Assembly (NCBI RefSeq): GCF_003044185.1
Contig: NZ_PYYB01000001.1
Location: 2,252,978 to 2,316,977 of the forward strand
DNA: 64,000 bases
Origin: Paraconexibacter algicola
GTDB lineage: Bacteria > Actinomycetota > Thermoleophilia > Solirubrobacterales > Solirubrobacteraceae
Direction of reading: 5' to 3'
In this document: piece after piece, positions 1 through 64,000 of the stretch
Position numbering within the stretch: the first letter of the stretch is position 1
Layout: each line of letters begins with the position of its first letter
The notes under the pieces: generated by a model
The model's database searches: none
Told to the model about the DNA's origin: nothing
What the model saw: the letters and a program-made list of their open reading frames with translations, nothing else
Program-made: the position numbers and the translations under genes

Positions 1-471
1 GCTGCCGAGACACCGGTCGCACAGGCATTCGAGCCCAGCACTGCCGCCCGGACGTGAAACGCGTGCGGCGCCCAGCTTTGCACGCCTGAGCGGATCTTCC
101 GGGTAGGAGTCGCCCGCCGTGATTCCGCAGAACCGGCACAGGTAGTCCGCGGCCGCGAGGACCGCCTGACGTTCCTTGGCCGTGGGCACTTTGGGCGCGC
201 GCGACTCGTAGCCAGGCTCCCAAACCGCGCCGCCCATCGCCTGAAGTCGCAACTGCTCAGGCGCGAGGGTGACGTCTTCGCGGTTTGTCGCGATCACCCA
301 GCCTTCAGCCCGGAGGTCGCGCATACGACGATCGACTTGTTCAACGCCCTCGAACGCCGCTCGGAGGTCGGCTTTAGTGAAGACGCCTCCGACGCCCACC
401 TCGGACGCCAGCCACAGCGCGACGCGAGTTCGCGTGCCCGCGTCAGATGCGCGCCAATCCGGGAGACTCAT
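1..471 (-). CDS. Winged-helix + HNH-type endonuclease (C-terminus off window)
   Basis: Frame open from an ATG at 471 to the left edge (157 codons seen, no stop). Residues about 1-75 read like a winged-helix unit: two helices, the helix DRRMRDLRAEGWVI and a wing. Residues about 97-157 carry a CRFCG zinc knuckle and, 40 residues later, CDRC, with AKERQAVLAAADYLC between the two parts. That order is typical of small HNH endonucleases of actinobacterial restriction loci. The HNH histidines must lie off the window, so catalysis cannot be judged. The gene diverges from the ParB-helicase-DUF3883 operon over 66 bp, and its GGAGAGG ribosome site lies inside the 22-bp palindrome, so it may be autoregulated. 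A partner such as a methyltransferase may lie further left. The nuclease call is family knowledge; the wHTH is by eye. Confidence 0.6.
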   Translation of the reverse strand, partial: MSLPDWRASDAGTRTRVALWLASEVGVGGVFTKADLRAAFEGVEQVDRRMRDLRAEGWVIATNREDVTLAPEQLRLQAMGGAVWEPGYESRAPKVPTAKERQAVLAAADYLCRFCGITAGDSYPEDPLRRAKLGAARVSRPGGSAGLECLCDRCLGS

Positions 472-477
472 GGTCGT

Positions 478-499
478 ATCCTCTCCGATCGGAGAGGAT
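478..499. promoter_or_regulatory. 22-bp perfect palindrome between divergent genes
   Basis: ATCCTCTCCGA is followed directly by its exact reverse complement, giving a 22-bp palindrome centred on CGATCG. It lies 7 nt upstream of the HNH-type gene and 39 nt upstream of the ParB-type gene, and it contains the likely ribosome site of the former. Its position and perfection suggest a dimeric repressor operator or an RNA hairpin masking the ribosome site. No repressor gene is visible except possibly the winged-helix part of the HNH protein. Confidence 0.55.
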
Positions 500-502
500 G
501 GA

Positions 503-541
503 ATGAGACGACGTTTTGCCGAGCCTGGAGGAGGCCGATGA
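503..541 (+). other. Possible 12-codon leader peptide coupled to the ParB gene
   Basis: A GGAGAGG at 491-497 lies 5 nt before an ATG that opens a 12-codon frame (MRRRFAEPGGGR). Its TGA overlaps the ATG of the ParB-type gene as ATGA. This could be a translationally coupled leader. It could equally be chance, because the downstream gene has its own GGAGGAGG. Confidence 0.2.
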
Positions 542-1968
542 CCGCCGTGCGCCCGCCGAACCACAACGAAGTCCGCGCCCTCATCGAAGAACGCCTCAGC
601 GCGTTCGAGCAGGGTACGGGTGAAACCGTGAGCATCGACTGGCGCGACGACGAAAAGCGAACGCTGAGCGTGATCAAGCTCCCGGTCAACGCGCTCTATT
701 TTAATCCGGACACGCACCGCATCCGTGCTCAGCGAACGCTCGATCCAGAGAAGGATCGTCAGCTGAGTGAAGACAAGTACAGCGCCGAAGCGCAGGCGTA
801 CCTGCGGGATCTTCTGCGCGGTGACCCGTCCGATCCGAGCAAGGTCGACCCGGCGTTCGAGAAGCTCAAGGACGACCTCCGCGAGCACGGGCAAAACGAC
901 CCCGGGATCGTGACGCGCGATGGCGTGCTGATCAACGGCAACACGCGGTGCGCCGCCCTTCGGGAGCTCGGCGTGGATCACATCCGCGTCGGCGTGCTGC
1001 CGACGGACACGAACCTCGATGACATCAACGCTGTCGAGCTGACGCTGCAGTTGCGGAAGGACCATCGCCGCGACTACTCATTCATGAATCTGCTGCTGGC
1101 CATCGACGAACGCGTCAAGGCCGGGTGGACGACGAAGCGCATCCAGCGCGAGTTCCGGTTCACGGCAAAAACCGTGGACAGGAATCGGTGGATCCTGAGT
1201 CAGGTACGCGAACTCATCGAACGAAGCACGGTTACTCACGCCGATGGCAGCACGACGGCGCTTCGCCTCGTCGATTTCGAGACCGATCAGGGGAAGCTCG
1301 AGGAGCTGCATCGCGCCTACACCGTTCTTAAGGCGGCGTCACCTGATCAGGCCGAGCAGCTTCGAGAGCAGCGCCTCCTCGCAATCGCGATGGATCACTC
1401 GAAGACCGACGTGCGGTTCATCGAACCGGACTTCATCGAGCGGCACGGCGCTGAGCTCAAGACGCTCGTCCCGAGCGGTGAAGTACCCGCGCCGCAGCCC
1501 GCTGCCATCCCGGGAACATCGATCGTGCCCGAGGCGCCGTCCAAAGAAGCATGGGACCTCGAGCGCTTGACGACGGAGGTCCTGCGGGCGAAGGCGATCC
1601 ACCGATCGACGGCGACGACGGACCACGACGCGCGCGAGCGCGCGAACGAGACGATCACGCGCACGAGGGCCGCCCTGAAGTCCGCGCTTGACAAGGCGGG
1701 CAAGACCGCGCTGCTTGAGAAAAAGAAGCGCGGCCCGCTGGAGCGGCTCAGCGATGCAAACGATGATGTCTTGGCGGCTCGCGACGACATTGTCGCCGCG
1801 AAGGCGACGGGTAATTTCGAGCCGGACGAACTCGACGACGTTCTCCTCAGCCTTCGTGCGGGCCTTCGAAAGCTCGCGGAGGCCGCGCGAACCGATCCCG
1901 CGAGTCCGGCCACCGGCGTGAGGTGGTTGATGCGGGTGGCTGCCTTGAGCACCGAAGAAGCGGACTGA
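538..1968 (+). CDS. ParB/sulfiredoxin-fold nuclease-like protein, first gene of defence-type operon
   Basis: 476 aa. The start at 538 is chosen for the GGAGGAGG 4-11 nt upstream; an open frame extends further 5' but would cross the palindrome and overlap the divergent gene. Residues 44-145 look like a ParB N-terminal domain: a beta-strand KLPVNALYFNPDTHR, then the ParB box around residues 129-145 (DGVLINGNTRCAALRELG), which in this fold binds nucleotide. The stretch LLLAIDERVKAGWTTKRIQREF with TAKTVDRNRW (residues about 185-225) resembles a helix-turn-helix. The Lys/Arg/Glu-rich C-terminus (about 340-470) is probably helical. The next gene starts 1 nt after the stop. ParB-fold proteins in defence loci can recognise or nick DNA; that role is inferred. 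Base composition is less GC-rich than downstream genes, suggesting transfer. Confidence 0.75.
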   Translation: MTAVRPPNHNEVRALIEERLSAFEQGTGETVSIDWRDDEKRTLSVIKLPVNALYFNPDTHRIRAQRTLDPEKDRQLSEDKYSAEAQAYLRDLLRGDPSDPSKVDPAFEKLKDDLREHGQNDPGIVTRDGVLINGNTRCAALRELGVDHIRVGVLPTDTNLDDINAVELTLQLRKDHRRDYSFMNLLLAIDERVKAGWTTKRIQREFRFTAKTVDRNRWILSQVRELIERSTVTHADGSTTALRLVDFETDQGKLEELHRAYTVLKAASPDQAEQLREQRLLAIAMDHSKTDVRFIEPDFIERHGAELKTLVPSGEVPAPQPAAIPGTSIVPEAPSKEAWDLERLTTEVLRAKAIHRSTATTDHDARERANETITRTRAALKSALDKAGKTALLEKKKRGPLERLSDANDDVLAARDDIVAAKATGNFEPDELDDVLLSLRAGLRKLAEAARTDPASPATGVRWLMRVAALSTEEAD

Positions 1969-1969
1969 C

Positions 1970-3766
1970 TTGCTCAACCTGCAGTTCGCCACAGAGGCCG
2001 GATTCGTCGAGATGAGCAGCGACGAAGCGCACGCTTCGTCGCTGCAGCACCTGAGCATGCGCTTCGGGACCGCGCGCATGCTCGGACAGCGATCAACCGT
2101 CATCGCTATTGACGACTTCCTGCTCAACCTGCCGGAAATCGCGTCGTGGCCCGCCGAGGATCACTCCAACGTCATCTGGCAGCCCGAGCTGCTTGATCTC
2201 GTCCAGAGCAGCGACTCCGACGCGCGGGTCATGAATTCCCGACTCACGCAAGACCAGGAGACTGGCCAGCACTTCGAGCTAGGTGACGAGTGGACCGCCC
2301 CGCTGACCGACTTTCAGCGGCGGGACGTAGGAGCGCTGATTGGGCTTACGCACGGAGCCAACTTCAGCGTCCCGGGCGCCGGCAAGACACGGGCGGCGCT
2401 CGCGGTATTCCAGGAGCGGCGCCTGCGGGGGGCGGTCGAACGCTGCCTCGTCGTGTGCCCCAAGCCGGTATTCGAGAGCTGGGAGGACGAGATCGCACAG
2501 TGCTTCGCGCGCGACAGCATCACCGTGACCTCAATGACTGACAGCGTCGTCCCGCCGACGGACGTCGTTCTCATCAACTACGAGCGCCTTCCCGACGCAG
2601 TCTCCCCGCTGACGCACTGGTTGCGTCGCAATCCGGCGATGCTGATTCTTGACGAGGCGCACAGGACCAAGCGAGGGCCCGGCGGCGCATGGGGATCAGC
2701 GAGTCTTGCTCTCGGACCCTACGCTCGATCACGCCTGATCCTCTCGGGAACACCAGCGCCGAACGGAGCCCGAGACCTTGAGAACCTCATGGGTTTCGTC
2801 TGGCCGGGTCGCGGCAGGAGGGCCGTTTCGCAAGCCCTCGCTGGGCGGGACCTGAAAGCGGCAAGTCAGCTCCTCCGTCCGCTGTTCGTTCGCACGACCA
2901 AGGCTGAGCTGGGGCTCCCTCCCGTGAACAGGGTCGTGCGGCAGATCGACCTCCCGCCGCTGCACCGGGAGATCTACCGCGCGCTTGTCGGCCAGGCCAG
3001 TTCATCCTTGACGGGAACGGAGGATGCTGACGCTCTTGGCCGCGTGCTGCTGTATCTCCTCATGGCTGCGACGACACCGGCGCTCCTCGCCGTGGGCTCG
3101 TCCAAGTACGAGCCGCTGCCGTACCGCGTGCCACCGCTCGAGATTCCCGAGCACACCGATCTTGCTACCGCGATGCGCGATCTACCGCTGTACGAGATTT
3201 CGCCGAAGTACCGCGAGGTCGCCAGTATCGTCGCGGCCAACGCAGCCCGCGGGCGCAAGACCCTGGTCTGGTCGACGTTCGTGCGCAACCTGACCTCACT
3301 CCAGACATTCCTGGGTCGCTTTCAGCCGGCGATGGTGCATGGTGGCACCGAGGACCGTGCCGCTGAACTCGACCGGTTCCGGCACGACGGCAACTGCATG
3401 GTGCTTCTGTCGAATCCGGCCACGCTTGGTGAAGGCGTGAGCCTCCATCAGGTCTGCAACGACGCCGTGTACATCGACCGCGACTTTGCGGCAGGCCGCT
3501 TCCTACAGAGCGTTGATCGAATCCATCGTCTCGGTCTCCCGCCCGAGACCGAGACGAACGTCACTTTCTTGATCGCGACGGACACGATCGACGAACTCGT
3601 ACGAGTGCGCCTCGAGCGCAAACTCGACTTCATGGGAAGCGTGCTCGACGATCCCGCAGTCTTGACGCTCACCGACTTCGACGAAGAGCCCAGCGCATCT
3701 GCGGGAATGAACGACGCCGATGTCGCGGCGCTGATCGGACACTTGCGTTCAAGTGCTCCCGCCTAG
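1970..3766 (+). CDS. SNF2-family (SF2) DNA helicase/translocase
   Basis: 598 aa from a TTG 1 nt after the ParB stop, with GAAGAAG upstream; an in-frame ATG at 2012 is an alternative. Motif I is SVPGAGKT (about residues 133-140), with Gly-Ala-Gly-Lys-Thr in place of the commoner GxGKT. Motif II is LILDEAHRTK (about 225-234) and motif III is LILSGTPAPNG. In the second RecA domain come TLVWSTFVRNL, VMHGGTEDRAAELDRF, LLSNPATLGEGVSLH and motif VI SVDRIHRLG. The Q-motif-like FQRRDVGALIGLTHG precedes motif I. This is a compact SNF2 core without large accessory domains. It likely moves along dsDNA, delivering the ParB-type and DUF3883 proteins. It overlaps the next gene by 14 nt, implying co-translation. 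Confidence 0.88.
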   Translation: MLNLQFATEAGFVEMSSDEAHASSLQHLSMRFGTARMLGQRSTVIAIDDFLLNLPEIASWPAEDHSNVIWQPELLDLVQSSDSDARVMNSRLTQDQETGQHFELGDEWTAPLTDFQRRDVGALIGLTHGANFSVPGAGKTRAALAVFQERRLRGAVERCLVVCPKPVFESWEDEIAQCFARDSITVTSMTDSVVPPTDVVLINYERLPDAVSPLTHWLRRNPAMLILDEAHRTKRGPGGAWGSASLALGPYARSRLILSGTPAPNGARDLENLMGFVWPGRGRRAVSQALAGRDLKAASQLLRPLFVRTTKAELGLPPVNRVVRQIDLPPLHREIYRALVGQASSSLTGTEDADALGRVLLYLLMAATTPALLAVGSSKYEPLPYRVPPLEIPEHTDLATAMRDLPLYEISPKYREVASIVAANAARGRKTLVWSTFVRNLTSLQTFLGRFQPAMVHGGTEDRAAELDRFRHDGNCMVLLSNPATLGEGVSLHQVCNDAVYIDRDFAAGRFLQSVDRIHRLGLPPETETNVTFLIATDTIDELVRVRLERKLDFMGSVLDDPAVLTLTDFDEEPSASAGMNDADVAALIGHLRSSAPA

Positions 3767-4658
3767 CGATGTCCTGCGGGCCGCGACCCGGTGGCTACGG
3801 TTGCTGCAGACGTCCACCCGGGACCAGGCATGGGAACTGGTCCGCGCGCGCGCCGCATACGCCGATGTTTCGTTGACCCAGTACGGGTTGGCCGAGGACC
3901 TGCTCCGCGAGACTGGCCTGATCGCACCGCATTCATCGTCAAGTCAGCTTCGAGAAGACCTGACCGACGCTTCGTCCGAGGTGCTTTCGACAGCGCTCTT
4001 CGACGCCATGCTGTCGGCGGCGAACCCCCGGTGGTTGCCGGATGCCGACCTCTTGGTCCCTACGCTGGACGACTTGCCCGCGGACGCAGCGGAGGCGGCC
4101 GACGCTGTGGGGCTGTCGGAAGCGGCCGCATTTCTCGCGATCGAGCGCGCACAGCGCAAGTTCGATGCCACCGATCGTGCCGCCGTTGGGACGGCTGGTG
4201 AACAAGCCCTGGTAGAGCTCCTCGAAGCCGATTACCCGGGCGGGGTCGACCATGTCTCCCAGCGCGACGACACGCTCGGATACGACATCAGGGTCGACAC
4301 CGGCGATGCGTCCTGGCACCTTGAGGTCAAGAGCACGACTCGACGAGGGCGACTGACGGTGTTTCTGTCCCGCAACGAGTTCCTGGTCGCCCAGCACGAC
4401 GCGGCGTGGAAGCTCGTAGTAGTTGGACTTCGAGAAGACCTTTCCCCGGGCGCAGTCTGCACTGGTAGTCGTCCCGCCCTGTGGGAGGCGGCTCCTACCG
4501 ACCGCCCCGGAGCGAGATGGGAGACCGCGCGTTTCGATCTTGCGCCAGAAAGTCTGACGCTCGGACTCCCGTTTCTCCCGAAGGCCGAGCAGACCATGCA
4601 CCTGGTCTCGCAACGCCACCGGTTCGGCTGGGCGCCAGCGACTAGCGGACATCAGTGA
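3753..4658 (+). CDS. DUF3883 (PD-(D/E)XK-like nuclease) protein
   Basis: 301 aa from a GTG inside the helicase gene (14-nt overlap). Residues 145-225 match the DUF3883 pattern: GTAGEQALVELLEA, then VDHVSQRDDTLGYDIRV, HLEVKSTTRRG and FLSRNEFLVAQ. Glu150, Asp178 and the Glu191-Val-Lys193 triad sit where a PD-(D/E)XK restriction fold places its metal-binding residues, so nuclease activity is plausible. The N-terminal 140 residues are helical with no match I can name. DUF3883 occurs at the C-terminus of NO VEIN-type and defence proteins; here it is a separate subunit next to a helicase. The C-terminal 60 residues look like a small beta extension. Two hairpins follow, so the operon probably ends here. 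Confidence 0.75.
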   Translation: MLPPSDVLRAATRWLRLLQTSTRDQAWELVRARAAYADVSLTQYGLAEDLLRETGLIAPHSSSSQLREDLTDASSEVLSTALFDAMLSAANPRWLPDADLLVPTLDDLPADAAEAADAVGLSEAAAFLAIERAQRKFDATDRAAVGTAGEQALVELLEADYPGGVDHVSQRDDTLGYDIRVDTGDASWHLEVKSTTRRGRLTVFLSRNEFLVAQHDAAWKLVVVGLREDLSPGAVCTGSRPALWEAAPTDRPGARWETARFDLAPESLTLGLPFLPKAEQTMHLVSQRHRFGWAPATSGHQ

Positions 4659-4691
4659 GGGCACCGGTACCTGACCGCGGTTCTCTTGACG

Positions 4692-4730
4692 GGGGTTCCT
4701 GACCCCAGACTTCCGCCCGTCGCCCACGGG
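4692..4730 (+). terminator. Tandem hairpins after the defence operon
   Basis: GGGGT (4692-4696) pairs with ACCCC (4702-4706) over a 5-nt loop, and CCCGT (4716-4720) pairs with ACGGG (4726-4730) over a 5-nt loop, starting 33 nt after the DUF3883 stop. There is no T-tract, as is usual in actinobacteria, so termination is inferred from position. The remaining bases up to the tRNA-like fragment show no gene. Confidence 0.4.
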
Positions 4731-4841
4731 TCCACTTCGGGGTCCAAAGTGAGCGTTTGGAACCCGACTCAGACGAACTCAGGTACCCTCAGCGCCCATG
4801 AACGCTGGGTTTCTCGCTCAGCGGAACCATCTCAGTGGCGC

Positions 4842-4884
4842 TGGGAGCCGGGCGGTCGCAGGTTCAAGGCCTGTCTCCCCGACC
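4842..4884 (+). other. tRNA-Pro-like 3' half: probable attachment-site scar
   Basis: The last half of a tRNA is recognisable: TGGGA (anticodon TGG plus G37, A38), GCCGG, a variable loop, T-stem GCAGG (4858-4862), loop TTCAAGG, CCTGT, acceptor strand CTCCCCG, discriminator A and CC. An intact gene would need CGGGGAG about 70 nt upstream and a pairing 5' anticodon strand; neither is present (GGGTTTC and GTGGC are found). So this is a 3' fragment, not a working tRNA. The CTCCCCG acceptor and TGG anticodon point to tRNA-Pro. Fragments running from anticodon to 3' end are typical att duplications of integrative elements. It falls where base composition changes, supporting an island boundary. Confidence 0.5.
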
Positions 4885-4937
4885 GGCAGCAACGCTGGCA
4901 GCGACGAGACCTACAGCGCCGCCACCTGCGGGCCGTC

Positions 4938-5190
4938 TGGACAGTGTCTGGGGCATTGGTACCGGCACGCGCCCAGGTGAATGCGACGGGTCGCTCGCCA
5001 CGGTGCTCGACGTAGTCCGCGGGGCCGAGGAACGTGAAGGGCTGCGTACCGAGTTCGGACTGCTTGCGCTCCCGGACGAAACGCAAGACGTGCGTGCCGA
5101 GGGCCTGGTGGTTGATGTACCGCTTGGCTGCTCAGCCGTCTGGCGGAACTGCGATTCCCAGTGGAACAGCTCGCGGTTGATGGCGTAGTC
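4938..5190 (-). pseudogene. Remnant of a DUF3427-containing SF2 helicase C-terminus, frameshifted
   Basis: On the minus strand, 5190-5128 encodes DYAINRELFHWESQFRQTAE. After a frame change at about 5124-5128, another frame continues with RYINHQALGTHVLRFVRERK, then PFTFLGPADYVEHRGERPV and AFTWA. Together these follow the DUF3427 pattern (LFHWqSQ, RYInH, vLlFVRe, YtFLGpadYvsHeGerPm) found at the C-terminus of DEAD/DEAH helicases, some from defence loci. No helicase motifs remain upstream: beyond 5190 the opposite strand holds another gene. So only about the last 85 residues of the parent survive, with at least one frameshift. It lies next to the tRNA-like scar and is probably debris of an earlier insertion. 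Confidence 0.72.
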
Positions 5191-5559
5191 GCGCGGGCCC
5201 GGCGGCGTCGGAGCGGCACGCTGCTGAAGGTCACGCTTGGGGTCGTGCTCGGCGGCACGCTGCTGATCGGCGGGTGCGTCGCGCTCCTCGGCGCCGGGTT
5301 GTCCAGCGAGGAGACGGACGGCATCACGCGCACGCAGTTCGACGGCATCTCCCAGGGAACGCTCCAGCAGACGATCGAGGAGCGGTTCGGCGAGCCGGAG
5401 GACGCGCAGGAGTTCGAGTCGCAGATCCCCGAGCTCGGCGACGCGCCCTCGCGGTCGTCGTGCATCTACTACCCCGAGAAGGGCAAGCCGATCCTGGAGG
5501 GGCAGTCCTTCCAGCTCTGCTTCGACGAGGGTCGGCTGACCTCGAAGAACGCCTACTGA
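5161..5559 (+). CDS. Small exported/membrane protein, N-terminus possibly altered by insertion
   Basis: 132 aa from a GTG at 5161, the only reasonable upstream start. KVTLGVVLGGTLLIGGCVALLGAG (about residues 23-46, here abbreviated in sense to one hydrophobic segment) is a membrane anchor or lipoprotein-like signal with a Cys. The exported part, residues about 50-132, contains DGITRTQFDGI, QTIEERFGEPEDAQEF, CIYYP and SFQLCFDEGRL, a pattern like small actinobacterial BamE/SmpA-type folds with two cysteines that could form a disulfide. The first 10 codons lie opposite the helicase remnant, so the native start was probably lost or replaced when foreign DNA arrived. Function unknown. Confidence 0.55.
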   Translation: MEQLAVDGVVARARRRRSGTLLKVTLGVVLGGTLLIGGCVALLGAGLSSEETDGITRTQFDGISQGTLQQTIEERFGEPEDAQEFESQIPELGDAPSRSSCIYYPEKGKPILEGQSFQLCFDEGRLTSKNAY

Positions 5560-5639
5560 CCCGCGGCTGGCGCGACAGCGACCACCGTCCTGGCGCGCCG
5601 CCACTGTCAGAACACCTGTTCGCATGACGACCGTGGGTC

Positions 5640-6215
5640 ATGCAGCCCGATCTCCGCGTCACCATCCGCCGCGACGGCGTCGTCCGTGCCGTCACCTGGG
5701 GGCCGCATCTGCGGCTGTGCGGGCCGACCGCGACGCTGCTCGAGGCGCGCGACCGGGCCGGGGTCACGCTCGCGGATCTGCGGATCCTGCGCGACGAGGA
5801 GGACGGGCCCGCGACCGAGGTGATCGTCGAGCCGCTGACCGGCACCGGCCGTCCGGATGCGCACCGCGTGCTGGCCGACTGGGCGGCGCTGCTCGGCTAC
5901 CGGCGCGTCTGGCTGCCAGGGGACGTCCGCACGCTCGACACCGTCGACCACGCGCTGGCCGGCTGCGGCGGCAAGGTCCAGACGCACTGCACGACCTGCC
6001 GCGGCCGGCTCGCCGACGGCACGCCCGCCTTCTGGCGCTGGGTCCGCACGCTCGGCTTCTTCCCGTGCGCCTGCCCGCTCTGCGGCGGCGACCTGCCGCA
6101 GTGGTCCGCCGTCCCCGGTGTCGTGCGTCGCGCGTCGGCACGGCCCGCGCCAGATCGCGGCAGCGCGACCGCCGATGTGGGAGTGTCAGACCTCCGGCAC
6201 CCGGAGCGACCCTGA
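5640..6215 (+). CDS. Zinc-ribbon-like hypothetical protein
   Basis: 191 aa from ATG 5640 with a weak GTGGGT upstream. Residues about 1-105 form an alpha/beta domain I do not recognise (RVTIRRDGVVRAVTWG, then VIVEPLTGTG). Residues about 115-150 carry HCTTC, then FPCACPLCGG about 25 residues later, a Cys set suited to one zinc. The C-terminal 40 residues look disordered. The stop is 4 nt before the GTG of the sigma-like gene, so the two are probably co-transcribed and the protein may act with that regulator. No family assignment is made. Confidence 0.55.
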   Translation: MQPDLRVTIRRDGVVRAVTWGPHLRLCGPTATLLEARDRAGVTLADLRILRDEEDGPATEVIVEPLTGTGRPDAHRVLADWAALLGYRRVWLPGDVRTLDTVDHALAGCGGKVQTHCTTCRGRLADGTPAFWRWVRTLGFFPCACPLCGGDLPQWSAVPGVVRRASARPAPDRGSATADVGVSDLRHPERP

Positions 6216-6219
6216 CCTC

Positions 6220-6873
6220 GTGGAGCGACGCGCAGAACAGCTGATGAAGGAGTTCGTCCGCGCCCGCGCGCGCGGCGACAAGCCCGCGATGCAGCGCTGG
6301 TGGGGGGAGCTGCTCGCGCTCCAGTTCGACCGCCTGACCGCCATGGTCAAGCGCCACGCCCAGGGCGTCGTCTTCGGCTCCGAGGTCGACGACGCGATCT
6401 CCGAGGCCGCCATGCGCATGGCCCTCAAGGCGTGGCGCCAGCACGAGGGCGACACGGTGGGGTCCTTCAACGCGGCGATGTCGACCGTCTGCCGGTTCAG
6501 CTGCCGTGAGGTCCAGCGCAAGGCCGCGCGGATCTCCGAGCGCCGCGCCGGCTCGCTCGACGCCGTCCCGCGCGACGGCCGCGAGGCGCAGGGCTGGGCC
6601 GCCTCGACCTACGCCGACTTCGAGGCGGAGCGGCTGCGCGCCCACGCCGAGGAGGAGGAGCGCCGCGAGACGCTCGCCGCCGACCGCGACTTCGTCGCCT
6701 GGGCGGTGCCGCAGCTGCCCGGCCGGCCGCGCGAGGTGTTCGAGCTGCTGCTCGAGGGACGCACGCCGACCGAGATCATGGAGCGGCTGGGCATGGAGCG
6801 CAACGCCGTCGACCAGAACAAGAGACGGGCCGTCCAGGCCCTCCGCAAGCTCAAGGAGCAGTACCCGTCATGA
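6220..6873 (+). CDS. Sigma-70 family (ECF-like) RNA polymerase sigma factor
   Basis: 217 aa from GTG 6220; an ATG at 6244 would give 209 aa. Residues about 20-110 have sigma region 2 character: RLTAMVKRHAQGVVFGSEVDDAISEAAMR-type helices with a conserved acidic DD and aromatic positions. Residues about 160-215 are a region 4 helix-turn-helix: LPGRPREVFELLLEGRTPTE, IMERLGMERNAVDQNKRRAV. The linker is rich in Arg/Glu. It overlaps the following regulator by ATGA and follows the zinc-ribbon gene by 4 nt. The likely role is alternative promoter recognition under control of the neighbours. The sigma assignment is by pattern and fairly secure; target genes are unknown. Confidence 0.7.
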   Translation: MERRAEQLMKEFVRARARGDKPAMQRWWGELLALQFDRLTAMVKRHAQGVVFGSEVDDAISEAAMRMALKAWRQHEGDTVGSFNAAMSTVCRFSCREVQRKAARISERRAGSLDAVPRDGREAQGWAASTYADFEAERLRAHAEEEERRETLAADRDFVAWAVPQLPGRPREVFELLLEGRTPTEIMERLGMERNAVDQNKRRAVQALRKLKEQYPS

Positions 6874-7508
6874 CCTCCATCGAGCAGGTGCTCAGCGAGT
6901 TCATCGAGGCGTGGAACAGCGGCCGGCGGCCCGACGTCGTCGCGTTCCTCGACCGCGTCGCCGCCACCGACCGGGACGAGCTCGCCGAGGAGATCGGCCT
7001 CTGGCTCGAGGTCGCCCCGACCCCCGACTACGACGACGCGACGCTCGCGTCGATCACCGCCGACCCGCGACTCCAAGCGGCGCTCGCGGCCGGTGCCGCC
7101 AGCGTGCAGCCCTGGTCCGCGCGCGTCCGCGCGCTCCGGGAGAGAGCGGGGCTCGCGGTCGAGCAGGTCGCCGAGCGCATCGCCGCGCTCGTCGGCCAAC
7201 AGGGGCAGGAGGCCCGCACCGCCGCGTACCTCACCCGCCTCGAGGCGGACGAGCTCGACGAGCGACGCGTCTCCGGCCGGCTCGTCAGCGCGCTCGCCGC
7301 CGCCCTCGGCGCGGACCGCGACGCCCTGCTGCCCGGCCCGACGTTCACCGGGCGCGCGCTCGCCGCGCAGAACTACCGGGCCGAGGGCGAGGTCGACGCG
7401 TCCCTCAGCGCCGACTTCGACGCCCTGTCGCGCGCGGCCGCCGCCCCGGCACCGGCGCGCGAGCTCGACGAGATCGACCGCCTGTTCCTCGGCGGCCCCG
7501 ACGCGTAG
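6870..7508 (+). CDS. HTH (XRE-like) regulator coupled to the sigma factor
   Basis: 212 aa, starting inside the sigma stop (ATGA). The first 60 residues are acidic and helical (MTSIEQVLSEFIEAWNSGRR). Residues about 88-150 resemble an XRE/Cro fold: VRALRERAGLAVEQVAERI, then YLTRLEADELDERRVSGRL and VSALAAALGADRDALLPG. The C-terminal 60 residues are Ala/Asp-rich and end in LDEIDRLFLGG. Stop-start coupling to a sigma factor and convergence with an ImmA/IrrE protease 11 bp away suggest an anti-sigma or repressor that the protease could cleave. That circuit is inferred from gene order, in analogy to ImmR/ImmA. Confidence 0.55.
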   Translation: MTSIEQVLSEFIEAWNSGRRPDVVAFLDRVAATDRDELAEEIGLWLEVAPTPDYDDATLASITADPRLQAALAAGAASVQPWSARVRALRERAGLAVEQVAERIAALVGQQGQEARTAAYLTRLEADELDERRVSGRLVSALAAALGADRDALLPGPTFTGRALAAQNYRAEGEVDASLSADFDALSRAAAAPAPARELDEIDRLFLGGPDA

Positions 7509-7518
7509 CCGGGCGCGG

Positions 7519-8271
7519 CTAGACCCCGAGGCGCGCGAGCCCGCGCGCGAGCGCCTCGGGCTCGCAGCCCGCGAGCCGGGCGACGTCCTCGACCGTCGCC
7601 TCGCCGCGCAGCAGCGCCCCGAGCCCACCGTCCGACATCCGGGGAGAGAGGCGCGGCAGGTCCGCCGGCGCGATCGCGGACAGGGCGTCCTCGTGCTCGG
7701 CGGGCCCGAGGCGCTCCCAGACCGCGAGGTGCTCCTCCGCGTCCAGGCGCGGCTTCAGCGCCGCGTCGCTGTCGAGCAGCCCGAGCGTCACGCAGCGGTA
7801 GAGCGCGACGTGCGCGCTCACCCCGAAGTGCGCGGCGAGCTCGACCACGACCTCGAGATCGACGGTCCGACCGCCCACCACGTCCACCACCCCGGGCCGC
7901 GGGGCGAGCAGCTCGGCCGCGAACGCGTTGGCCTGCGTCTCGGTCGGCACCGTCTTGCCCCACATCGTCTTCGGCGTGTCGACGATCATCAGCTGGTCGT
8001 GCGCGCACCGGACATGCCCCAGCTCGTGCGCGAGCGTGAACCGCGACCGCGGCACGAACTCGTGCAGGTGCACCCACAGCATCCGCTCCTCGCCCAGCTG
8101 CCAGCACACCCCCTCGACCGTCCCGCTCATCCGCGTCACGTGCACCGGGATCCCCAGCCCGTCCTCCGCCAGCCCGAGCACGCAGCCGACCGGTGCACCC
8201 GCGTCCAGGCCAAGCTCGGCGCGCAGCTCCCGCGCGCGCTTGGCACCACGATTGGTGTCGGGACCGGGCAT
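7519..8271 (-). CDS. ImmA/IrrE-family metalloprotease
   Basis: 250 aa. The zinc-binding HExxH lies in FTLAHELGHVRCAH (about residues 79-92), followed by TETQANAFAAELLAP (about 108-122), whose Glu is the usual third ligand. The N-terminal 70 residues form the typical beta-rich lead-in (GIPVHVTRMSGTVEG). The C-terminal 100 residues are helical and may bind a partner. ImmA/IrrE proteins cleave HTH repressors to switch on stress or mobile-element genes. Here the probable target is encoded convergently just next door. A TAGCCT -10 box at 8286-8281 sits 9 nt before the ATG, so the mRNA is leaderless or nearly so. Confidence 0.85.
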   Translation of the reverse strand: MPGPDTNRGAKRARELRAELGLDAGAPVGCVLGLAEDGLGIPVHVTRMSGTVEGVCWQLGEERMLWVHLHEFVPRSRFTLAHELGHVRCAHDQLMIVDTPKTMWGKTVPTETQANAFAAELLAPRPGVVDVVGGRTVDLEVVVELAAHFGVSAHVALYRCVTLGLLDSDAALKPRLDAEEHLAVWERLGPAEHEDALSAIAPADLPRLSPRMSDGGLGALLRGEATVEDVARLAGCEPEALARGLARLGV

Positions 8272-8280
8272 CGGTGGGGC

Positions 8281-8286
8281 AGGCTA
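8281..8286 (-). promoter_or_regulatory. -10 box of the ImmA/IrrE gene
   Basis: TAGCCT read on the minus strand ends 9 nt before the start codon, the spacing expected for a leaderless or nearly leaderless transcript. Confidence 0.45.
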
Positions 8287-8370
8287 CGCGACGCCCCGGG
8301 CGGTCCCGCACGCGTCAGATCCGCGCGGACCGCGACGACCCCGTAGAGGACACGACCCAGGAGACAGCCC

Positions 8371-8985
8371 ATGCCCGAGCAGCACACCGACACGCCCCTG
8401 CTGACCAAGCGGTTCGACGCCGCGCTCACCTACGCCAGCGGCCATCACCGCCGGCAGCTGCGCAAGGGCTCGGGGATCCCGTACGTCGCGCACCTGCTCG
8501 CGGTCGCGGCGATCGCCCTGGAGATGGGCGCCGACGAGGACGAGGCGATCGGCGCGCTGCTGCACGACGTCGTCGAGGACGGGGGCGGGCCCGCCGCGCT
8601 CGCCGACATCCGGGAGCGCTTCGGCGCCGCCGTCGCCACGATCGTGCAGGCGAACTCCGACACCGACGTCGAGCCCAAGCCGCCTTGGCGGGAGCGCAAG
8701 GAGGCGTACATCGACGGCATCGCGCACAAGCCGGTCGCCGCCGTCCGCGTGTCGCTGGCCGACAAGCTCCACAACGCCCGCTCGATCCTCCAGGACTACC
8801 GGCTCCACGGCGAGCAGCTGTGGTCGCGCTTCTCCACCGGCAGCGGCGACGACGTGCGCTGGTACTACGCGGCGCTCGCCGCCGCGTTCACCGCGCGCGC
8901 CGACGAGCTCGGCCCCGGCGCCCGCGCCGCGCTCGACGACCTGCAGCGCACGCTCGACCAGCTCGACGCGCTGACCGGGCGCTGA
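8371..8985 (+). CDS. HD-domain (p)ppGpp hydrolase-like protein (single domain)
   Basis: 204 aa with GGAGA 8-12 nt before the ATG. RKGSGIPYVAHLLAVA, then ALLHDVVEDGGG and VSLADKLHNARSIL follow the hydrolase domain of RelA/SpoT: the HD pair plus ED, and the DKLHN box. There is no synthetase, TGS or ACT domain, so this is a small alarmone hydrolase (MESH1/SAH type) rather than a bifunctional Rel. It probably lowers (p)ppGpp or hydrolyses a related 3'-phosphorylated nucleotide in the cytoplasm. It stands alone between the ImmA/IrrE gene (divergent) and the envelope trio. Domain assignment is firm; the substrate is inferred. Confidence 0.83.
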   Translation: MPEQHTDTPLLTKRFDAALTYASGHHRRQLRKGSGIPYVAHLLAVAAIALEMGADEDEAIGALLHDVVEDGGGPAALADIRERFGAAVATIVQANSDTDVEPKPPWRERKEAYIDGIAHKPVAAVRVSLADKLHNARSILQDYRLHGEQLWSRFSTGSGDDVRWYYAALAAAFTARADELGPGARAALDDLQRTLDQLDALTGR

Positions 8986-9042
8986 GCGCCACGGGGCGGG
9001 CGCCCCGTGTCAGACCCGCGGGCCGGGTGGCGACTCCGGAGC

Positions 9043-9567
9043 ATGTCCGAGTCACCGACCCCCGAGCCCGGCCCGGGGACCACCACCATCACCGTCCCGT
9101 CCCCGCGGCGCGTTCTCACGACGCTCGCGCTCGTCGTCCCGCTCCTCCTCGCCGTCAGCGCCGCCGGCTTCTTCGTCGGGCAGGGCACGCGCAAGAGCGA
9201 CGACCAGGTCGCCCGCGAGAGCCGCGCCGCGGCCGCGCAGGCGGTCGCCGTCGCCGTGCCGCGCGCCGTGAAGATCGCGGTCGAGCGCAAGGGCGCGGAG
9301 GACAAGGCCAAGCGGCTGCGGATCATGGAGCGCGCCGAGCGCCGCCTCAAGGCGCGGCACCGCACCGTGCTGCGCCGCGTCGTGCGCAAGCTCAAGAAGT
9401 CCGGGGACCGCAAGGCGCAGCTCGCGTACACGAGCGGCAGCAGCGCCGGCTACTCCAGCGGCCGCGAGGACGGCCACGAGGACGGCGTCCGCGACGGGAT
9501 CGTCACCGCGTCCGACGACCTCAGCTGCAGCGACGACCCGGACGTCGCCTTCCTCCCCTACTGCTGA
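9043..9567 (+). CDS. Single-pass membrane protein with basic helical and Gly/Asp tail
   Basis: 174 aa from ATG 9043; a GTG at 9007 would add 12 residues. The N-terminus is Pro/Thr-rich and cytoplasmic, then one membrane segment (VLTTLALVVPLLLAVSAAGF, about residues 22-41). Outside, residues 55-125 form a long Arg/Lys/Ala helix (coiled-coil-like), followed by a Gly/Ser/Asp stretch with SGSSAGYSSGREDGHEDG and two C-terminal cysteines. I know no family for it. It precedes two PASTA-like proteins in the same direction with short gaps, so it may belong to one envelope assembly. Confidence 0.6.
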   Translation: MSESPTPEPGPGTTTITVPSPRRVLTTLALVVPLLLAVSAAGFFVGQGTRKSDDQVARESRAAAAQAVAVAVPRAVKIAVERKGAEDKAKRLRIMERAERRLKARHRTVLRRVVRKLKKSGDRKAQLAYTSGSSAGYSSGREDGHEDGVRDGIVTASDDLSCSDDPDVAFLPYC

Positions 9568-9588
9568 CCCACGAAAGGACCGACGACC

Positions 9589-10035
9589 ATGCTGCGCCAC
9601 CTGGCGCTCGCCCTGACGAGCGCCCTCCTGCTCTCCGCCTGCGCGGAGACCGACCCGGCCGACCAGCGCGCCGACCAGGCCCCGCCCGAGACGATCACCG
9701 TCACCCGCACGGTGATCCCCGACGCTGCGGCGGCCGCCGACGAGCCCGCCGAGGACCGCGCTCCCGCCGAGATGCCGGAGCCCGACCCCGAGCCCACCGA
9801 CGACGGCGGCGACTGCATCACCGTGCCGGCGGTCCAGGGCAAGGACCACCAGCTCGCCCAGGACACCATGCAGGCGGCCGGGCTCTACCTGCTCGACGAG
9901 GAGGACGCCACCGGCCAGGGGCGGATGCTCATCATCGACCGCAACTGGACCGTGGTGGAGCAGCGTCCCGCGGCCGGCGCCTGCGTCGACGCCGACACCA
10001 CGATCCTCCTGCGCAGCCGCAAGGACGGCGAATGA
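9589..10035 (+). CDS. Lipoprotein with one PASTA-like domain
   Basis: 148 aa, with AAAGGA upstream of the ATG. The signal peptide ends in the lipobox LLSAC (Cys19), so it is probably a lipid-anchored exported protein. A Pro/Glu/Asp-rich linker to about residue 75 is followed by a PASTA-like module: CITVPAVQGKDHQLAQDTMQ, AAGLYLLDE, then WTVVEQRPAAGACVD and TTILLRS. PASTA modules of kinases and penicillin-binding proteins sense muropeptides, but no kinase or transpeptidase is nearby. It overlaps the next gene by ATGA, so the two are co-translated. Confidence 0.75.
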   Translation: MLRHLALALTSALLLSACAETDPADQRADQAPPETITVTRTVIPDAAAAADEPAEDRAPAEMPEPDPEPTDDGGDCITVPAVQGKDHQLAQDTMQAAGLYLLDEEDATGQGRMLIIDRNWTVVEQRPAAGACVDADTTILLRSRKDGE

Positions 10036-10829
10036 GCACCCCGCCCTCCACCCGTCGGCCCGGCGGCCTGCGCGCCCGCGTCGGCCGCCGTCCGCTGACC
10101 TGGCTCTCGGCCGTCGTCCTGGCGGCCCTCCTGGTCGGGGTCGCGATCGGTCAGACCGACACCGTCCTGGCGGCCGACCTGAGCAAGGCGCGGAGCGTCA
10201 ACACGCGGCTCCAGGCCGACCTCGACGCCGAGCGTCGCCGGGCCACGGACGCCGAGCGTGCCCGCGACACCGCGGTCGCCAAGGCCGACCGCGCGCTCGC
10301 CGAGGCCCGGCGCATCACCGCGCGCGGAAAGGTCCCGAGCTTCCAGGGCCAGGACGTCGACACGGCCCGTGACCGGGCGGTCGTCGACGACTTCGACTGG
10401 CGGGTGACGCAGCGCTCCAGCGTGTCCCGCGCGGAGCCGGGCACCGTCATCGCCCAGCGGCCGAGCGCGGGGCGGACGCTGGCGCGCGGCGGGACGATCG
10501 AGCTCGTCGTGGCGAAGAAGCCGCCACCCCGGCCCAAGCAGTGGGTGACGATCTACTCGCTCGACGGCGCGGGCTCCAAGCGCACCGGCGAGTTCCGCAT
10601 CCCCGGCGACGTCAAGGTCCGCGTGCGCTACACGTTCGGCGGGGACTCAAACGACACGCTGCAGCTGAAGACCCCCGAGGAGGGGGACGACAGCTTCGGC
10701 GACCTGATCGTCAACGAGATCGGGCCGTTCAGCGGCTCCACGCGCCTCTACGGCAAGTCCGGGACGTACTACTTCGACGTCAACGGCGGAAGCTGGACGA
10801 TCGAGGTCCAGGCGTTCAAGCGCCCCTGA
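10032..10829 (+). CDS. Membrane-anchored coiled-coil protein with PASTA-like domain
   Basis: 265 aa, start coupled to the lipoprotein stop. One membrane segment (PLTWLSAVVLAALLVGVAIG, about residues 23-42), then a coiled coil about 50-95 (LQADLDAERRRATDAERARD). A PASTA-like module follows at about 98-160 (KVPSFQGQDVDTARDRAVV, SAGRTLARGGTIELVVAKK). The C-terminal 100 residues form a beta-rich domain ending in SGTYYFDVNGGSWTIEV. The layout suggests an anchored rod holding a ligand-binding module in the wall. The last 14 nt overlap the 3' end of the convergent hydrolase gene. Confidence 0.72.
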   Translation: MSTPPSTRRPGGLRARVGRRPLTWLSAVVLAALLVGVAIGQTDTVLAADLSKARSVNTRLQADLDAERRRATDAERARDTAVAKADRALAEARRITARGKVPSFQGQDVDTARDRAVVDDFDWRVTQRSSVSRAEPGTVIAQRPSAGRTLARGGTIELVVAKKPPPRPKQWVTIYSLDGAGSKRTGEFRIPGDVKVRVRYTFGGDSNDTLQLKTPEEGDDSFGDLIVNEIGPFSGSTRLYGKSGTYYFDVNGGSWTIEVQAFKRP

Positions 10830-11997
10830 ACGCCGCCCCGACCGCCTCCAGCGCCGGCTTGGGCGTGCGGTCCATCGCCATCAGCCCGTAGTTGTGCTGC
10901 GGGTTGGCGGGGTCGGTGCCGACGTCGCGCAGGCGGTAGACGAACACGCCGCTGGTGAAGTCGATGCCCCACGCGGGGTCCTGCAGCATCGCGATCGCGC
11001 GGCGCAGGTAGTCGGCCTGCTGGGCGGGGGTCACGCCGTCCAGCCAGGTCAGGCCGCGCTGGGCGCTCGTGTTCCAGCCCAGCTCGGTCAGCCACACCGG
11101 CGTGGTATCGCGACGGGCGTCGCGGGTGGCGCGGATCGTGCGCAGGCCCTGCAGGAACGTCGCGCTCGCCCAGCGGGCGTCGAGCAGCTGCGCCGGGTCG
11201 CGCCCGTCGTTGTACGGGTGGACCGAGAGCACGTCGTAGGAGCCCTTCATCCCGGCGACGTAGAGGCGGTCCAGGAACGCGGCGTCGGACCCGGCGAGCG
11301 CGCCCGCCACCACCGGCAGCGTCGGCGCCGCCCGCTTCACCAGCGGGTAGGTCGCGCGCAGCAGCCGCACGTAGCTGCCGACCGGGTCGCGCTCGTTCCA
11401 GAACGACGGCATGTTCGGCTCGTTCCACACCTCGATGCCCGCCAGGCGGGTGCCGTAGCGCCCGGCGAGGAACGCGGTGAAGCGCCCGTAGTCGGCCGGG
11501 TCGCGGGGGCTCTTCAGGCTCACCTCGCGGGCGAGCGTCGGCCGGCCGCACGCGTTGGCGACCGTTCCCGCCCAGCACGGGGTGCGCAGCGGCGTGAGCA
11601 GGACCCGCACGTCACGCGCGGCCGCGCGGGCGACGAGCGCGTCGAGCCGGTCGAGGTACCAGGTCGCGTACTGGCCGCGGCGCAGCGGCTCAAGGCCCGA
11701 CCAGTCGAGCGCCACCCGTACCGTCGTCGCCCCGAGCGCCGCCGCGGCGTCGACGTCCGCGAGCTCCGCGCTCGCCGGCTCGGTGAAGCTGATGTCGATC
11801 GCGACGCCCCGCTGCTCCAGCGGCACGGCGGCGGGTGCCGCGGCCGCGGGGAGGAGGCTGGCCAGGAGCGCGGCGAGGAGTCCCAACCGGCGGGCAGGCC
11901 CCCGACGCACCCCGACAGGACGATGGAGTGCGAACACGCCAACATCATCGGGTGTGACCGCGCCGGTCCCGCGGATCGTGCCCAAAGGTCCGAACAT
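10816..11997 (-). CDS. Secreted glycoside hydrolase (clan A TIM barrel)
   Basis: 393 aa from ATG 11997 with AAGGGA upstream; GTG starts about 23-33 codons in would give a more compact signal peptide. The signal core is LGLLAALLASLLPAAAA. The barrel shows DISFTEP, VRVALDWSGLEPLRRGQY, then IEVWNEPNMPSFW with the acid/base Glu, VLSVHPYND, and VWLTELGWNTS with the presumed nucleophile Glu. These match clan GH-A (GH5/GH39-like) enzymes acting on beta-linked glycans. The substrate is unknown. It lies downstream of the DUF429 gene on the same strand, 33 nt after its stop. Confidence 0.75.
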   Translation of the reverse strand: MFGPLGTIRGTGAVTPDDVGVFALHRPVGVRRGPARRLGLLAALLASLLPAAAAPAAVPLEQRGVAIDISFTEPASAELADVDAAAALGATTVRVALDWSGLEPLRRGQYATWYLDRLDALVARAAARDVRVLLTPLRTPCWAGTVANACGRPTLAREVSLKSPRDPADYGRFTAFLAGRYGTRLAGIEVWNEPNMPSFWNERDPVGSYVRLLRATYPLVKRAAPTLPVVAGALAGSDAAFLDRLYVAGMKGSYDVLSVHPYNDGRDPAQLLDARWASATFLQGLRTIRATRDARRDTTPVWLTELGWNTSAQRGLTWLDGVTPAQQADYLRRAIAMLQDPAWGIDFTSGVFVYRLRDVGTDPANPQHNYGLMAMDRTPKPALEAVGAAFRGA

Positions 11998-12030
11998 CCG
12001 TCCCTTCGGGGCAGCGGCGTGGGCGTGGCC

Positions 12031-12804
12031 TCACTCCTGGAGCGAGCCGTCCAGCGCGTCCGCGCGTGGGACGTGGATCCAGCCCTCGCGCCGGGCCAGC
12101 TCGCGCAGCGCGTCCGGCACCGGCTCGCTGCGCCCCAGCGCGACGACCCGGGCGAGCACCGCGGTCACGAACGCGTCGAGCGCGTCCTCGCTGCGCGCGA
12201 GCAGCGCCCGCTGCGCCGCGTCGGCCGCCACCCCGGTCGCGTCGAGCAGCGCGGCGGCCAGCGCGGTACGCGCCGGGTTCTCGGGTGCGGCGCCCCGGTA
12301 GCCGGCGGTCGGGCAGCCGAGCGTCGGCGCCCAGCGCACGAGCGCGGCGCCCGGGTAGACCTCGGCGACGAGGCCGCTGCCGTCGCGGGGCACGAGCGCC
12401 GGGTCGCGCTCCCCGATCGTGCGCAGCAGGCCCGCGCAGCGCAGCGCGATGTAGGCGATCTTGTCGGTGCTCACCGAGAGCGGCCGCTTGCCGGTCTGCG
12501 CGATCACGTGCCGGTCGGTCTCGCGCAGGTAGAACGGCTCGCGCCCCGGCCGGTCACCCGCCGCGACCGGGAACCCCTCGCCGTCGTGGTGGGCGCGCAC
12601 CGCGCGCACGAACGGCTCGGGCCAGCCGAACGGCGCGTCGATCGCGAGCAGCTGCACGCCGTCACCGGCGGCCGCGGCGACGATCGCCGCGTCGTCGACA
12701 CCGAGCTCCAGCCGCACGACGCGCGCCGGGCGCTCCCAGGCGATCTCGCACAGCGCGGTCTTCTTGTCCTGCGAGGCGAGGTCGACGCCGAGCGTGCTCG
12801 TCAT
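12031..12804 (-). CDS. DUF429 family protein
   Basis: 257 aa. GVDLASQDKKTALCEI at the N-terminus, LLAIDAPFGWPEPFV, then YLRETDRHV and VSTDKIAYIALRCAGLL, plus LVAEVYPGAALVRWAP and SEDALDAFVTAVLARV, are the run of conserved blocks of DUF429, an RNase H-like fold. The acidic residues GVD, AIDAP and EDALDA fit a metal site, so a nuclease or phosphotransfer role is possible but undocumented. CAGGAT 6 nt before the ATG resembles the local -10 box but lacks its leading T. It is upstream of the hydrolase gene; no functional link is evident. Confidence 0.8.
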   Translation of the reverse strand: MTSTLGVDLASQDKKTALCEIAWERPARVVRLELGVDDAAIVAAAAGDGVQLLAIDAPFGWPEPFVRAVRAHHDGEGFPVAAGDRPGREPFYLRETDRHVIAQTGKRPLSVSTDKIAYIALRCAGLLRTIGERDPALVPRDGSGLVAEVYPGAALVRWAPTLGCPTAGYRGAAPENPARTALAAALLDATGVAADAAQRALLARSEDALDAFVTAVLARVVALGRSEPVPDALRELARREGWIHVPRADALDGSLQE

Positions 12805-13248
12805 CCCGCGATCCTGACGGACCCGGCAGGACGCCGACCGCCACCGGGTGTCAGGCGTCTCGTACGTGGGACGGTTCGCCGGCGTAGTGGCGCGACTCGT
12901 CGACGGCCTGAGCCCGCGACGGTTCTCGTCACGGCGCCCGGCCCCATCACCGGGTGCGGGCACGCCGACCATCCAAGCGCCCGGCACTCCGCCGCGCCAG
13001 CGCGCTCGCCGGTCCACAGACCCGGGTGCGGAGGGTGATGGGTGGCGTCGTGGGCGAGGATCTGGATCTGGCAGATCACGCACGTAGCGATGTCGCAGCC
13101 GTGGCGCTTCGTGTGGACCACGGCGGTGTGATTCCTGCCGCTGGCCGCCGCGTGCGTGTACCTCGGCTCCCGGCTGGAGTTCCTGCACCCGTCGGAACCG
13201 AAGGTGTATTTGGCGCTCACCCCGCTGCTGCTCGGTATTTTCCGGAAC
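12805..13248. other. 444-bp interval without a convincing gene
   Basis: No frame here has a good start and protein-like content throughout. In the plus frame leading into the FG-GAP gene there is a hydrophobic stretch (MSQPWRFVWTTAV from about 13089, a TGA, then FLPLAAACVYLGSRLEF up to 13248). It reads like a broken membrane segment and may be a decayed gene end or chance. No hairpin or repeat stands out. Confidence 0.3.
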
Positions 13249-15216
13249 ATGGGCAAGGGTCTCGGAAGCGCGGCGCTCGGCGCCGCGGTCGTGCTGCTGG
13301 CGGCGGGGGACGCGGCACAGGCCGCCGCACCTCCGACGTTCGAGGTGGGGGCGAGCGGGTTCATCTCGCCCGGTACGAGCGCCACGCGCGAGCCGGACGT
13401 GTGCGTCGGGGACTTCGACGCCGACGGCCACCTCGACGTCGCGAGCGCCTCGGCGTTCGTCATCTCCGGTGCCGCGAGCGTGCGGGTCCTCGTGCGGTAC
13501 GGCACCGGGACCGGGGCGCTCAGCGCGCCCGTCGAGGCGCTGAACGTACCGACGGCGAACAGCGTGCGCCCGACATGCGCCACGGCGCAGCTCACGCCGG
13601 GCGGGGCACCCGAGCTCCTGCTCCTGGTCCCCAATGACGCGAACGCCTACGTCGCGACCGCCGCGGCCGGCCGCACCTTCACCGCGAGCAGCTTCCCGAT
13701 CGGAGGGTTCAGCGCGGGCATCGCCGCGGGCGACCTCGACCTAGACGGCGACGACGACGTCGTGACCCTCCGCGTCATCCCGTCCGGCACGGGCGACGGC
13801 ACTGACGTGCTGGTCCCCTTCGAGAACACGGGGTCCGGGTTCGTCGCCGGGACCGCACGCTCCACCACGCTGGCGGACCCGAGCCGCGTGGAGCTCGTGG
13901 ACCTCGGGGAGGACGGCCGTCCCGACGCCGTCGTGAGCAGCCAGATGTCAAGCGCCGTCGTGACGCACAACGCCTTGATGACTGGCGTGGGCTTCGGGGC
14001 CGCGGTGGCCGCACCGGGGATCGGCGGCCTCCCGGGTCGCAACGCGGTGGCGGTCGCGGACGTCGACGCCGACGGCCGGCGCGACCTCCTGACCAGCAAT
14101 GGCGCGGTGGTCCGCACGTCGCTCGGGAACGGCACCGGCGCGTTCGCGACGCCTACCAGCTCGGTCAATCCGACCGTCCAGAGCATCGTCGGCACCGCCC
14201 TCGCGACGCTCGACGGCGACGGGGACGGGGCGGTGGACGTCGTCGCCGGGGGACCCGCCGCGACCCTCGGGCTCGACGGGAGCCCGTTCCGGGGCGTGAC
14301 GTTCATCGGCAAGGCCGACCCGGCCGCGCGCTTCCAGTCGTTCGTGTCGTTCACGTTCGGCGTCACCACCAACGGGACCAGCGGGACGGAGGCCACGCAG
14401 GACCTGGCCCAAGGGGACTTCGACGAGGACGGTCGTCCGGACCTCGTGGTCGCCACCGGCGGGGCCGCGGCCGCGGATCTCCCGCGCATCGGGATCCTCG
14501 TCAACACCACGAACGTCCCCTCGGTCCGGAACGTGACGGCCCAGGCGGGGTCGCCCACCACCGCGACCGTCCGCGCGACCGTGAGCGGCAGCACGCTCGC
14601 CGCGACCGCCGAGGTCGAGCGGGTCCGCCCGAACGGGCAGGTCGACGTCGTCGCCGGCTCACAGCAGAGCCTGCCCGCGGGCAGCGTCGCGGTGCCGGTC
14701 GAGTTCCCGGTCGCGGGGCTGACGGCAGCGTCCACCACGTCGTTGCGGGTCGTCGTCCGCACGACCAACGGCACGGTGCGCTCGCGGTCGGTGACGGTGA
14801 CCACGCCCGCGGAGCAGGCGGGCGGGGGCGGGACCACCGGGACCGGTGGTGGCCCGACCAGCGGGTCCGGGACCACGACGGTGACGGTCGAGAAGCTGGT
14901 GCCCGTCCCGACGCCCGCCGCGCCCGGTGTGCTCGCGAACCGCGTCGCGCCGAAGGTCAAGGGCCGCGCGCGGGTTGGGCAGACGCTCGGCTGCGACGTC
15001 GGCGTGTGGACCGACGGCGGCCGGTTCAGCGTGCGCTGGCTGCGCGGGACCACGGTGATTCCGAAGGCCACGAGCGTGGTGCGCAAGGTGACCACGGCGG
15101 ACGGTGGCAAGCAGCTGCGCTGCCGCGTGACCCTCCGCCGCGCGGACGGCGCGACGCTCACGGTTCGCAGCGCGGCGGTACGCGTCCCGAAGGCCGCGGC
15201 GAAGAAGCGCGTCTGA
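13249..15216 (+). CDS. Secreted FG-GAP/VCBS beta-propeller protein, copy 1
   Basis: 655 aa from ATG 13249, chosen because LGSAALGAAVVLLAAGDAAQA is a signal peptide. Calcium-binding FG-GAP turns recur: DFDADGHLDV, DLDLDGDDDVV, DLGEDGRPDAVV, DVDADGRRDLL, DGDGDGAVDVV and DFDEDGRPDLVV, about 60-90 residues apart, giving a six- or seven-bladed propeller to about residue 420. An Ig-like region follows, then a Gly/Thr linker and a C-terminal domain with RARVGQTLGCDVGVW, FSVRWLRG and LRCRVTLRR. It is exported and probably cell-surface attached; ligand unknown. The gene ends 1 nt before a close paralogue. Confidence 0.82.
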   Translation: MGKGLGSAALGAAVVLLAAGDAAQAAAPPTFEVGASGFISPGTSATREPDVCVGDFDADGHLDVASASAFVISGAASVRVLVRYGTGTGALSAPVEALNVPTANSVRPTCATAQLTPGGAPELLLLVPNDANAYVATAAAGRTFTASSFPIGGFSAGIAAGDLDLDGDDDVVTLRVIPSGTGDGTDVLVPFENTGSGFVAGTARSTTLADPSRVELVDLGEDGRPDAVVSSQMSSAVVTHNALMTGVGFGAAVAAPGIGGLPGRNAVAVADVDADGRRDLLTSNGAVVRTSLGNGTGAFATPTSSVNPTVQSIVGTALATLDGDGDGAVDVVAGGPAATLGLDGSPFRGVTFIGKADPAARFQSFVSFTFGVTTNGTSGTEATQDLAQGDFDEDGRPDLVVATGGAAAADLPRIGILVNTTNVPSVRNVTAQAGSPTTATVRATVSGSTLAATAEVERVRPNGQVDVVAGSQQSLPAGSVAVPVEFPVAGLTAASTTSLRVVVRTTNGTVRSRSVTVTTPAEQAGGGGTTGTGGGPTSGSGTTTVTVEKLVPVPTPAAPGVLANRVAPKVKGRARVGQTLGCDVGVWTDGGRFSVRWLRGTTVIPKATSVVRKVTTADGGKQLRCRVTLRRADGATLTVRSAAVRVPKAAAKKRV

Positions 15217-15217
15217 C

Positions 15218-17146
15218 GTGCGGCGCCGCAGGGTCGTGGTCGGTGCCGCTCTCGGCGCCCTCGGGCTGACGGCCTGGTCCGCGCCGGGCGCGGCGGGGGC
15301 GGCGGTGACGCCGACGTTCCAAGTGGGGCCTTCGGGGTTCGTGGCGCCGTTCCCCGGCGCGAGCCTCGTTCCCGACGCCTGCGTCGGTGACTACGACGCC
15401 GACGGGCACGCGGACGTCGCTGTCGCGGTCGGCGGTGAGGAGCCGACGACGCCCCCGGTGAAGCTCGTGGTCCGGTTCGGCGACGGGACGGGCGCGCTCT
15501 CCGCTCCAGTCGAGGCGGCACGGACCCCGGCCTTCGTCTCCACCAGCCCGAGGTGCGTCGCCCTGGAGGCCACGCCGGGCGGGCCGACGGAGATCGCCCT
15601 GACCCACGCGAGCTCGCAGGTGACCATTGCGTCGTCCAGCGGCCGCGCGTTCGCGCAGCAGACGCTCGACGCCGGGCCAGGCCGTGTGGTGGGTCTCGAC
15701 GCCGGAGATCTCGACCTCGACGGCGATGACGACCTCGTGATCCTCCGACAGGTCGTGACCGGCGACAGCGTCGATCTGCTCGTGCCCTTCGAGAACACGG
15801 GTACCGGGTTCGTCGAACGGGCCTCGAACGCGACGACCCTGACCGATCCGACCCGCGTCCAGCTCGTCGATCTCGGCGAGGACGGGCGCCCGGACGCGAT
15901 CGTCAGCAGCACGTCACCCGGCGCGGTCGTCGTGCTCCCCGCCCTCCGCGCCACGCTCGGCTTCGGGCCCGCCCGAGCCGTCGCCGGGGTCGGCGGCGTG
16001 GGCGGTCGCAACGCCGTCACCGCCGGCGACGTCACTGGCGACGGGCGGGCCGACCTCCTCGTGGGAGGGGACGGAGTGCTGCGCGCCTTCGCGGGCGACG
16101 GCACTGGCGGCGTCGCCGCGCCGCAGACAATCCCCGGCGTGCCGGTCGCCCAGTTCGGCAGTGCGACGGTCGTGCTCGACGCGGATGGCGATGGAGCCCT
16201 GGATGCGGTCGCAGCAGCACCACCAGCGTCCCCCGGCACGGCCGGCAGTGCGTTCCGGGCGGTGGCGTTCGCGGGATCGCTCGACCCTGCTGCCCGCTTC
16301 CTCGCCTCGGCGACATCCACGTTCGGGGCATCGACGAGCGCCGCGACGACGGAGACGACGCAGCGCCTGGTCCCGGGGGATCTCGACGAGGACGGGCGCC
16401 CCGATCTGGTCGCGGTCACCGGTGGGGGGGCCGGGGCGGAGCCTCGCATCGCGGTCCTCCTGAACACGACGGCCGTCCCGTCGGTCCGCGAGGTCTCCGC
16501 GAGCGCGACGTCGGCGACGTCCGCGGTCGTCCGGGCCACCGTGCGCGGCAGCAACCTTCCTGCGACGGCGGAGGTCGAACTGGTGCGCTCCAACGGCCAG
16601 GTGGATGTCGTCGCCGGCTCCCAGCAGGCGGTCCCCGCGGACGCCCCGGCGGCCACGGTCGAGTTGCCGGTCGCCGGGCTCCCTCCGGCGACGGCCAGTG
16701 CTCTGCGGGTCGTCGTGCGCACGGCCAACGGCGCGACGCGCTCCCGGGGCGTGGTGGTCACCACGCCGGCGGCACCACCGGGCGGTGGGCCCACCTCGGG
16801 CTCCCCGGTTCCGGGAACGTCGGCCGGCGGGGCCGGCACCCCGTCCGCCGCGCCCGGCGTCCTGCAGAACCGGGTGCGACCGCGGATCCGGGGCCGCGCG
16901 CGGGTCGGTCAGGCGCTGGCGTGCGACGTCGGGGCATGGAGCGACGGCGGGCGGTTCATCGTGCGGTGGCTGCGCGGATCGCAGCAGGTCCGCGGCGCGA
17001 CGACGATCCTCCGCACCGTCAAGGCCGGGGACCGCGGGAAGACGCTGCGCTGCCGGGTCACGCTCCGCCGCGATGACGGCGCGGCACTGACGGTCACGAG
17101 CCCCCCCGTGCGGGTGCCTGTGCGCACGAGCGGTCGGCGACGCTGA
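15218..17146 (+). CDS. Secreted FG-GAP/VCBS beta-propeller protein, copy 2
   Basis: 642 aa from a GTG 1 nt after the first copy's stop. The signal peptide is RRRVVVGAALGALGL with AAGAA near the cleavage site. It is collinear with copy 1: DYDADGHADV, DLDLDGDDDLV, DLGEDGRPDAIV, DVTGDGRADLL, DADGDGALDAV and DLDEDGRPDLV, then GQVDVVAGSQQ, a Gly/Pro linker and RARVGQALACDVGAW with FIVRWLRG. The phrases are shared almost word for word, so this is a tandem duplication, diverged mostly between blades. Both are probably co-transcribed. No terminator is obvious before the ABC genes. Confidence 0.82.
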   Translation: MRRRRVVVGAALGALGLTAWSAPGAAGAAVTPTFQVGPSGFVAPFPGASLVPDACVGDYDADGHADVAVAVGGEEPTTPPVKLVVRFGDGTGALSAPVEAARTPAFVSTSPRCVALEATPGGPTEIALTHASSQVTIASSSGRAFAQQTLDAGPGRVVGLDAGDLDLDGDDDLVILRQVVTGDSVDLLVPFENTGTGFVERASNATTLTDPTRVQLVDLGEDGRPDAIVSSTSPGAVVVLPALRATLGFGPARAVAGVGGVGGRNAVTAGDVTGDGRADLLVGGDGVLRAFAGDGTGGVAAPQTIPGVPVAQFGSATVVLDADGDGALDAVAAAPPASPGTAGSAFRAVAFAGSLDPAARFLASATSTFGASTSAATTETTQRLVPGDLDEDGRPDLVAVTGGGAGAEPRIAVLLNTTAVPSVREVSASATSATSAVVRATVRGSNLPATAEVELVRSNGQVDVVAGSQQAVPADAPAATVELPVAGLPPATASALRVVVRTANGATRSRGVVVTTPAAPPGGGPTSGSPVPGTSAGGAGTPSAAPGVLQNRVRPRIRGRARVGQALACDVGAWSDGGRFIVRWLRGSQQVRGATTILRTVKAGDRGKTLRCRVTLRRDDGAALTVTSPPVRVPVRTSGRRR

Positions 17147-17208
17147 GCGATCGATCGAGGTGTGTCGCGCCGCCCACCCCGCCCGTGAAGATTCCGTGAC
17201 GCCACGAA

Positions 17209-17243
17209 CTAGGACAGAACCAGGCCACAAGCGGTCCTAGGCT
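17209..17243 (+). promoter_or_regulatory. Promoter with inverted repeat upstream of ABC exporter
   Basis: TAGGCT at 17238-17243 is a -10 box 7 nt before the ATG of the ABC gene. CTAGGAC (17209-17215) and its exact inverse GTCCTAG (17234-17240) flank the spacer, overlapping both promoter elements. This suggests repressor control; the regulator is unknown. Confidence 0.45.
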
Positions 17244-17250
17244 GGCCCGC

Positions 17251-18288
17251 ATGACCTCCACTCCAGCGATCAGCGTCCACGGGCTGATCAAGTCCTTCGG
17301 GGACACGCACGCGCTCCGCGGCGTCGACCTCGAGGCGCGCCCGGGCACCGTCCTCGGCGTCCTCGGGCCCAACGGCGCCGGCAAGACCACGACCGTCCGG
17401 ATCCTCGCGACCCTCATGCGGCCTGACGGCGGGACCGCGCGCGTCGCCGGCCTCGACGTCGTCACCCAGGCCGACGAGCTGCGCCGCACGATCGGGCTCG
17501 CCGGCCAGTACGCGGCGGTCGACGAGGCGCTCACCGGCCGCGAGAACCTCACGATGGTCGGCCGCCTCTACGGCGAGAGGCGCGCCGCCGCCAAGCGGCG
17601 CGCCGACGAGCTGCTCGAGCGGTTCAGCCTCACCGACGCGGCGGCGAAGGCGGCCAAGGACTACAGCGGCGGCATGCGCCGACGGCTCGACCTCGCCGCC
17701 GCGCTCGTCGCGCGTCCCGCCGTGCTGTTCCTCGACGAGCCGACCACCGGCCTCGACCCGCGCAGCCGGCTCGACCTCTGGGCGGCCATCGAGGAGCTCG
17801 TCGCCGAGGGCACCACCGTGCTGCTCACCACCCAGTACCTGGAGGAGGCCGACCGTCTCGCCGACCACATCGCGGTGATCGACCACGGCCACGTGATCGC
17901 CGACGGCACCGCCGACGAGCTCAAGCGCCGCGTCGGTGGCGAGCGCGTCGAGGTCCGCCTCACCGACGCCGGCCACGCGGGCAACGCCACGCGCGCGCTG
18001 CAACCGCTCAGCGACGAGCCCGTCAGCGCCGACGGCGACCTCGTGCGCGTCGTGCCCCGGCTGGCCGAGGGAGCGACCGTCGCGGTCGTCCGCGCGCTCG
18101 ACGCGCAGGGCGTCGGGGTCGCCGACGTCGCCACCACGAAGCCGACGCTCGACGACGTCTTCCTGACGCTCACCGGCAAGCCGGCCGAGACCGCCGCGGC
18201 GGCCGCGACGACCGACCCGACCCCCACCGGCGGCCCGGACGGGCCCACCGCACCCCGGACCACGACCCGCGAGGAGATCCCCGCATGA
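17251..18288 (+). CDS. ABC transporter ATP-binding protein, DrrA type
   Basis: 345 aa. Walker A is GPNGAGKTTTVRIL (about residues 39-52), signature YSGGMRRRLDLA, Walker B VLFLDEPTTGLDPRSR, then H-loop region LLTTQYLEEADRLADH. The C-terminal 100 residues (VGGERVEVRLTDAGHA, DVATTKPTLDDVFLTLTGK) are the extension typical of daunorubicin-resistance DrrA exporters. It powers export of a hydrophobic compound together with the permease encoded next, which it overlaps by ATGA. The substrate cannot be told. A repeat-flanked promoter just upstream suggests regulated, leaderless expression. Confidence 0.92.
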   Translation: MTSTPAISVHGLIKSFGDTHALRGVDLEARPGTVLGVLGPNGAGKTTTVRILATLMRPDGGTARVAGLDVVTQADELRRTIGLAGQYAAVDEALTGRENLTMVGRLYGERRAAAKRRADELLERFSLTDAAAKAAKDYSGGMRRRLDLAAALVARPAVLFLDEPTTGLDPRSRLDLWAAIEELVAEGTTVLLTTQYLEEADRLADHIAVIDHGHVIADGTADELKRRVGGERVEVRLTDAGHAGNATRALQPLSDEPVSADGDLVRVVPRLAEGATVAVVRALDAQGVGVADVATTKPTLDDVFLTLTGKPAETAAAAATTDPTPTGGPDGPTAPRTTTREEIPA

Positions 18289-19046
18289 CCCGCCACATCT
18301 CCGACACGCTCGTCATCGCCGAGCGCAACCTCGTCCGGCTGCCGCGCACCCCGGACCTGATCATCGCCTTCACCGTCCAGCCGGTGATGTTCGTCCTGCT
18401 GTTCGTCTACGTGTTCGGCGGCGCGATCACCACGCCCGGCTACGACTACGTCGACTTCCTGCTGCCCGGGATCATCGTCCAGAACATCGCGTTCGGCGGG
18501 TTCATCACCGCGCTCGGGCTCTGCGAGGACCTCAACAAGGGGCTCGTCGACCGCTTCCGCTCACTGCCGATGAGCCGCGCCGCCGTGCTCGCCGGCCGGA
18601 CCGCGGCCGACATGGTCACGAACACGATCTCGCTGCTCGTGCTCGTCGCCACCGGCCTGGTCCTCGGGTTCGGCTTCGACGCGAGCGTCGTGGAGATCCT
18701 CGGCGGCTTCGCCCTGCTGATCCTCTTCGGCTACGCGTTCAGCTGGGTGTTCGCGCTGCTCGGCACGATCGTCTCCACCCCGGAGGCCGCCAACAGCCTC
18801 GGCTTCCTCGCGGTCTTCCCGCTGACCTTCATCAGCTCCGCGTTCGTGCCGACCGACTCGATGCCCGCGGGCCTGCAGGCGTTCGCCGACGTCAACCCGT
18901 TCACCGTGATGGTCGACGCCATCCGCCACCTGTGGCTCGGCGACCCGTCGGGCAGCGTGCTCGGCGCCATCGCCTGGTCGCTGGCGATCCTCGCGGTCTT
19001 CGCTCCGCTGGCCGTCAGCCGCTACCGCAGCGCCAGCGCGCGCTGA
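18285..19046 (+). CDS. ABC-2 type permease, DrrB type
   Basis: 253 aa with about six membrane segments: FTVQPVMFVLLFVYVFGGAI, then GIIVQNIAFGGFITALG, TISLLVLVATGLVLGF, ILGGFALLILFGYAFSWVF, FLAVFPLTFISSAFVP and a last near the C-terminus (ILAVFAPLAVSRYR). GLVDRFRSLPMSRAAVLAGR is the cytoplasmic motif of DrrB/ABC-2 permeases. It is co-translated with the ATPase gene. Together they form an efflux pump in the cytoplasmic membrane. No biosynthetic or resistance genes flank it, so substrate and inducer are open. Confidence 0.9.
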   Translation: MTRHISDTLVIAERNLVRLPRTPDLIIAFTVQPVMFVLLFVYVFGGAITTPGYDYVDFLLPGIIVQNIAFGGFITALGLCEDLNKGLVDRFRSLPMSRAAVLAGRTAADMVTNTISLLVLVATGLVLGFGFDASVVEILGGFALLILFGYAFSWVFALLGTIVSTPEAANSLGFLAVFPLTFISSAFVPTDSMPAGLQAFADVNPFTVMVDAIRHLWLGDPSGSVLGAIAWSLAILAVFAPLAVSRYRSASAR

Positions 19047-19048
19047 CG

Positions 19049-19054
19049 TAGGGT
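19049..19054 (+). promoter_or_regulatory. -10 box of the GMC oxidoreductase gene
   Basis: TAGGGT, 7 nt before the ATG and inside the short gap after the permease gene, so the oxidoreductase probably has its own leaderless transcript. Confidence 0.4.
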
Positions 19055-19061
19055 CACGGGC

Positions 19062-21176
19062 ATGACCGCCCCGCTGCGCCCACACCCCGGTTCCGTCGCG
19101 GTCATCGGCTCCGGGTTCGGCGGCGCGGTCAGCGCGCTGCGCCTCGCCGAGCAGGGCTGGTCGGTCACCGTGCTCGAGCAGGGCCGCCGCCACACCGACG
19201 CCGATCTGCTCGCCGCCCGCATGAGCCTGCGCGACTACCTGTGGGGGCCGGAGCTCGGGGCCCGCGGCTTCTTCTGGCAGCGGGTCTTCGGGCACATGGG
19301 GATCATCGGCGCGAGCGGCGTCGGCGGCGGCTCGATCGTCTGGGGCGCCGTGATGCTCGAGCCCGGGGACGCGTTCTTCGACGACCCCGCCTGGCCCGCC
19401 GGGACCGCCTGGCGCGAGGAGCTCGCCGAGCACTACGCCACCGCGCGCCGGATGCTCGGCGTCACCGAGACGCCGGCCCGGGCGCTGTCCGCCCAGGACG
19501 ACCACCTGCTCGCCGCCGCCACCGCGATGGGCGCGCAGGACACGTTCGGCCGCGTGCCCGCCGCCATCTACTACGGGGACCGTCCGGGCGTCACGACCGA
19601 CGACCCGTTCTTCGACGGCGCCGGCCCGCCGCGCACGAGCTGCCGGCTGTGCGGCGGCTGCCTGGCGGGCTGCCCGTACGGCGCGAAGAACTCGCTGGAC
19701 CGCAACTACCTGCACCTCGCCCAGCGCGCCGGCGCGCGGATCCAGGAGCGCACCCGCGTCGACGCGATCGTCCCGCTCCCCGACGGCGGCTACGCGCTGC
19801 GCTGCAGCGACCCGTTCGCGCGCGGCCGCGCCCGGCACCGGCCCGACGTGCTCGCCGAGCGCGTCGTCGTCAGCGCCGGCGTCCTGGGCACGATGGAGCT
19901 GCTGCTGCGCTGCCGCGACGAGCTCGGCACGCTGCCCCGGATCGGCCCGCGCCTGGGCGCGCACGTGCGCACGAACAGCGAGGCGGTCACCGGGATCCTG
20001 CAGCCGCCGGGCTCCCCGTCCCTGACCCGCGGGCCGTCGATCAGCACCGACTTCCACCCCGACGGGCGCACGCACATCACGCAGAACCGCTACGTCGGCG
20101 GCGGCACGCTGCTGCGGCTCTCCTACGGGCCGCTCGTCGACGGGGAGGACCCGCGCGCCCGCGCGCGCGAGACGCTGCGGCGGATCGTCCGCCACCCGGT
20201 CACCCACCTGCGCACCGTGCTGGCTCGCGACTTCGAGGCGCGCTTCACCGCCCTGACCGTCATGCAGTCGGGGGAGGGGGACCTGCGGCTGCGCTGGGCG
20301 CGCTCCCCGGTGCGGCCGTGGCGGCGCGTGCTGCGCTCCGCCCCCGGCAGCGGCCCGGCGGCGCCGAGCTACCTGCCGGTCGCCAACGACGCCACGCGCG
20401 CGTTCGCGCAGGCCTCGGGCGGCACGCCGCTGAACCTCACCGTCGAGTCGATCGCGGGCCGCTCGTTCACCGCGCACGTGCTCGGCGGCGCGGTCATCGG
20501 CCCGGACGCCGACCACGGGGTCGTCGACGAGCGCCACGAGGTCTTCGGCCATCCCGGCCTCTACGTCGCCGACGCGTCGGTGATCCCCGCCGACGTCGGC
20601 GTCAACCCGTCGCTGACGATCACCGCGCTGGCCGAGCGGTTCGCCGCGCGCTTCGGCTCCCCGGAGACGCACGGCGGGGCGACGCCCGCACCGGTGCAGG
20701 ACGACCTGCCCGCGGGCCTCGCGGCGCTCGCCCGCCGCTGGGCGGTCCTGCCCGCCCCGGACGTCGCGAGCCTCGAGGGCGACTGGCGGGCGACGTTCGT
20801 CGGCCCGGCCGTGCTGCGCGCCGTCGCGCCGCGCGGCGTCGGCGCGCTGGGCCTGCCGCGGTGGTGGGGCAAGCGGTTCGACGCCCACGGCAGCGGCATC
20901 AACCTCGTCGACGACGGCCACCGCGAGCACCAGCCGATGACCGCGACCCTCGCCCCGTCGGCGATCGACGGCCGCCCGGTCCTGCTCGTCACCTACCCGC
21001 CCGACGCGCCGCTGCCCTGGCGGCACGTGCGCGACGAGCTGCGCCAGCTCCCCGACGGCCGGATGCTCGCCATGTCCGCGATCGCCACCGGACCGCTCAC
21101 CCGCGGGCTGCCGTTCGTCCTGGCGCGGGACGGACGGACGAATGTGCGATCTCACCGGGCGCCCGCCGCGCCGTAG
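19062..21176 (+). CDS. GMC-type FAD oxidoreductase (cholesterol oxidase-like)
   Basis: 704 aa. The FAD site is VAVIGSGFGGAVSALRLAEQGWSV-like (residues about 12-35; key GSGFGG), followed by VGGGSIVWGAV. A Cys-rich CRLCGGCLAGCPYGAKNS (about 188-205) is typical of the cholesterol oxidase/gluconate dehydrogenase group. The C-terminal substrate-domain signature is LYVADASVIPADVGVNPSLTITALAER-like, with the nucleotide-binding Asp-Ala. An extra domain of about 150 residues after position 550 (DWRATFVGPAVLR, RWWGKRFDAHGSGINL) resembles the extension of steroid-oxidising GMC enzymes. It likely oxidises an alcohol or sterol-like lipid. No electron-carrier gene is adjacent. Confidence 0.82.
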   Translation: MTAPLRPHPGSVAVIGSGFGGAVSALRLAEQGWSVTVLEQGRRHTDADLLAARMSLRDYLWGPELGARGFFWQRVFGHMGIIGASGVGGGSIVWGAVMLEPGDAFFDDPAWPAGTAWREELAEHYATARRMLGVTETPARALSAQDDHLLAAATAMGAQDTFGRVPAAIYYGDRPGVTTDDPFFDGAGPPRTSCRLCGGCLAGCPYGAKNSLDRNYLHLAQRAGARIQERTRVDAIVPLPDGGYALRCSDPFARGRARHRPDVLAERVVVSAGVLGTMELLLRCRDELGTLPRIGPRLGAHVRTNSEAVTGILQPPGSPSLTRGPSISTDFHPDGRTHITQNRYVGGGTLLRLSYGPLVDGEDPRARARETLRRIVRHPVTHLRTVLARDFEARFTALTVMQSGEGDLRLRWARSPVRPWRRVLRSAPGSGPAAPSYLPVANDATRAFAQASGGTPLNLTVESIAGRSFTAHVLGGAVIGPDADHGVVDERHEVFGHPGLYVADASVIPADVGVNPSLTITALAERFAARFGSPETHGGATPAPVQDDLPAGLAALARRWAVLPAPDVASLEGDWRATFVGPAVLRAVAPRGVGALGLPRWWGKRFDAHGSGINLVDDGHREHQPMTATLAPSAIDGRPVLLVTYPPDAPLPWRHVRDELRQLPDGRMLAMSAIATGPLTRGLPFVLARDGRTNVRSHRAPAAP

Positions 21177-21219
21177 AAGGGGGCACGGCCAAGGTTCCCC
21201 CGGCGCCGCCGCGCAGCCC

Positions 21220-23433
21220 ATGACCCGCACCCTCCCCCCGCGCGCCCGACCGGTCGCGCTCGCGCTCGGCCTCCTCGTGGCGGCCTGGCTGCTCGTCCAC
21301 GTCGTCGACGTGCACCAGACCATGGAGCTCGTCCTCCTGGCCGCCGTCGGCGTCGCCGTCATCCAGGCGCTGCGGCTCCGCGGGGCGCTCACGGTCGCCC
21401 GTGACGCCGGGGAGCAGGCGCTGCTCTCCGGCGCACAGGCCCGCGCGCTGCTCGCCAACGCGCCCGCGGCGATCTACTTCCGAGACCGCGAGGACCGCTT
21501 CGTCTTCGCCAACGACACCGCCGCCCGGATGGTCGACCCGGCCGGACGCGAGCTCGTCGGCCGGACCCTCGACGACCTCGTTCCCCCGGAGGTCGCCCGG
21601 TCGCTACGCGCCCACGAGCGCATCGTGCTGCACGAGGGCCGCGTGATCCGCCACGAGCAGGTCGCCCCGCACGCCGACGGCACCGACCACACGTTCCTGG
21701 TCACGAAGTTCCCGGTCCGTGACGACGATGGGGCGATCGTCGGGCTCGCCGGCGTGACGCTCGACATCACCGACACGAAGCAGGCGCAGGAGGGCCGCCG
21801 GGCCGCCGAGGAACGGTTCCGCGGCGCGTTCCACGGGGCCCCGATCGGCATGGCGATCGTCGACCTCGACGGTCGGTACGTCGAGGTGAACCGGGCGCTG
21901 TGCCAGCTGCTCGGTCGCAGCGAGGAGGACCTGCTGGGCCGGACCGTGCACTCGATCACGCACCCTGACGACGTCGCCGCGAGCATCCGCGCCATCGAGC
22001 GCGCACTCGCCGGTGAGCAGCGCGTCTACCAGCTCGAGAAGCGCTACCTGCACCTCGACGGCCACCCGATCTGGGTGACCCTGCACGGCACGGTCATCCG
22101 CGACGCCGAGGGCTGCCCGACCGCGATGCTCCGCCAGGTCCAGGACATCACGCAGCGGCGCGACGCAGAGCAGCGGCTGCGCCACCAGGCCGACCACGAC
22201 CCGCTCACCGGGCTGCTGAACCGCCGGCGGTTCGAGGAGGAGGTCGCGGCGGCCGTCGTCCGCGGGACGGGCGCGCTGATGGTTCTCGACCTCGACCACT
22301 TCAAGCTCGTCAACGACACCCGCGGCCACTACGCGGGCGACCGGCTGATCACCGCGGTCGCCGCCACGCTGCGCAACCGCCTCGCCGACGGCGACGTCGT
22401 CGCGCGCCTGGGAGGCGACGAGTTCGGAGTCCTCCTGCCCACCGCCGACCGCGAGGAGGCCGAGGTGGTCGCCTCCGCGATCGTCCGCGACATCGAGGCG
22501 ACGGTGTCCGGGGCCGCGCGCGGCGTGACCTGCAGCCTCGGCATCGCGCTGCTCGATCCGCTGCTGTCCGGCGAGCAGGCGCTCGTGCGTGCCGACCTCG
22601 CGATGTACGAGGCGAAGGAGAACGGCCGCGACCGCTGGGCGCACTACGCCGCCGACGACGCCCCGCAGCCGCGCATGAAGACCCGCCTGGACTGGGTGCA
22701 GCGCCTGCGGGACGCGCTGGACGAGGGGCGGTTCGTGCTCGACGCGCAGCCTATCCTCGACCTGCGGACCTCCGAGGTCCGCCAGCACGAGCTGCTCGTG
22801 CGCATGCGCGACGACGAGCGCGGACGGATCCTCCCCGGCGAGTTCCTCGAGGCCGCCGAGCAGTTCGACCTCGTCCAGGAGCTCGACCGCTGGGTCGTCG
22901 GCCGCGCGATCGACCTCATCGCCCGGCACCGGGCCGCCGGTCAGGAGCTCGTGCTCGAGGTGAACCTCTCCGGCAAGTCGCTCACCGAGGACCGGTTGCT
23001 CGCCCTCGTCGAGCGGCGGCTGCACGAGACGGGCGTCCCCGCCTCCAGCCTGATCTTCGAGATCACCGAGACGGCGGCGATCGCGAACATGGCGGCGGCC
23101 CGGCGGTTCGCCGAGCGGCTGCAGGCGCTCGGCTGCCGCTTCGCGCTGGACGACTTCGGGGCGGGCTTCGGCTCCTTCTACTACCTCAAGCACCTGCCGT
23201 TCGACTACCTGAAGATCGACGGCGAGTTCATCCGCGACTGCCTCGACGACGAGACCGACCGGCTCGTCGTCGCCGCCGTCGTCGACATGGCGACCGGGAT
23301 GGGCAAGCAGACGATCGCCGAGTCCGTGGTGGACGACCGCTCCGCCCGCTTCCTGCGCCGGCAGGGCGTCGACTTCGCGCAGGGCTTCGGCGTCGGCCGG
23401 CCGCGGACCGTCGAGGAGATCCTCGCCGTCTAG
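21220..23433 (+). CDS. Membrane PAS-PAS-GGDEF-EAL c-di-GMP enzyme
   Basis: 737 aa from ATG 21220. Two N-terminal membrane helices, then PAS 1 (ALLANAPAAIYFRDREDRFV) with LAGVTLDITDTKQAQE, PAS 2 (FHGAPIGMAIVDLDGRYVEV) with VQDITQRRD. GGDEF domain at about 325-480 with RLGGDEFGVLL intact (about residue 397); no clear RxxD inhibitory site seen. EAL domain from about 500 with HELLVRM (ELL variant keeping Glu), EVNLSGKSL, FEITETAA, LDDFGAGF, KIDGEFI and AESVVD, so most metal ligands remain. It may both make and hydrolyse c-di-GMP. The stop shares CTAG with the stop of the convergent SemiSWEET gene. Confidence 0.9.
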   Translation: MTRTLPPRARPVALALGLLVAAWLLVHVVDVHQTMELVLLAAVGVAVIQALRLRGALTVARDAGEQALLSGAQARALLANAPAAIYFRDREDRFVFANDTAARMVDPAGRELVGRTLDDLVPPEVARSLRAHERIVLHEGRVIRHEQVAPHADGTDHTFLVTKFPVRDDDGAIVGLAGVTLDITDTKQAQEGRRAAEERFRGAFHGAPIGMAIVDLDGRYVEVNRALCQLLGRSEEDLLGRTVHSITHPDDVAASIRAIERALAGEQRVYQLEKRYLHLDGHPIWVTLHGTVIRDAEGCPTAMLRQVQDITQRRDAEQRLRHQADHDPLTGLLNRRRFEEEVAAAVVRGTGALMVLDLDHFKLVNDTRGHYAGDRLITAVAATLRNRLADGDVVARLGGDEFGVLLPTADREEAEVVASAIVRDIEATVSGAARGVTCSLGIALLDPLLSGEQALVRADLAMYEAKENGRDRWAHYAADDAPQPRMKTRLDWVQRLRDALDEGRFVLDAQPILDLRTSEVRQHELLVRMRDDERGRILPGEFLEAAEQFDLVQELDRWVVGRAIDLIARHRAAGQELVLEVNLSGKSLTEDRLLALVERRLHETGVPASSLIFEITETAAIANMAAARRFAERLQALGCRFALDDFGAGFGSFYYLKHLPFDYLKIDGEFIRDCLDDETDRLVVAAVVDMATGMGKQTIAESVVDDRSARFLRRQGVDFAQGFGVGRPRTVEEILAV

Positions 23434-23723
23434 CCGCGAGCCTGCGCCGCCGTGACCGGCCGGCGGTAGCGCAGCGCCACGAGGATCGCGGTCCCGCTGC
23501 CGCACAGGCCGACCGCGTTGGCGACGATCAGCGCCGCGTTCCCGAGCGCGACCCCGTAGCTCAGCCAGGCGATCCCGCCGCAGAACAGCACGGCGAGGAA
23601 CCCGAGGCTCACGTCCTGCGCGGACCGTCGCTCGTGGACCCGGCGCGCCTGCAGCAGCGGGCTCGCGCCCATGCCGACCCCGAAGGCGGCCGCGAGCACC
23701 GCGAGGACATCGGTGGGATCCAT
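23430..23723 (-). CDS. SemiSWEET-family sugar transporter
   Basis: 97 aa from ATG 23723; an ATG three codons upstream is also possible. It has three membrane helices: VLAVLAAAFGVGMGASPLLQ, LGFLAVLFCGGIAWLSYGV and ALIVANAVGLCGSGTAILVAL. The PLLQARRVHERRSAQDVSLGF loop is the PQ/SWEET triple-helix bundle pattern. One bundle of this length makes a SemiSWEET, which dimerises to carry mono- or disaccharides by facilitated diffusion. It diverges from the glyoxalase-type gene with starts 28 bp apart and converges on the GGDEF-EAL gene with a 4-nt overlap. Confidence 0.78.
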   Translation of the reverse strand: MDPTDVLAVLAAAFGVGMGASPLLQARRVHERRSAQDVSLGFLAVLFCGGIAWLSYGVALGNAALIVANAVGLCGSGTAILVALRYRRPVTAAQARG

Positions 23724-23751
23724 GCCCGGCATGGTGCATGATCGGCGCTCC

Positions 23752-24138
23752 ATGCGGATCACGGTCACCAACGTCTTCGTCGACGACCAGCGCAAGGCGC
23801 ACGCCTTCTACACGGAGGTCCTCGGGTTCGTCACCAAGCACGACGTGCCGATGGGGGACTTCTCCTGGCTGACCGTCGTCGGCCCGGGCGAGCAGGACGG
23901 CGTCGAGCTGCTGCTCGAGCCCGCCGACCACCCGGCCGTCGGGCCGTTCCGTCAGGCGCTCCGGGAGGACGGCATCCCGTACACGTCGTTCGGCGTCGAC
24001 GACGTCCACGCCGAGCACGAGCGGCTCGTCGGCCTCGGGGTCGAGTTCACGCAGGAGCCGACGCAGGCGGGCCCGGTCACGATCGCGGTGTTCGACGACA
24101 CCTGCGGCAACCTCATCCAGATCGCCAGCCAGGCCTGA
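23752..24138 (+). CDS. Glyoxalase/bleomycin-resistance-fold (VOC) protein
   Basis: 128 aa. ITVTNVFVDDQRKAHAFYTEVLGF at the N-terminus, FSWLTVVGPGEQDGVELLLEP, then YTSFGVDDVHAEHERLVGLGV and IAVFDDTCGNLIQI show the two paired beta-alpha-beta-beta-beta units of the VOC superfamily. The usual metal-site residues are Glu (VELLLEP) and terminal acidic or Gln positions; only some are clear by eye. It may be a lyase, dioxygenase or antibiotic-binding protein; the substrate is not inferable. Confidence 0.78.
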   Translation: MRITVTNVFVDDQRKAHAFYTEVLGFVTKHDVPMGDFSWLTVVGPGEQDGVELLLEPADHPAVGPFRQALREDGIPYTSFGVDDVHAEHERLVGLGVEFTQEPTQAGPVTIAVFDDTCGNLIQIASQA

Positions 24139-24144
24139 CGCAGC

Positions 24145-25440
24145 TCAGCGGTCGGCGATCGCCCACACCTCCCCGGACTCCGACCCGACGTACAGGGCCC
24201 CGTCGCTCCCCAGGGCGGGGTAGGACTCCACGCTCGCGCCGGTGTCGACGTCGAACAGCAGGCGGCCCGTCCGGGCGAAGCCGTACACGTGGCCGGGGCG
24301 CGTGCCGACGTAGACGCGACCGTCCCGGTCGGTCACCGGCATCGTCCAGACCCCGACCGCGCGCAGTCGGGCGCTGCGCGCCAGGCCCACGTAGCGGGCC
24401 ACCACCCGCCCGGTGCGGACGTCGACGACGGTGGTCCGGCCCCGATGATCGCCCCACAGCGCCTGCCCGGCGCGCGTCACCGCGGGAGAGGAGTACGTCA
24501 GGGCGCCGCGGCGTACGCGCCAGCGAACACGGCCCTCGCGCGACACGCCGTACTGGTACGGGTCGTTGGAGCCGATCACGACCGTGCCGTCCGGCCCGAC
24601 CGCCGGGGACACCTCGACCAGATCGCCGGTCCGCACGCGCCAGCGCACGCGCCCGCTGCGCGTCTCGTCGCGCACCGCGACGAGATCGTTCGCGGCGGTC
24701 CCGTAGACCGTCCCGTCGGGGCCGACCGCCGGACTCCCGTACGACGGGCCGGACCCCAGGCGCAGGCGCCAGCGCTCGCGCACCGCGGCCGTCGTGACCT
24801 CCAGGGCCCGCAGTTCCCCGCCCATGTCGGCGACGTACACCGACCGGCCAGGACCGCGGACCGGGGAGAGCACCATCGCGCCGAACTGCACCCGCCAGCG
24901 CTCGCGGCCCTCCGCGTCGAGCGCGAACAGGGTGTTCTGCGGGCCCGGCCACAGGATCAGGTCGTCCCCGAGCACGAGTGGGCTCGTCGACAGGTCGATC
25001 CCGTAGGAGCCCTGACCGTCGAACGTCCAGCGGTCCCGGCCGGTGGCGGGGTCGAGCGCGTGCAGGACCCCGGCGTTGGAGGCGGCGAGCACCGACCCGT
25101 CGGCCGCGAGGACCGGGCCCGGGACGGCCGCGCCCTCCAGCCGCCGGCGCCAGCGCACCCGTCCCGTCTGCGGACCCGTCACGGGCGCCGAGCCGCTGTG
25201 CGCCGGGTCGTGACCGGCCATCGGCCAGGCCGAGGCGGGGGCGGGCACCGGCGTGGGAACCGGGACGGCGGTGCTCGCCGGCGCGATCGTGCGGTCGTCC
25301 CGCGGCGCGACCACGACGGGCGCGGCGTCCGCGGCGCCGTTCCCGGGGCGCCGGTCCTGGCCCGCGCAGCCGGCCAGCACGACGCAGACGAGGACGAGCG
25401 CGGGAGCGGGCGAGCGGCGCGCCGGGCGGAGGGGGTCCAT
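24145..25440 (-). CDS. PQQ-type beta-propeller lipoprotein
   Basis: 431 aa. Signal peptide with lipobox LAGCAG (Cys at about 25), then a Pro/Ala linker. From about residue 75, repeats of WRRRLEGAAVPGPVLAADGS, VLAASNAGVLHALDPATGRD, YVADMGGELRALEV, VYGTAANDLVAV, VVIGSNDPYQYGV and VYVGTRPGHVYGF match PQQ/BamB-like blades (Gly-x-Val/Leu-hydrophobic-Ala-Leu-Asp). Such proteins bind ligands or scaffold envelope complexes; no alcohol-dehydrogenase residues are seen. A TACCGT box at 25453-25448 lies 7 nt before the ATG. Confidence 0.8.
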   Translation of the reverse strand: MDPLRPARRSPAPALVLVCVVLAGCAGQDRRPGNGAADAAPVVVAPRDDRTIAPASTAVPVPTPVPAPASAWPMAGHDPAHSGSAPVTGPQTGRVRWRRRLEGAAVPGPVLAADGSVLAASNAGVLHALDPATGRDRWTFDGQGSYGIDLSTSPLVLGDDLILWPGPQNTLFALDAEGRERWRVQFGAMVLSPVRGPGRSVYVADMGGELRALEVTTAAVRERWRLRLGSGPSYGSPAVGPDGTVYGTAANDLVAVRDETRSGRVRWRVRTGDLVEVSPAVGPDGTVVIGSNDPYQYGVSREGRVRWRVRRGALTYSSPAVTRAGQALWGDHRGRTTVVDVRTGRVVARYVGLARSARLRAVGVWTMPVTDRDGRVYVGTRPGHVYGFARTGRLLFDVDTGASVESYPALGSDGALYVGSESGEVWAIADR

Positions 25441-25447
25441 GGATCGG

Positions 25448-25453
25448 ACGGTA
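25448..25453 (-). promoter_or_regulatory. -10 box of the propeller lipoprotein gene
   Basis: TACCGT on the minus strand, 7 nt before the ATG, giving a leaderless transcript. Confidence 0.35.
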
Positions 25454-25535
25454 GGCGGGAGATCTGAACGGACGGTGACGGGACGTCGGCACGCCTGGGA
25501 TTGCGGTCACCCCCGAGCGGGTACGAGGGCGCGCA

Positions 25536-25967
25536 GTGTCGTTCCTCTCCCACGATCCGCACCCCTGGCCCGAGCGCACCTGGCGGCGCACCGAGGACGG
25601 TCTGCTGCGCCCGCGCAGCACCGTGCTCGTCGCCGGCGAGGACGACCTGCCCGTCGCCGTCCTGCGCCGCTGCGTGCGCTGCGACGACGTGATCGTCGCG
25701 GGCCCGCTCGTCACGCTCGAGGACGTGCTGCCCGAGGCGCGCGAGCTCCGCCCCGACCTCGTCCTGCTGTGCGGCACGACCGACGACCCGCGCCTGCACG
25801 CCGCGATGCACGCCCTCTACGCCGGCGGTGGCCCGTCGCGCGTCGCGCTGCTCGTGCGGCTCGGCAGCCTCGTGCGCTGCCTGCCGATGGGCGACTTCGA
25901 CCCGGCGCTCGACCGCCTGCTGCTGCACCTCGCGGGGGAGACCGCCGAGGGTCGCGCCGCCCGCTGA
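25536..25967 (+). CDS. Receiver-like protein lacking the phospho-Asp
   Basis: 143 aa from GTG 25536. Residues 29-115 alternate strands and helices like a CheY receiver: TVLVAGEDDLPVAVLRRCV, then LEDVLPEARELRPDLVLLCG, RVALLVRLGSL. The usual acceptor Asp at the end of strand 3 (as in PDVVLLD) is replaced by Cys or Gly in PDLVLLCG, and the Asp pair after strand 1 survives as EDD. So this may be a pseudo-receiver or an unrelated Rossmann-like fold. There is no output domain. It converges on the MFS gene with a 10-bp gap. Function unknown. Confidence 0.5.
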   Translation: MSFLSHDPHPWPERTWRRTEDGLLRPRSTVLVAGEDDLPVAVLRRCVRCDDVIVAGPLVTLEDVLPEARELRPDLVLLCGTTDDPRLHAAMHALYAGGGPSRVALLVRLGSLVRCLPMGDFDPALDRLLLHLAGETAEGRAAR

Positions 25968-25977
25968 GTCGCCGCCG

Positions 25978-27273
25978 TCAGACCGCGGCCCGCGTGACCG
26001 TGGGCCCGCGCGCGACGAGCAGCGCCGGCAGCAGGCACAGCGCCAGCACGCCGCCGAGCAGCGCCAGGCCGACGTAGTCGGTGGCGGCGACGACGAAGCC
26101 GCTGCCCATCCCGCCCGTCGCCCCGGCGAGCGCGACCCCGAGATCGACCCGGCCCTGCGTCCGCGCGCGTTCCGCGAGCGGCACCGCATCGGTCACCAGC
26201 GCCGTGCCCGCGACGAGCCCGAGGTTCCATCCCAGGCCCAGCAGCACCAGCGCGACCGCGAGGATCCCGACCGAGTCCGCCGGGGCGAGCGCCGCGACGC
26301 CCCCGGCGAGCACGAGCGTCCCCGACCCCGCGGCGAGCACCGGCCGGCGCCCGACCCGGTCGACGAGCTGGCCGGTGAGGGGGGAGGGGAGGAACATCGC
26401 CGCGACGTGCAGCGAGATGACGAAGCCCGCCGCGCCGACCCCGTGGCCGTGGTCGCGCATGTGGACCGGCGTCATCGTCATCACCGCGACCATCACGAGC
26501 TGCGTGACGATCATGCCCGCCGCGGCGAGGCGCAGGGTCGCAGTCGCCTCCTGCGCCTGCGCGTCGGCGGCCCGCGCGGCGGCGGCGTCGGTCGCGGTCG
26601 GCGCTGCGGCCGTCGGCGGCGCGGCGGGCTCCTCGGCCGCCCAGGCGCGGGCGGTCAGCAGCGGGTCGGGACGCAGCAGCACGGCGACGGCCACGGCGGC
26701 GAGCGCGTACGCGCTGCCCGCCAGCAGGAACGGGCCCGCGAGCTCCCGGATGCCGAGCTCGCGGGCGAGGCTGCCGGTCGGCTCGACGAGGTTCGGTCCG
26801 ATCACGGCGCCGAGCGTCGTCGCGACGAGCACCGTGCTCACCGCGCGGCCGCGCCGCTCGGGGTCGGCGAGGTCGGCCCCGGCGTAGCGGGCCTGGAGGT
26901 TCGTCGCGGACCCGGACCCGTAGAGCACGAGCGCGACGAACAGCAGCGGCACGTGGTCGATCGCCGCCGCGACCACCACGCCCGCGGCGCCGACCGCACC
27001 GACCGCGTAGCCGGCGGCGAGACCGGGCCGCCGACCGGACCGGTCCGACAGCCGCGCGACGAGCAGCGCGGCGGCCGCCGCACCCCCGGTCAGCAGCGCG
27101 GCGGGGACCCCGGCGGCACTCGTGGTCCCGAGCATGTCCTCCGCCAGCAGCGCCCCGACGGTGATCCCGGCGGCGAGGCCCGCCCCCGCCAGGACCTGGG
27201 CGAGCAGCAGCACCCGCAGCACGCGCCGCTGGACCGCGCCGCGGGCCCCCGCGTCGGCGTGCGCCCCGCTCAC
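25978..27273 (-). CDS. MFS transporter
   Basis: 431 aa from GTG 27273, which overlaps the MmgE/PrpD stop as GTGA. About twelve membrane helices, with the loop 2-3 motif ARLSDRSGRRPGLAAGY and its counterpart GQLVDRVGRRPVLAAGS, both the MFS G-x-x-x-D-R-x-G-R-R signature. A longer cytoplasmic Ala/Thr-rich loop (about residues 190-230) separates the halves. It is the third gene of a TetR - MmgE/PrpD - MFS operon, so it probably carries the substrate or product of that pathway under TetR control. Confidence 0.85.
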   Translation of the reverse strand: MSGAHADAGARGAVQRRVLRVLLLAQVLAGAGLAAGITVGALLAEDMLGTTSAAGVPAALLTGGAAAAALLVARLSDRSGRRPGLAAGYAVGAVGAAGVVVAAAIDHVPLLFVALVLYGSGSATNLQARYAGADLADPERRGRAVSTVLVATTLGAVIGPNLVEPTGSLARELGIRELAGPFLLAGSAYALAAVAVAVLLRPDPLLTARAWAAEEPAAPPTAAAPTATDAAAARAADAQAQEATATLRLAAAGMIVTQLVMVAVMTMTPVHMRDHGHGVGAAGFVISLHVAAMFLPSPLTGQLVDRVGRRPVLAAGSGTLVLAGGVAALAPADSVGILAVALVLLGLGWNLGLVAGTALVTDAVPLAERARTQGRVDLGVALAGATGGMGSGFVVAATDYVGLALLGGVLALCLLPALLVARGPTVTRAAV

Positions 27274-28484
27274 GACGGGACCGGGGCGGCGGCGCCGCGG
27301 GGGCCCGCGCCCGCCTGCGCCGCGGCGTCGAGCACGACCGCGAGCACGTCCGTCGCCGGGCGTGCGGGGTCGTCGAGCAGGCCGTCCAGCCGCGCGCCGG
27401 TCAGCGCCCGGACCTTCTCGCCCAGCTGCTCGCCGCTCATCGGCTGCTGCGGCGAGCCGAGCGCCGCCTCCACGCGCGCGACCTCGATCTCCCCGCTCGC
27501 GGTCTCGTGCACGAGCACCGCCTCGGACTGCAGCAGCGTCTCGTCGGTGACGACGCGCACCCGCCGGGCGTCCGCGCGCACGCCGCCGTCGACGACCGCG
27601 AAGTCCTCGAGCCGCGCGGGCGCGCGGCCGTGGCGCAGCGCGAACGCCGTGCAGTACGGGATGGAGAACTTCGCCGCCAGGCCGTCGGTGACGTCGTCGA
27701 GCGCCGCCGCCCGGCGCGACACCGGGTGCACGACGATCGTCACGGTCCGCAGCCGCGGGCCCGCGAGCGTCACCCCGCGGCCCGCCGCCTCGACCGCGCA
27801 CTCGATCGCCCCGTGGGTCTGCAGGCAGCACGGGTACGCCTTGATCCACAGCTCGTCGAAGGCGCTGGGCCGCTCGCTCTCGGCGGTGCTCGCGAAGGTC
27901 GCGCCGAACGCCTCCTCGAAGCCCGCGGCGCCGCGCTCGACCGCGCTCGCGCCGACCGTCGCGCCCGCGGCGGCGAGCTGCGCGGCGCGGACCCCGTCGG
28001 CGGCGGCGAGCCCGACCTGCAGCGCCTTGCCGTCGCTGCCGAACGCGGCCCGCAGCCCGCCCGCGCGCAGCAGCGCCAGGGCGCCGGCGGCGCGCGCGTC
28101 GGCGCCCAGCAGGGCCGCGGCCGCGACGGCGGCGCCGAGCACGCCGCCGACCGCGGTGGGGTGCCAGCCGCCGTCGTAGAGCGCCGGGTGCGACGCCGCG
28201 GTCAGCGCGGCCATCGCCTCGACCCCGGCGGCGTACGCGTCGAGCAGCGCGCCGACCGGCGCGTCCTGCTGTGCGGCGAGCGCCAGCGCGGCGGGGGCGA
28301 CGGCGGCGCTCAGGTGCGCGAGGCCGGGCCCGTAGGTGTCGTCGAAGTCCAGGACGTGCCCGGCGGTGCCGAGCACGGTGACGTCGTCCGCGGTCGCGGC
28401 TGCGGCGCGGACGGCGCGGCTGTCGGTCCCGGCGACCGCGCAGGCCAGCCAGTCCCGGAAGGCGTCGGCGACGGCGACGGTCAT
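27270..28484 (-). CDS. MmgE/PrpD-family protein
   Basis: 404 aa. The start is coupled to the TetR stop (ATGA), and the stop to the MFS start. HVLDFDDTYGPGLAHLSAAVAP, ASHPALYDGGWHPTAVGGV and FGSDGKALQVGLAAADGV are the conserved helical-domain blocks of the 2-methylcitrate dehydratase/cis-aconitate decarboxylase family. WIKAYPCCLQTHGAIE and FSIPYCTAFAL follow in the lid. The length is a little short (family about 450 aa) at the N-terminus. Fold assignment is firm. The reaction could be a dehydratase or decarboxylase on a tricarboxylate-like acid, but no prpC/prpB is nearby. Confidence 0.85.
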   Translation of the reverse strand: MTVAVADAFRDWLACAVAGTDSRAVRAAAATADDVTVLGTAGHVLDFDDTYGPGLAHLSAAVAPAALALAAQQDAPVGALLDAYAAGVEAMAALTAASHPALYDGGWHPTAVGGVLGAAVAAAALLGADARAAGALALLRAGGLRAAFGSDGKALQVGLAAADGVRAAQLAAAGATVGASAVERGAAGFEEAFGATFASTAESERPSAFDELWIKAYPCCLQTHGAIECAVEAAGRGVTLAGPRLRTVTIVVHPVSRRAAALDDVTDGLAAKFSIPYCTAFALRHGRAPARLEDFAVVDGGVRADARRVRVVTDETLLQSEAVLVHETASGEIEVARVEAALGSPQQPMSGEQLGEKVRALTGARLDGLLDDPARPATDVLAVVLDAAAQAGAGPRGAAAPVPS

Positions 28485-29068
28485 CGCGGCCGCAGCCCGG
28501 TCAGCGCGCCGCGCAGCGCGGTGGCGACGGTGGCGTCGAGGTCGTCGGTCTCCAGCATCCCGGCCCCGGCGAGCGACGCGAGCCCGTGCAGGAGCGGGAA
28601 CAGCACGGCGACCGCGTCGTCGACCGCGCCCGCGAGCTCCCCGTCGACCCGGCCCTCGGCGAGCAGCTCGAGCATCACCGCGAACGCCTGCTCGGCGGCC
28701 TCGTGCAGCGGGCCGTCGGGGTCGAGCTTCTTCGCCGCGAACATCAGCTCGAGCAGCGCGGCGTCGCGCACGGCGAACCCGACGTACGCCTGGGCGACCC
28801 GCTCCAGCCGCGCCGCGTAGGGGCCGCGGCCGTCGCCGGCGGCCGCCTCGAGCGTCGTGCGGAGGCGCTCGAAGCCGCGCTGGGCGAGGCCGTCGAGCAG
28901 CGCCTGCCGGTCGGGGAAGTGGCGGCGCGGGGCGGCGTGGCTGACCCCGGCGTCACGGGCGACCTCGCGCAGCGACAGCGCGGCGACCCCGCGGTCGCGC
29001 ACCGTGTCGAGCGCGCGGTCGAGCAGCTCCTCGCGGAGGTTGCCGTGGTGGTAGGGGCGGGTCGCCAC
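28481..29068 (-). CDS. TetR-family transcriptional regulator
   Basis: 195 aa from GTG 29068. The N-terminal HTH is YHHGNLREELLDRALDTVRD with LSLREVARDAGVSHAAPRRHF and PDRQALLDGLAQRGFE, the standard TetR pattern. The C-terminal domain (about 75-195) is helical and binds an unknown ligand. It is the first gene of an operon with MmgE/PrpD and MFS and diverges from an SDR gene. A TAAACT -10 box (29081-29076) sits 7 nt before the start. The palindrome at 29101-29111, over both -35 regions, is its likely operator. Confidence 0.9.
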   Translation of the reverse strand: MATRPYHHGNLREELLDRALDTVRDRGVAALSLREVARDAGVSHAAPRRHFPDRQALLDGLAQRGFERLRTTLEAAAGDGRGPYAARLERVAQAYVGFAVRDAALLELMFAAKKLDPDGPLHEAAEQAFAVMLELLAEGRVDGELAGAVDDAVAVLFPLLHGLASLAGAGMLETDDLDATVATALRGALTGLRPR

Positions 29069-29075
29069 GCCGGGC

Positions 29076-29134
29076 AGTTTACCGCGCGGAGCCCTGAAGT
29101 TGTCATTGACACCATTGTTTGCAGTGGCTACATT
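29076..29134. promoter_or_regulatory. Divergent leaderless promoters with shared TetR operator
   Basis: Plus strand: TTGACA (29106-29111), 17-bp spacer, TACATT (29129-29134), ATG at 29141. Minus strand: ATGACA (29106-29101) and TAAACT (29081-29076), GTG at 29068. TGTCA-T-TGACA (29101-29111) is an inverted repeat covering both -35 boxes, so one repressor dimer could shut both directions. CCATTG and CAGTGG (29112-29127) form a second imperfect repeat. Confidence 0.6.
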
Positions 29135-29140
29135 GGCGGC

Positions 29141-30058
29141 ATGTCCACCTCCTCCTGGCTCTCCGCCAATCTCCCCGACCAGTCCGGCCGCACCATCGTC
29201 GTCACCGGCGCCAGCAGCGGCATCGGCGCCACCGCCGCCCGCCACCTCGCCGCCGCCGGCGCGCACGTCGTCCTCGCCGTCCGCGACGTCGCCAAGGGGC
29301 AGGCCGTCGCCGACACCCTCCCCGGCTCGACCGAGGTCCGCCGGCTCGACCTCGCCGACCTCGCCTCCGTCCGCGCGTTCGCCGAGGGCTTCGGGGACGG
29401 CGACACGATCGACGTCCTCGTCAACAACGCCGGCGTCATGGCGCTGCCCGAGCAGCGCACCGCCGACGGCTTCGAGATGCAGATCGGCACCAACCACCTC
29501 GGGCACTTCGCGCTGACGAACCTGCTGCTGTCGCGCGTGACCGCCCGCGTCGTCTCCGTCGCCTCCTCCGCCCACCGCGCCGGGCGCATCCGCCTCGACG
29601 ACCTCAACTGGGAGGAGCCGGGCAGCTACGACCGCTGGCGCGCCTACGGCCAGTCGAAGCTCGCCAACCTGCTCTTCACCAGCGAGCTGCAGCGCCGCCT
29701 CGCCGCCGCGGGCTCGCCCGTCATCGCGACGGCCGCGCACCCCGGCTACAGCGCGACCCACCTGCAGGGCCACACCGGCAGCCGCCTGCAGGGCGCGCTG
29801 ATGGCGATCGGCAACCGCATCGTCGCCCAGGACGACGCCGCCGGCGCCCTGCCCACCGTGCACGCCGCCGTCGCCGACATCCCCGGCGACAGCTACGTCG
29901 GCCCCAACGGCCCGTTCGAGCTGCGCGGCACGCCGAAGCTCGTCGGCCGCACCGACGCCGCCAAGGACGCCGACGTCGCCGCGCGCCTGTGGACGCTGTC
30001 GGAGGAGCTGACCGGCGTGCGCTGGCCGCTGGACGCGGCGTCCCGGATCACGGTGTGA
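29141..30058 (+). CDS. Short-chain dehydrogenase/reductase
   Basis: 305 aa. The cofactor motif is TIVVTGASSGIGATAARHLA (TGxxxGIG), then VLVNNAGVMAL (NNAG), VVSVASSAHRAGRI with the catalytic Ser, and YGQSKLANLLF with Tyr-x3-Lys. The pattern and length match the retinol dehydrogenase/WW-oxidoreductase-like SDR subgroup, with NADP preferred by the Arg after strand 2 (AVRDVAKG). The mRNA is predicted leaderless from a near-consensus promoter shared with the divergent TetR gene, so it is probably co-regulated with MmgE/PrpD and the MFS carrier. The substrate is unknown. Confidence 0.9.
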   Translation: MSTSSWLSANLPDQSGRTIVVTGASSGIGATAARHLAAAGAHVVLAVRDVAKGQAVADTLPGSTEVRRLDLADLASVRAFAEGFGDGDTIDVLVNNAGVMALPEQRTADGFEMQIGTNHLGHFALTNLLLSRVTARVVSVASSAHRAGRIRLDDLNWEEPGSYDRWRAYGQSKLANLLFTSELQRRLAAAGSPVIATAAHPGYSATHLQGHTGSRLQGALMAIGNRIVAQDDAAGALPTVHAAVADIPGDSYVGPNGPFELRGTPKLVGRTDAAKDADVAARLWTLSEELTGVRWPLDAASRITV

Positions 30059-30097
30059 TCACCACCTGAGCCTGCCGGGGCGGGATACTCCCGTCCC

Positions 30098-32251
30098 GTG
30101 GCCCGTCTCCTGCTCCCGCTCCTGGCCGTCCTGGCCCTCGTGGCACTCGCCGTCGGCGTGCCGCCGGACCGCTCCGGCCCGCGCAGCGCCGACGCGCAGG
30201 GCCAGGGCCCGCAGGACGACGCGACCCGCCCGCTCGTCTACGTCTTCTCCTTCGACGCCACCGACGGCGACCGCGCGATCGACCAGGGCCGCGCCCCGTT
30301 CCTCGCCTCGATGGTCCGCGGCGAGGAGGGCGCCCGCTCGACCTACTACCGCGACTCGCGCGGGATCATGGTCTCGGAGACGAACCCCAACCACACCGCC
30401 ATGGCCACCGGCGCCTACGGCGAGCGGTCCGGCATCCCCGGCAACACGTTCGCCGTCTACGACGAGGCCGCGCGCCGGACCTGCCCGGCGGAGGGCGGCG
30501 ACCCGAACGGCCCGATGGTCACCAGCGGCGAGGCGTCCACCTGCCTGCTGGCCGAGACGTTCTTCGCGGCGCTCAAGCGCCAGGCGCCCGACGTCGTCAC
30601 CGCCGGGATCTTCGGCAAGCCCAAGCTCGGCCGGATCTTCTCGACCCGCACCGTCGACCCGCAGGCCTACGACGCCGACCACCTGTGGGCGCCCTGCGAG
30701 GGCTCATCCGACGATCCCCCGTACTGCCGCAGCGTCGCCGTCGACCCGGTGCAGCGCTACACCAACGACGTCGTCGTCATGGACGAGGTCCTGCGCACCG
30801 TCCGCGAGGGCGTCCCCGCCGACGGCGCCACGCGCCGCCCGAACCTCACGTTCGTGAACTTCCCCACGATCGACCAGCTCGGCCACTTCACCGGCGCGGG
30901 CCCCGTGTACGAGACCGCGATCGGCAACGCCGACCAGCAGCTGCGCCGCTTCGTCGCCCAGCAGAAGCAGCTCGGCCTGTGGGACCGCACGACGATCTTC
31001 GTCGTCTCCGACCACTCGATGGACACGACCACGAAGCTCGCGCCCAACGCGATCGCCTCGTCGTTCGGCGCCGACGCCGACGCCGTCGAGATCGTCCTCA
31101 ACGGCAGCGTCAACATGGTCTACCTCAAGGACCGCAACCGGCCCGACCGCGACGCGCTGCTCGCCCGCCTGCGCGCCGCCGCCCTGACCAACCCGCGCGT
31201 CGACGAGGCGCTGTACCGGCTGCCCAACGCCGCCGACGGGGACACCCGCCACACCCTCGACGGCGTCCACCCGGGCTGGAAGATCGCCGGCGAGCGGACC
31301 GGTGACCTGCTCGTCACCGCCAAGCCCACCGAGAAGTTCGGGGACGGGATCCCGGGCGGCATCAACCCGCTCAGCGGCAACCACGGCGCGCCGCAGACGC
31401 TCGACCACATGTTCGCGATCGTCGGCGGCGACCCGCGCATCCGCCAGCAGGCGATCGCCTCCGAGAAGGTCGACCCCGTCCGCTTCAGCGACACGGTCGA
31501 GAACCCCGGGTCCTCCGAGCAGGTCGACGTCGCCCCGACCGTCATGGCCCTGTTCGGCAGCCGCCCGCCCGCGCAGGCGCAGGGCCGCGTGCTCGACGAG
31601 GCGTTCTCGTCGCTGCCGCGCGTCGCCGGCTCGTGCACGGTGCCGACCGCGCTGCGCGGCTTCGCCGTCCTGCCCGACGGGCGCGGCGTCCGCGTCACGC
31701 TGCCGCGCACCGCCGGGACCACCTTCGCGGTCGACGTGTTCCGCCAGTCCGCGGGCCGTCGCGCGATCGCCAACGCCCCCGCGGCCCGCTTCCGGCGCAG
31801 CGCGAGCTTCCGCTGGGACGGGCGCGGCGCGCTCGACGGCTCCTACCTCGTGCGCGTGCGCGCGCTGCGCGGGACGACGACGGTCGACACCCGGCGGATC
31901 GCGCTCGTGCGCCGCGCCGGGCGGTTCGTCGGCGCCGCCGCCCCGGAGGCGCCGCGCTCGTGCGGCACGATCGCCAAGGCGAAGCTCGACCGCACCGCGT
32001 TCGGCGGGACGCGCGGCACCGCCCTGCGGGTGAGCCTGCGCCTCAACCGCGACGCGCGCGTGCGCGTCGAGCTGCGCGACGCACGCGACCGGGTCGTGCG
32101 CACGCTCGGCGACCGCACCCGCCGGGCCGGCGCCACGCAGCGCCTGACGGTCCGCGCCGCCGGGCTGCGCCCCGGGACCTACCTGGTCCGGATCCGGGCG
32201 ACCGCCGGCGGGCGCACCGTCACGCGCAATCTCGGCGCGACCCGCCTGTGA
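30098..32251 (+). CDS. Secreted alkaline-phosphatase-superfamily enzyme (phosphodiesterase-like)
   Basis: 717 aa from GTG 30098, with GATACT 8 nt upstream as a -10. Signal peptide LLLPLLAVLALVALAVGV. Metal-site blocks: FSFDATDGDR near residue 52, catalytic Thr in ETNPNHTAMATG (about 94-105), FPTIDQLGHFTG, FVVSDHSMD and LSGNHGAPQTLDHM. This set matches type I phosphodiesterase/nucleotide pyrophosphatase enzymes. After about residue 510 come Arg-rich beta modules (RGVRVTLPRTAGTTF, RTLGDRTRRAG), likely for surface attachment. It probably cleaves phosphoester bonds outside the cell. Its stop overlaps the YibE/F start (GTGA). Confidence 0.85.
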   Translation: MARLLLPLLAVLALVALAVGVPPDRSGPRSADAQGQGPQDDATRPLVYVFSFDATDGDRAIDQGRAPFLASMVRGEEGARSTYYRDSRGIMVSETNPNHTAMATGAYGERSGIPGNTFAVYDEAARRTCPAEGGDPNGPMVTSGEASTCLLAETFFAALKRQAPDVVTAGIFGKPKLGRIFSTRTVDPQAYDADHLWAPCEGSSDDPPYCRSVAVDPVQRYTNDVVVMDEVLRTVREGVPADGATRRPNLTFVNFPTIDQLGHFTGAGPVYETAIGNADQQLRRFVAQQKQLGLWDRTTIFVVSDHSMDTTTKLAPNAIASSFGADADAVEIVLNGSVNMVYLKDRNRPDRDALLARLRAAALTNPRVDEALYRLPNAADGDTRHTLDGVHPGWKIAGERTGDLLVTAKPTEKFGDGIPGGINPLSGNHGAPQTLDHMFAIVGGDPRIRQQAIASEKVDPVRFSDTVENPGSSEQVDVAPTVMALFGSRPPAQAQGRVLDEAFSSLPRVAGSCTVPTALRGFAVLPDGRGVRVTLPRTAGTTFAVDVFRQSAGRRAIANAPAARFRRSASFRWDGRGALDGSYLVRVRALRGTTTVDTRRIALVRRAGRFVGAAAPEAPRSCGTIAKAKLDRTAFGGTRGTALRVSLRLNRDARVRVELRDARDRVVRTLGDRTRRAGATQRLTVRAAGLRPGTYLVRIRATAGGRTVTRNLGATRL

Positions 32252-33456
32252 TCGCCCGCCTGCGGCGCGCGCTCGACGCGCGCGCCGAGGCGCTGCGCGC
32301 GCTGTGGGCGATCCCGGCCGGCCGGCTCGCGCTCACCGCCGTCGGGGTGATCGCCGCCGCCACCGCCCTCGGGCTGTTCGTCCTGTGGCCCGGTGACGGC
32401 GCGGTCGCGGGCTCGAGCCCCGGGGCGGACGCGCGCGGCGCGGAGGTGGTGGCGGTCGGCACCGACGGCTGCCGTCCGGAGCTCGGCCCGGGCTGCCGCA
32501 CGCTGCGCATCGAGCTCGACGGGCGCGCGAGCACCGCGACGTTCGCGGGCGACGCGCTGACCCCGCTGCCCGAGCCGGGCGCGCGGATCCGCGTCGTGCC
32601 CGCCGTGCCCGTCGGGGCGGGGGAGGGGGCGACGCCGCCCTGGGTGTTCCTCGACTACGACCGGCGCGCGCCGCTGCTGCTGCTGTCGCTGCTGTTCGCC
32701 GTCGTGATCGTCGTGCTCGCGCGCCGCCGCGGGCTGCTCGCGCTGATCGGCCTGGGGGCGAGCCTCGCGCTGCTCGCGACCTTCGTCGTCCCCGCGATCC
32801 TCGACGGGCGGCCGCCGATCGCGGTCGCGCTCGTCGGGGCGCTGGCGATCCTGCTCGTCACGCTCGCGCTCGCCCACGGCGCCAGCTCGATGACGCTCGC
32901 GGCGATCATCGGCTCGGCCTGCACGCTGGTGCTGACCGCGCTGCTCGCGACGCTCGCGGTCGACGCCGTGCAGCTCACCGGCCTGGTCTCCGAGCAGGCG
33001 TTCGTGCTGCGCGTCGCCTCCGACGGGGAGATCGAGCCGCAGGGGCTGCTGCTCGCCGGCATGGTCATCGGCGCGCTGGGCGTGCTCGACGACGTCACCG
33101 TCAGCCAGGCGTCCGTCGTCGCCGCGTTGCGCCGGGCCGCCCCGTCGATGCCCGCGCGCACCCTCTACGCGGAGGCGCTGCGCGTCGGCCGCGACCACCT
33201 CGCCGCGACGGTCAACACGCTCGCGCTGGCCTACGCGGGGGCGGCGCTGCCGATCCTGCTCGTGTTCTCCACGGTCGGCACGAGCCTCGGCGACGCGGTG
33301 AACCGCGAGATCGTGGCCCAGGAGGTCACGGCGCTGCTCGTCGGCTCGATCGGGCTGGCGTGCGCCGTGCCGCTGACGACCGCGGTCGCGGTCGCGCTCG
33401 CACGGCGCGTGCCGACCGAGCTGCTGGGCGACGCCCACGCAGGGCACGCCCACTGA
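32248..33456 (+). CDS. YibE/F family membrane protein
   Basis: 402 aa from GTG 32248, coupled to the phosphatase stop. One N-terminal membrane helix, an exported beta domain (residues about 55-130; EVVAVGTDGCRPELGPGCRT), then about seven helices: APLLLLSLLFAVVIVVLARR, LIGLGASLALLATFVVPAIL, VALVGALAILLVTLALAHG and onwards. EPQGLLLAGMVIGALGVLDDVTVSQASVV is the diagnostic YibE/F block. The His-rich end (GDAHAGHAH) may bind metal. The family is of uncertain role; transport has been suggested. Confidence 0.88.
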   Translation: MIARLRRALDARAEALRALWAIPAGRLALTAVGVIAAATALGLFVLWPGDGAVAGSSPGADARGAEVVAVGTDGCRPELGPGCRTLRIELDGRASTATFAGDALTPLPEPGARIRVVPAVPVGAGEGATPPWVFLDYDRRAPLLLLSLLFAVVIVVLARRRGLLALIGLGASLALLATFVVPAILDGRPPIAVALVGALAILLVTLALAHGASSMTLAAIIGSACTLVLTALLATLAVDAVQLTGLVSEQAFVLRVASDGEIEPQGLLLAGMVIGALGVLDDVTVSQASVVAALRRAAPSMPARTLYAEALRVGRDHLAATVNTLALAYAGAALPILLVFSTVGTSLGDAVNREIVAQEVTALLVGSIGLACAVPLTTAVAVALARRVPTELLGDAHAGHAH

Positions 33457-33459
33457 CGG

Positions 33460-33648
33460 TCAGCTGCGGCGCCCCCGGCGCTTCTTCTCGCCCTCGGGAC
33501 GCGGCTCGGGCTTGGGGTACTTCGCCCGCTCCTCGGGGGTCATCTGACGGACGGTGAGGGAGCCGCTCTCGATCTGCGCCTCCATCTCCTCGAGCTTCTT
33601 GGCCCGGGCGTCCGCCTGTCGCTGCTGCTGGGGGCTGAGCTTCGTCAT
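33460..33648 (-). CDS. Small basic/acidic helical protein, unknown
   Basis: 62 aa from ATG 33648. QQQRQADARAKKLEEMEAQI is one charged helix, followed by a Pro/Lys-rich tail ending KKRRGRRS. TAGGAT on the minus strand (33664-33659) lies 10 nt before the start. It is convergent with YibE/F 3 bp away. The codon pattern supports coding, but there is no family I can name. It could bind nucleic acid through the basic tail. Confidence 0.55.
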   Translation of the reverse strand: MTKLSPQQQRQADARAKKLEEMEAQIESGSLTVRQMTPEERAKYPKPEPRPEGEKKRRGRRS

Positions 33649-33782
33649 GATCCGCACAATCCTAGCGTGTCGCCGCGGTGACCCCGAACCGCTTTTCGGC
33701 GCGTCGGGCGGCCACCAGGGGTCTTGAGGTGGGTGGACGGACGTCCGATGCACCGTTCACCACTTCTGACGATCAACGGGAC

Positions 33783-33956
33783 ATGCCCCCCGAAGAGCCG
33801 TTCCCCCTCACCCCCGACGAGGAGCTCGCCGCCGACCGGCTGCTCGTCGAGCTGCTCGCCGAGCGCCTCAACACCGTCGACCTCGGAGCCGGTACGGCGG
33901 CCCGCGACGACGCACCGGCGCACGAGCTGCGGCCTCCGGCCGCGGCCGCCGGCTGA
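33783..33956 (+). CDS. Small acidic protein, unknown
   Basis: 57 aa. PLTPDEELAADRLLVELLAERLNTV is a plausible amphipathic helix, and the rest is low complexity. There is no clear ribosome site, so translation is uncertain. It precedes the strong hairpin at 33967-34015. Confidence 0.35.
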   Translation: MPPEEPFPLTPDEELAADRLLVELLAERLNTVDLGAGTAARDDAPAHELRPPAAAAG

Positions 33957-33966
33957 CGACGCACGG

Positions 33967-34015
33967 CGGCGCCGCGCCGGACCGCCTGGGGGCAGGCAGG
34001 TCCGGCGTGGCGCCG
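33967..34015. terminator. Strong bidirectional hairpin terminator
   Basis: CGGCGCCGCGCCGGACC (33967-33983) pairs with GGTCCGGCGTGGCGCCG (33999-34015): 16 of 17 positions are Watson-Crick and the other is a G-T wobble, with a 15-nt loop. It lies between convergent genes. There is no T-tract, as is common in high-GC actinobacteria. Confidence 0.75.
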
Positions 34016-34022
34016 CACGGCG

Positions 34023-34757
34023 TCAGAGCCCGGCGGGATGGCGGCTCGTGAAGCCGCCGCGCCGCCCGATGACCGGGCGCCAGCGGACGCCCTTGCGCCC
34101 GCCGCGGTCCCCGACCGCGCTCGTGTCCAGGCGCAGCCCGGCGACCTCGAGGTACACGTGCCCGCGGTTGGCGTGCACCGACACCCAGCGGCCCGCGCCC
34201 CGGCTGCCCCAGCGCGCCAGCGACCCGCTCACCAGCGGCGCGCGCAGCAGCCCGGTGCGGATCAGCGCGTAGCTCACCGCGCCGCTGCAGTCGTAGCCGC
34301 GGTCCTTCAGCTTCGCGTGGCCGCCGCCCCACTTGTACGGCTTGCCGACGATCTCGTTGGCCGCGGCGATCAGCTGCCGCACGCGCTTCGGGGCGCCGCG
34401 CGGGATCGCCGCCTTCCCGTCCCGGCGCACGTACGCGACCGTCCCGGGGATGGTCTTCGTCGTCGGCACGGGGATCGTCGGCAGCAGCGGCTCGGGCTCG
34501 ACCTCCGGCTCGTCGTCGACCGGCAGGTCGCCGTCGGTGACGCCGGGCAGCGGCAGGTCGTCCAGGCCCGTCCCCGGGTCGCTCTGCGGGGGCGTCACGT
34601 CCTGGACGGGCGCGTCGGGGTCGTCCTCCTCCCACCACGGGATCTCCTCGCTGCCCGGATCGTCGGGCACGTGCCGCTGCGCGGAGGCGACGGCGGCCGG
34701 ACCGAGCAGGCCGAGCAGGAGAACGGCGACGAGCAGCGCGGTTGCGCGAGAGAGCAT
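34023..34757 (-). CDS. Secreted NlpC/P60-like peptidase
   Basis: 244 aa with GAGGA 8-12 nt before the ATG. Signal peptide ALLVAVLLLGLLGPAAVASA. A Pro/Asp-rich linker covers residues 30-100. From about 120: RVRQLIAAANEIVGKPYKWG, then GYDCSGAVSYALIRTG with the presumed catalytic Cys, and later ANRGHVYLEVAGLRLDTS with the presumed His. This is the NlpC/P60 order, so it probably cuts peptidoglycan stem peptides. It lacks SH3 or coiled-coil targeting domains. It ends at the strong hairpin terminator. Confidence 0.78.
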   Translation of the reverse strand: MLSRATALLVAVLLLGLLGPAAVASAQRHVPDDPGSEEIPWWEEDDPDAPVQDVTPPQSDPGTGLDDLPLPGVTDGDLPVDDEPEVEPEPLLPTIPVPTTKTIPGTVAYVRRDGKAAIPRGAPKRVRQLIAAANEIVGKPYKWGGGHAKLKDRGYDCSGAVSYALIRTGLLRAPLVSGSLARWGSRGAGRWVSVHANRGHVYLEVAGLRLDTSAVGDRGGRKGVRWRPVIGRRGGFTSRHPAGL

Positions 34758-34833
34758 GAGGAGGTCCTCGGCACGAGGCGCCCGTGGCTGGAGTCGCGGT
34801 CCAGGCGGCCTGGACGCGTTCTTCGCCCGCGCT

Positions 34834-35709
34834 TCAGGAGATCGAGCGCACCGCGACCGAGAAGGTGGCGGTGTACCGCTCGCCGGGCGCCGCGTGCTGC
34901 AGCCCGACGCCGCTGACGAGCGCGTTCGTCGGCGCGGTCATCGGCTCCCAGGCGAGGAAGTCCTCGCCGCGGGGGGCCCACAGGTGGCCGATCGGGTAGC
35001 CGTCCGCCGCCGCGAACCGCACCCGCAGCTCGCGGCCGCCACCGCGCAGCACGACGTCCCCGTCCCAGCCGTCGTACTCGGCGTCCAGGTCTCGTTCGTC
35101 CAGCGCGCCCGGCGCGATCACGACCGTCTGACGCCGCCCGTCGGGGATCCCGCGGTCGTCCAGCACGAGCTCCCGGCTGACCGGCAGCGTCACCTGCAAG
35201 CCGTCCCGGCGCACGCCGGGCAGCGTGAACAGCGGGTGCCAGCCGAACGCCACCGGCACCGGCGCGTCCCCCGTCGCGGTCAGCACGGTGATCACCTCGA
35301 GGCCGGTGCCGCGCAGCTCGACCGTCACCTCGAGCTCGTGCGGGAACGGGAACACCGCCAGCAGCGCCTCGTCCGCGGTGACGGCGGCACGCAGCCGGTG
35401 CTCGCTGCGCTCCCGCACCGTCCACTCCCGGCCGACGAGCACGCCACCGCCGTCCTTGGGCAGCCCGACGTCCCCGCCCTTGACGGTCGCCGCGTCGAGC
35501 CTCACGTCCCCGTAGCGCAGCCCGTCGAGCCGGTTGGCCCACGGGGCCAGGAGCGGGATCCCGAACGCCGACCCCTTCGCCAGGTACGCGTCGAGGCCGC
35601 CGCGCTGGCCGAGCAGCTCGCCGCCCCGGTGGCGCAGCGAGGCGCCGACCATCCCGTGCTCCGGCAGCCAGGTGGTCTCGAGGTCGCCGCAGCGCAGGGT
35701 GACGGGCAC
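34834..35709 (-). CDS. Aldose 1-epimerase-like protein
   Basis: 291 aa from GTG 35709. ETTWLPEHGMVGASLRHRGG, then FGIPLLAPWANRL, VAFGWHPLFTLPG and LWAPRGEDFLAWEPMTAPTNAL are hallmark blocks of the galactose mutarotase family; His in GWHP and Glu in WEPMT are the usual catalytic pair. It should interconvert alpha and beta anomers of an aldose or sugar phosphate in the cytoplasm. It diverges from the NTF2-like gene with 57 bp between starts. Confidence 0.85.
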   Translation of the reverse strand: MPVTLRCGDLETTWLPEHGMVGASLRHRGGELLGQRGGLDAYLAKGSAFGIPLLAPWANRLDGLRYGDVRLDAATVKGGDVGLPKDGGGVLVGREWTVRERSEHRLRAAVTADEALLAVFPFPHELEVTVELRGTGLEVITVLTATGDAPVPVAFGWHPLFTLPGVRRDGLQVTLPVSRELVLDDRGIPDGRRQTVVIAPGALDERDLDAEYDGWDGDVVLRGGGRELRVRFAAADGYPIGHLWAPRGEDFLAWEPMTAPTNALVSGVGLQHAAPGERYTATFSVAVRSIS

Positions 35710-35751
35710 GCCGCGAGTCTTGCGTACGCGCGCGCAGATCGACAACCCCGG

Positions 35752-35757
35752 TAGCCT
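35752..35757 (+). promoter_or_regulatory. -10 box of the NTF2-like/PP2C operon
   Basis: TAGCCT, 9 nt before the ATG at 35767. Confidence 0.4.
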
Positions 35758-35766
35758 CGATGCAGC

Positions 35767-36159
35767 ATGGGTTGGAGAGCCGACCTCACGCGCGACCTGT
35801 TCCGCGTCTACGAGACCGAGGGCGCGTCCGCCTTCTTCGACCGGGTCCCGGAGGACGTCGTGTGGACGCCGATGGTCCCCGGCCGCAGCTTCGTCGGCCG
35901 CGAGTTCATGGAGTTCCTCCAGGAGGAGGGCCGCCGCGGCGAGGCCCGCGAGCACCAGGTCCTCGAGATCGACGAGCTCGGCGAGCACCACGTGCTCGTC
36001 AGCGGCGCCCTGCAGGTCCGCTCCCGCGACCTGCACGTCGACGTCCAGCCCTGCTGGCTGTTCCGCTTCGCCGATCGCCGGCTGCGCGCCATGACCTCCT
36101 ACCCGACGCGCGGCGCGGCGCTCGCGGCGTTCGACGCCCTCCCGCCCCAGGAGCGATGA
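35767..36159 (+). CDS. NTF2-like (SnoaL) protein
   Basis: 130 aa. RADLTRDLFRVYETEGASAFFDRVPEDVVWTPM-type start (key FFDRV and VVWTP), then GREFMEFLQEEG, VLVSGALQVRS and LFRFADRRLRAMTSYPT follow the cone-shaped NTF2/SnoaL fold. Such proteins bind or isomerise small hydrophobic ligands, or act as sensors. Its stop overlaps the PAS-GAF-PP2C gene by ATGA, so it may supply a ligand signal to that phosphatase. Confidence 0.75.
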   Translation: MGWRADLTRDLFRVYETEGASAFFDRVPEDVVWTPMVPGRSFVGREFMEFLQEEGRRGEAREHQVLEIDELGEHHVLVSGALQVRSRDLHVDVQPCWLFRFADRRLRAMTSYPTRGAALAAFDALPPQER

Positions 36160-38186
36160 GCACGCGGGAGCGGTTCGGCGTCCTCGCCGAGCTCACGACG
36201 ATCTTCACCTGGTCGGGCACGGCCGACGGGCACCTCGAGTTCTGCAACGAGGCGTGGCTCGCGTTCCGTGGACGCACGCTCGAGCAGGAGCTCGGCCTCG
36301 GCTGGATGGAGGGCGTGCACCCCGACGAGGTGCAGCGCGTGCGGGCGCTCGCGCTCGAGGCCTACCGGCGCGAGCTGCCGTTCGACCACGAGTACCGGAT
36401 CCTCGACGCGACCGGCCGCTACCGCTGGATCCTCGACCGCGGCGAGCCCCGCCGGGATGCCGACGGCACCGTCATCGGCTACCACGGCACCGCGCTGTCG
36501 ATCGACGACCGGGTCCGCGCCGAGCAGGCCACCTCGATCCTCTCCGAGGTCGGGCGCCTCGCCGCCGCCGCCGAGCACCCCACCGACGCGCTCGAGGAGA
36601 TCGCCCGCGCGACGATCCCGTGGCTCGGCGACGTCTGCGTCATCGACCTGCTCGACGGGGAGGGCGGCCTGGACCGTGCCGTGCTCGCGCACCGCGACCC
36701 CGAGCGCGAGAAGGTCGCCCGGCGCCTGGCCGGCCCGCAGCAGCACTCGCCGCTGTTCGACGTGCTGCGCGACGGGCAGGCCGTCCTGCTGCGCCACGAC
36801 GCCGAGACGTTCGCCGACGCGGGCGCCCCCGAGGACCGGGAGTCCCGGCTGGGCTTCGCGCTGCGCAGCAGCATCGTCGCTCCGATCAGCGCGCGCGGTC
36901 ATGACCACGGGGTGATGACGTTCGGCTCCCACGAGCCCGACTTCCACGAGGGCACCGACGACCTCGCGCTCGCCGAGGAGGTCGCGCGCCGCGTCGCGCT
37001 GGCGCTCGACCACGCCGCCTCGCTGCAGGCCGCGGTCGCGGCGCGGGAGACGGGGGAGGCCACCCGCGTGGACCTCCAGACCGCCCTGGACCGCGCGAGC
37101 CTGCTCGCCGACATCAGCGGCGTCCTGGAGTCCTCGCTGACGCTCGACCCGACGCTCGACCACGTCGCCGAGCTCGTCGCGGGCCGGCTCGCCGACGCGG
37201 TCGCCATCGACGTCGTCGACCTCGCCGGGCGCACCGCCCGGCGCGGGGCGGCGTCCGTGCTCCCGCACCTGCTCGACCCCGCCCGCGAGGCGGCCCGCGA
37301 CGGCCGGCGGCTGCTGACGCTGCCGCTCGCCCGCTCCGAGCGCGCGCTCGGGGCCATGACGTTCGTCTGGCGGCCCGGCCGCGGGCCGCGCAGCGGCGAC
37401 CTCGCCCTGCTCGACGAGATCGCGCGCCGCGTCGCGCTGGCCGTCGACGCCGCGCTGCTGTTCGCCGACCGCGCCCAGGCCGCCCGCACGCTCCAGGAGT
37501 CGCTGCTGCCCGAGCGGCTGCCGCGGATCCCCGACGTCGCGCTCGCGGTCCGCTACCTGCCCGCCGCCGGCGGCGAGGTCAGCGGCGACTTCTACGACGT
37601 GTTCGCGCTGCCGGACGGCACCTGGCTGCTCGTCGTCGGCGACGTCTGCGGCAAGGGCGTCGAGGCGGCCGCGCTGACCGCCCAGGCCCGCTACACCGTG
37701 CGGGCGCTCGCCCCCTGGCTGATCGACCCGGCGGCGGTGCTGATCGGCCTCAACGCGTCGCTGCGCCAGCAGCGCGACGACGACCGCTTCGTCACGCTCG
37801 CGATCCTGCGCCTGGACCCGCGTGACGGGACGCTCACCCACTCGACCGCGGGGCATCCCTCCCCGTTCGTGCTGCGCGCCGACGGCGTGGAGGTGCTCGA
37901 GCACACGGGGCCGGTCGTGGGCGTGCTCGACGAGATCGAGCCCGAGCAGGGCCGCACGACGCTCGCTCCCGGGGACGTCGTCGCGATCTTCACCGACGGG
38001 ATCACCGAGGCCAGCCGCTCCGCGGTCCGCGGCAGCGCCGGGCTCGCCCAGGACGTGCTGTCCGCCCGCCCCGGCGGGCCGCACGGGGTCACCCGGGCGC
38101 TCGAGGAGATCGCCCGTCTCGCCGCGGCGGGCGCGCCGCGCGACGACGTCGCGATCCTCGCGGCCGCGCTCGACCCGCGCCGCTGA
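36156..38186 (+). CDS. PAS-GAF-GAF-SpoIIE-type PP2C phosphatase
   Basis: 676 aa. A PAS domain (residues about 8-120: TIFTWSGTADGHLEFCNEAW, YRWILDRGEPRRDADG), then GAF units around 130-290 and 315-450 (VDVV and LTLPLARSERALGAMTFVW). The PP2C/SpoIIE domain runs from about 450: LQESLLPERLPRIPDV, GEVSGDFYDVFALPDG (metal Asp), VVGDVCGKGVEAAALTA, HSTAGHPSPFVLR, GDVVAIFTDGITEA and DDVAILAAAL. This is the RsbU/RsbP layout, so it probably dephosphorylates an anti-sigma antagonist. No anti-sigma gene is visible nearby. Confidence 0.92.
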   Translation: MSTRERFGVLAELTTIFTWSGTADGHLEFCNEAWLAFRGRTLEQELGLGWMEGVHPDEVQRVRALALEAYRRELPFDHEYRILDATGRYRWILDRGEPRRDADGTVIGYHGTALSIDDRVRAEQATSILSEVGRLAAAAEHPTDALEEIARATIPWLGDVCVIDLLDGEGGLDRAVLAHRDPEREKVARRLAGPQQHSPLFDVLRDGQAVLLRHDAETFADAGAPEDRESRLGFALRSSIVAPISARGHDHGVMTFGSHEPDFHEGTDDLALAEEVARRVALALDHAASLQAAVAARETGEATRVDLQTALDRASLLADISGVLESSLTLDPTLDHVAELVAGRLADAVAIDVVDLAGRTARRGAASVLPHLLDPAREAARDGRRLLTLPLARSERALGAMTFVWRPGRGPRSGDLALLDEIARRVALAVDAALLFADRAQAARTLQESLLPERLPRIPDVALAVRYLPAAGGEVSGDFYDVFALPDGTWLLVVGDVCGKGVEAAALTAQARYTVRALAPWLIDPAAVLIGLNASLRQQRDDDRFVTLAILRLDPRDGTLTHSTAGHPSPFVLRADGVEVLEHTGPVVGVLDEIEPEQGRTTLAPGDVVAIFTDGITEASRSAVRGSAGLAQDVLSARPGGPHGVTRALEEIARLAAAGAPRDDVAILAAALDPRR

Positions 38187-38230
38187 CCGGGCCGGGCGCA
38201 CGACCGGTCGAGGCGGCGGGCGCCGTGGCG

Positions 38231-38236
38231 TAGCCT
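38231..38236 (+). promoter_or_regulatory. -10 box of small membrane protein gene
   Basis: TAGCCT, 9 nt before the ATG at 38246. Confidence 0.4.
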
Positions 38237-38245
38237 CCGTGGACC

Positions 38246-38440
38246 ATGGCCAACATCACCCGTCGCCAGCGCGAGAAGCGCGCTTACCAGCTGACGCTCG
38301 CCTCGGGCGGCTTCAGCCTCGCCTCCGTCGTGCTGTTCGTCACCTCGCTCGTCGGCGTGACGGGCTTCGGGCTGTTCGTGCTCGCGCTCGTCGGCGCCGC
38401 GCTGTCGGTGCTCGCGCTGCGCCGCACGATGGGCAGCTGA
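38246..38440 (+). CDS. Small two-helix membrane protein
   Basis: 64 aa. A basic N-terminus (MANITRRQREKRAY), then two hydrophobic stretches separated by Gly: FSLASVVLFVTSLVGV and FGLFVLALVGAALSVLAL, ending in RRTMGS. The codon pattern and promoter support a real gene. I do not recognise the family. It ends 6 nt before the convergent RTX-like gene. Confidence 0.6.
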   Translation: MANITRRQREKRAYQLTLASGGFSLASVVLFVTSLVGVTGFGLFVLALVGAALSVLALRRTMGS

Positions 38441-38446
38441 GCCGCC

Positions 38447-39883
38447 CTACTTGCGGCGCAGGACCTTCTTGCGCGACCGCGCGGTGATCTCGCAGTTGCG
38501 CACGCGGTCGGTCGAGTCGACGTAGGCCTTGTCGCGGCCCGGGCCGCAGTCGATCACGTCGGCGCCGCCGCCCATCGCCACGACGATGTCGTCGCCGCGG
38601 CCGCCGTAGATGCGGTCCCCGTGGATGCCGCCGTTGAGCCGGTCGCGCCCGTCGCCGCCACGGAGGATGTCGTGCCCGCGTCCGCCCTCGAGCAGGTCGT
38701 CGCCCGGGCCGCCGTCGAGGCGGTCGTTGCCGGTGCGCCCGTAGAGGAGGTCGTCCCCGAGGCCGCCGAGCAGCAGGTCGTTGCCCGGCTCGCCCTCGAG
38801 GTGGTCGTTGCCGCCGAGCCCCTCGAGGACGTCGTCGCCGCCGCCGCCCAGCAGCAGGTCGGCGCTCGGCAGCAGATCGGTCTCGCGGTCGGTGCCGATG
38901 ATGTGGTCGCGGTTCGGGCCGCCGGGGAGGATGTTCTGCGTCAGCCCGCCCGACAGCGACCCGGAGCTGCCGGCCTGCGGGCCGCCCGTGTCGAAGCCCG
39001 CGTTGCGGGGGCCGAACAGCAGCGGGTCGGTCGGCAGGTCGACCCGCGCCGGGTGGAAGACCGTCTCGCAGTCGACGAGCTCCGCGCGCGACCCGGCCTG
39101 CAGCGTCACGCGGTCGGCTCCCGGGCCGCAGTCGATCCGCAGCGCGTCGGTGGCGAGGATCTCGTCGTCGCCCGTCCCGCCGAGGACGACGTCGCCCTCC
39201 CCGGAGGCGAAGAGGTGGTCGTCGCCGTCCCCGCCGTCGACGAGGTCCGGGGCGCTGCCGCCGTCCAGCCGGTCGGCGCCCGGGCCGCCGTAGAGCTTGT
39301 CGGCGCCGCGCCCGCCGCGCAGGACGTCGTCGCCCTCGCCCCCGAGGATCAGCGGGTCGTCGCCGCGGTGGCCGTCGATGTAGTCGTCGCCCGGGCCGCC
39401 GTCCAGGAGCTTGTCGTTGCCCTGGCCCTGCTCGACCACGAAGTCGTCCCCGAAGCCCGCCCGCAGGACGTCGTCCCCGTCGCCGCCGTCGAGGATGTCG
39501 TTGCCGTGGCCGCCCTCGACGCGGTCGTTTCCGGACCCGCCGTTGAGCCGGTCGGCACCGGAGCTGCCCGACAGCCGGTCGTTGCCGGAGTCCCCGTAGA
39601 GCTCGTCGTCGCCGCGCAGGCCGAACAGCCGGTCGTCGTTGAAGCCGCCCGCGAGCACGTCCGCGAGGTCGGTCCCGTAGAGGAGATCGGGCCGCTCGGA
39701 GCCGGCCGAGACGCGGCCGCCGAGCGCCGGTCCGCCGAGCGCGAGGGCGGGCGCGAGCAGGGCCAGCACGGCCAGCACGACCGCCGTCCCTGACGCCCCT
39801 CTCGAGAACCCCCGACCCACGGGGCGCATGCTCCCACAGCGGAGCGGCCAGGTGAAGCGGTTCTCGTGCGGGATGTCGGGCAT
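38447..39883 (-). CDS. Secreted RTX-like calcium-binding repeat protein
   Basis: 478 aa from ATG 39883 (GGTGAG upstream); the ATG at 39829 gives a cleaner signal peptide (AVVLAVLALLAPALALGGPA). Most of the protein is about twenty hemolysin-type GGxGxDxLx nonapeptide repeats, for example GGSGNDRVEG, GGDGDDVLRA, GGPGDDYIDG and GGRGDDIVVA. A central non-repeat section (about 270-330) divides two beta-roll blocks, and a basic tail ends SRKKVLRRK. Two cysteine-containing spots (RIDCGPGADRV, VIDCGPGRDKA) close the blocks. It is exported by Sec, not type I secretion: no ABC/HlyD genes are adjacent. It likely folds on calcium outside the cell. Confidence 0.82.
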   Translation of the reverse strand: MPDIPHENRFTWPLRCGSMRPVGRGFSRGASGTAVVLAVLALLAPALALGGPALGGRVSAGSERPDLLYGTDLADVLAGGFNDDRLFGLRGDDELYGDSGNDRLSGSSGADRLNGGSGNDRVEGGHGNDILDGGDGDDVLRAGFGDDFVVEQGQGNDKLLDGGPGDDYIDGHRGDDPLILGGEGDDVLRGGRGADKLYGGPGADRLDGGSAPDLVDGGDGDDHLFASGEGDVVLGGTGDDEILATDALRIDCGPGADRVTLQAGSRAELVDCETVFHPARVDLPTDPLLFGPRNAGFDTGGPQAGSSGSLSGGLTQNILPGGPNRDHIIGTDRETDLLPSADLLLGGGGDDVLEGLGGNDHLEGEPGNDLLLGGLGDDLLYGRTGNDRLDGGPGDDLLEGGRGHDILRGGDGRDRLNGGIHGDRIYGGRGDDIVVAMGGGADVIDCGPGRDKAYVDSTDRVRNCEITARSRKKVLRRK

Positions 39884-40012
39884 CGGTCGCTCACCGCTGC
39901 AACGCGGGAGCGCGCCAGAACCGGCGGCAATCCGCGCCAACCGTCGCGGAGGGGGTCCGACGGTCGGGGGAGACCGGGGGTCAGCCCCAGCGCGCGCGGG
40001 CGTCCTCGTCGC

Positions 40013-40018
40013 TAGCGT
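40013..40018 (+). promoter_or_regulatory. -10 box of the desaturase gene
   Basis: TAGCGT, 9 nt before the ATG at 40028. Confidence 0.4.
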
Positions 40019-40027
40019 CCGGCCGCG

Positions 40028-41173
40028 ATGCGCCACCTGAGCCCTGAGGACCTCGACCAGATCGCCCGCGAGCTCGACGCCATCGGCGATGCCGTCCGCG
40101 CCGATCTCGGCACGCGCGACGCGACCTACATCCGCCGCGTCGTCGCCACCCAGCGCGGCCTCGAGGTCGCCGGCCGCGCGCTCGTGCTCGGGGCCCGCTG
40201 GCGGCCCGCCGCGGTCGCCGGGGCCGCCGTCCTGGCCGTCGCCAAGGCGCTGGAGAACATGGAGATCGGCCACAACGTGATGCACGGCCAGTACGACTTC
40301 ATGAACGACCCGGCGATCCACTCGACCACCTGGGAGTGGGACGCCGCCTCGACCGCGGAGTCGTGGAAGCACAGCCACAACTTCCAGCACCACACGTACA
40401 CGAACGTCCTGGGCAAGGACCGCGACCTCGGCTACAGCGCGATGCGCGTCGATCCCGAGCAGCCGTGGCACCCGGTCTACCTGCTCCAGCCGCTGTACGG
40501 CATCGGCATGGCGCTGACCTTCCAGTGGGGCATCGCCCTGTACGACATGGAGCTCGACGCCGTCCGCGACGGGCGCAAGACGCGCGAGCGCGCCCGCGAG
40601 GAGATCCGCGCGTTCGTGCGCAAGGCCGCCGCGCAGGTCGCCAAGGACTACGTCGTCTTCCCCGCGCTCGCCGGCCGTCGCGGGTTCCGGCGCGCGGTCG
40701 CCGCCAACCTCGCCGCCAACGCGGCCCGCAACGTGTGGGTCCACACGATCGTGTTCATGGGGCACATCCCCGAGCCCGCCTCGACGTTCACGTTCACCGA
40801 GGAGGAGTTCGAGACCGAGTCGCGCGGCGGCTGGTACGTGCGGCAGCTGCTGGGCTCCTGCAACCTCGAGGGCAGCCCGCTCTTCCACGTGATGACCGGC
40901 AACCTCTCCCACCAGATCGAGCACCACCTGTTCCCGGACATCCCCGCGTCCCGCTACGCGTCGATGGCCCCCCAGGTCCGCGCGGTCTGCGAGCGCTGGG
41001 GGCTGCCGTACCACTCGGGGCGGCTCGGGCCGCAGTACCGGTCGGTCGGGAAGAAGATCCTGCGCCTGTCGTTCCCCGGGGGCGGCGGCGTCGCGGCCCG
41101 GTCGGGGCAGCCGCGTCCCGGCACCACGCCGGACGGCGCGGCCCCCGCGCCGCGCGAGCCCGCCCTGGCGTAG
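40028..41173 (+). CDS. Membrane fatty acid desaturase
   Basis: 381 aa. The three histidine boxes are HNVMHGQ, HSHNFQHH and HQIEHH, ligands of the di-iron centre. Hydrophobic segments around 55-75, 145-175 and 215-235 give the usual four-helix membrane layout. LYGIGMALTFQWGIAL and LFPDIPASRYASMAPQVRAV are also typical of the acyl-lipid desaturase group. It inserts a double bond into membrane lipids, needing oxygen and an electron donor; none is adjacent. The Pro-rich end (PRPGTTPDGAAPAPREP) is unusual but probably just a disordered tail. Confidence 0.9.
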   Translation: MRHLSPEDLDQIARELDAIGDAVRADLGTRDATYIRRVVATQRGLEVAGRALVLGARWRPAAVAGAAVLAVAKALENMEIGHNVMHGQYDFMNDPAIHSTTWEWDAASTAESWKHSHNFQHHTYTNVLGKDRDLGYSAMRVDPEQPWHPVYLLQPLYGIGMALTFQWGIALYDMELDAVRDGRKTRERAREEIRAFVRKAAAQVAKDYVVFPALAGRRGFRRAVAANLAANAARNVWVHTIVFMGHIPEPASTFTFTEEEFETESRGGWYVRQLLGSCNLEGSPLFHVMTGNLSHQIEHHLFPDIPASRYASMAPQVRAVCERWGLPYHSGRLGPQYRSVGKKILRLSFPGGGGVAARSGQPRPGTTPDGAAPAPREPALA

Positions 41174-41185
41174 CCCGCGACGCGG

Positions 41186-42388
41186 TCAGGCCCCGGCGCG
41201 CGGCGTGCCGGCGACGATGCCCGCCGCGAGCAGCGCGGCGATCCCGGGCGCGTGGCCCGGCAGGTGCGGGCGGGCCTGCTCGCCGATCGGCGCGGGCGTC
41301 GACCCGGCGGCGGCGATCCGCTCCTGCGCGCGCTCGCACAGGGCGTCGACGAGCGCGAGGACCGGGTCCCCGGTGTCGGTGGCGCACGCCAGCCGCGCGA
41401 GCGACAGCGGCTCCTCGACCGGGCCGCCGTGGAACGAGCCCAGCGACGCGATCCCCAGGTAGGAGATCGCGCGCCGCGACGCGAGCCGGGCGATCAGCGG
41501 CCGATCGTCGGCGAGGACCGCCTCGCCCGGCGCCGGCCCGAGGTCCAGCGGCGGCTCGCCGTCGAGGACCCGCTGCAGCTGCGCGCCCGCCATCGCGGCG
41601 ACCACGTCCGGGCCGTGCCCGGCCTGCACGGCGCAGCGCATCAGCGCCAGCGACGCGAACACGCCACCGCCGTAGGGCATGTCGGACGCGTAGTGGATCT
41701 GCCCGGGCGGGATCGTCGCGTACATCTGCAGCATGTCGTCGACCTGCCACCAGGAGGTGTCGAAGCAGAGGTTCGGCAGCCGCGACGCGGGCTCGGCGAC
41801 GAGCCCGAGGTCGGACACGCCCGTGTGGGCGAGGATCAGCCGCACGTTCGGGTGGCGCTCCGCCAGCGCCACGGCCGACGGGCCGAGCGCCGGGATCCCG
41901 CGGCCCGCGTGGAACAGCAGGATCGGATCGCGGCCGCTGCGCACGCCCCATTCGCCGAGCAGGTCGCCGAGCGCGTCGACCGTCGGGTGCGGCAGGCCGA
42001 AGGCGTCCGAGCGCGGGTGGAGCTTCACGCCCACCGCGCCCGCCTCCAGCCCGGCGCGGGCCTCCTCGACGGCGTCCGGGTGGCCGGGGTCGACGCGGAC
42101 GAGCGTGCGCAGCCGGCCGCCGGAGGCCGCGGCGTCCGCGCGGACCGCGGCGTTGAACGCCGCGTACCCGTCCGGCTCGTGCGTGGGGAAGACGACGGCG
42201 CCCGCGTGCCCGGCACGGTCCAGGCCGGCCAGCACCTCCTCGCGCGTGCAGGTGACGCCGTCCGGGTCGTTCTGGCCGATGTGCGTGTGCGCGTCCAGCC
42301 ACACCGTGCCCTCCGGCACGCTCGCGGCCAGCGTCCGCGCGTGCAGCTCGAGGAGGTCGTCGTCCTGCGGGGCGCCGGGGATGAGCAT
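41186..42388 (-). CDS. Amidohydrolase (TIM-barrel metal-dependent hydrolase)
   Basis: 400 aa. WLDAHTHIGQNDPDG has the HxH metal pair, then VGVKLHPRSDAFGL, LLFHAGRGIPALG, LILAHTGVSDLGL and IHYASDMPYGG with the last Asp. This is the amidohydrolase-2 order. The Gln/Glu-rich C-terminus is a helical extension. It is probably a decarboxylase or hydrolase of a cyclic compound; the substrate is not known. TAGCGT on the minus strand (42401-42396) is 7 nt before the start. Confidence 0.8.
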   Translation of the reverse strand: MLIPGAPQDDDLLELHARTLAASVPEGTVWLDAHTHIGQNDPDGVTCTREEVLAGLDRAGHAGAVVFPTHEPDGYAAFNAAVRADAAASGGRLRTLVRVDPGHPDAVEEARAGLEAGAVGVKLHPRSDAFGLPHPTVDALGDLLGEWGVRSGRDPILLFHAGRGIPALGPSAVALAERHPNVRLILAHTGVSDLGLVAEPASRLPNLCFDTSWWQVDDMLQMYATIPPGQIHYASDMPYGGGVFASLALMRCAVQAGHGPDVVAAMAGAQLQRVLDGEPPLDLGPAPGEAVLADDRPLIARLASRRAISYLGIASLGSFHGGPVEEPLSLARLACATDTGDPVLALVDALCERAQERIAAAGSTPAPIGEQARPHLPGHAPGIAALLAAGIVAGTPRAGA

Positions 42389-42395
42389 CGCCCGG

Positions 42396-42401
42396 ACGCT
42401 A
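42396..42401 (-). promoter_or_regulatory. -10 box of the amidohydrolase gene
   Basis: TAGCGT on the minus strand, 7 nt before the ATG. Confidence 0.4.
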
Positions 42402-42421
42402 CCGGGCGCCCGGTCCCGCCC

Positions 42422-43123
42422 TCAGCCGACCGGGCCGAGCCAGCGCGAGAACAGCCGCAGCGCGGCGCGCGCCGCGGCCGGGCCGTGCGTCGCGAACCCG
42501 GCGCGCACCCGGTCCGGGTCGTACGGGCGAGGGTCACGACGGTCCGCGGCGATCCAGCCGTCGAGGATCTCCGCGGTCGCCTCGGGGTGGAACTGCACGC
42601 CCAGATGCGGTCCCGCCGCGAACGCCTGCACGCCGCCCGCGTCCTGCGCGAGCACGCGGGCGCGCGGCGGCGGGGTCACCGCGTCCTCGTGGAACGCGAG
42701 CCACGGGCCCGGCGGCACCGCCTGCGGGTCGGCGCTGGCCAGCGTCACCCAGTCGACCTGCGGGCGGTCGAGCCGGTGCACCGCGCCGCCGAGCGCCGCG
42801 GCGAGCGCCTGATGGCCGAAGCAGATGCCGAGGATCGGCACCCCGGCCAGCGCGGCGCGGCGCAGGAACAGGACCTCGTCGGCGACCCACGGCTGCGAGC
42901 CCGTCCCGACCGCGGAGGCGTAGGAGCCCAGCACGACGATCCGCTCCCCGGCGGTGGGGGAGGGCAGCGGCTCGGCGTCGACGCGAACCGTCCGCACGCG
43001 CGGGCCGCCCGCCGCCTCGCGCGCGGCGAGGACGCCGCCGAGCAGTCCGGGCGGGACGTCGTCCTGGTGCTGGAGGAGGAGCAGGTCGGGCACGTGCAGC
43101 GCGCACGGTAGCGTCCGCGGCAT
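42422..43123 (-). CDS. Class I glutamine amidotransferase-like protein
   Basis: 233 aa from ATG 43123; GTG 43093 is an alternative that would avoid overlapping the divergent start. LLLLQHQDDVPPGLLGGVL, IVVLGSYASAVGT, then GVPILGICFGHQALAAALGG with the nucleophile Cys, and HLGVQFHPEATAEIL with His and Glu. The triad Cys-His-Glu is complete, and the length fits free-standing GATase1 proteins. No ammonia-accepting synthetase is next door, so it may act on gamma-glutamyl compounds. Its start overlaps that of the aldo/keto reductase. Confidence 0.83.
   Translation of the reverse strand: MPRTLPCALHVPDLLLLQHQDDVPPGLLGGVLAAREAAGGPRVRTVRVDAEPLPSPTAGERIVVLGSYASAVGTGSQPWVADEVLFLRRAALAGVPILGICFGHQALAAALGGAVHRLDRPQVDWVTLASADPQAVPPGPWLAFHEDAVTPPPRARVLAQDAGGVQAFAAGPHLGVQFHPEATAEILDGWIAADRRDPRPYDPDRVRAGFATHGPAAARAALRLFSRWLGPVG
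43109..43114 (+). promoter_or_regulatory. -10 box of the aldo/keto reductase gene
   Basis: TAGCGT, 7 nt before the ATG at 43122, lying inside the divergent GATase gene if that starts at 43123. Confidence 0.45.
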
Positions 43124-44078
43124 GCCCGCACTCGCCTCCACCGGTCTCGACGTCCATCCGCTGTGCCTCGGCGGCAACGTGTTCGGCTGGACCGCCGACG
43201 AGGACGCGTCGTTCGCCGTCCTGGACCGCTACGTCGCCGCGGGCGGCACGTTCGTCGACACCGCCGACGTCTACTCCTCGTGGGTGCCCGACCATCCGGG
43301 CGGCGAGTCCGAGGCGGTCCTCGGCCGCTGGCTGGCCGCGCGCGGCGGCCGCGAGGACCTCGTCATCGCCACGAAGGTCGGCATGCACTTCAAGGCCGAC
43401 CTCGCGAACCTGCGGCCGGAGTCGATCCTGCGCGCCTGCGACGCGTCGCTGGAGCGGCTCGGGGTCGAGACGATCGACCTCTACTACCAGCACCGCGACG
43501 ACGAGGACGTGCCGCTGCAGGAGAGCCTCGGCGCGTTCGACGAGCTCGTCCGCGCCGGGAAGATCAAGCACGTCGGCCTCTCGAACTTCAGCGCCGCGCG
43601 ACTGCGCGAGGCGGTCGCCGTCACGCAGGAGCACGGGTACGCGCCGATCAGCGTGCTGCAGCCCCAGTACAACCTCCTGGACCGGGCCGGGTTCGAGGGC
43701 GAGCTGCAGGACGTCTGCGTCGAGCACGGCATCGCCGTCGTGCCCTTCTACGGCCTGGCGATGGGGTTCCTCACCGGCAAGTACACGCGGGAGAGCGAGG
43801 CCGCGGACATGGGCACGCCGCGCGCGAAGGGCGCGATCAAGACCTACGGCGGGCAGGAGCGCTCGTGGGCCACGCTGGACGCGCTGCGCGCGGTCGCCGC
43901 CGAGCACGGCACGAGCGTCAGCGCGGTCGCGCTCGCCTGGCTGCGCGCCCGGGACGCGGTCGTCGCCCCGATCGCCAGCGCCCGCACCGTCGAGCAGCTC
44001 GAGGAGCTCCTGCCGATGGCCGAGCTGCAGCTGCGCGACGAGGACCTCGCGGCCCTGGACGCCGCCTCCGCCGGCTGA
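43122..44078 (+). CDS. Aldo/keto reductase
   Basis: 318 aa. Catalytic tetrad: Asp and Tyr in FVDTADVYSSW, Lys in VIATKVG, His in DLYYQHRDD. VGLSNFSAARL, then SVLQPQYNLLDR and APIASARTVEQLEELL (NADPH site) complete the family pattern. It is a cytoplasmic NADPH-dependent carbonyl reductase with a broad or unknown substrate. It is followed 11 nt later by an Ada-like zinc module. Confidence 0.9.
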   Translation: MPALASTGLDVHPLCLGGNVFGWTADEDASFAVLDRYVAAGGTFVDTADVYSSWVPDHPGGESEAVLGRWLAARGGREDLVIATKVGMHFKADLANLRPESILRACDASLERLGVETIDLYYQHRDDEDVPLQESLGAFDELVRAGKIKHVGLSNFSAARLREAVAVTQEHGYAPISVLQPQYNLLDRAGFEGELQDVCVEHGIAVVPFYGLAMGFLTGKYTRESEAADMGTPRAKGAIKTYGGQERSWATLDALRAVAAEHGTSVSAVALAWLRARDAVVAPIASARTVEQLEELLPMAELQLRDEDLAALDAASAG

Positions 44079-44089
44079 CCGCCCGGGCC

Positions 44090-44338
44090 GTGTACACGCT
44101 GCTCGGACCCGACGGCCCGTACCGCAGCGCCACCCCGGGGACGCTCGGCGGCACCCGTCGCGGGCGCCGCTACGGCCGCCTGGACTGCCCGAGCGCGCTG
44201 CGCGCCCTCGCCCGCGGCGACACGTACGCGGCGGGCCGCGTCTTCTTCGCCGACGAGGCCGCGGCGATCGCCTGCGGGTACCGGCCGTGCGCCCGCTGCC
44301 TGCCGCAGGCGTACGCCGCCTGGAAGGCGGGCGGGTAG
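44090..44338 (+). CDS. Ada metal-binding-domain protein, stand-alone
   Basis: 82 aa from GTG 44090. YGRLDCPSALRALARGD, then RVFFADEAAAIACGYRPCARCLP and YAAWK match the N-terminal zinc module of Ada. The Ada repair form needs four Cys ligands; here one Cys in LDCPS, one in IACGY and two in CARC are seen, and the CxxxC spacing of the first pair is missing. No methyltransferase domain is present. It may bind zinc or damaged DNA, but methyl transfer is doubtful. Its TAG stop is part of the next gene's -10 box. Confidence 0.68.
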   Translation: MYTLLGPDGPYRSATPGTLGGTRRGRRYGRLDCPSALRALARGDTYAAGRVFFADEAAAIACGYRPCARCLPQAYAAWKAGG

Positions 44339-44341
44339 CGT
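44336..44341 (+). promoter_or_regulatory. -10 box made from a stop codon (phosphoesterase gene)
   Basis: TAGCGT, 7 nt before ATG 44349. Its first three bases are the TAG stop of the Ada-like gene. Confidence 0.4.
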
Positions 44342-44348
44342 GGCCTCC

Positions 44349-45008
44349 ATGCGCCTCGCGGTGACCGCCGACCTCCACGGCTTCCTGCCCGACGTCCCCC
44401 CGTGCGACGTGCTCGTGATCGCCGGGGACCTCACGCCCGCCCACGACCACGACGTCGCCTTCCAGGCCCGCTGGCTCGACACGACGTTCCGCGCCTGGCT
44501 GCAGGCCGTCCCCGCCGAGCACGTCGTCGCGATCGCCGGCAACCACGACTTCGTCTTCGAGCGCGCCCCGGAGACGGTGCCGACCGACCTGCCCTGGACG
44601 TACCTGCAGGACACGGGGACGACGATCGACGGCGTGCGGTTCTGGGGCTCGCCGTGGCAGCCGTGGTTCTTCGACTGGGCGTTCAACGCCCCCAAGGGCG
44701 ACACCGACGAGACGTTCCTGCGCGAGCGCTTCGCCGTCGTGCCCGACGACACCGACGTGCTCGTCGTCCACGGGCCGCCCGCCGGGTACGGGGACCGCAC
44801 GAGCACCGGGATGAGCGTCGGCTCCGCCGCACAGCTCGACCTCGTCCGGCGGACCGCCGCGCAGCTGTGCGTCTTCGGGCACATCCACGAGGGCCGCGGC
44901 GACTGGCAGCTCGGCCCCACGCGGCTGATCAACGCCAGCGCGGTGACGCTCAAGTACGCGCTCGTCGACGAGCCGGTCCAGCTCGTCGAGCTCTCCCGGC
45001 CGGACTGA
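44349..45008 (+). CDS. Metallophosphoesterase
   Basis: 219 aa from ATG 44349, preferred over an in-frame GTG at 44340 because of the -10 box spacing. Metal-site blocks: TADLHG (DxH), LVIAGDLTPAHD (GD), VVAIAGNHDFVF (GNHD), VLVVHGPPAGYGD and CVFGHIHEGRG (GHxH). This is the compact calcineurin-like phosphoesterase set. It could hydrolyse a cyclic nucleotide or phosphoprotein; the specificity is unknown. Confidence 0.88.
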   Translation: MRLAVTADLHGFLPDVPPCDVLVIAGDLTPAHDHDVAFQARWLDTTFRAWLQAVPAEHVVAIAGNHDFVFERAPETVPTDLPWTYLQDTGTTIDGVRFWGSPWQPWFFDWAFNAPKGDTDETFLRERFAVVPDDTDVLVVHGPPAGYGDRTSTGMSVGSAAQLDLVRRTAAQLCVFGHIHEGRGDWQLGPTRLINASAVTLKYALVDEPVQLVELSRPD

Positions 45009-45056
45009 GACCGACCTGAGACGGACCTGCGACGCCCGGCGTGCATGCTGGCGGGC

Positions 45057-46547
45057 ATGCGTCCCACGTCCCGCACGCTCGGCCTCGCCACCACCCTCCT
45101 GGCCGCCGGGCTCCTGACCCTCCCGACCACCGCCGGGGCCGCCGCCTCGGTCGCCTACGTCGACGACGGCGCGGTCTGGGTCGCGGCGCTGGACGGCACG
45201 AGCAAGACCCGGATCGGCCCGCAGTTCACGTTCACCGACAGCTCCGGCGCCCCGGTCACCCAGAAGTACCTCGACGTCGCGATGGCCGACGGCGGCCGGA
45301 TCGTCGGCGTGCGCAACGAGCCCGGCAAGATCGCGAACCTCAGCCGCTTCCGCGTCTGGGAGCCCAACGGCCAGGTCGCCCGGGGCAGCGGCGGGCAGGA
45401 GCTCGACGGCGCGCTGGGCAACGACGGCGCCGGACCGTTCTACGTGTATCCGCTGTCGCTCGACCTCACCCCGGACGGCGCGCTGATCCTCAACAGCTTC
45501 CAGAAGACCGCGTTCAACTTCAGCTCGCAGACCTACGGCTACTACGCCCAGCCCGTCACGAACCTCACGGGCCTGCAGCCGGTCAGCGTCACCGGGAACA
45601 AGTACGCGACGCTGTTCGGCCGGCGCACCCTCGTGCTCGCGTCCTCCACGCAGATCGCGCTGCAGCAGAACGTCCCGTCGGCGCCCGTCAGCCAGTCCGG
45701 CGAGTTCGACCCGTTCCTGACGCTCCAGGCGCCCGCCGGGGAGGACCTCACCCGCAGCGAGCTGTCCGCCGACGGCAAGGTGCTCGCCGTCGCGCGGCAG
45801 CGGTTCGACGGCGGCACGCTCGTCTCGCAGGCGATCGACGTCCTGCCGATCAGCGTGTTCGGCCCGCCCGCCACCGGGGACTTCGCCGCCGGCTGCACGA
45901 TCCCCGCGACCGGGAAGGCCGACCACGTCTCGATCTCGCCGGACTCCACGCGCATCGCCTGGCACGACGAGGGCGGCGTGAAGGTCGCGCCGATCCCGAC
46001 GTTCACCGGGGCGGACGCCTGCCAGTTCAGCTCCCCGCCGGTCGTGATCTCCCCGACCGGCAGCGCACCCTCGATCGGCGGTGCCGACGCCGCGGTGATC
46101 AGCGCGACGATCGACCCGCGGCCCGCGCCGACCACCCCGACGACGCCCGGGACGCCGACCACTCCGACCCCGATCCCGGGCGGCGGCGGGCCCACGACGG
46201 CCCCGACGCCGACCTCGTCCGCGCCGACCGTCACGGTGCCGTCGGCCGGCCTCAGCGCCGCGGCGCTCACGTCGACGCGCGGGCTGCGGTTCACCGTCAC
46301 CGTCCGGCGCGCCGGGCGCGTCACCGCGCGCCTCACCGTCCCGGCCCGCGTCCTGGGCAGGTCGGGCCGCCGTGCGGTCACCATCGCCACCGGCAGCGCG
46401 ACCGCGCGCGCGGCGGGCCGCCTCACCGTGCGGCTGAACCGCACCGCCGCCGCGAAGGGCAAGGCGCGGCGACTGCGCCGGGCGCGCGCGACGCTCACCG
46501 TCACCCAGGCGGGCCGGACCACCACGCGGACGGTCACGCTGCGGTAG
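45057..46547 (+). CDS. Secreted propeller-like protein with Thr/Pro linker
   Basis: 496 aa from ATG 45057 (an ATG at 45045 is also in frame). Signal peptide TTLLAAGLLTLPTTAGAA. Residues 35-340 have TolB-like beta units: VAYVDDGAVWVAALDGTSKT, LSLDLTPDGALILNSF, and VSISPDSTRIAWHDEGGV. A Pro/Thr linker (PTTPTTPGTPTTPTP) precedes an Arg/Ala-rich C-terminal module of about 100 residues (LRFTVTVRRAGRVTARL) seen in other exported proteins here. Function unknown. Confidence 0.68.
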   Translation: MRPTSRTLGLATTLLAAGLLTLPTTAGAAASVAYVDDGAVWVAALDGTSKTRIGPQFTFTDSSGAPVTQKYLDVAMADGGRIVGVRNEPGKIANLSRFRVWEPNGQVARGSGGQELDGALGNDGAGPFYVYPLSLDLTPDGALILNSFQKTAFNFSSQTYGYYAQPVTNLTGLQPVSVTGNKYATLFGRRTLVLASSTQIALQQNVPSAPVSQSGEFDPFLTLQAPAGEDLTRSELSADGKVLAVARQRFDGGTLVSQAIDVLPISVFGPPATGDFAAGCTIPATGKADHVSISPDSTRIAWHDEGGVKVAPIPTFTGADACQFSSPPVVISPTGSAPSIGGADAAVISATIDPRPAPTTPTTPGTPTTPTPIPGGGGPTTAPTPTSSAPTVTVPSAGLSAAALTSTRGLRFTVTVRRAGRVTARLTVPARVLGRSGRRAVTIATGSATARAAGRLTVRLNRTAAAKGKARRLRRARATLTVTQAGRTTTRTVTLR

Positions 46548-46587
46548 GCCGCCGGTTCGCGGCGTGCGCCCCGGGTAGCCGCAGGAC

Positions 46588-46839
46588 ATGTCTGCTCCCG
46601 CGCCTGTCCCGCCCCCGGAGCGCGCGTCGCGATTCCCGTTCCACTTCGCGCTCCTCCTCCTCGCCGTCCCGGCGACCGTCACGCTGCTCGGCGCCCTCCT
46701 GGGCGGCGGCCCGGTCGTCGCGGTCGGCCTCGCGCTGCTCGTGCTCGCGCTCGTGTTCCTCGGCGTCGGCGGCCTGCTGCGCCGCCGCGGCTTCGAGGAG
46801 CGCCCCGGCCGCCACCCCGTGCGGCCACCGTCGGCCTGA
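46588..46839 (+). CDS. Small two-helix membrane protein
   Basis: 83 aa. FALLLLAVPATVTLLGALLG and VAVGLALLVLALVFLGVGGL are two hydrophobic segments, flanked by a Pro-rich start and a basic tail. TAGCCG lies 9 nt before the ATG. Family unknown. Confidence 0.55.
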   Translation: MSAPAPVPPPERASRFPFHFALLLLAVPATVTLLGALLGGGPVVAVGLALLVLALVFLGVGGLLRRRGFEERPGRHPVRPPSA

Positions 46840-46887
46840 GCGGTCTCGACCCGGTCTCGGGGCGTGGCACCGGGCGGACCCGCACCG

Positions 46888-46893
46888 TAGGTT
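46888..46893 (+). promoter_or_regulatory. -10 box of hypothetical protein gene
   Basis: TAGGTT, 6 nt before the ATG at 46900. Confidence 0.35.
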
Positions 46894-46899
46894 CGCCCG

Positions 46900-47577
46900 A
46901 TGGGCATCCTCGCGGACGTCGTCGACAGCGTCTTCTTCGACGTCTTCACGCCCGGGGGCCGCGACCGCGGGCTGGCGCGGCTCGTCGCCCACGGCGAGGC
47001 CCGCCCCGCGACGGTGGACGGCTACCGCGTGCGCTCCGGAGGCGACAGCACCGACGAGCACTGGATCTCGCTCACGGTCCACGGGGACGCCGGCCCGTTC
47101 CGCGCCACCGTCCGCCAGCAGCTGCTGCCCCACCCCGAGCGCGCGCCGCTCGGCACGCCCGTCACGGCCCTGCACCACCGCGACCGCGTCGCCGTCGACT
47201 GGGGCGCGACGCTGCGCGCCCAGGGCGTCGACCCGGGCGACCGGGCGACCGTGCTGGCCGGTCGCACGCTGCGCCGACCGCTGCCCCCGGGGATCGACGA
47301 CGCGCGGATCGATCGACGGCGCCTCGAGCGCGGCACGGCCGCGGAGGCCGCCGTCGTCGCGGTCGAGCCCGTCGAGGTGTTCGGCATGCCGACCGAGAAC
47401 GTCGACCTGCACCTGCAGCTCGAAGGCCGTGCGGTCACGGTGCGCCGCGCGGTGCTGCCGCACTACGCCGTCGCGCTGACCGTCCCCGGCGCGATCCTCC
47501 CGGTCGCCGTCGACCGCAAGGACCCCACCCGGGTCACGGTCGACTGGGCGGCGGCCGCGGAGCGCGCGGCCGCCTGA
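46900..47577 (+). CDS. Hypothetical beta-rich protein with internal repeat
   Basis: 225 aa. MGILADVVDSVFFDVFTPGG starts with a hydrophobic helix. Two similar units follow: RPATVDGYRVRSGG to LGTPVTALHHRDRVAVDWGA, and VVAVEPVEVFGMPTENV to PVAVDRKDPTRVTVDWAA. Both end in a V-x-V-D-W phrase. This suggests a duplicated beta fold. No family is recognised, and no signal peptide is clear. It is convergent with a lipoprotein gene 7 bp away. Confidence 0.6.
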   Translation: MGILADVVDSVFFDVFTPGGRDRGLARLVAHGEARPATVDGYRVRSGGDSTDEHWISLTVHGDAGPFRATVRQQLLPHPERAPLGTPVTALHHRDRVAVDWGATLRAQGVDPGDRATVLAGRTLRRPLPPGIDDARIDRRRLERGTAAEAAVVAVEPVEVFGMPTENVDLHLQLEGRAVTVRRAVLPHYAVALTVPGAILPVAVDRKDPTRVTVDWAAAAERAAA

Positions 47578-47584
47578 GTCCCGG

Positions 47585-48508
47585 TCAGTCGCAGCCCTGG
47601 ATCGCCTTCGCGGTCCGCTGCGAGAGCTCGGTCAGCACGGCCTTGTCCTGGCCGACCGCCGCGACGATCTCGTCCTCGCTGATCGTCGAGCGCAGCTCCT
47701 CGAGCACGCAGTCGATCTGCTCGGCGCTCGCGCCGTCGCGCTCGGCCGACTGCCGGATGCCCGACTCGAACTGGCTGCGCAGCAGCGACACGTCCTCGTC
47801 GGAGGAGCCCGAGGCGTCCTCGGACGATGCCGACGAGTCCTCCTCGGCGCCCGAGGCGCCGGTGCTCGCGCCCGAGCCGCCCGCCTGCGCCGCGCAGTCG
47901 GTGATGACCTTCACGAAGTTCGCGTCCGGCTCCTTGTCGCCGATCGCCGCGTAGGCCAGCTTCTTGAACGCGGCGTCGTCCAGCTTCTGGAACCCGGCGC
48001 CGACGCAGTCGCGCACGGACTTCTCCGCCAGCGGCCCGTCGCTCGCGTCGAAGCTGCCCTGCTCGATCGAGGTCGTCAGCTGGGACCGCAGGAACGAGAC
48101 GCCGAGGTCGCTGACCTTCCAGTCCCCGTCGGCCTTCTCGAAGCTGATCTCGCCCTTCGCGCCGTCGCTGTCGCCGCCCTGCACCGTCACCTGCGCGGTG
48201 GCCTTGTCGCCGTCGACCTGCACGTCCGAGACCGACGCGCCGGTCGGGCGCGGATCGTCGTCGGGCTTCGGGGTCTCCGCCGTGCGGCAGGCGTCGACCG
48301 ACCCGTACACGGCCGTGACGAAGCCGCTCGTCACCGTCTCGACGCACTTGACCTCGGGGTCGGTCGTGCTCAGCGCCTTGCTGACGACCGCCTCGATGTC
48401 CTGCTCGTCCCCGCCTCCGCCGCTCTCGCCGTCGTCGCCGCAGCCGGCGATCGCCAGGGCCGCGGTCCCGGCGAGCAGTGCCGCCGTCCTCGTGAAGTTC
48501 CTGTTCAT
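47585..48508 (-). CDS. Lipoprotein with Ser/Asp-rich linker
   Basis: 307 aa. Signal peptide with lipobox LAIAGCGDD (Cys at about 23). Residues 35-135: CVETVTSGFVTAVYGSVDAC and VTVQGGDSDGAKGEISFEK, a fold like small NTF2-type lipoproteins. Then SVRDCVGAGFQKLDDAAFKK and, after an acidic Ser/Glu/Asp linker (about 210-245), IDCVLEELRSTISEDEI. Cysteines recur in pairs, so disulfides are likely. Its function is unknown. Confidence 0.7.
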   Translation of the reverse strand: MNRNFTRTAALLAGTAALAIAGCGDDGESGGGGDEQDIEAVVSKALSTTDPEVKCVETVTSGFVTAVYGSVDACRTAETPKPDDDPRPTGASVSDVQVDGDKATAQVTVQGGDSDGAKGEISFEKADGDWKVSDLGVSFLRSQLTTSIEQGSFDASDGPLAEKSVRDCVGAGFQKLDDAAFKKLAYAAIGDKEPDANFVKVITDCAAQAGGSGASTGASGAEEDSSASSEDASGSSDEDVSLLRSQFESGIRQSAERDGASAEQIDCVLEELRSTISEDEIVAAVGQDKAVLTELSQRTAKAIQGCD

Positions 48509-48568
48509 GCCCGCATCCTCGCTGGTCGGGCGGCGGCGCGCCAGCCCGGCTCGCCGGACCGGCTTTTC

Positions 48569-48574
48569 TATCCT
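48569..48574 (+). promoter_or_regulatory. -10 box of the hrpA gene
   Basis: TATCCT, 7 nt before the GTG at 48582, supporting that start. Confidence 0.45.
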
Positions 48575-48581
48575 CGGTGCA

Positions 48582-51500
48582 GTGCCCGCGTCGTCCACCG
48601 CCGCCCGGGCGGCCCGGCGGGCCGCATCGGTGCCCCCGATCACCTATCCGCCGCAGCTGCCGGTCAGCGCCCGGCACGACGAGCTGCTCGCAGCCATCCG
48701 CGACCACCAGGTCGTCATCGTCGCGGGGGAGACCGGCTCGGGCAAGACGACGCAGCTGCCGAAGATCTGCCTCGAGCTCGGGCGCGGGGTGGAGGGCACG
48801 ATCGCCCACACGCAGCCGCGGCGGATCGCCGCGCGCACCGTCGCCGCCCGCATCGCCGAGGAACTCGGCACCCCGCTCGGCGGGGTCGTCGGCTACGCGG
48901 TGCGGTTCGAGCGCAAGGCCACCGACGAGACGCTCGTGCGGCTCATGACCGACGGCCTGCTGCTCGCCGAGATCGAGCACGACCGGCTGCTGCGCCGCTA
49001 CGACACGATCATCGTCGACGAGGCGCACGAGCGGTCGCTGAACATCGACTTCCTCCTCGGCTACCTCGCGCGGATCCTGCCGGAGCGCCCCGACCTCAAG
49101 CTCATCATCACCAGCGCCACGATCGACGCGGACCGCTTCGGCGCGCACTTCGGCGGCGTCCCGGTGATCGAGGTGTCGGGCCGCACCTACCCCGTCGAGG
49201 TCCGCTACCGCCCGCTGGGGGAGGACGAGGACCCGTCGCCCGACGGCGACGAGGACGACGAGGACGCGGGACGCACCCGCGACCGCGACCAGACCGAGGC
49301 GATCGGCGACGCGATCGAGGAGCTCCCCCGCCAGGGCGACGTGCTCGTGTTCCTCTCCGGGGAGCGCGAGATCCGCGACACCGCCGACTACCTCGCCGGC
49401 CGGCTCGGGGACCGCGTCGACCTGCTGCCGCTCTACGCGCGGCTCTCGACCGCCGAGCAGCAGCGCGTCTTCCGCCGCGGCCCGCAGGAGACCAACCGCC
49501 GGGTCGTGCTCGCCACCAACGTCGCCGAGACCTCGCTGACCGTGCCGGGCATCCGCTACGTCGTCGACACCGGCACCGCGCGGATCAGCCGCTACAGCTC
49601 GCGGCTGAAGGTCCAGCGGCTGCCGATCGAGCCGATCAGCCAGGCGTCCGCCAAGCAGCGCGCCGGCCGCTGCGGCCGCGTCGCGGACGGCATCGCGATC
49701 CGCCTCTACAGCGAGCGCGACCACGACGCGCGGCCCGCCTACACCGACCCGGAGATCCTGCGGACCTCGCTCGCCGCGGTGATCCTGCAGATGGCGGCGC
49801 TCGGGCTCGGGCAGGTCGCCGACTTCCCGTTCCTCGACCCGCCCGACGCCCGCCAGGTCCGCGACGGCGTGCTGCTGCTGGAGGAGCTCGGCGCGCTCGT
49901 CCCGCGCGGCCGCGACGAGCGCGCACCGCTGCAGCTCACCCCGCTGGGCCGCCGCCTCGCGCAGCTCCCGGTCGACCCGCGGATGGGCCGCATGGTCCTG
50001 GAGGCCGACCGGCTCGACGCGCTCGACGAGGTCATCGTCATCGTCGCCGCCCTGTCGATCCAGGACCCGCGCGTGCGCCCCGCCGACCTGCGCGCCCAGG
50101 CCGACCAGCAGCACGCCCGCTTCAAGGACGAGGACTCCGACTTCCTCGCGTTCCTCAACCTCTGGCGCTACCTCGAGGACCTCCAGCGCGAGGTCTCCCG
50201 CAGCGCCTTCCGCCGCCGCTGCCGCGACGAGTACCTGCACTTCCTGCGGGTGCGCGAGTGGCAGGACCTCGTCGCCCGCCTGCGCCAGGCCACCCGGCAG
50301 ATGAAGCTGCGCATCAACGCGACGCCCGCGCACCGCAACCACGTGCACCAGGCGCTGCTCGCCGGCCTGCTCTCCCACGTCGGCATGCGCGACGCGGCCC
50401 GTCGCGAGTACGCCGGGGCGCGCGGCGCGCGCTTCGCGGTCTTCCCCGGCAGCGCCCTGTCACGCCGCCAGCCCGACTGGGTCATGGCCGCCGAGCTCGT
50501 CGAGACCTCGCGGCTGTTCGCGCGCGAGGTCGCCCGCATCGACCCGAAGTGGATCGAGCCGCTCGCCGACCACCTCGTCAAGCGCACGTACTCCGAGCCG
50601 CGCTGGGACCGTCGTCGCGGCGGCGCGGTCGCCACCGAGCGCGTGACGCTCTACGGCCTGCCGATCGTCGCCGGCCGCACCGTCCCCTACGGTGGCGTCG
50701 ACCCGGAGGTCGCGCGCCAGCTGTTCATCCAGCACGCGCTCGTGCAGGGCGAGTGGGACACCCACCACGCGTTCGTCGCGGCGAACGCCGCCGCCGTCGA
50801 GCAGGTCGAGCGCCTGGAGGACCGCTCCCGCCGCCGCGGCCTGCTCGTCGGCGACGACGTCCGCTACGCGTTCTTCGCCTCCCGGATCCCGCTGGAGGTC
50901 CACTCCGCCCGCCACTTCGACCGCTGGTGGAAGGACGCCCGGCGCACCGACCCCGACCGGCTCACGCTCACCACCGAGGAGCTGATCGACCCTGCCGCGC
51001 GCGCCGCGCTGGACCCGCAGGCGTTCCCGACCGGCTGGAAGCAGGGTGAGCACGTCCTGCGGCTGAGCTACCGCTTCGAGCCCGGCGCGGCCGACGACGG
51101 CATCACCGTGCACGTGCCGCTGGACGCGGTCGGCCAGATCCGTCCGCGCGAGTTCGAGTGGCTCGTCCCCGGCCTGCGGGAGGAGCTCGTCACGACGCTC
51201 CTGCGCGGCCTGCCGAAGGAGCTGCGCCGCCCGCTCGTCCCGATCCCGGAGAGCGCGACCGCGGTCCTCGACGGCCTGCGCCCGCGGCGCGAGCCGCTGC
51301 ACGCCGCGGTCCGTCGCGAGCTCGAGGCGCGCCGCGGGGTGCGCGTGCCCGACGGGGTGCTCGAGGCGATCGCGCTCCCCGACCACCTGCGCGTCACGTT
51401 CCTCGTGCAGGACGCCGACGGGAAGATCGTCGCGGGCGGCAAGGACCTCGACGCGCTGCGCGAGCGCGCCCGGCCGAAGCTCGCCGACGAGATCGCCGCG

Positions 51501-52373
51501 CAGACCCCGGCGCTCCAGCGCAGCGGCCTGAAGGCCTGGACGATCGGGACGCTCCCCCGGGAGGTCCCGGTCCGCGACGGAGCGGCGACCGCCTACCCGG
51601 CGCTGGTCGACGAGGGCGCGACCGCCGGCGTGCGCGTGTTCGACAGCCGCGACGCGCAGGCCCAGGCGATGCGCGCGGGCACGCGCCGGCTGCTGCTGCT
51701 CAGCGCGCCGTCCCCGGTGCGCTGGGTCAAGGACCAGCTCGACCTCTGGCAGCAGGTCACGCTCGCCGACGCCCCGCTGGGCGGCACCGACGCGGTCCTC
51801 GCCGACGCGGCGGGCGCCGCGGTCGACGCGCTCGTGGCGACCGGCGGCGGCCCCGCCTGGGACGAGGCGTCGTTCGCGCGCCTGCGCGGCCACGTCGCCG
51901 GGTCGCTCGCCGAGGAGACCGCCGCGATCGTCACCGTGCTCGTCGACCTGCTCGCCCGCCGCGGCGAGGTGATCGAGCGCGCGGCCCGCCTGGAGTCCCC
52001 GGCGGTCGCGCCGCTGCGCGCCGACGTGCTGGCGCAGCTCGGGTTCCTCGTGCATCCGGGCTTCCTCACCGCCGCGGGCGCGGCGCGCCTGGGGGACATC
52101 GACCGCTACCTGCGCGCGATCCTGCACCGCCTCGCGCGGCTCGCGCAGTCCGACGCCCGCCACCGCGAGCTCGTGCAGGGCCTCGAGGCGGAGATCGCCG
52201 GGGTGCGGGCCGGATGGCCGGCCGGGCGGCCCGTCCCGACCGCGCTGCTGGAGCTGCCGTGGCTGGTGCAGGAGCTGCGCGTCAGCCTGTTCGCGCAGTC
52301 GATCGGCACCCGCGCCCCGGTCTCGGAGAAGCGGATCCGCGCGGTGCTCGCGCAGGTCACCGCGCAGCGCTGA
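48582..52373 (+). CDS. hrpA: ATP-dependent RNA helicase HrpA
   Basis: 1263 aa from GTG 48582. Motif I VAGETGSGKTTQLPK, Ia HTQPRRIAARTVA, motif II IIVDEAHERSLNIDF, motif III LIITSATIDADRF, then VLVFLSGEREIRD, motif V ATNVAETSLTVPGIRYVVD-like (key NVAETSLT) and motif VI QRAGRCGRVADG. The winged-helix and HA2 ratchet domain follow (LGRRLAQLPVDPRMGRMVLE), then the OB fold, then the long C-terminal DUF3418 region to the end. Length and order fit bacterial HrpA, which remodels mRNA or ribosomes. An acidic insert (about residues 211-227, EDEDPSPDGDEDDED) sits between the helicase domains. Confidence 0.95.
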   Translation: MPASSTAARAARRAASVPPITYPPQLPVSARHDELLAAIRDHQVVIVAGETGSGKTTQLPKICLELGRGVEGTIAHTQPRRIAARTVAARIAEELGTPLGGVVGYAVRFERKATDETLVRLMTDGLLLAEIEHDRLLRRYDTIIVDEAHERSLNIDFLLGYLARILPERPDLKLIITSATIDADRFGAHFGGVPVIEVSGRTYPVEVRYRPLGEDEDPSPDGDEDDEDAGRTRDRDQTEAIGDAIEELPRQGDVLVFLSGEREIRDTADYLAGRLGDRVDLLPLYARLSTAEQQRVFRRGPQETNRRVVLATNVAETSLTVPGIRYVVDTGTARISRYSSRLKVQRLPIEPISQASAKQRAGRCGRVADGIAIRLYSERDHDARPAYTDPEILRTSLAAVILQMAALGLGQVADFPFLDPPDARQVRDGVLLLEELGALVPRGRDERAPLQLTPLGRRLAQLPVDPRMGRMVLEADRLDALDEVIVIVAALSIQDPRVRPADLRAQADQQHARFKDEDSDFLAFLNLWRYLEDLQREVSRSAFRRRCRDEYLHFLRVREWQDLVARLRQATRQMKLRINATPAHRNHVHQALLAGLLSHVGMRDAARREYAGARGARFAVFPGSALSRRQPDWVMAAELVETSRLFAREVARIDPKWIEPLADHLVKRTYSEPRWDRRRGGAVATERVTLYGLPIVAGRTVPYGGVDPEVARQLFIQHALVQGEWDTHHAFVAANAAAVEQVERLEDRSRRRGLLVGDDVRYAFFASRIPLEVHSARHFDRWWKDARRTDPDRLTLTTEELIDPAARAALDPQAFPTGWKQGEHVLRLSYRFEPGAADDGITVHVPLDAVGQIRPREFEWLVPGLREELVTTLLRGLPKELRRPLVPIPESATAVLDGLRPRREPLHAAVRRELEARRGVRVPDGVLEAIALPDHLRVTFLVQDADGKIVAGGKDLDALRERARPKLADEIAAQTPALQRSGLKAWTIGTLPREVPVRDGAATAYPALVDEGATAGVRVFDSRDAQAQAMRAGTRRLLLLSAPSPVRWVKDQLDLWQQVTLADAPLGGTDAVLADAAGAAVDALVATGGGPAWDEASFARLRGHVAGSLAEETAAIVTVLVDLLARRGEVIERAARLESPAVAPLRADVLAQLGFLVHPGFLTAAGAARLGDIDRYLRAILHRLARLAQSDARHRELVQGLEAEIAGVRAGWPAGRPVPTALLELPWLVQELRVSLFAQSIGTRAPVSEKRIRAVLAQVTAQR

Positions 52374-52409
52374 GCGCCCCTGCTCCCGCCCGGCCGCGCG
52401 GCGCGGCGC

Positions 52410-52538
52410 TCAGAGCGCGAGGAGCTGCGGGCGCACGCCCTGGCGGCGGAGCGCGTCGAGCAGCCGCACGAGGCGCTCGTCGGGATGCCCGTCACCGCGG
52501 CGGGCACCGGGGACGCGCAGCTCCGCGCCCCCGCGCAG
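52410..52538 (-). other. In-frame open extension beyond the M14 gene's TAG
   Basis: Directly after the TAG (52541-52539) of the peptidase gene, the same frame stays open for 42 codons to a TGA at 52412-52410. It reads RVPGARRGDGHPDERLVRLL, then DALRRQGVRPQLLAL, which is protein-like. This may be the old C-terminus cut by a nonsense mutation, a readthrough product, or chance in high-GC DNA. No other gene was seen between hrpA and the peptidase. Confidence 0.3.
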
Positions 52539-55226
52539 CTAGGCCGTCACGCGCGCGGCCGGGCCGAGGTCGAGCGTGCGGACCGCGGCGCGCAGCCGGG
52601 CCTCGTCCGCGGGACCGACGCGCACGACCGCGTCGGTGGCCCCGGCGGCCGCCCCGACCGTCCGCGCGACGAGCTCCGGGCGGACCGGCACGCGCGGCGT
52701 CGCCGTCCGGGGACGGGCGCGGGCGCCGAGCCCCGGCGGGGCGAGCACGGCGTTCGCGAGCATCCGCTCGGTGCCCTCGACCGACCCGCGGAACGCGGCG
52801 TCGACCGTGAAGATCACCGCGCGGCCCGCGCCGAACCGCTCGTCGAGCACGACCGGGGTGCCCGCGAGCACCTCGGTGCCCTCCGCGTACCCGGAGATCA
52901 CCAGCGCGCCGGCCGGCGCGTAGGCGACCGCCTCGCGGCCGCGCGAGCTGCCGCGCTCGACGATCGGGTCGCCGGTGTTGAACACCCAGCTGCGCCCGCC
53001 CAGACCCCAGGTGACGGGGGAGCGGTCGTCGACCCGGACCGCGATCGACACGCCGGGCACCTGGAAGCCGCGCGGCGCCGCGACGGTCCGCGCACTGGTC
53101 AGGCCCGCCGCCTGCGCGACCCCGAGACCCTGTGCGCGCAGCCCCACGTACGTGCCGCCCGCACGGACGAAGTCCTGCACCGCGCGCAGCCCGAGCGCCG
53201 TCAGCGTCGGTGCTCCGAGTGCCGCGTCGGGGACGACGAGGGTCGTGATCCCGCGTGAGGCGAGCGTGCCCAGCTCGGTCTCGGCGACGCGCACGACGTC
53301 GACGCCGAGCTCGCGCTCCAGCAGCCAGCGGACCCAGCCCTCGCTCGGGGCCAGGGCGGCCGCCGCCCCCGGGCCGCCGAGCGGCAGCCCGACGTCCGGG
53401 ACGGTCGTGTCCCCGACGGTGCCCGTCGGGTCGCGCAGGACCGCGACCTTCGGCGTGGGCACGGTGACGGGCGCCGCGCCGGCCGGCGACGCGGTCGAGA
53501 GCGCGGTCACCGCCGTGTGGTGCCGGCCCGCGCCGCGGCGCAGCAGCGCGCGCGTCGTGCTGCCGCCCGCCACGATCGCGGTGCCGCGCCGGTGGCGACG
53601 CCCGCGGTCGCGGAACGGGGCGCTCGCGCGCCGGACCGTCACGCCCGCGCGCTGCAGGGCGAGCACGAGCCGCAGGCTCTCCAGCGCGTCGGCGTCGACC
53701 GCGTAGGCCGGGGCGGCGGGCAGCGACGGTGCGGGCGACGCCCCGACGCCGACGGGGCGCAGCAGCCGCCGGTCGGCCGCGCGCAGCGGGGCGTGCAGGA
53801 CCCCGCCGTCGAGGCCCATCAGCAGCGGGTTGGACCAGCCGCTGACGTCGTAGAAGTACGGGAACGGCACGTGCGCGTCGTCGGCCAGGAGGGCCTGCAC
53901 CCAGTGCTTGCGCGACTGGTCCATCGGCACGACGTACGTGCCGGCGGGCAGCGTCACCGTGGTGGCGCGCGGGGCGCCGAGCGCCCGCATCCGCGTGCGC
54001 AGCGGGCCGCGCAGGCGCAGGACCTCGACCCCGACGGTCCGCAGCCGCTGGGCGAGCACCGCGACGTCGGCGGCGTGTCGGCCGGCGCGCAGCACGTGCG
54101 CGTACACGCGCTCCCGGGGCACCGGGAACCGCACCGTGTTGGTCGGCTGCACCACGACGTTCGGCTCCAGGACGCCGCGCGCGCCCTGCCGCCGCGCCGC
54201 CGTCCACTGCGCCGCCCATTCGCGCAGCAGCGCGGTCCGGCCCTGTGCGGCGACCGCCAGGACGGTGTCGGCGAGCAGGCCGTGCTCCTGCACCTTGGCG
54301 GGGTAGACGTCCTGGCCGCCCTTCTCGAACGTCATGCCCGCCGCGCCGTAGAGCGTCGTGGGCACCGTGTCCCCGAAGCCCATGAAGAACAGGTCGTAGG
54401 TCGTGTAGTTCGTGTAGTCGCGGCCCGCCGCGTCCATCGCCGCGCGCAGCGCCGGCCCGTACACCGCGTTGATCTGGCGCAGCGGGCCGTCGGGGATCTC
54501 GTGGTGGATCGGGTCCGCGTTGGGCGGGAAGAACGCGCCGTCCCCGGCCTGCTCGTGCCCGTCGACGAACGCGATCGGCGGGTAGCGCTCCAGCAGGTCG
54601 ATCTTCACCCGCGTCTCGGGCTGCGTGCGCGCGAACCAGTCGCGGTTGAGGTCGAAGCGGTAGCCGTTCGTGCGCTGCCCGAGCACGCGGCCGTCCGGGT
54701 TCTGCAGCGGGAACAGGACCGTCAGCAGCCGGTCCAGCCGCACGGTCCGCGCGCAGTCCGTCGTCGACGCGAGGTCGTACAGGATCCGCATGTGCGCGTC
54801 GGTCGCGCTCGGCTCGTTGCCGTGGACCCCGGCGGCGATCCAGACGATCGCGGTGTCGTCCGGTCGCACGCGCGGCGTGCCGGGCCGCGCGTCGCGCAGC
54901 GCCCGGGCCCGCGCCCCGATCCGCCGGCGCCCGGCGGGCGTCACGTGCTCGGGCGCGCCGACGTGGACGACCGGCAGCGCGCGCCCGTCGACCGAGCGGC
55001 CGGCGATCCCGGCGTCCACCCGGTCACTGGCGGCGTCGACCGCGGCGACGTACCGCTCGATCTCGGCGTTCGTCGCCTGCCGCTCGCCGAGCGGGAAGCC
55101 GTTGACGGCCTCCCAGGTCGGGACCGCGGGGAGCGGCGCCCCGCCGGGCGTGCAGGGCACGGCGGCGGCCGCGACACCGGGGAGCGCGAGGGCGAGCAGG
55201 AGAGCGAGGAGGAGCCACCGGCGCAT
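52539..55226 (-). CDS. Large secreted M14-family zinc carboxypeptidase-like protein
   Basis: 895 aa. Signal peptide WLLLALLLALALPGVAAA. The M14 part (about 55-330) has AAGVHGNEPSATDAHM with the HxxE zinc pair, FPLQNPDGRVLGQRTNGYRF, LNRDW, and FVDGHEQAGDGAFFPPN with the third His. GAAGMTFEKGGQDVYP ends the domain, with the Glu expected for catalysis. The long remainder includes a Rossmann-like amidotransferase-type region (about 600-780: VVRVAETELGTLASRGITTL, FVRAGGTYVGLRAQG), as in the M14 proteins of several actinobacteria. It probably trims peptides outside the cell. The stop TAG may truncate an older end (see 52410-52538). Confidence 0.82.
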   Translation of the reverse strand: MRRWLLLALLLALALPGVAAAAVPCTPGGAPLPAVPTWEAVNGFPLGERQATNAEIERYVAAVDAASDRVDAGIAGRSVDGRALPVVHVGAPEHVTPAGRRRIGARARALRDARPGTPRVRPDDTAIVWIAAGVHGNEPSATDAHMRILYDLASTTDCARTVRLDRLLTVLFPLQNPDGRVLGQRTNGYRFDLNRDWFARTQPETRVKIDLLERYPPIAFVDGHEQAGDGAFFPPNADPIHHEIPDGPLRQINAVYGPALRAAMDAAGRDYTNYTTYDLFFMGFGDTVPTTLYGAAGMTFEKGGQDVYPAKVQEHGLLADTVLAVAAQGRTALLREWAAQWTAARRQGARGVLEPNVVVQPTNTVRFPVPRERVYAHVLRAGRHAADVAVLAQRLRTVGVEVLRLRGPLRTRMRALGAPRATTVTLPAGTYVVPMDQSRKHWVQALLADDAHVPFPYFYDVSGWSNPLLMGLDGGVLHAPLRAADRRLLRPVGVGASPAPSLPAAPAYAVDADALESLRLVLALQRAGVTVRRASAPFRDRGRRHRRGTAIVAGGSTTRALLRRGAGRHHTAVTALSTASPAGAAPVTVPTPKVAVLRDPTGTVGDTTVPDVGLPLGGPGAAAALAPSEGWVRWLLERELGVDVVRVAETELGTLASRGITTLVVPDAALGAPTLTALGLRAVQDFVRAGGTYVGLRAQGLGVAQAAGLTSARTVAAPRGFQVPGVSIAVRVDDRSPVTWGLGGRSWVFNTGDPIVERGSSRGREAVAYAPAGALVISGYAEGTEVLAGTPVVLDERFGAGRAVIFTVDAAFRGSVEGTERMLANAVLAPPGLGARARPRTATPRVPVRPELVARTVGAAAGATDAVVRVGPADEARLRAAVRTLDLGPAARVTA

Positions 55227-55329
55227 CGTCAGGGGCCGAACGGTATCCGGCGGAGGCCGGTACGCGGCGGCCTCACGAGCGCGTGCGACGGCCGTCGCCG
55301 TTTCGGCGGCGACCCGTCGCGAACGGCGC

Positions 55330-55335
55330 TAGGGT
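55330..55335 (+). promoter_or_regulatory. -10 box of the TIGR03032-like gene
   Basis: TAGGGT, 7 nt before the ATG at 55343. Confidence 0.4.
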
Positions 55336-55342
55336 GGCGCGG

Positions 55343-56815
55343 ATGGCGTTGCACGCGGTGTTCCTCGTCGGCGCGGGCGCACCGCGGCTCCTCGCGGCCC
55401 TGCGCCGCGGCCGATCGGTCTGGACGGCCGATCTCGCGGGCCACGGCGGCAGCGACCCGCAGGTCCGCGAGCGCTTCGCCGCGGCGCTCCGCGACCGGGA
55501 GGGCCGCCCGCCGGACGCGCACGCGGCCGGGCTCGCGCTCGCGACGGCCCCCGCCGCGCTGGTCCCGGCACTCGCGAGCGCGTTCCCGGGCGCGCGGTTC
55601 GTGCTGCTCGACGGGCTCCGTGACGACCTCGCGCCCGCGCGACAGGTCGCGGTGGACGGCGAGGCGCTGCTGGCCCGGCCCCGCGCGGTGCTCATCGAGC
55701 TGTGCGCCTGGCTGGGCACCGACTACGACCAGGCCCTGCTGGGCCCGCTCGAGCAGGCGGCGCGCGAGGTCCGCGCCGGGCAGCCGCTCGCCAGCGGTGC
55801 CACCGACAGCGTGCCGGAGACGCTCGCGCGCCTGGGCGGCTCGCTGCTCGTCTCGACGTACCAGGCGGGCAAGCTCGTCTGCGCGCGGGCGCAGCCGGAC
55901 GGCACGCTCAACACGCACTTCCGCGACCACGACAAGCCGATGGGTCTCGCGCTCGGCCCCGACGGGCGCCTCGCGCTCGGCACGCGGACGGAGGTCTGGG
56001 ACTACCGCGACGTCCCCGACGCCGCCGCGAAGCTCGAGCCGCCCGACGTCCACGACGCGTGCTTCGTCCTGCGCAACCGTCACGTCACCGGGGATGTCGC
56101 CATCCACGAGATGGGCTTCGCGGGGGACGAGCTGTGGATCGTCGCGACGGGCTTCTCGTGCCTGGCGACGCTCGACGCCGACCACAGCTTCGTGCCGCGC
56201 TGGCACCCGTCGTGGATCACCGAGCTGGCACCGGGGGACCGCTGTCACCTGAACGGCCTGGAGATCGTGGACGGCGTGCCGCGCTACGTGACCGCGCTGG
56301 GCACCGGGGACACCCCCGGCAGCTGGCGCGCGGGGAAGGCCACCGGCGGCGTCCTGCTCGACGTGCCCAGCGGCGAGGTCGTGGCGTCCGGCCTGTCGAT
56401 GCCGCACTCGCCGCGCTGGCACGACGGCGAGCTGCTGGTGCTCGAGTCCGGGCGCGGGCACCTCTCGCGGGTGGACCCGGCGACCGGCGAGACGACCTGC
56501 GTGGCCGAGCTGCCCGGGTTCACCCGCGGGCTCGCGCTCGTCGGCCGGACCGCGTTCGTCGGGCTGTCGCAGATCCGGGAGTCGTCCACCTTCGGCGACC
56601 TGCCGCTCACGCAGCGACTGCGAGAGCGCCAGTGCGGCGTCTGGATGGTCGACCTCGACAGCGGCGAGACGACCGGGCTGCTGCGGTTCGCGGATCTCGT
56701 CCAGGAGGTCTTCGACGTGCTCTGGCTCCCGGATCGCCGCTTCCCGGAGATCGCCGAAGTCGGGTCGGTGTCCACTTCGGACACGTATGTGCTCAAAGCT
56801 GGAGGATTGAGGTAG
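55343..56815 (+). CDS. TIGR03032 family protein with sulfotransferase-like N-terminus
   Basis: 490 aa. From about residue 160: GGSLLVSTYQAGKLVCARAQ, then HFRDHDKPMGLALGPDGRLAL, ELWIVATGFSCLATLDADHSFVPRW-type (key FSCLATLD), RCHLNGLEIVDGVPRYVTALG and GGVLLDVPSGEVVASGLSMPHSPRW-type (key MPHSPRW). These are the diagnostic blocks of TIGR03032, a propeller-like family of unknown function. Residues 1-155 (VLLDGLRDDLAPARQVAVDG, AWLGTDYD) resemble the tail of a sulfotransferase, but the P-loop is not visible. So the N-terminal domain may be degenerate. Confidence 0.8.
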   Translation: MALHAVFLVGAGAPRLLAALRRGRSVWTADLAGHGGSDPQVRERFAAALRDREGRPPDAHAAGLALATAPAALVPALASAFPGARFVLLDGLRDDLAPARQVAVDGEALLARPRAVLIELCAWLGTDYDQALLGPLEQAAREVRAGQPLASGATDSVPETLARLGGSLLVSTYQAGKLVCARAQPDGTLNTHFRDHDKPMGLALGPDGRLALGTRTEVWDYRDVPDAAAKLEPPDVHDACFVLRNRHVTGDVAIHEMGFAGDELWIVATGFSCLATLDADHSFVPRWHPSWITELAPGDRCHLNGLEIVDGVPRYVTALGTGDTPGSWRAGKATGGVLLDVPSGEVVASGLSMPHSPRWHDGELLVLESGRGHLSRVDPATGETTCVAELPGFTRGLALVGRTAFVGLSQIRESSTFGDLPLTQRLRERQCGVWMVDLDSGETTGLLRFADLVQEVFDVLWLPDRRFPEIAEVGSVSTSDTYVLKAGGLR

Positions 56816-56827
56816 AAATGCGCCCTC

Positions 56828-59626
56828 ATGTCGCAATCGCGTGCCTTCCTCCGTGCCCAGCAGCGTCGTCGTGACGCCGAGCAGCGCCGCGAGGTGCGAC
56901 TGCGCCGCGCCGCGCTCGGCGCCCTGGTCGTCGCCGGCGCCGCCGCTCCGTCCGCGTCCGCCGCGACGTTCCCGGTCTCCAACCTCGCGGATGCCGGAGC
57001 GGGCTCGCTGCGCCAGGCGATCCTCGACGCCAACGCGGCCCCCGGCGCCGACGAGGTCACCTTCGCGGCCGGGCTCACCGGGCAGATCTCGCTCGCGTCG
57101 CAGATCCCGGTCGCGGACGCGCTGACGATCACCGGCCCGTCCGCGGGCGGCATCGTCCTGGACGGGGGCGGGACGACGCGGCTGCTCGACGCCACGGCGG
57201 CGCTCACCGTGTCGGACCTGACGCTGCGCAACGGCGACGCAGGCGGCGGCAGCGGCGGCGCGATCGCGGTCTCCGGCAGCCCGCTGCGCCTGACGGACGT
57301 GACGGTCACCGGCAGCACCGCCTCGCGCGGCGGCGGCGTCTACGTGAGCGGCAACTCCGTGGAGATCTCCGGCACCACGATGACCGGGAACACCGCCACG
57401 TACAGCGGTGGCGCGCTCACGACCGACGGCAACTCGTCCGTGGTCGCCTCGGACCGCCTGACGATCTCCGACAGCGTCTTCAGCGGCAACACCTCGGCCG
57501 CCAACGGCGGCGGCGTCGCGCTGTACGACAACTACGTCGACACGCTCGTCCAGCGGACGACCATCGACGGCAACACCGTCACGGGCAACGGCTCGAGCTT
57601 CGAGGACGGCGGCGGCATCTGGATCGAGGACACCTACAACGGCCGCTCGACGACCGTCCGCGACTCGACGATCACGGGGAACACGACGCCGGACGCCGGC
57701 GGCGGGATCGCCTTCGGGGAGAACTTCTACGGCCCCACCGAGGTCGTCGGCAGCACGATCACCGGCAACACCGCGGCCGTGGGCGGCGGCGTCAGCATGG
57801 CCGACGACGAGCCGCTCGCAGGACTGACGGCCTTCGCCGTCCGGAACTCCACGATCACGGGCAACACGGCGACCCAGACCGGCGGCGGCCTCTCCATCGG
57901 CTACGCGTCCGGGAGCTCCGACGGGGACACGGCCGTGGTCGGCACCGTGCTCGCCGGCAACACCGCGTCCGGCGGCGCGCCCGACCTCTTCCGCCGGCCG
58001 GGGCACACCGGCACCATCACGGTCGGCAACAGCCTCCTCCAGGACCCGACGGGTGCGACCTTCACCGAGGCCCCGGCGGGCACGGTCATCACCGGCGTCG
58101 ATCCGCGGCTCGGCGCACTCGCGGACAACGGCGGGCCGACGCGCACGCGTCTGCCCCTGGTGGGCAGCCCGCTACGCGACGCGGGCGTCGCGAGCGGCCT
58201 GACCGCCGACCAGCGCGGACGGACCCGCACGGTGGACATCCCCGGGGTCGCCGACGCGGCCGGCTCGGACGGGACAGACATCGGCGCGGCCGAGCTGCAG
58301 GTCAACGCGATCCCGACGATCGCCGGGCCGGCGAGCGCGGCGGTCGACGAGGACACCCCCGTCACGATCGCCGGCCTCTCGGTCACCGATCCCGACGACA
58401 CGGGCGCCGCGGGGACCGCGACGTTCGCCGTCGACCGCGGGACCGTGTCGCTCGCGCTGGCGGGTGCGACCGGCAACGGGACCGGGACGGTCACGGTCAG
58501 CGCGACCCGTGCGGCCCTGAACGCCGCGCTCGCCGGCGGCGCGCTCACGTACGCCCCGGCACCGGACAGCACGGCCGGCGCGACCCTCACGGTCACCTAC
58601 GACGACGGCGTCACCGACGAGACGGGGACCCGCGGTACCGCGGTCCCCCGCACGGTGACCCTCGACGTGCGGGCGATCAACGACGCCCCCACGCTCGCCG
58701 TCCCGGGAGCCCAGCGCACCGTCGCCGGGGGCTCGTTCGCGTTCGGCACCCTCGGCGGCAACGCGATCCGGGTCGCCGACGTCGACGCCACCACCGTCTC
58801 GGTCACCCTGGTGACCGGTGGCGGCACGCTGCGGCTCCCGACGGCCGACGGTCTCGCCTTCCAGGAGGGCGCGCCGTCCGGCGCGACGCGGCTGCGGTTC
58901 ACCGGTGCCGTCGCCGCGGTCAACGCCGCGCTCGACGGTCTGGCGTACACCGCGCCCGCCGGCCGCAGCGCGCCGGACCGGGTGGACGTGACGGTCGACG
59001 ACCAGGGGGGGACCGGGGCCGGCGGCGTGCTCTCCGCGGCGGCCGCCGTCCCGGTCACGATCGCCCCGACCGTGACCCCGGCGGGCTCGCCGGTCCTCTG
59101 CGGCGAACCGGTGGTGCTCCGTCCCGTCCTCACCGGCACCCGCGTGCAGTTCACCGGCGTGACCCTGCCGGCGTACGCGGGCCGCCAGGTCGAGGTGCGC
59201 TCCGGCTCGACGGTCGTCGCCCGGACCACGGTCGCGGCCGACGGCACGTTCAGCCGGACGATCAAGGCGCCGCCGAAGCGCCGCCAGGCGTCCGTGACCT
59301 ACAAGGCCGTCGTGGCGAACACCGGCTCGCCGACCTACCGGCTCGTGCGCCGGGTCACGATGACCCAGGAGGGCACGAGGCTCACCGGGCGCCTGCGGCT
59401 CTCGCGGCAGATCCGCCGGGGCACGACCGGCATCCTCTACGTCGACACCTCGTGCGGGGGACGCAAGCGCGCGGCGAAGATCACGCTCGCGCGCGACGGC
59501 CGCTTCACGGCCACGGTGAGTCGCCCCTCTCAGGGCTTCGCGGTCTACCGCGTGCGCATTCGCGTGTCCCGCACCCTCGTCACCTGGACGGCGCCGCTGA
59601 TCGTGCTGCCCGGATCCGCGCGGTAG
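56828..59626 (+). CDS. Secreted right-handed beta-helix protein with cadherin-like region
   Basis: 932 aa. A basic N-terminus (RAQQRRRDAEQRREVRLRRA) precedes a signal segment (LGALVVAGAAAPSASA). LADAGAGSLRQAILDANAAP is the CSLREA-type start of a Pmp-like beta-helix. Seven rungs have the form TITGNTAxxxGGGxxx: TMTGNTATYSGGAL, TIDGNTVTGN, TITGNTTPDAGGGIAF, TITGNTAAVGGGVSM and TITGNTATQTGGGLSI among them. After about 490 come cadherin/Big-type modules (VDEDTPVTIAGLSVTDPDD), then a C-terminal Arg-rich module. It is probably a surface adhesin or polysaccharide-binding protein. A TAGAAA box lies 9 nt before the ATG. Confidence 0.8.
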   Translation: MSQSRAFLRAQQRRRDAEQRREVRLRRAALGALVVAGAAAPSASAATFPVSNLADAGAGSLRQAILDANAAPGADEVTFAAGLTGQISLASQIPVADALTITGPSAGGIVLDGGGTTRLLDATAALTVSDLTLRNGDAGGGSGGAIAVSGSPLRLTDVTVTGSTASRGGGVYVSGNSVEISGTTMTGNTATYSGGALTTDGNSSVVASDRLTISDSVFSGNTSAANGGGVALYDNYVDTLVQRTTIDGNTVTGNGSSFEDGGGIWIEDTYNGRSTTVRDSTITGNTTPDAGGGIAFGENFYGPTEVVGSTITGNTAAVGGGVSMADDEPLAGLTAFAVRNSTITGNTATQTGGGLSIGYASGSSDGDTAVVGTVLAGNTASGGAPDLFRRPGHTGTITVGNSLLQDPTGATFTEAPAGTVITGVDPRLGALADNGGPTRTRLPLVGSPLRDAGVASGLTADQRGRTRTVDIPGVADAAGSDGTDIGAAELQVNAIPTIAGPASAAVDEDTPVTIAGLSVTDPDDTGAAGTATFAVDRGTVSLALAGATGNGTGTVTVSATRAALNAALAGGALTYAPAPDSTAGATLTVTYDDGVTDETGTRGTAVPRTVTLDVRAINDAPTLAVPGAQRTVAGGSFAFGTLGGNAIRVADVDATTVSVTLVTGGGTLRLPTADGLAFQEGAPSGATRLRFTGAVAAVNAALDGLAYTAPAGRSAPDRVDVTVDDQGGTGAGGVLSAAAAVPVTIAPTVTPAGSPVLCGEPVVLRPVLTGTRVQFTGVTLPAYAGRQVEVRSGSTVVARTTVAADGTFSRTIKAPPKRRQASVTYKAVVANTGSPTYRLVRRVTMTQEGTRLTGRLRLSRQIRRGTTGILYVDTSCGGRKRAAKITLARDGRFTATVSRPSQGFAVYRVRIRVSRTLVTWTAPLIVLPGSAR

Positions 59627-59639
59627 CGGTCGGCGCCGC

Positions 59640-59665
59640 GCGCCGCCCGCGCTCGCGGGCGGCGC
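59640..59665. terminator. GC hairpin between convergent genes
   Basis: GCGCCGCCCGCG (59640-59651) and its exact complement CGCGGGCGGCGC (59654-59665) form a 12-bp stem; with the innermost pair open, an 11-bp stem with a 4-nt loop. It lies between the convergent beta-helix and flavodoxin-family genes. Confidence 0.65.
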
Positions 59666-59666
59666 C

Positions 59667-60377
59667 TCAGCGGTACTCCGGGTTGGGATGCCCGAAGTCG
59701 CAGCCGGCGTCCCACTGCTCGCGCTGGTTGCCGTAGGCGGGCATGCCGCCGGCCCGCTTGAGCAGCGCGGCGAGGTGCATGAGGTTCCAGGCCATGAAGA
59801 CCGTGTTGCGCTGCGTGAACTCGTTCTGCGGGCCGCCCGACCCCTCGTCGGAGTACGACGGTCCGGGGCCGGCCTCGCCCAGCCAGCAGCTGTCGGCCTG
59901 GGGCGGCACCGCGTAGCCGAGGTGCTGCAGCGAGTACAGGGTCTCCATCGCGCAGTGCTTGGCGCCGTCCTCGTTGCCGGTGACGATGCAGCCGCCCGCG
60001 CGCCCGTAGTAGATCCACTGTCCCTGCTCGTTGAGCTGCCCGCTGTTGCCGTACAGCCGCTCGATCACGCGCGTGGCGACGCTCGACTTCTGCCCGAGCC
60101 AGATCGGCGTGCCGAGCACGAGGATGTCGGCGGCGAGGACCTGCTCGAAGAAGGCGGGCCAGCCGTCGGTCGCGGCGCCGTGCTCGCGCATGTCGGGGTA
60201 GACGCCGGGCGGCAGGTCGAGGTCGACCGCGCGGGCCACCTCGACGGTCACGCCGGCGCTGCGCATCACGGCGATCGCCACGTCCATGAGCGCCTGGGTG
60301 TGCGAGCGCGCCGGGGCGGGCTTGAGCGTGCAGTTGACGAACAGCGCGCGGAGGTCGGAGTAGTCGGGCCGGTCCAT
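59667..60377 (-). CDS. Flavodoxin-fold NAD(P)H-dependent oxidoreductase
   Basis: 236 aa. LRALFVNCTLKPAPARSHTQ is the phosphate-binding loop of the FMN reductase family; then VLAADILVLGTPIWLGQKSS, where FMN is gripped, and GGCIVTGNEDGAKHCAME. FGHPNPEYR ends the chain. It is probably an FMN-dependent quinone or azo reductase. TAGCGT on the minus strand (60389-60384) lies 6 nt before the ATG. It diverges from an SDR gene over 77 bp that contain a 12-bp palindrome. Confidence 0.82.
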   Translation of the reverse strand: MDRPDYSDLRALFVNCTLKPAPARSHTQALMDVAIAVMRSAGVTVEVARAVDLDLPPGVYPDMREHGAATDGWPAFFEQVLAADILVLGTPIWLGQKSSVATRVIERLYGNSGQLNEQGQWIYYGRAGGCIVTGNEDGAKHCAMETLYSLQHLGYAVPPQADSCWLGEAGPGPSYSDEGSGGPQNEFTQRNTVFMAWNLMHLAALLKRAGGMPAYGNQREQWDAGCDFGHPNPEYR

Positions 60378-60383
60378 GGCGCG

Positions 60384-60389
60384 ACGCTA
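60384..60389 (-). promoter_or_regulatory. -10 box of the flavodoxin-fold gene
   Basis: TAGCGT on the minus strand, 6 nt before the start codon. Confidence 0.4.
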
Positions 60390-60426
60390 CCGCGTGGCCG
60401 GTGACGGGTCGGTGAACATGCACGTC

Positions 60427-60446
60427 GACCGGCCGGTCAGTAGCCT
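60427..60446 (+). promoter_or_regulatory. Palindrome and -10 box of the SDR gene
   Basis: GACCGGCCGGTC (60427-60438) is a perfect 12-bp palindrome 2 nt before TAGCCT (60441-60446), a -10 box 8 nt before the ATG. It sits in the promoter spacer, where a repressor would act. Such short GC palindromes are also common by chance here. Confidence 0.4.
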
Positions 60447-60454
60447 GCCGCGCC

Positions 60455-61279
60455 ATGGCTACACCTGTGAAGCTTTCCGGACGGACGGCCGTCGTGACCG
60501 GCGCCGCCTCGGGGATCGGCCGGGCCAGCGCCCGCCTGCTGGCGCAGCGCGGCTGCCCGCTCGTGCTCGTGGACAAGGACGAGGAGGGCCTCGCGGGCAC
60601 CGCCGAGGGCCTGCGCGTCCCCGTGATGACGAAGGTCATGGACGTCAGCGACCGCTGGGCCCACCAGCAGCTCGCCGCCGAGGTCAAGGACTGGAACGGC
60701 CCGATCGGCCTCGTGCTGAACAACGCCGGGGTCACCGTCTCGCAGACGATCGCCGAGTCCTCCCCGGAGGACCTCGAGTGGCTCATGGGGATCAACTTCT
60801 GGGGCGTCGTCCACGGCACCCAGGCCTACCTGCCGATCCTGCTCGAGCAGGACTCCGGCGTCATCGCCAACGTCTCGAGCATCTTCGGGATCATCGCCTG
60901 GCCGACCCAGGGCATCTACAACGCGTCGAAGTTCGCGGTCAAGGGCTTCACGGAGTCGCTGCGCCACGAGCTGCACGGCACGAACGTGTCGGCGGTCTGC
61001 ATCCACCCGGGCGGCATCGACACGAACATCGTCAACAACGCGCGCATCCACGTCGACGACCTCGGTCGCACCGACCCGGAGGCGCTCAAGCGCGACTTCA
61101 AGAAGGTCGCCCGCACCTCCCCCGACAAGGCCGCGAAGACGATCGTCGAGGGGATCGAGAAGGGCAAGGTCAAGATCCTCATCGGCCCCGACGCGGTCGC
61201 CACCGACTGGCTGCAGCGCACCGTGCCGGTGAACTACTACAGCGTGATCCGGCGCCTGCAGCCGCTCCTGCGCCGCTAG
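60455..61279 (+). CDS. Short-chain dehydrogenase/reductase
   Basis: 274 aa. TAVVTGAASGIGRASARLLA (TGxxxGIG), GLVLNNAGVTVSQTI (NNAG), VIANVSSIFGIIAWP with the catalytic Ser, and YNASKFAVKGFTESL with Tyr-x3-Lys. This is the classical SDR pattern. The Asp after strand 2 (LVLVDKDEEG) suggests NAD preference. The substrate is unknown. The divergent flavodoxin-fold gene may share control through the intergenic palindrome. Confidence 0.9.
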   Translation: MATPVKLSGRTAVVTGAASGIGRASARLLAQRGCPLVLVDKDEEGLAGTAEGLRVPVMTKVMDVSDRWAHQQLAAEVKDWNGPIGLVLNNAGVTVSQTIAESSPEDLEWLMGINFWGVVHGTQAYLPILLEQDSGVIANVSSIFGIIAWPTQGIYNASKFAVKGFTESLRHELHGTNVSAVCIHPGGIDTNIVNNARIHVDDLGRTDPEALKRDFKKVARTSPDKAAKTIVEGIEKGKVKILIGPDAVATDWLQRTVPVNYYSVIRRLQPLLRR

Positions 61280-61307
61280 CCGGGTTCAGCGGGCCCGCCC
61301 CGTCGCG

Positions 61308-61748
61308 TCAGCCGCGCGGCGGGATGATGTCCAGCAGACCGCCGGGCGCCACGTCGCGCTCCACCGGCACGCCCTGCAGCCGCCGGTGGAACGCGGCGGC
61401 CACGCGCGTGGCGTGCCGCTTGGCCTCGTCGGCGCGCTCCCCGGCGAACAGCTCGTCGACGGTCTGGGTCCACAGCGTCAGCCAGCGGTTGAAGTGCCCG
61501 CCGCGCAGCGGCGAGCGCGCGTGCAGCTGCGCGTGGACGGCGAACGCCCCGCCGCGGTACGCCTCGCCGCCGAGCAGGATCGTCTCCCAGAAGTCGGTGA
61601 TGTCCGGGAGGTGCGCCTCGAGGTCGAGCTGCGCGACGTCGGTGAACAGGTAGCCGATCATCGTGTCCGCGAGCGCCTTCTCGTAGAACGCGCGCGTGAG
61701 CCGCTCGATGTCGGCGCGGGTGGCGATGTCGGTGGCCGGGGCGGGCAC
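61308..61748 (-). CDS. Group III truncated hemoglobin
   Basis: 146 aa from GTG 61748, which shares a base with the upstream TAG. FYEKALADTMIGYLFTDVAQ, LPDITDFWETILLGGEAYRG and HFNRWLTLWTQTVDELFAG with the proximal His follow the group III (trHbP) pattern. The Phe/Tyr at B9-B10 and the Trp in the E/G region are in place. It binds haem and probably O2, NO or peroxide-like ligands; the role is unknown for the group. It is the last gene of a three-gene minus-strand set with the nucleotidyltransferase and TIM-barrel genes. Confidence 0.85.
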   Translation of the reverse strand: MPAPATDIATRADIERLTRAFYEKALADTMIGYLFTDVAQLDLEAHLPDITDFWETILLGGEAYRGGAFAVHAQLHARSPLRGGHFNRWLTLWTQTVDELFAGERADEAKRHATRVAAAFHRRLQGVPVERDVAPGGLLDIIPPRG

Positions 61749-62815
61749 TAGAAGACAAGGTACTGCTGCGTGACCGGCGCCAGCCGGCCGCCGAACAGCA
61801 GCGCCAGCAGGCCGCCCTGCAGCCGCTCGCCGAGGTCGCGGACCTCGTGCCAGAGGAGGTCGTCGCCGCGGCGCTCGCGCGTCAGCGCCTGCAGCCGGGC
61901 GCGCGCGTCGCCGTCGCCGAGGATCCCGATCCAGCGGTCGTACGCGGCGAGCGTCCGCGCCCCGGTGTCCAGCGCGCCCTGCGTGCCCGCGGCGAGGAAC
62001 GCGTCGGCGATCCGGTCGGTGGGCGGCGCGGCCAGCTGCGCGACGAGCACGTCGGCCATCGCGTCGGCCGCGTGCTCGTGGCAGCGCAGCACGGGCACGA
62101 GCCCGCCGGCGAACAGGAGCTTGCGTGACAGCCGCAGCTTCGCGTTGCGCATGACCCACTTGCCGGTCCCGTCGCCGTCGGGCTCGCGGTGCTTGCCCTC
62201 GAAGTCGACGGCGATCGTGCGCCAGTAGCGCACGAGGTCGTTCAGCAGGAACCGCGGCGGCCGGTGGTCGCCGCCGTCGGCGGTCGGGTCCAGGTACGCG
62301 CCGAGCACGCGGCGCACCGCGCGCGCGTGCACCTCCGGCTGGGCGACCGCGACGGACTCGAGCAGCAGCAGCATGCGCCGCGTGAGGTTGAGGTTCGTGT
62401 CCTCCTGCAGGCCGATGCGGGCCGCGAGCTTCTCGGCGCTCACGACCTCCCCGAACGTCCCGGTGGCGCCCGGGACCGCGTCACCGGTGCCGAGCGCGTC
62501 GCCGACCCAGCTGAGCAGCTGCTGCCGCTCCCCGAGGTCCTCGCCGCCGGAGTCAACGACGAGCGCCCAGTCGTCGTCGCTGTGCTCGGTGAGCTCGGCG
62601 CGTCCCCAGGAGCCGAACAGGACGACCGCCTCGCGCGGGCCGTCCTGGTCGGCCAGCAGCGAGGTCGCGGGTCCGTCCTCCAAGCGGGGGCGCAGGTCGG
62701 CGAGGCGCTCGCGCGTCAGGGCGCGTGCGGCGAGCAGGTGCGGGAAGGGCGTCCCGGTGCGCTCGGACAGCAGCTCGAGCGCGCCGGACGGCCCGTGGGC
62801 GGGATCGGCGTCCAC
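61748..62815 (-). CDS. Nucleotidyltransferase-domain protein
   Basis: 355 aa from GTG 62815. VVLFGSWGRAELTEHSDDDW, with the GSx10DxD catalytic shape, is the minimal NTase motif at about residue 68. LNLTRRMLLLLESVAVAQPE and LNDLVRYWRTIAVDFEGKHR follow in a helical domain like those of CCA-adding or GlnE-type relatives, and LSRKLLFAGGLVPVLRCHE closes. It may add a nucleotide to a protein, RNA or small molecule. Its stop touches the globin start, and it begins 58 nt after the TIM-barrel gene. Confidence 0.78.
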   Translation of the reverse strand: MDADPAHGPSGALELLSERTGTPFPHLLAARALTRERLADLRPRLEDGPATSLLADQDGPREAVVLFGSWGRAELTEHSDDDWALVVDSGGEDLGERQQLLSWVGDALGTGDAVPGATGTFGEVVSAEKLAARIGLQEDTNLNLTRRMLLLLESVAVAQPEVHARAVRRVLGAYLDPTADGGDHRPPRFLLNDLVRYWRTIAVDFEGKHREPDGDGTGKWVMRNAKLRLSRKLLFAGGLVPVLRCHEHAADAMADVLVAQLAAPPTDRIADAFLAAGTQGALDTGARTLAAYDRWIGILGDGDARARLQALTRERRGDDLLWHEVRDLGERLQGGLLALLFGGRLAPVTQQYLVF

Positions 62816-62873
62816 GACGCCGCGCAGCGTATGCGATGGCGGCGGCCGGACCGCCCGCGGGCGGCGGCCCGCC

Positions 62874-63563
62874 TCAGACCGGACGCAGCGGCGCCTCGAG
62901 GATCCACGGCACGTCGCGGCAGCGGTCCAGGAGCGGCGCGAGGTGCGCCTCGTCCGCCGCGGTGGTCGGCCGGTGCTTGCCGCGCTCGTCGAGCGCGCTG
63001 ACGTGCACGTGGCGCAGCCGCGAGCCGAAGCGGTCGAGGATCTCGTGGCCGGCGGCGAGCGTCGGGTCGACCTGGGCGGCGTGCGCGACGTCGAAGCAGA
63101 GCTGCGCCTGCGGGAGCGTCGCGAGGATCGGGGCGAGCTCGTCCGCGGTGCGGCCGGTGGGCTTGCGCAGGTCCATGTTCTCGACCGTGAGCGTGCGGCC
63201 GAGCGGGATCCACGCCCCGAGGTCCTGCATCGTGTCCGGGTGCACGACGATCGCCTCGACGCGGCCGACGAGCGGCTCGAGCAGCGCGACGAGCTCGGCC
63301 TCGGGCAGCTCGCGGTGCTTGGACGGCGCGTGCACGCTGAGGAACCGGAACGGCAGCGCCGGGGACGATCCGAGGAACGCCAGGAGGCCGGGCAGCTCCC
63401 GCTCGCTGAGCGCGGCCAGCTCGATCGCCTCCGTGCTGGTCGCGCGGGCGCGGGTGACCATGTCGGTCCAGTCGTCGCCGCCGTCGCGCAGGAAGCCCGT
63501 CGAGCACCCCAGGCGGGGATGGGCGGCGAGCGCGGAGACGTGCTGGGTGGTGGAGGTGACCAT
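62874..63563 (-). CDS. TIM-barrel sugar isomerase/endonuclease IV-like protein
   Basis: 229 aa. RLGCSTGFLRDGGDDWTDMV at the start, FRFLSVHAPSKHRELPE, VVHPDTMQDLG, LTVENMDLRK with the metal Glu, LCFDVAHAAQVDP with Asp and His, and HVHVSALDERGKHRP. This is the AP endonuclease 2/xylose isomerase-like barrel. The metal set (Glu, Asp, His) appears complete. It could be an isomerase, epimerase or nuclease. TACCGT (63581-63576) lies 12 nt before the ATG. Confidence 0.78.
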   Translation of the reverse strand: MVTSTTQHVSALAAHPRLGCSTGFLRDGGDDWTDMVTRARATSTEAIELAALSERELPGLLAFLGSSPALPFRFLSVHAPSKHRELPEAELVALLEPLVGRVEAIVVHPDTMQDLGAWIPLGRTLTVENMDLRKPTGRTADELAPILATLPQAQLCFDVAHAAQVDPTLAAGHEILDRFGSRLRHVHVSALDERGKHRPTTAADEAHLAPLLDRCRDVPWILEAPLRPV

Positions 63564-63690
63564 CGAGGGTGGACCACGGTAGCGGGGCGCCCCGACGGCG
63601 TGACAGCCGCCTTGCAGGATCGCGGCGACGGTCCCGCACGTTCCGGGAAACAGGTCACGCCCTGGCCGCGTGGCGCGGTACACCTGGTCG

Positions 63691-64000
63691 ATGACCTCGA
63701 TCGGCAGGACCCGGGACGCGGGCTGGCAGTGCGGCGTGCGGCGCACCGTCGCGGGCGTCGACCCCACCGGCGCCTGGGCGCGGCTGGCGTCCGCCGAGGG
63801 CACCGCCATCTGGCTCGGCGGCCCCGTCGCGCTCGAGCCCGGGCCCTACGCGCTGGCCGACGGCCGGGAGGGCGAGATCCGCGTGGTGCGACCGGGCTCG
63901 CACGTGCGGCTGACCTGGCAGGCCGCCCCCGGTGACCCGGACACGACCCTGCAGCTGCGGGTGCTGCCCGCCCGGACCGGGACGACCGTCGCGGTCCACC
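63691..64000 (+). CDS. SRPBCC (AHSA1-like) protein, C-terminus off window
   Basis: 103 codons are visible and the frame is open to the right edge. SAEGTAIWLGGPVALEPGPY, then RPGSHVRLTWQA and DPDTTLQLRVLPARTGTTVA read like the START/AHSA1-type SRPBCC fold: a W-x-L-GG turn, paired strands and the DTTLQLRV strand. In that family, the region after this holds the C-terminal helix that lines the cavity. TACACC, 9 nt before the ATG, is a weak -10 candidate. It diverges from the TIM-barrel gene. Confidence 0.65.
   Translation, partial: MTSIGRTRDAGWQCGVRRTVAGVDPTGAWARLASAEGTAIWLGGPVALEPGPYALADGREGEIRVVRPGSHVRLTWQAAPGDPDTTLQLRVLPARTGTTVAVH

Follow-up and report, generated by a model that had tools for sequence, protein, structure and literature searches.

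A tRNA-Pro(GGG) 3' half in Paraconexibacter algicola as the probable attachment-site end of a decayed integrase island

Why does the genome of Paraconexibacter algicola carry the 3' half of a tRNA-Pro gene at a place where no complete tRNA accompanies it? The fragment lies near the start of the stretch that we analysed, 64,000 nucleotides of contig NZ_PYYB01000001.1 (positions 2,252,978 to 2,316,977), hereafter the window; the contig itself is referred to as C1, and coordinates without a contig name are those of the window. Mobile islands that insert into tRNA genes are a common bacterial arrangement, and a sequence-only reading of the window had taken the fragment for an attachment site (att) used by an integrase. 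Our results support this view. We consider it very likely (probability about 0.88) that 4723-4883 represents the distal attachment-site end of a decayed island from a family of tyrosine-integrase elements that use tRNA-Pro(GGG) as their insertion site. Three lines of evidence carry this reading: an end of 161 bp that is shared with other elements, a sister element that has its integrase at tRNA-Pro on another contig (C3), and duplications of the same tRNA segment across relatives.

The att identity block covers 4840-4883 on the forward strand and corresponds to nt 32-75 of tRNA-Pro(GGG), that is, from the anticodon loop to the 3' end. In a whole-genome search it matched C3:237796-237839 at 41 of 44 positions (E ~1e-12), within the sole tRNA-Pro(GGG) gene of the genome (C3:237796-237870; ARAGORN call tRNA-Pro(ggg)), which is located on a different contig from the window. 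In the window ARAGORN found no complete tRNA. The sequence-only reading was therefore right that a tRNA 3' half is present without its 5' half, and also that some tRNA gene of the genome shares it; its limits for the fragment, 4842-4884, fell on the block but were off by one or two bases. Its choice of isoacceptor we reject. The TGG anticodon resulted from reading one base early and consists of U33 and the first two anticodon bases, whereas in the register set by the ARAGORN anticodon position of the C3 gene positions 4843-4845 form the anticodon, GGG. The tRNA-Pro(TGG) gene, which had been expected to share the fragment, is a separate and less similar gene (C2:269719-269792). The identity with tRNA-Pro(GGG) stops exactly at the tRNA 3' end, and unlike most other copies this one lacks the native terminator after 4883.

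Similarity to C3 is not confined to the tRNA. The sequence adjoining the att block, 4723-4839 on the forward strand, resembles the distal end of an integrative element on C3, and with the att block included 4723-4883 (161 bp) aligns to C3:228714-228876 with 87% identity over 164 bp, down to the same final base (E = 3.9e-48). On C3, sequence of this type closes an intact element of ~9 kb (C3:228714-237870, L004:7715-16871) that has the intact tRNA-Pro(GGG) at one end, immediately followed by a tyrosine integrase (PF00589, 1.1e-32). The C3 element and the C1 island are alike in the 164-bp right end, the att block and the strand relation, whereas the C3 element differs in having the intact tRNA-Pro(GGG), the integrase and another cargo; beyond the common end nothing else is clearly shared. 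The cargo on C3 comprises an AAA ATPase as well as weak HEPN/AbiU2 and SAP matches, has no PADLOC hit, and possibly consists of defence genes. Ends that are 71-75% identical are found in three other genomes. In two of them the shared end lies ~13 kb (G157) and ~11 kb (G014) from tRNA-Pro(GGG), and in the third (G137) it is on a contig stretch without an intact tRNA-Pro(GGG). The window end also contains a paired repeat with a 12-bp period (GGGTCCACTTC GGGGTCCAAAGTGAG; 4727-4754, forward strand), of which the first copy is decayed. In the C3 and G014 elements the period-12 pair is present at either end, and a similar pair, of type GGGGTCCAA or GGGGAACAA, precedes the tRNA block in most other distal ends. 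These repeats are putative arm-type sites to which the integrase would bind.

We surveyed tRNA-Pro(GGG) in 20 near-complete relatives. All of them (20/20) have one intact gene. About half carry at least one extra 3' fragment that starts at nt 27-36 and mostly ends at nt 74-75, and homologues of the C3 integrase accompany many of these copies. The identity blocks that recur in relatives belong to a well-known kind of island, in which a tyrosine integrase uses an anticodon-centred site. Some 3' halves are orphans that lie a long way from the tRNA gene, in G035 (C1:4450405-4450446) and in G132 (C5:355308, 369238 and 53191); in the surrounding stretches examined, a similarity search found no C3-type integrase near them. 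Such scars are consequently not unique to C1 of P. algicola. The G035 orphan is 100% identical over 42 bp, is followed by a terminator-like hairpin and preceded by coding-like sequence, and resembles the end of a secondary-site insertion. In P. algicola itself, a relative of the integrase with an in-frame TAG is located just downstream of tRNA-Thr(CGT) (G000:C1:2111955-2113260) and is probably another tRNA-linked island remnant.

Based on composition and sequence, the C1 island extends from ~2248382, beside recC, to 2257860 (~9.5 kb), and its GC content is 0.64-0.65 compared with ~0.75 in recC and recB. The left change-point interval (L005 9435-10283; L005 denotes local coordinates on C1, L005:5403-6071 being C1:2244380-2245048) begins at an 18-bp core, C1:2248395-2248412, which matches the tRNA-Pro anticodon stem-loop at 17 of 18 positions on the same strand as the fragment. 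Directly before the core, GGGGCGTGGCGC matches the tRNA 5' end at 11 of 12 positions, with the D-loop missing. Taken together, C1:2248382-2248412 is probably a decayed tRNA-Pro 5' piece, short and GC-rich. The gapped 5' match ranks in the top few of ~6,000 scanned segments, and we estimate the probability of its chance placement at the island border as ~0.001-0.004. However, with gap-tolerant scoring two unrelated segments in ~230 kb score equal or higher, so the remnant is probable rather than proven; ARAGORN called no tRNA in the site rejoined in silico. The sequence-only reading had also predicted an intact tRNA-Pro and a nearby integrase at the other end of the island, and here it was not borne out. 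To the left of the fragment there is no tRNA within ~146 kb, the decayed 5' piece being at most what is left, no integrase lies inside C1:2248382-2257860, and the nearest integrase relative leftward (C1:2140337) is ~108 kb from the left end of the island. These absences count against the att reading, as do the terminator missing after 4883, the single tRNA-Pro(GGG) of every surveyed relative, the shortness and high GC of the left remnant, the lack of an ARAGORN call at the rejoined site, a composition step that lies beyond the fragment, and the scarcity of anything else clearly common to the C1 and C3 elements. A search for an empty site through recC neighbours and right-flank genes gave no shared flank among 60 and 146 relatives. 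As a separate observation, a PIN-domain (VapC-like) gene lies between recC and recB (L005:5403-6071), and in the relatives examined recB is close behind recC.

How might an att end outlive its integrase and its tRNA? The integrase of such an element would normally carry out recombination between attP and the anticodon loop, with its surroundings, in the tRNA-Pro gene. At the integrase end the 3'-half copy borne by the element would then make the tRNA whole again, while the 3' half that the gene had before would be displaced to the far end, giving an expected layout of element arm, anticodon-centred core and displaced tRNA-Pro 3' half. We infer that the crossover falls within the anticodon loop. 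Subsequently, both the integrase and the restored 3' half were probably lost through an IS-linked deletion, which left the island fixed in place. We consider a deletion of this type probable because the left tRNA remnant abuts a truncated Mutator-family transposase (PF00872, 273 aa), of which the genome has no other copy that would define its ends.

From left to right, the cargo of the island consists of the transposase remnant, a DUF7701 protein, an 8xMP membrane protein, a ThsB-like TIR protein, a small protein, a C5-cytosine methyltransferase, a ParB-like protein, an SNF2-type helicase and a NOV_C protein. The methyltransferase gene (PF00145, 3.9e-64; L005:12776-14083) is on the reverse strand, starts within the window (1-83) and runs out of it to the left. 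It is followed on the forward strand by the ParB-like gene (337-1968), so designated by inspection and having no Pfam match, the SNF2 helicase (1970-3766; PF00176, 2.6e-17) and the NOV_C gene (3753-4658; PF13020, 6.9e-9). The helicase is 52-55% identical to 11 actinobacterial homologues. In all 11 of these loci, which were found via the helicase, a ParB-like homologue is directly upstream of the SNF2 gene, and a C5 methyltransferase is within several kb (11/11); a NOV_C gene was seen at a single locus (1/11). The loci belong to Streptomyces, Agromyces, Actinoplanes and Microbispora, and by inspection a Vsr-like gene is often present. PADLOC reported the methyltransferase as DruM2-like and the helicase as a weak match to DrmD, DpdE and ZorD, its similarity to DrmD being far below the NCBIfam cut-off. 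Pfam scans of nine island proteins, and PADLOC scans of seven of these, showed no partners of Druantia type II (DruM/E/F/G) or DISARM (drmA-B-C), and scans of the methyltransferase, ParB-like and SNF2 set revealed no complete known defence system. The TIR-like protein, the methyltransferase, the ParB-like protein, the SNF2 helicase and the NOV_C protein look like a defence set with a restriction-like module, and it is possible that the methyltransferase, ParB-like and SNF2 genes constitute an undescribed module of that type.

The history of the locus is less certain than the att reading, and three histories fit: a local tRNA-Pro copy that has decayed, the remnants of a tandem array, and relocation from elsewhere. 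Insertion into a local copy is favoured by the left 5' remnant. It is disfavoured by the single tRNA-Pro(GGG) in each of the 20 relatives, which would make a second native copy at the C1 locus unusual.

The tandem array draws its support mainly from the sequence to the right of the fragment. A change of composition had been claimed at 4884; the change is real (GC 65% to the left, 75% to the right), but its best point is 5665 (3-logL interval 5156-5744). Foreign-like GC (0.668) extends to ~5190, and 0.3-0.9 kb separate the fragment from the step on its right. Between the two is the helicase debris, which had been correctly noticed: the frameshifted C terminus of a DUF3427-type helicase at ~4970-5190 on the reverse strand, with translations in two frames and outside the att block. 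In tblastn searches it matched plasmid DUF3427/DEAD-box helicases, and its 53-62 aa pieces gave no match in Pfam and NCBIfam scans. Since the composition step is beyond the fragment, helicase debris lies between them and the terminator is missing, it is possible that a second, mostly lost element once stood on the right. If so, 4883 would be a junction formed by tandem insertion or accretion, the left island would be the first element, and the 3' half would be the attP-borne copy of the second. The composition step favours such an array; the debris, as a leftover of the second element, would fit its resemblance to plasmid-borne helicases, several 3' fragments per genome are seen in G035, G132 and G137, and the tRNA identity stops precisely with the 3' end of the gene, as it must in an attP-borne copy. 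However, the sequence to the right of 4883 yielded neither an integrase remnant nor a third att copy, and the helicase debris could be unrelated. We regard the tandem origin as the strongest competitor, though one with odds of roughly one in three.

Relocation would mean that the cargo and the right end were moved, by rearrangement or an IS, from a tRNA-Pro element elsewhere and that the left match is due to chance. The orphan 3' halves of G035 and G132 and the truncated transposase at the left border are in line with this. Nonetheless, the tRNA-like match on the left coincides with the composition border and is correctly oriented, and the end has diverged by 13% from the C3 copy, which argues against a recent local copy event. 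This history seems unlikely to us. Still less probable is insertion into a secondary site next to recC, where a sequence outside any tRNA gene would have served as a mimic of the anticodon stem-loop (CCGGATGGGGGCCGGGCG). The left core does match just the anticodon stem-loop and a few bases, and relatives have one tRNA-Pro(GGG) only; as a precedent, Salmonella genomic island 1 is reported to have a secondary site and to undergo tandem integration (PMC2297512). However, a crossover in the anticodon predicts unrelated chromosome at the right end; a 44-bp tRNA 3' half would be expected there only if a second element had come next, and the additional match to the tRNA 5' end would be left unexplained. 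It is tempting to speculate that tRNA-Pro integrases also use stem-loop mimics, and that the C1 island became part of a tandem array at such a mimic beside recC before an IS-linked loss of the integrase fixed its defence cargo, hidden from tRNA-anchored finders, but we would give such a scenario rather little credence. Finally, the idea that the fragment is tRNA-like by chance or belongs to a structured RNA of another kind can be dismissed, since no point was found in its support and the E values for the 44-bp match and for the 161-bp end, with the same junction as on C3 and an end common to four genomes, already refute it.

If 4723-4883 is the distal end of a tRNA-Pro(GGG) island, how does this island compare with known systems? 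Integrative elements of the pSAM2 type in actinomycetes use the 3' part of tRNA-Pro as att, the isoacceptor being different from tRNA-Pro(GGG). The C1 island is similar in its use of the tRNA-Pro 3' part and differs in that no transfer or replication genes were found in it. In the Islander collection, 3760 islands have 3' fragments and 2083 have anticodon-centred sites (PMC4383910), and by these counts the arrangement is an ordinary one. As in Islander class A, the C1 island has a displaced 3' tDNA fragment reaching from the anticodon loop to the gene's 3' end and an element-specific end with paired repeats that adjoins the att block, and its family includes sister elements whose restored tRNA has a tyrosine integrase as its neighbour; in the C3 sister the intact cognate tDNA is at the other end and in the same orientation. 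Unlike class A, the C1 island has neither an intact cognate tDNA nor an internal integrase, and an Islander-type search would reject it because it demands that the replicon carry a tDNA and that the island contain an integrase. We classify it as a decayed remnant and not as an intact class A member; in other words, it is an ordinary decayed representative of a known kind of mobile island whose biology is well understood. It is of value as a clear-cut case of a grounded tRNA island, one that has kept its att end, lost its integrase and tRNA, and is missed by standard finders. In this bacterial family tRNA-Pro(GGG) is a recurrent insertion site, and the recognisable end sequence could serve to map such elements.

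What the first reader, a model, noticed from the sequence alone, without database searches (positions are those of the whole stretch)
5640..8271. Zinc-ribbon / sigma factor / HTH / ImmA-IrrE control module
A sigma-like gene is coupled by ATGA to an HTH protein and follows a zinc-ribbon gene by 4 nt. An ImmA/IrrE protease converges from 11 bp away. ImmA proteins cleave HTH repressors, so this may be a self-contained switch: protease removes the HTH partner and frees the sigma factor. I know no description of this exact set.
Basis: inference. Interest (0 to 1): 0.5.

Follow-up and report, generated by a model that had tools for sequence, protein, structure and literature searches.

The report
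Protease-linked sigma factor for DNA repair
A three-gene control unit (a sigma factor, a partner protein with a DNA-binding fold, and a protease related to known DNA-damage sensors) recurs in about a quarter of the sampled genomes of one bacterial class, and its predicted promoter sits before DNA-repair and virus-defence genes, so it looks like a new kind of damage alarm.

Summary
The genes are real and three of the four form a conserved unit. In 95 loci of the HTH family (90 genomes, all but one from the window's class), an ECF-type sigma gene lies directly upstream of the HTH gene in 93, and an ImmA/IrrE protease gene within 3 kb in 87; six of the eight misses are contig ends. About a quarter of sampled genomes of the class have the HTH gene. 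The zinc-ribbon gene is not a component: it has its own copy of a promoter-like motif, TGTCAG-N17-CGAC, that also precedes the sigma gene and occurs only six times in the 4.74-Mb genome, three within 3.4 kb here. In relatives the motif precedes genes such as RecC, TM0106 nuclease, NurA, RmuC, SbcD, SSB, Cas3 and HsdM, besides genes without a tie to repair. A second clade carries a diverged motif before the sigma gene and ARPP-1, a target in both clades. The protease model is closest to CapP and PprI/IrrE. Best reading: a damage-activated protease cleaves the co-translated HTH partner and frees the sigma factor to induce repair and defence. Cleavage, sigma binding and signal are inferred.

The parts
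6220..6873 (+). ECF-type sigma factor (SIG), 217 aa, GTG start
   Evidence: TIGR02937 above cut-off; Sigma70_r4_2; upstream of HTH in 93 of 95 loci
6870..7508 (+). HTH partner, 212 aa: helical N-terminal domain (1-78), XRE-type HTH (about 80-156), low-confidence linker (159-171) with a conserved Arg170, C-terminal motif DEhDxLFxGG
   Evidence: HTH_31; alignments; AF2 model mean pLDDT 87, pTM 0.63; HTH fold as in SinR, DdrO, CapH, ImmR and other XRE proteins
7519..8271 (-). ImmA/IrrE (Peptidase_M78) protease, 250 aa, HELGH and Glu111
   Evidence: catalytic residues invariant 27 of 27; AF2 model pLDDT 92, best PDB matches CapP, IrrE, PprI
6184..6210 (+). predicted sigma-dependent promoter of SIG-HTH: TGTCAG-N17-CGAC, 9 nt before the GTG
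5605..5631 (+). same motif, exact, 8 nt before the zinc-ribbon ATG
5640..6215 (+). zinc-ribbon-like protein; predicted regulon member, not part of the core unit
   Evidence: family members preceded by the motif 5 of 5
9008..9034 (+). same motif, exact, 8 nt before ORF 9043-9567
9043..10829 (+). predicted regulon members: three ORFs (9043-9567, 9589-10035, 10032-10829), the last two with PASTA matches (the second just under the cut-off)
   Evidence: motif; Pfam
8313..8339 (+). motif with one mismatch (CGTCAG...CGAC) before ORF 8371
   Evidence: 9 one-mismatch-or-better sites in the window, 7.4 expected, so not significant alone; PWM 20.8
8371..8985 (+). HD_4 domain protein, predicted regulon member
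   Evidence: Pfam; motif
440..469 (+). weaker motif (PWM 16.1) before the gene run 538-4658
538..4658 (+). possible regulon members: 476-aa gene without Pfam hit, SNF2 helicase with weak likeness to DrmD, NOV_C protein
   Evidence: motif weak

Best explanation
A three-protein signalling unit. (1) The sigma factor and HTH partner are made together, and the HTH protein most likely holds the sigma factor inactive, as a soluble anti-sigma factor (inferred). (2) The ImmA/IrrE protease is activated by DNA damage or phage attack, probably by single-stranded DNA as in PprI and CapP (inferred from fold). It cuts the HTH protein, most likely in the flexible linker around the conserved Arg170 (inferred). 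(3) The freed sigma factor directs RNA polymerase to promoters of the form TGTCAGR-N16-CGAC, or CGTAAGA-N18-GACT in a second clade (strong sequence evidence, no experiment). (4) These promoters drive the sigma-HTH operon itself, neighbouring genes such as the zinc-ribbon gene, and genes for DNA-break processing and defence (promoter predictions; content varies by genome).
For: Conserved unit: SIG in 93 of 95 loci, protease within 3 kb in 87 of 95. SIG/HTH frames overlap in 76 of 92. Catalytic residues invariant in 27 of 27. GTCAG-N17-CGAC upstream of SIG in 30 of 88 regions of 200 bases or more, 0.15 expected from base composition. Exact motif 3 times in the window, 0.18 expected, reached by 0 of 100 shuffles; 6 times in the whole genome, reversed control 0, three of the six within 3.4 kb here. 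Twenty genomes with an HTH-family hit: 109 motif matches, reversed control 7; twenty of the same family without: 41, control 13; Fisher p 0.0015. Second clade: 25 matches in 14 genomes with SIG-HTH, control 2; 0 in 11 without, control 8; 7 lie before SIG (from which the pattern was read), 3 before ARPP-1. Placement within 20 nt upstream to 150 nt before a start: 36 of 50 remote hits, 3 of 20 hits in genomes without the unit, 253 of 4000 random positions. CGAC lies 8-10 nt before the start codon in 28 of 92 strong matches. Targets. Protease fold: CapP, IrrE, PprI with ssDNA.
Against: HTH-sigma binding is untested (no complex model) and the HTH domain could bind DNA. Several predicted targets have no evident tie to repair or defence (M20 peptidase, ClpC by sequence look, lipoproteins, unknowns). 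Genomes without the unit still exceed the control (266 to 143 in 59 genomes of the family; 41 to 13), so part of the target list is chance. The remote regions were hand-picked, mostly for TGTCAGA, while the 20 control hits were not; of the 9 control hits with TGTCAGR 2 were promoter-placed. Four of 14 second-clade genomes have no match, and 9 of the 11 genomes without the unit come from other families. A LexA_DNA_bind domain over cut-off is present in 30 of 32 genomes, with and without the unit, so this is no replacement for SOS.
Confidence: 0.6

Rival explanations
1. The HTH protein is an ordinary DNA-binding repressor (like DdrO or CapH) of the sigma operon; proteolysis derepresses the sigma gene, and the sigma factor then activates the regulon without an anti-sigma partner.
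For: The HTH domain superposes on DdrO, CapH and ImmR DNA-binding domains with Z about 9, as it does on many other XRE domains. A TGAA-N8-TTCA palindrome lies upstream of 6 of 25 convergent protease genes (0.02 expected).
Against: 31 aligned SIG promoters are conserved almost only at -35 and -10; the commonest palindrome is shared by 4 or 5. The TGAA palindrome comes from six genomes of one genus and from no SIG upstream region. HTH stays coupled to the sigma gene even where the protease is elsewhere. The HTH protein has a conserved extra N-terminal domain.
Confidence: 0.23
2. The motif is an operator bound by the HTH protein, not a sigma promoter.
For: HTH-type protein in the unit; the boxes contain GTC...GAC, a 3-bp inverted repeat (sequence).
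Against: The motif is two unlike boxes with a nearly fixed spacer, close to the published ECF41 promoter TGTCACA-n16-CGTC (PMC3426412, passages), and it lies 8-10 nt before 28 of 92 start codons, as -10 boxes of leaderless transcripts do.
Confidence: 0.08
3. The HTH protein is a co-activator that steers the sigma factor to promoters; the protease ends the response.
For: Sigma and HTH frames overlap; some protease genes carry the motif themselves (L061, L065; L347), as for feedback shut-off.
Against: In PprI-DdrO and CapP-CapH the protease starts the response (PMC10904395, passages). No second conserved DNA element beside the motif.
Confidence: 0.12
4. Chance neighbours: a sigma operon beside an unrelated protease or toxin-antitoxin type pair.
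For: ImmA-XRE pairs are common (PMC2701414, passages).
Against: 87 of 95 loci keep the protease within 3 kb, in two main orientations. The two other M78 genes of this genome have no SIG or HTH family member in the 1.5 kb held on either side.
Confidence: 0.02

Closest known systems
PprI/IrrE-DdrO of Deinococcus
   Same: M78 protease and XRE-type HTH protein; DNA-repair regulon; protease model matches IrrE and ssDNA-bound PprI
   Different: DdrO binds an operator motif at its target promoters (PMC10904395, passages); here an ECF sigma factor is coupled to the HTH protein and predicted targets share a sigma-type promoter
CapH-CapP of CBASS operons
   Same: capP is the best PADLOC hit of the protease (E 1.6e-21) and CapP the best PDB match (7t5t, E 1.5e-6); ssDNA-activated cleavage of the HTH protein is told in PMC10904395 (passages); link to defence genes
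   Different: Controls an adjacent immune operon and has no sigma factor (recalled); here the predicted regulon is spread over the genome
ImmR-ImmA of ICEBs1
   Same: ImmA is needed for proteolytic inactivation of an HTH repressor (PMC2701414, passages); HTH fold match 7t8i
   Different: Controls a mobile element; no sigma factor (recalled)
[quoted passage not shown] ECF41
   Same: Overlapping genes and self-directed promoter; the ECF41 promoter TGTCACA-n16-CGTC is similar
   Different: No ECF41 C-terminal extension; the partner is an HTH protein with a dedicated M78 protease. A search of two ECF reviews for IrrE and helix-turn-helix gave no occurrence

Membership tests
ECF sigma factors | regions 2 and 4 in a short protein | tested here: met
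   TIGR02937 above cut-off, residues 43-210; region 2 matched in 19 and region 4 in 22 of 33 members at E up to 0.1; the window protein itself has no Pfam region 2 hit
ECF sigma factors | recognises a bipartite -35/-10 promoter, often its own | tested here: inconclusive
   motif evidence; no transcription assay
Peptidase M78 (ImmA/IrrE) | HExxH and downstream Glu, M78 fold | tested here: met
M78 protease-XRE repressor pairs (DdrO, CapH, ImmR) | HTH partner cleaved by the protease | not testable with these tools
   linker Arg170 aligned in 26 of 26 sequences of A5 (in A1 the alignment puts Arg there in 19 of 33), suggestive only
M78 protease-XRE repressor pairs (DdrO, CapH, ImmR) | operator for the HTH protein at target promoters | tested here: inconclusive
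   no palindrome common to the 31 aligned SIG promoters
anti-sigma factors | binds and inhibits the sigma factor | not testable with these tools
   frame overlap in 76 of 92 is indirect
ECF41 | large C-terminal extension of the sigma factor | tested here: not met
   region 4 ends at residue 208-210 of 217

The most novel reading that the evidence does not exclude
Many Thermoleophilia carry a second damage response beside LexA, built on a sigma factor: ssDNA-activated ImmA cleaves an HTH anti-sigma protein, and the released ECF sigma factor jointly induces break repair (RecC, TM0106 nuclease, NurA, SbcD, SSB) and defence systems (CRISPR genes, type I restriction, SNF2 and HerA-type helicases). 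A mobile offshoot has joined the unit to an SbcCD-like nuclease operon.
Probability: 0.5. Interest if true: 0.85.

Novelty: new variant of a known kind. Interest (0 to 1): 0.72.

Why it matters
Known bacterial damage responses release a repressor (LexA, DdrO) or activate a WYL activator (PafBC, SiwR, DriD), as summed up in PMC12288472 (passages). If this reading holds, proteolysis of an HTH anti-sigma protein would couple damage directly to a sigma factor that serves both repair and phage defence. It would offer a way in which CRISPR, restriction and repair genes are co-induced, and it gives a promoter motif that makes the regulon, with many genes of unknown function, testable at once.

Tried and rejected
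The zinc-ribbon gene as a component of the switch: rejected, it is better explained as a target. The motif as a palindromic operator: no support. Extending the family across the phylum: only one full-length hit outside the class among the 396 genomes drawn (G427); the other hits there cover part of the profile. PDB searches with the HTH model say nothing about its N-terminal domain (no Foldseek match with E under 0.08, VIA rows span 79-161); a likeness to N-termini of planctomycete kinases is recalled, not tested. The UvrD-like gene of L048 was dropped as a target because the motif lies past its end. ARPP-1 is motif-positive in only 4 of 16 SIG-locus copies with the first motif; many of the rest belong to other clades. 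In one search the matrix was built from 31 SIG upstream regions, the window's included, so SIG rows there are not independent; the non-module genes are. The 40 remote regions were chosen by hand from motif hits, mostly TGTCAGA, so that target list is enriched by choice; figures free of that choice are those for SIG loci and whole genomes. In one search the 15 close genomes were picked for strong HTH hits (116 matches, control 15); all 32 family genomes with a hit gave 246 to 76, 59 without 266 to 143. 'Without' means no HTH hit at E 0.001, in genomes that may be incomplete; of the 20 genomes, G074 was counted on its HTH hit alone. Start codons were taken nearest to the sigma stop, which favours short gaps; one locus (L194) had none. 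Cas7-like and NERD-kinase targets have the motif 125-138 nt upstream, further than the rest. Paper searches that showed no description of the unit: (listings); ARPP search. Passages only were seen of PMC10904395, PMC12288472, PMC8999054, PMC8103513, PMC3426412, PMC2701414 and PMC9503650.
Full report
What is there. The window lies in a 4.74-Mb genome. Most of the 29 named contigs that encode relatives of the HTH protein are labelled Solirubrobacterales or other Thermoleophilia, so the host is taken to be of that class. SIG is an ECF-type sigma factor. The HTH protein has a conserved helical N-terminal domain, an XRE-type HTH, a low-confidence linker with a conserved Arg, and a C-terminal DEhDxLFxGG motif. 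The ImmA/IrrE protease has an intact active site.

Conservation. The HTH protein matched 51 of 151 relatives. Its profile matched 92 of 299 genomes of the class, 79 of them at E 1e-15 or better by my count of the rows, the rest being mostly partial, and 29 of 396 of the phylum, where outside the class only G427 is close to full length. I fetched and examined 95 loci from 90 genomes, not every hit. SIG lies upstream on the same strand in 93. A protease gene lies within 3 kb in 87: 60 downstream on the same strand, 25 downstream on the opposite strand, 2 upstream. Of the eight without, six end at a contig edge within 80 bases, L054 has one about 3.1 kb away, and L068 has none. SIG and HTH reading frames overlap in 76 of 92 measured. 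The other two M78 genes of this genome have neither partner in the 1.5 kb held on each side. The zinc-ribbon gene was seen in six loci.

A promoter. Upstream regions of SIG share a bipartite motif far above chance: GTCAG-N17-CGAC in 30 of 88 regions of 200 bases or more, against 0.15 expected from base composition. The seed was present in 31 of 93 regions, and at least 19 of 59 others scored above the 99% level of shuffled regions with the matrix made from those 31. In the window the exact motif occurs three times, against 0.18 expected: before the zinc-ribbon gene, SIG and ORF 9043. With one mismatch allowed there are 9 sites against 7.4 expected, so the copy before the HD gene rests on its place and matrix score. 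A weaker copy precedes the gene run starting at 538, which holds a SNF2 helicase. At matrix score 14, 5 of 12 genes below 12 kb and 0 of 42 beyond have it. The whole genome holds six exact copies and none of the reversed control; three lie within 3.4 kb here. One of the others, on contig C2, lies about 0.9 kb from a type I methylase (HsdM) gene that has a matrix match of its own.

Test against genomes without the unit. Twenty genomes with an HTH-family hit hold 109 matches to TGTCAGR-N16-CGAC (reversed control 7); twenty of the same family without hold 41 (control 13); Fisher p 0.0015. Over the whole family sample the looser motif gave 116 to 15 in 15 close genomes, 246 to 76 in 32 with a hit and 266 to 143 in 59 without, so there is a background. 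Remote hits are promoter-placed in 36 of 50 cases, against 3 of 20 in genomes without the unit and 253 of 4000 random positions; the remote regions had been picked mostly for TGTCAGA. In a second clade the SIG upstream regions carry CGTAAGA-N18-GACT instead (read). That pattern has 25 matches in 14 genomes with SIG-HTH (control 2; four of the 14 have none) and 0 in 11 without (control 8); 9 of those 11 are of other families. Seven matches precede SIG, which follows from how the pattern was read. Independent of that, three precede ARPP-1, one a protease gene and one a PLD/HerA-type gene. ARPP-1 is also a target of the first motif. A motif that changes with the sigma clade while a target is kept is the strongest sign that SIG itself reads it.

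Regulon. Promoter-placed hits with the first motif: RecC (G042, G002), RmuC and a TM0106 RecB-like nuclease-helicase (G062; family named), NurA and ARPP-1 (G018), SbcD (G131), SSB (G119), PD-(D/E)XK AddB-like proteins (G145, G137), Cas7-like GSU0053 proteins (G039, G002), Cas3 (G012), HsdM (G034), SNF2 and DEAD helicases (G039, G063), a NERD-kinase protein (G042), a cREC protein (G107), VWA proteins (G001, G042, G107, G108), and small unknown families that recur. In SIG loci alone, which were not chosen for the motif: zinc-ribbon family 5 of 5, TM0106 3 of 4, VWA 3 of 5, a TPR family 3 of 3, ARPP-1 4 of 16, against 38 of 669 non-module genes overall (TPR). In G082 too the motif lies 8 nt before the zinc-ribbon frame. 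Targets without evident tie to repair also occur (M20 peptidase, HD/OB protein, lipoproteins, ClpC by look). ARPP has been proposed to act in antiviral ADP-ribose systems (PMC9503650, passages).

Mechanism. The protease model (pLDDT 92) matches CapP, IrrE and ssDNA-bound PprI best. In PprI-DdrO and CapP-CapH ssDNA stimulates cleavage of the HTH protein (PMC10904395, passages). From this, the gene coupling and the predicted regulon I infer that damage activates the protease, which cuts the HTH partner and frees SIG. No common operator was found at SIG promoters, which favours sigma sequestration over DNA repression, but only weakly. A palindrome before protease genes is confined to six genomes of one genus. 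A LexA-type domain is present in 30 of 32 of these genomes.

Offshoot. Four dispersed loci carry SIG, an extra small gene, HTH and protease in front of SbcD-like and SbcC-like genes (domains checked by Pfam in L192 only); in L185 beside an E1-E2-like gene.

Known and new. ImmA-XRE pairs are long known (PMC2701414, passages). I found no description of a sigma-HTH-ImmA unit in the searches listed under Tried and rejected; the library lacks most subscription papers, so absence there is weak evidence.

Noticed in passing
L185, L192, L196, L202: SIG, a small unknown gene (132-152 aa), HTH and ImmA genes in a compact, mostly overlapping run with SbcD/Mre11-like and SbcC/Rad50-like genes, in four dispersed genomes; looks like a mobile repair or defence system.
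   Followed up: partly
L045, L047: A second, partial sigma-like gene (116 aa) upstream of SIG.
   Followed up: no
window 538-4658: A 476-aa gene without Pfam hit, a SNF2 helicase with weak likeness to DrmD and a NOV_C protein; possible undescribed defence operon.
   Followed up: partly
G042 contig C171 (L270-L272) and G107 C1:2435702-2443726 (L273): Clusters of five to six copies of the motif away from the sigma gene, several of them before RecC, NERD-kinase, VWA, cREC and zinc-ribbon-like genes.
   Followed up: partly
G025 and G056: Genomes counted as lacking the unit but with clustered TGTCAGA motifs; they may hold a diverged unit.
   Followed up: no
L201 (G158): Apparently degenerate second copy: partial HTH and a protease gene split over two frames, no sigma gene found.
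   Followed up: no
L188, L189, L191, L197, L198, L203 (one genus): TGAAnCA-type palindrome (TGAA-N8-TTCA) upstream of the convergent protease gene.
   Followed up: partly
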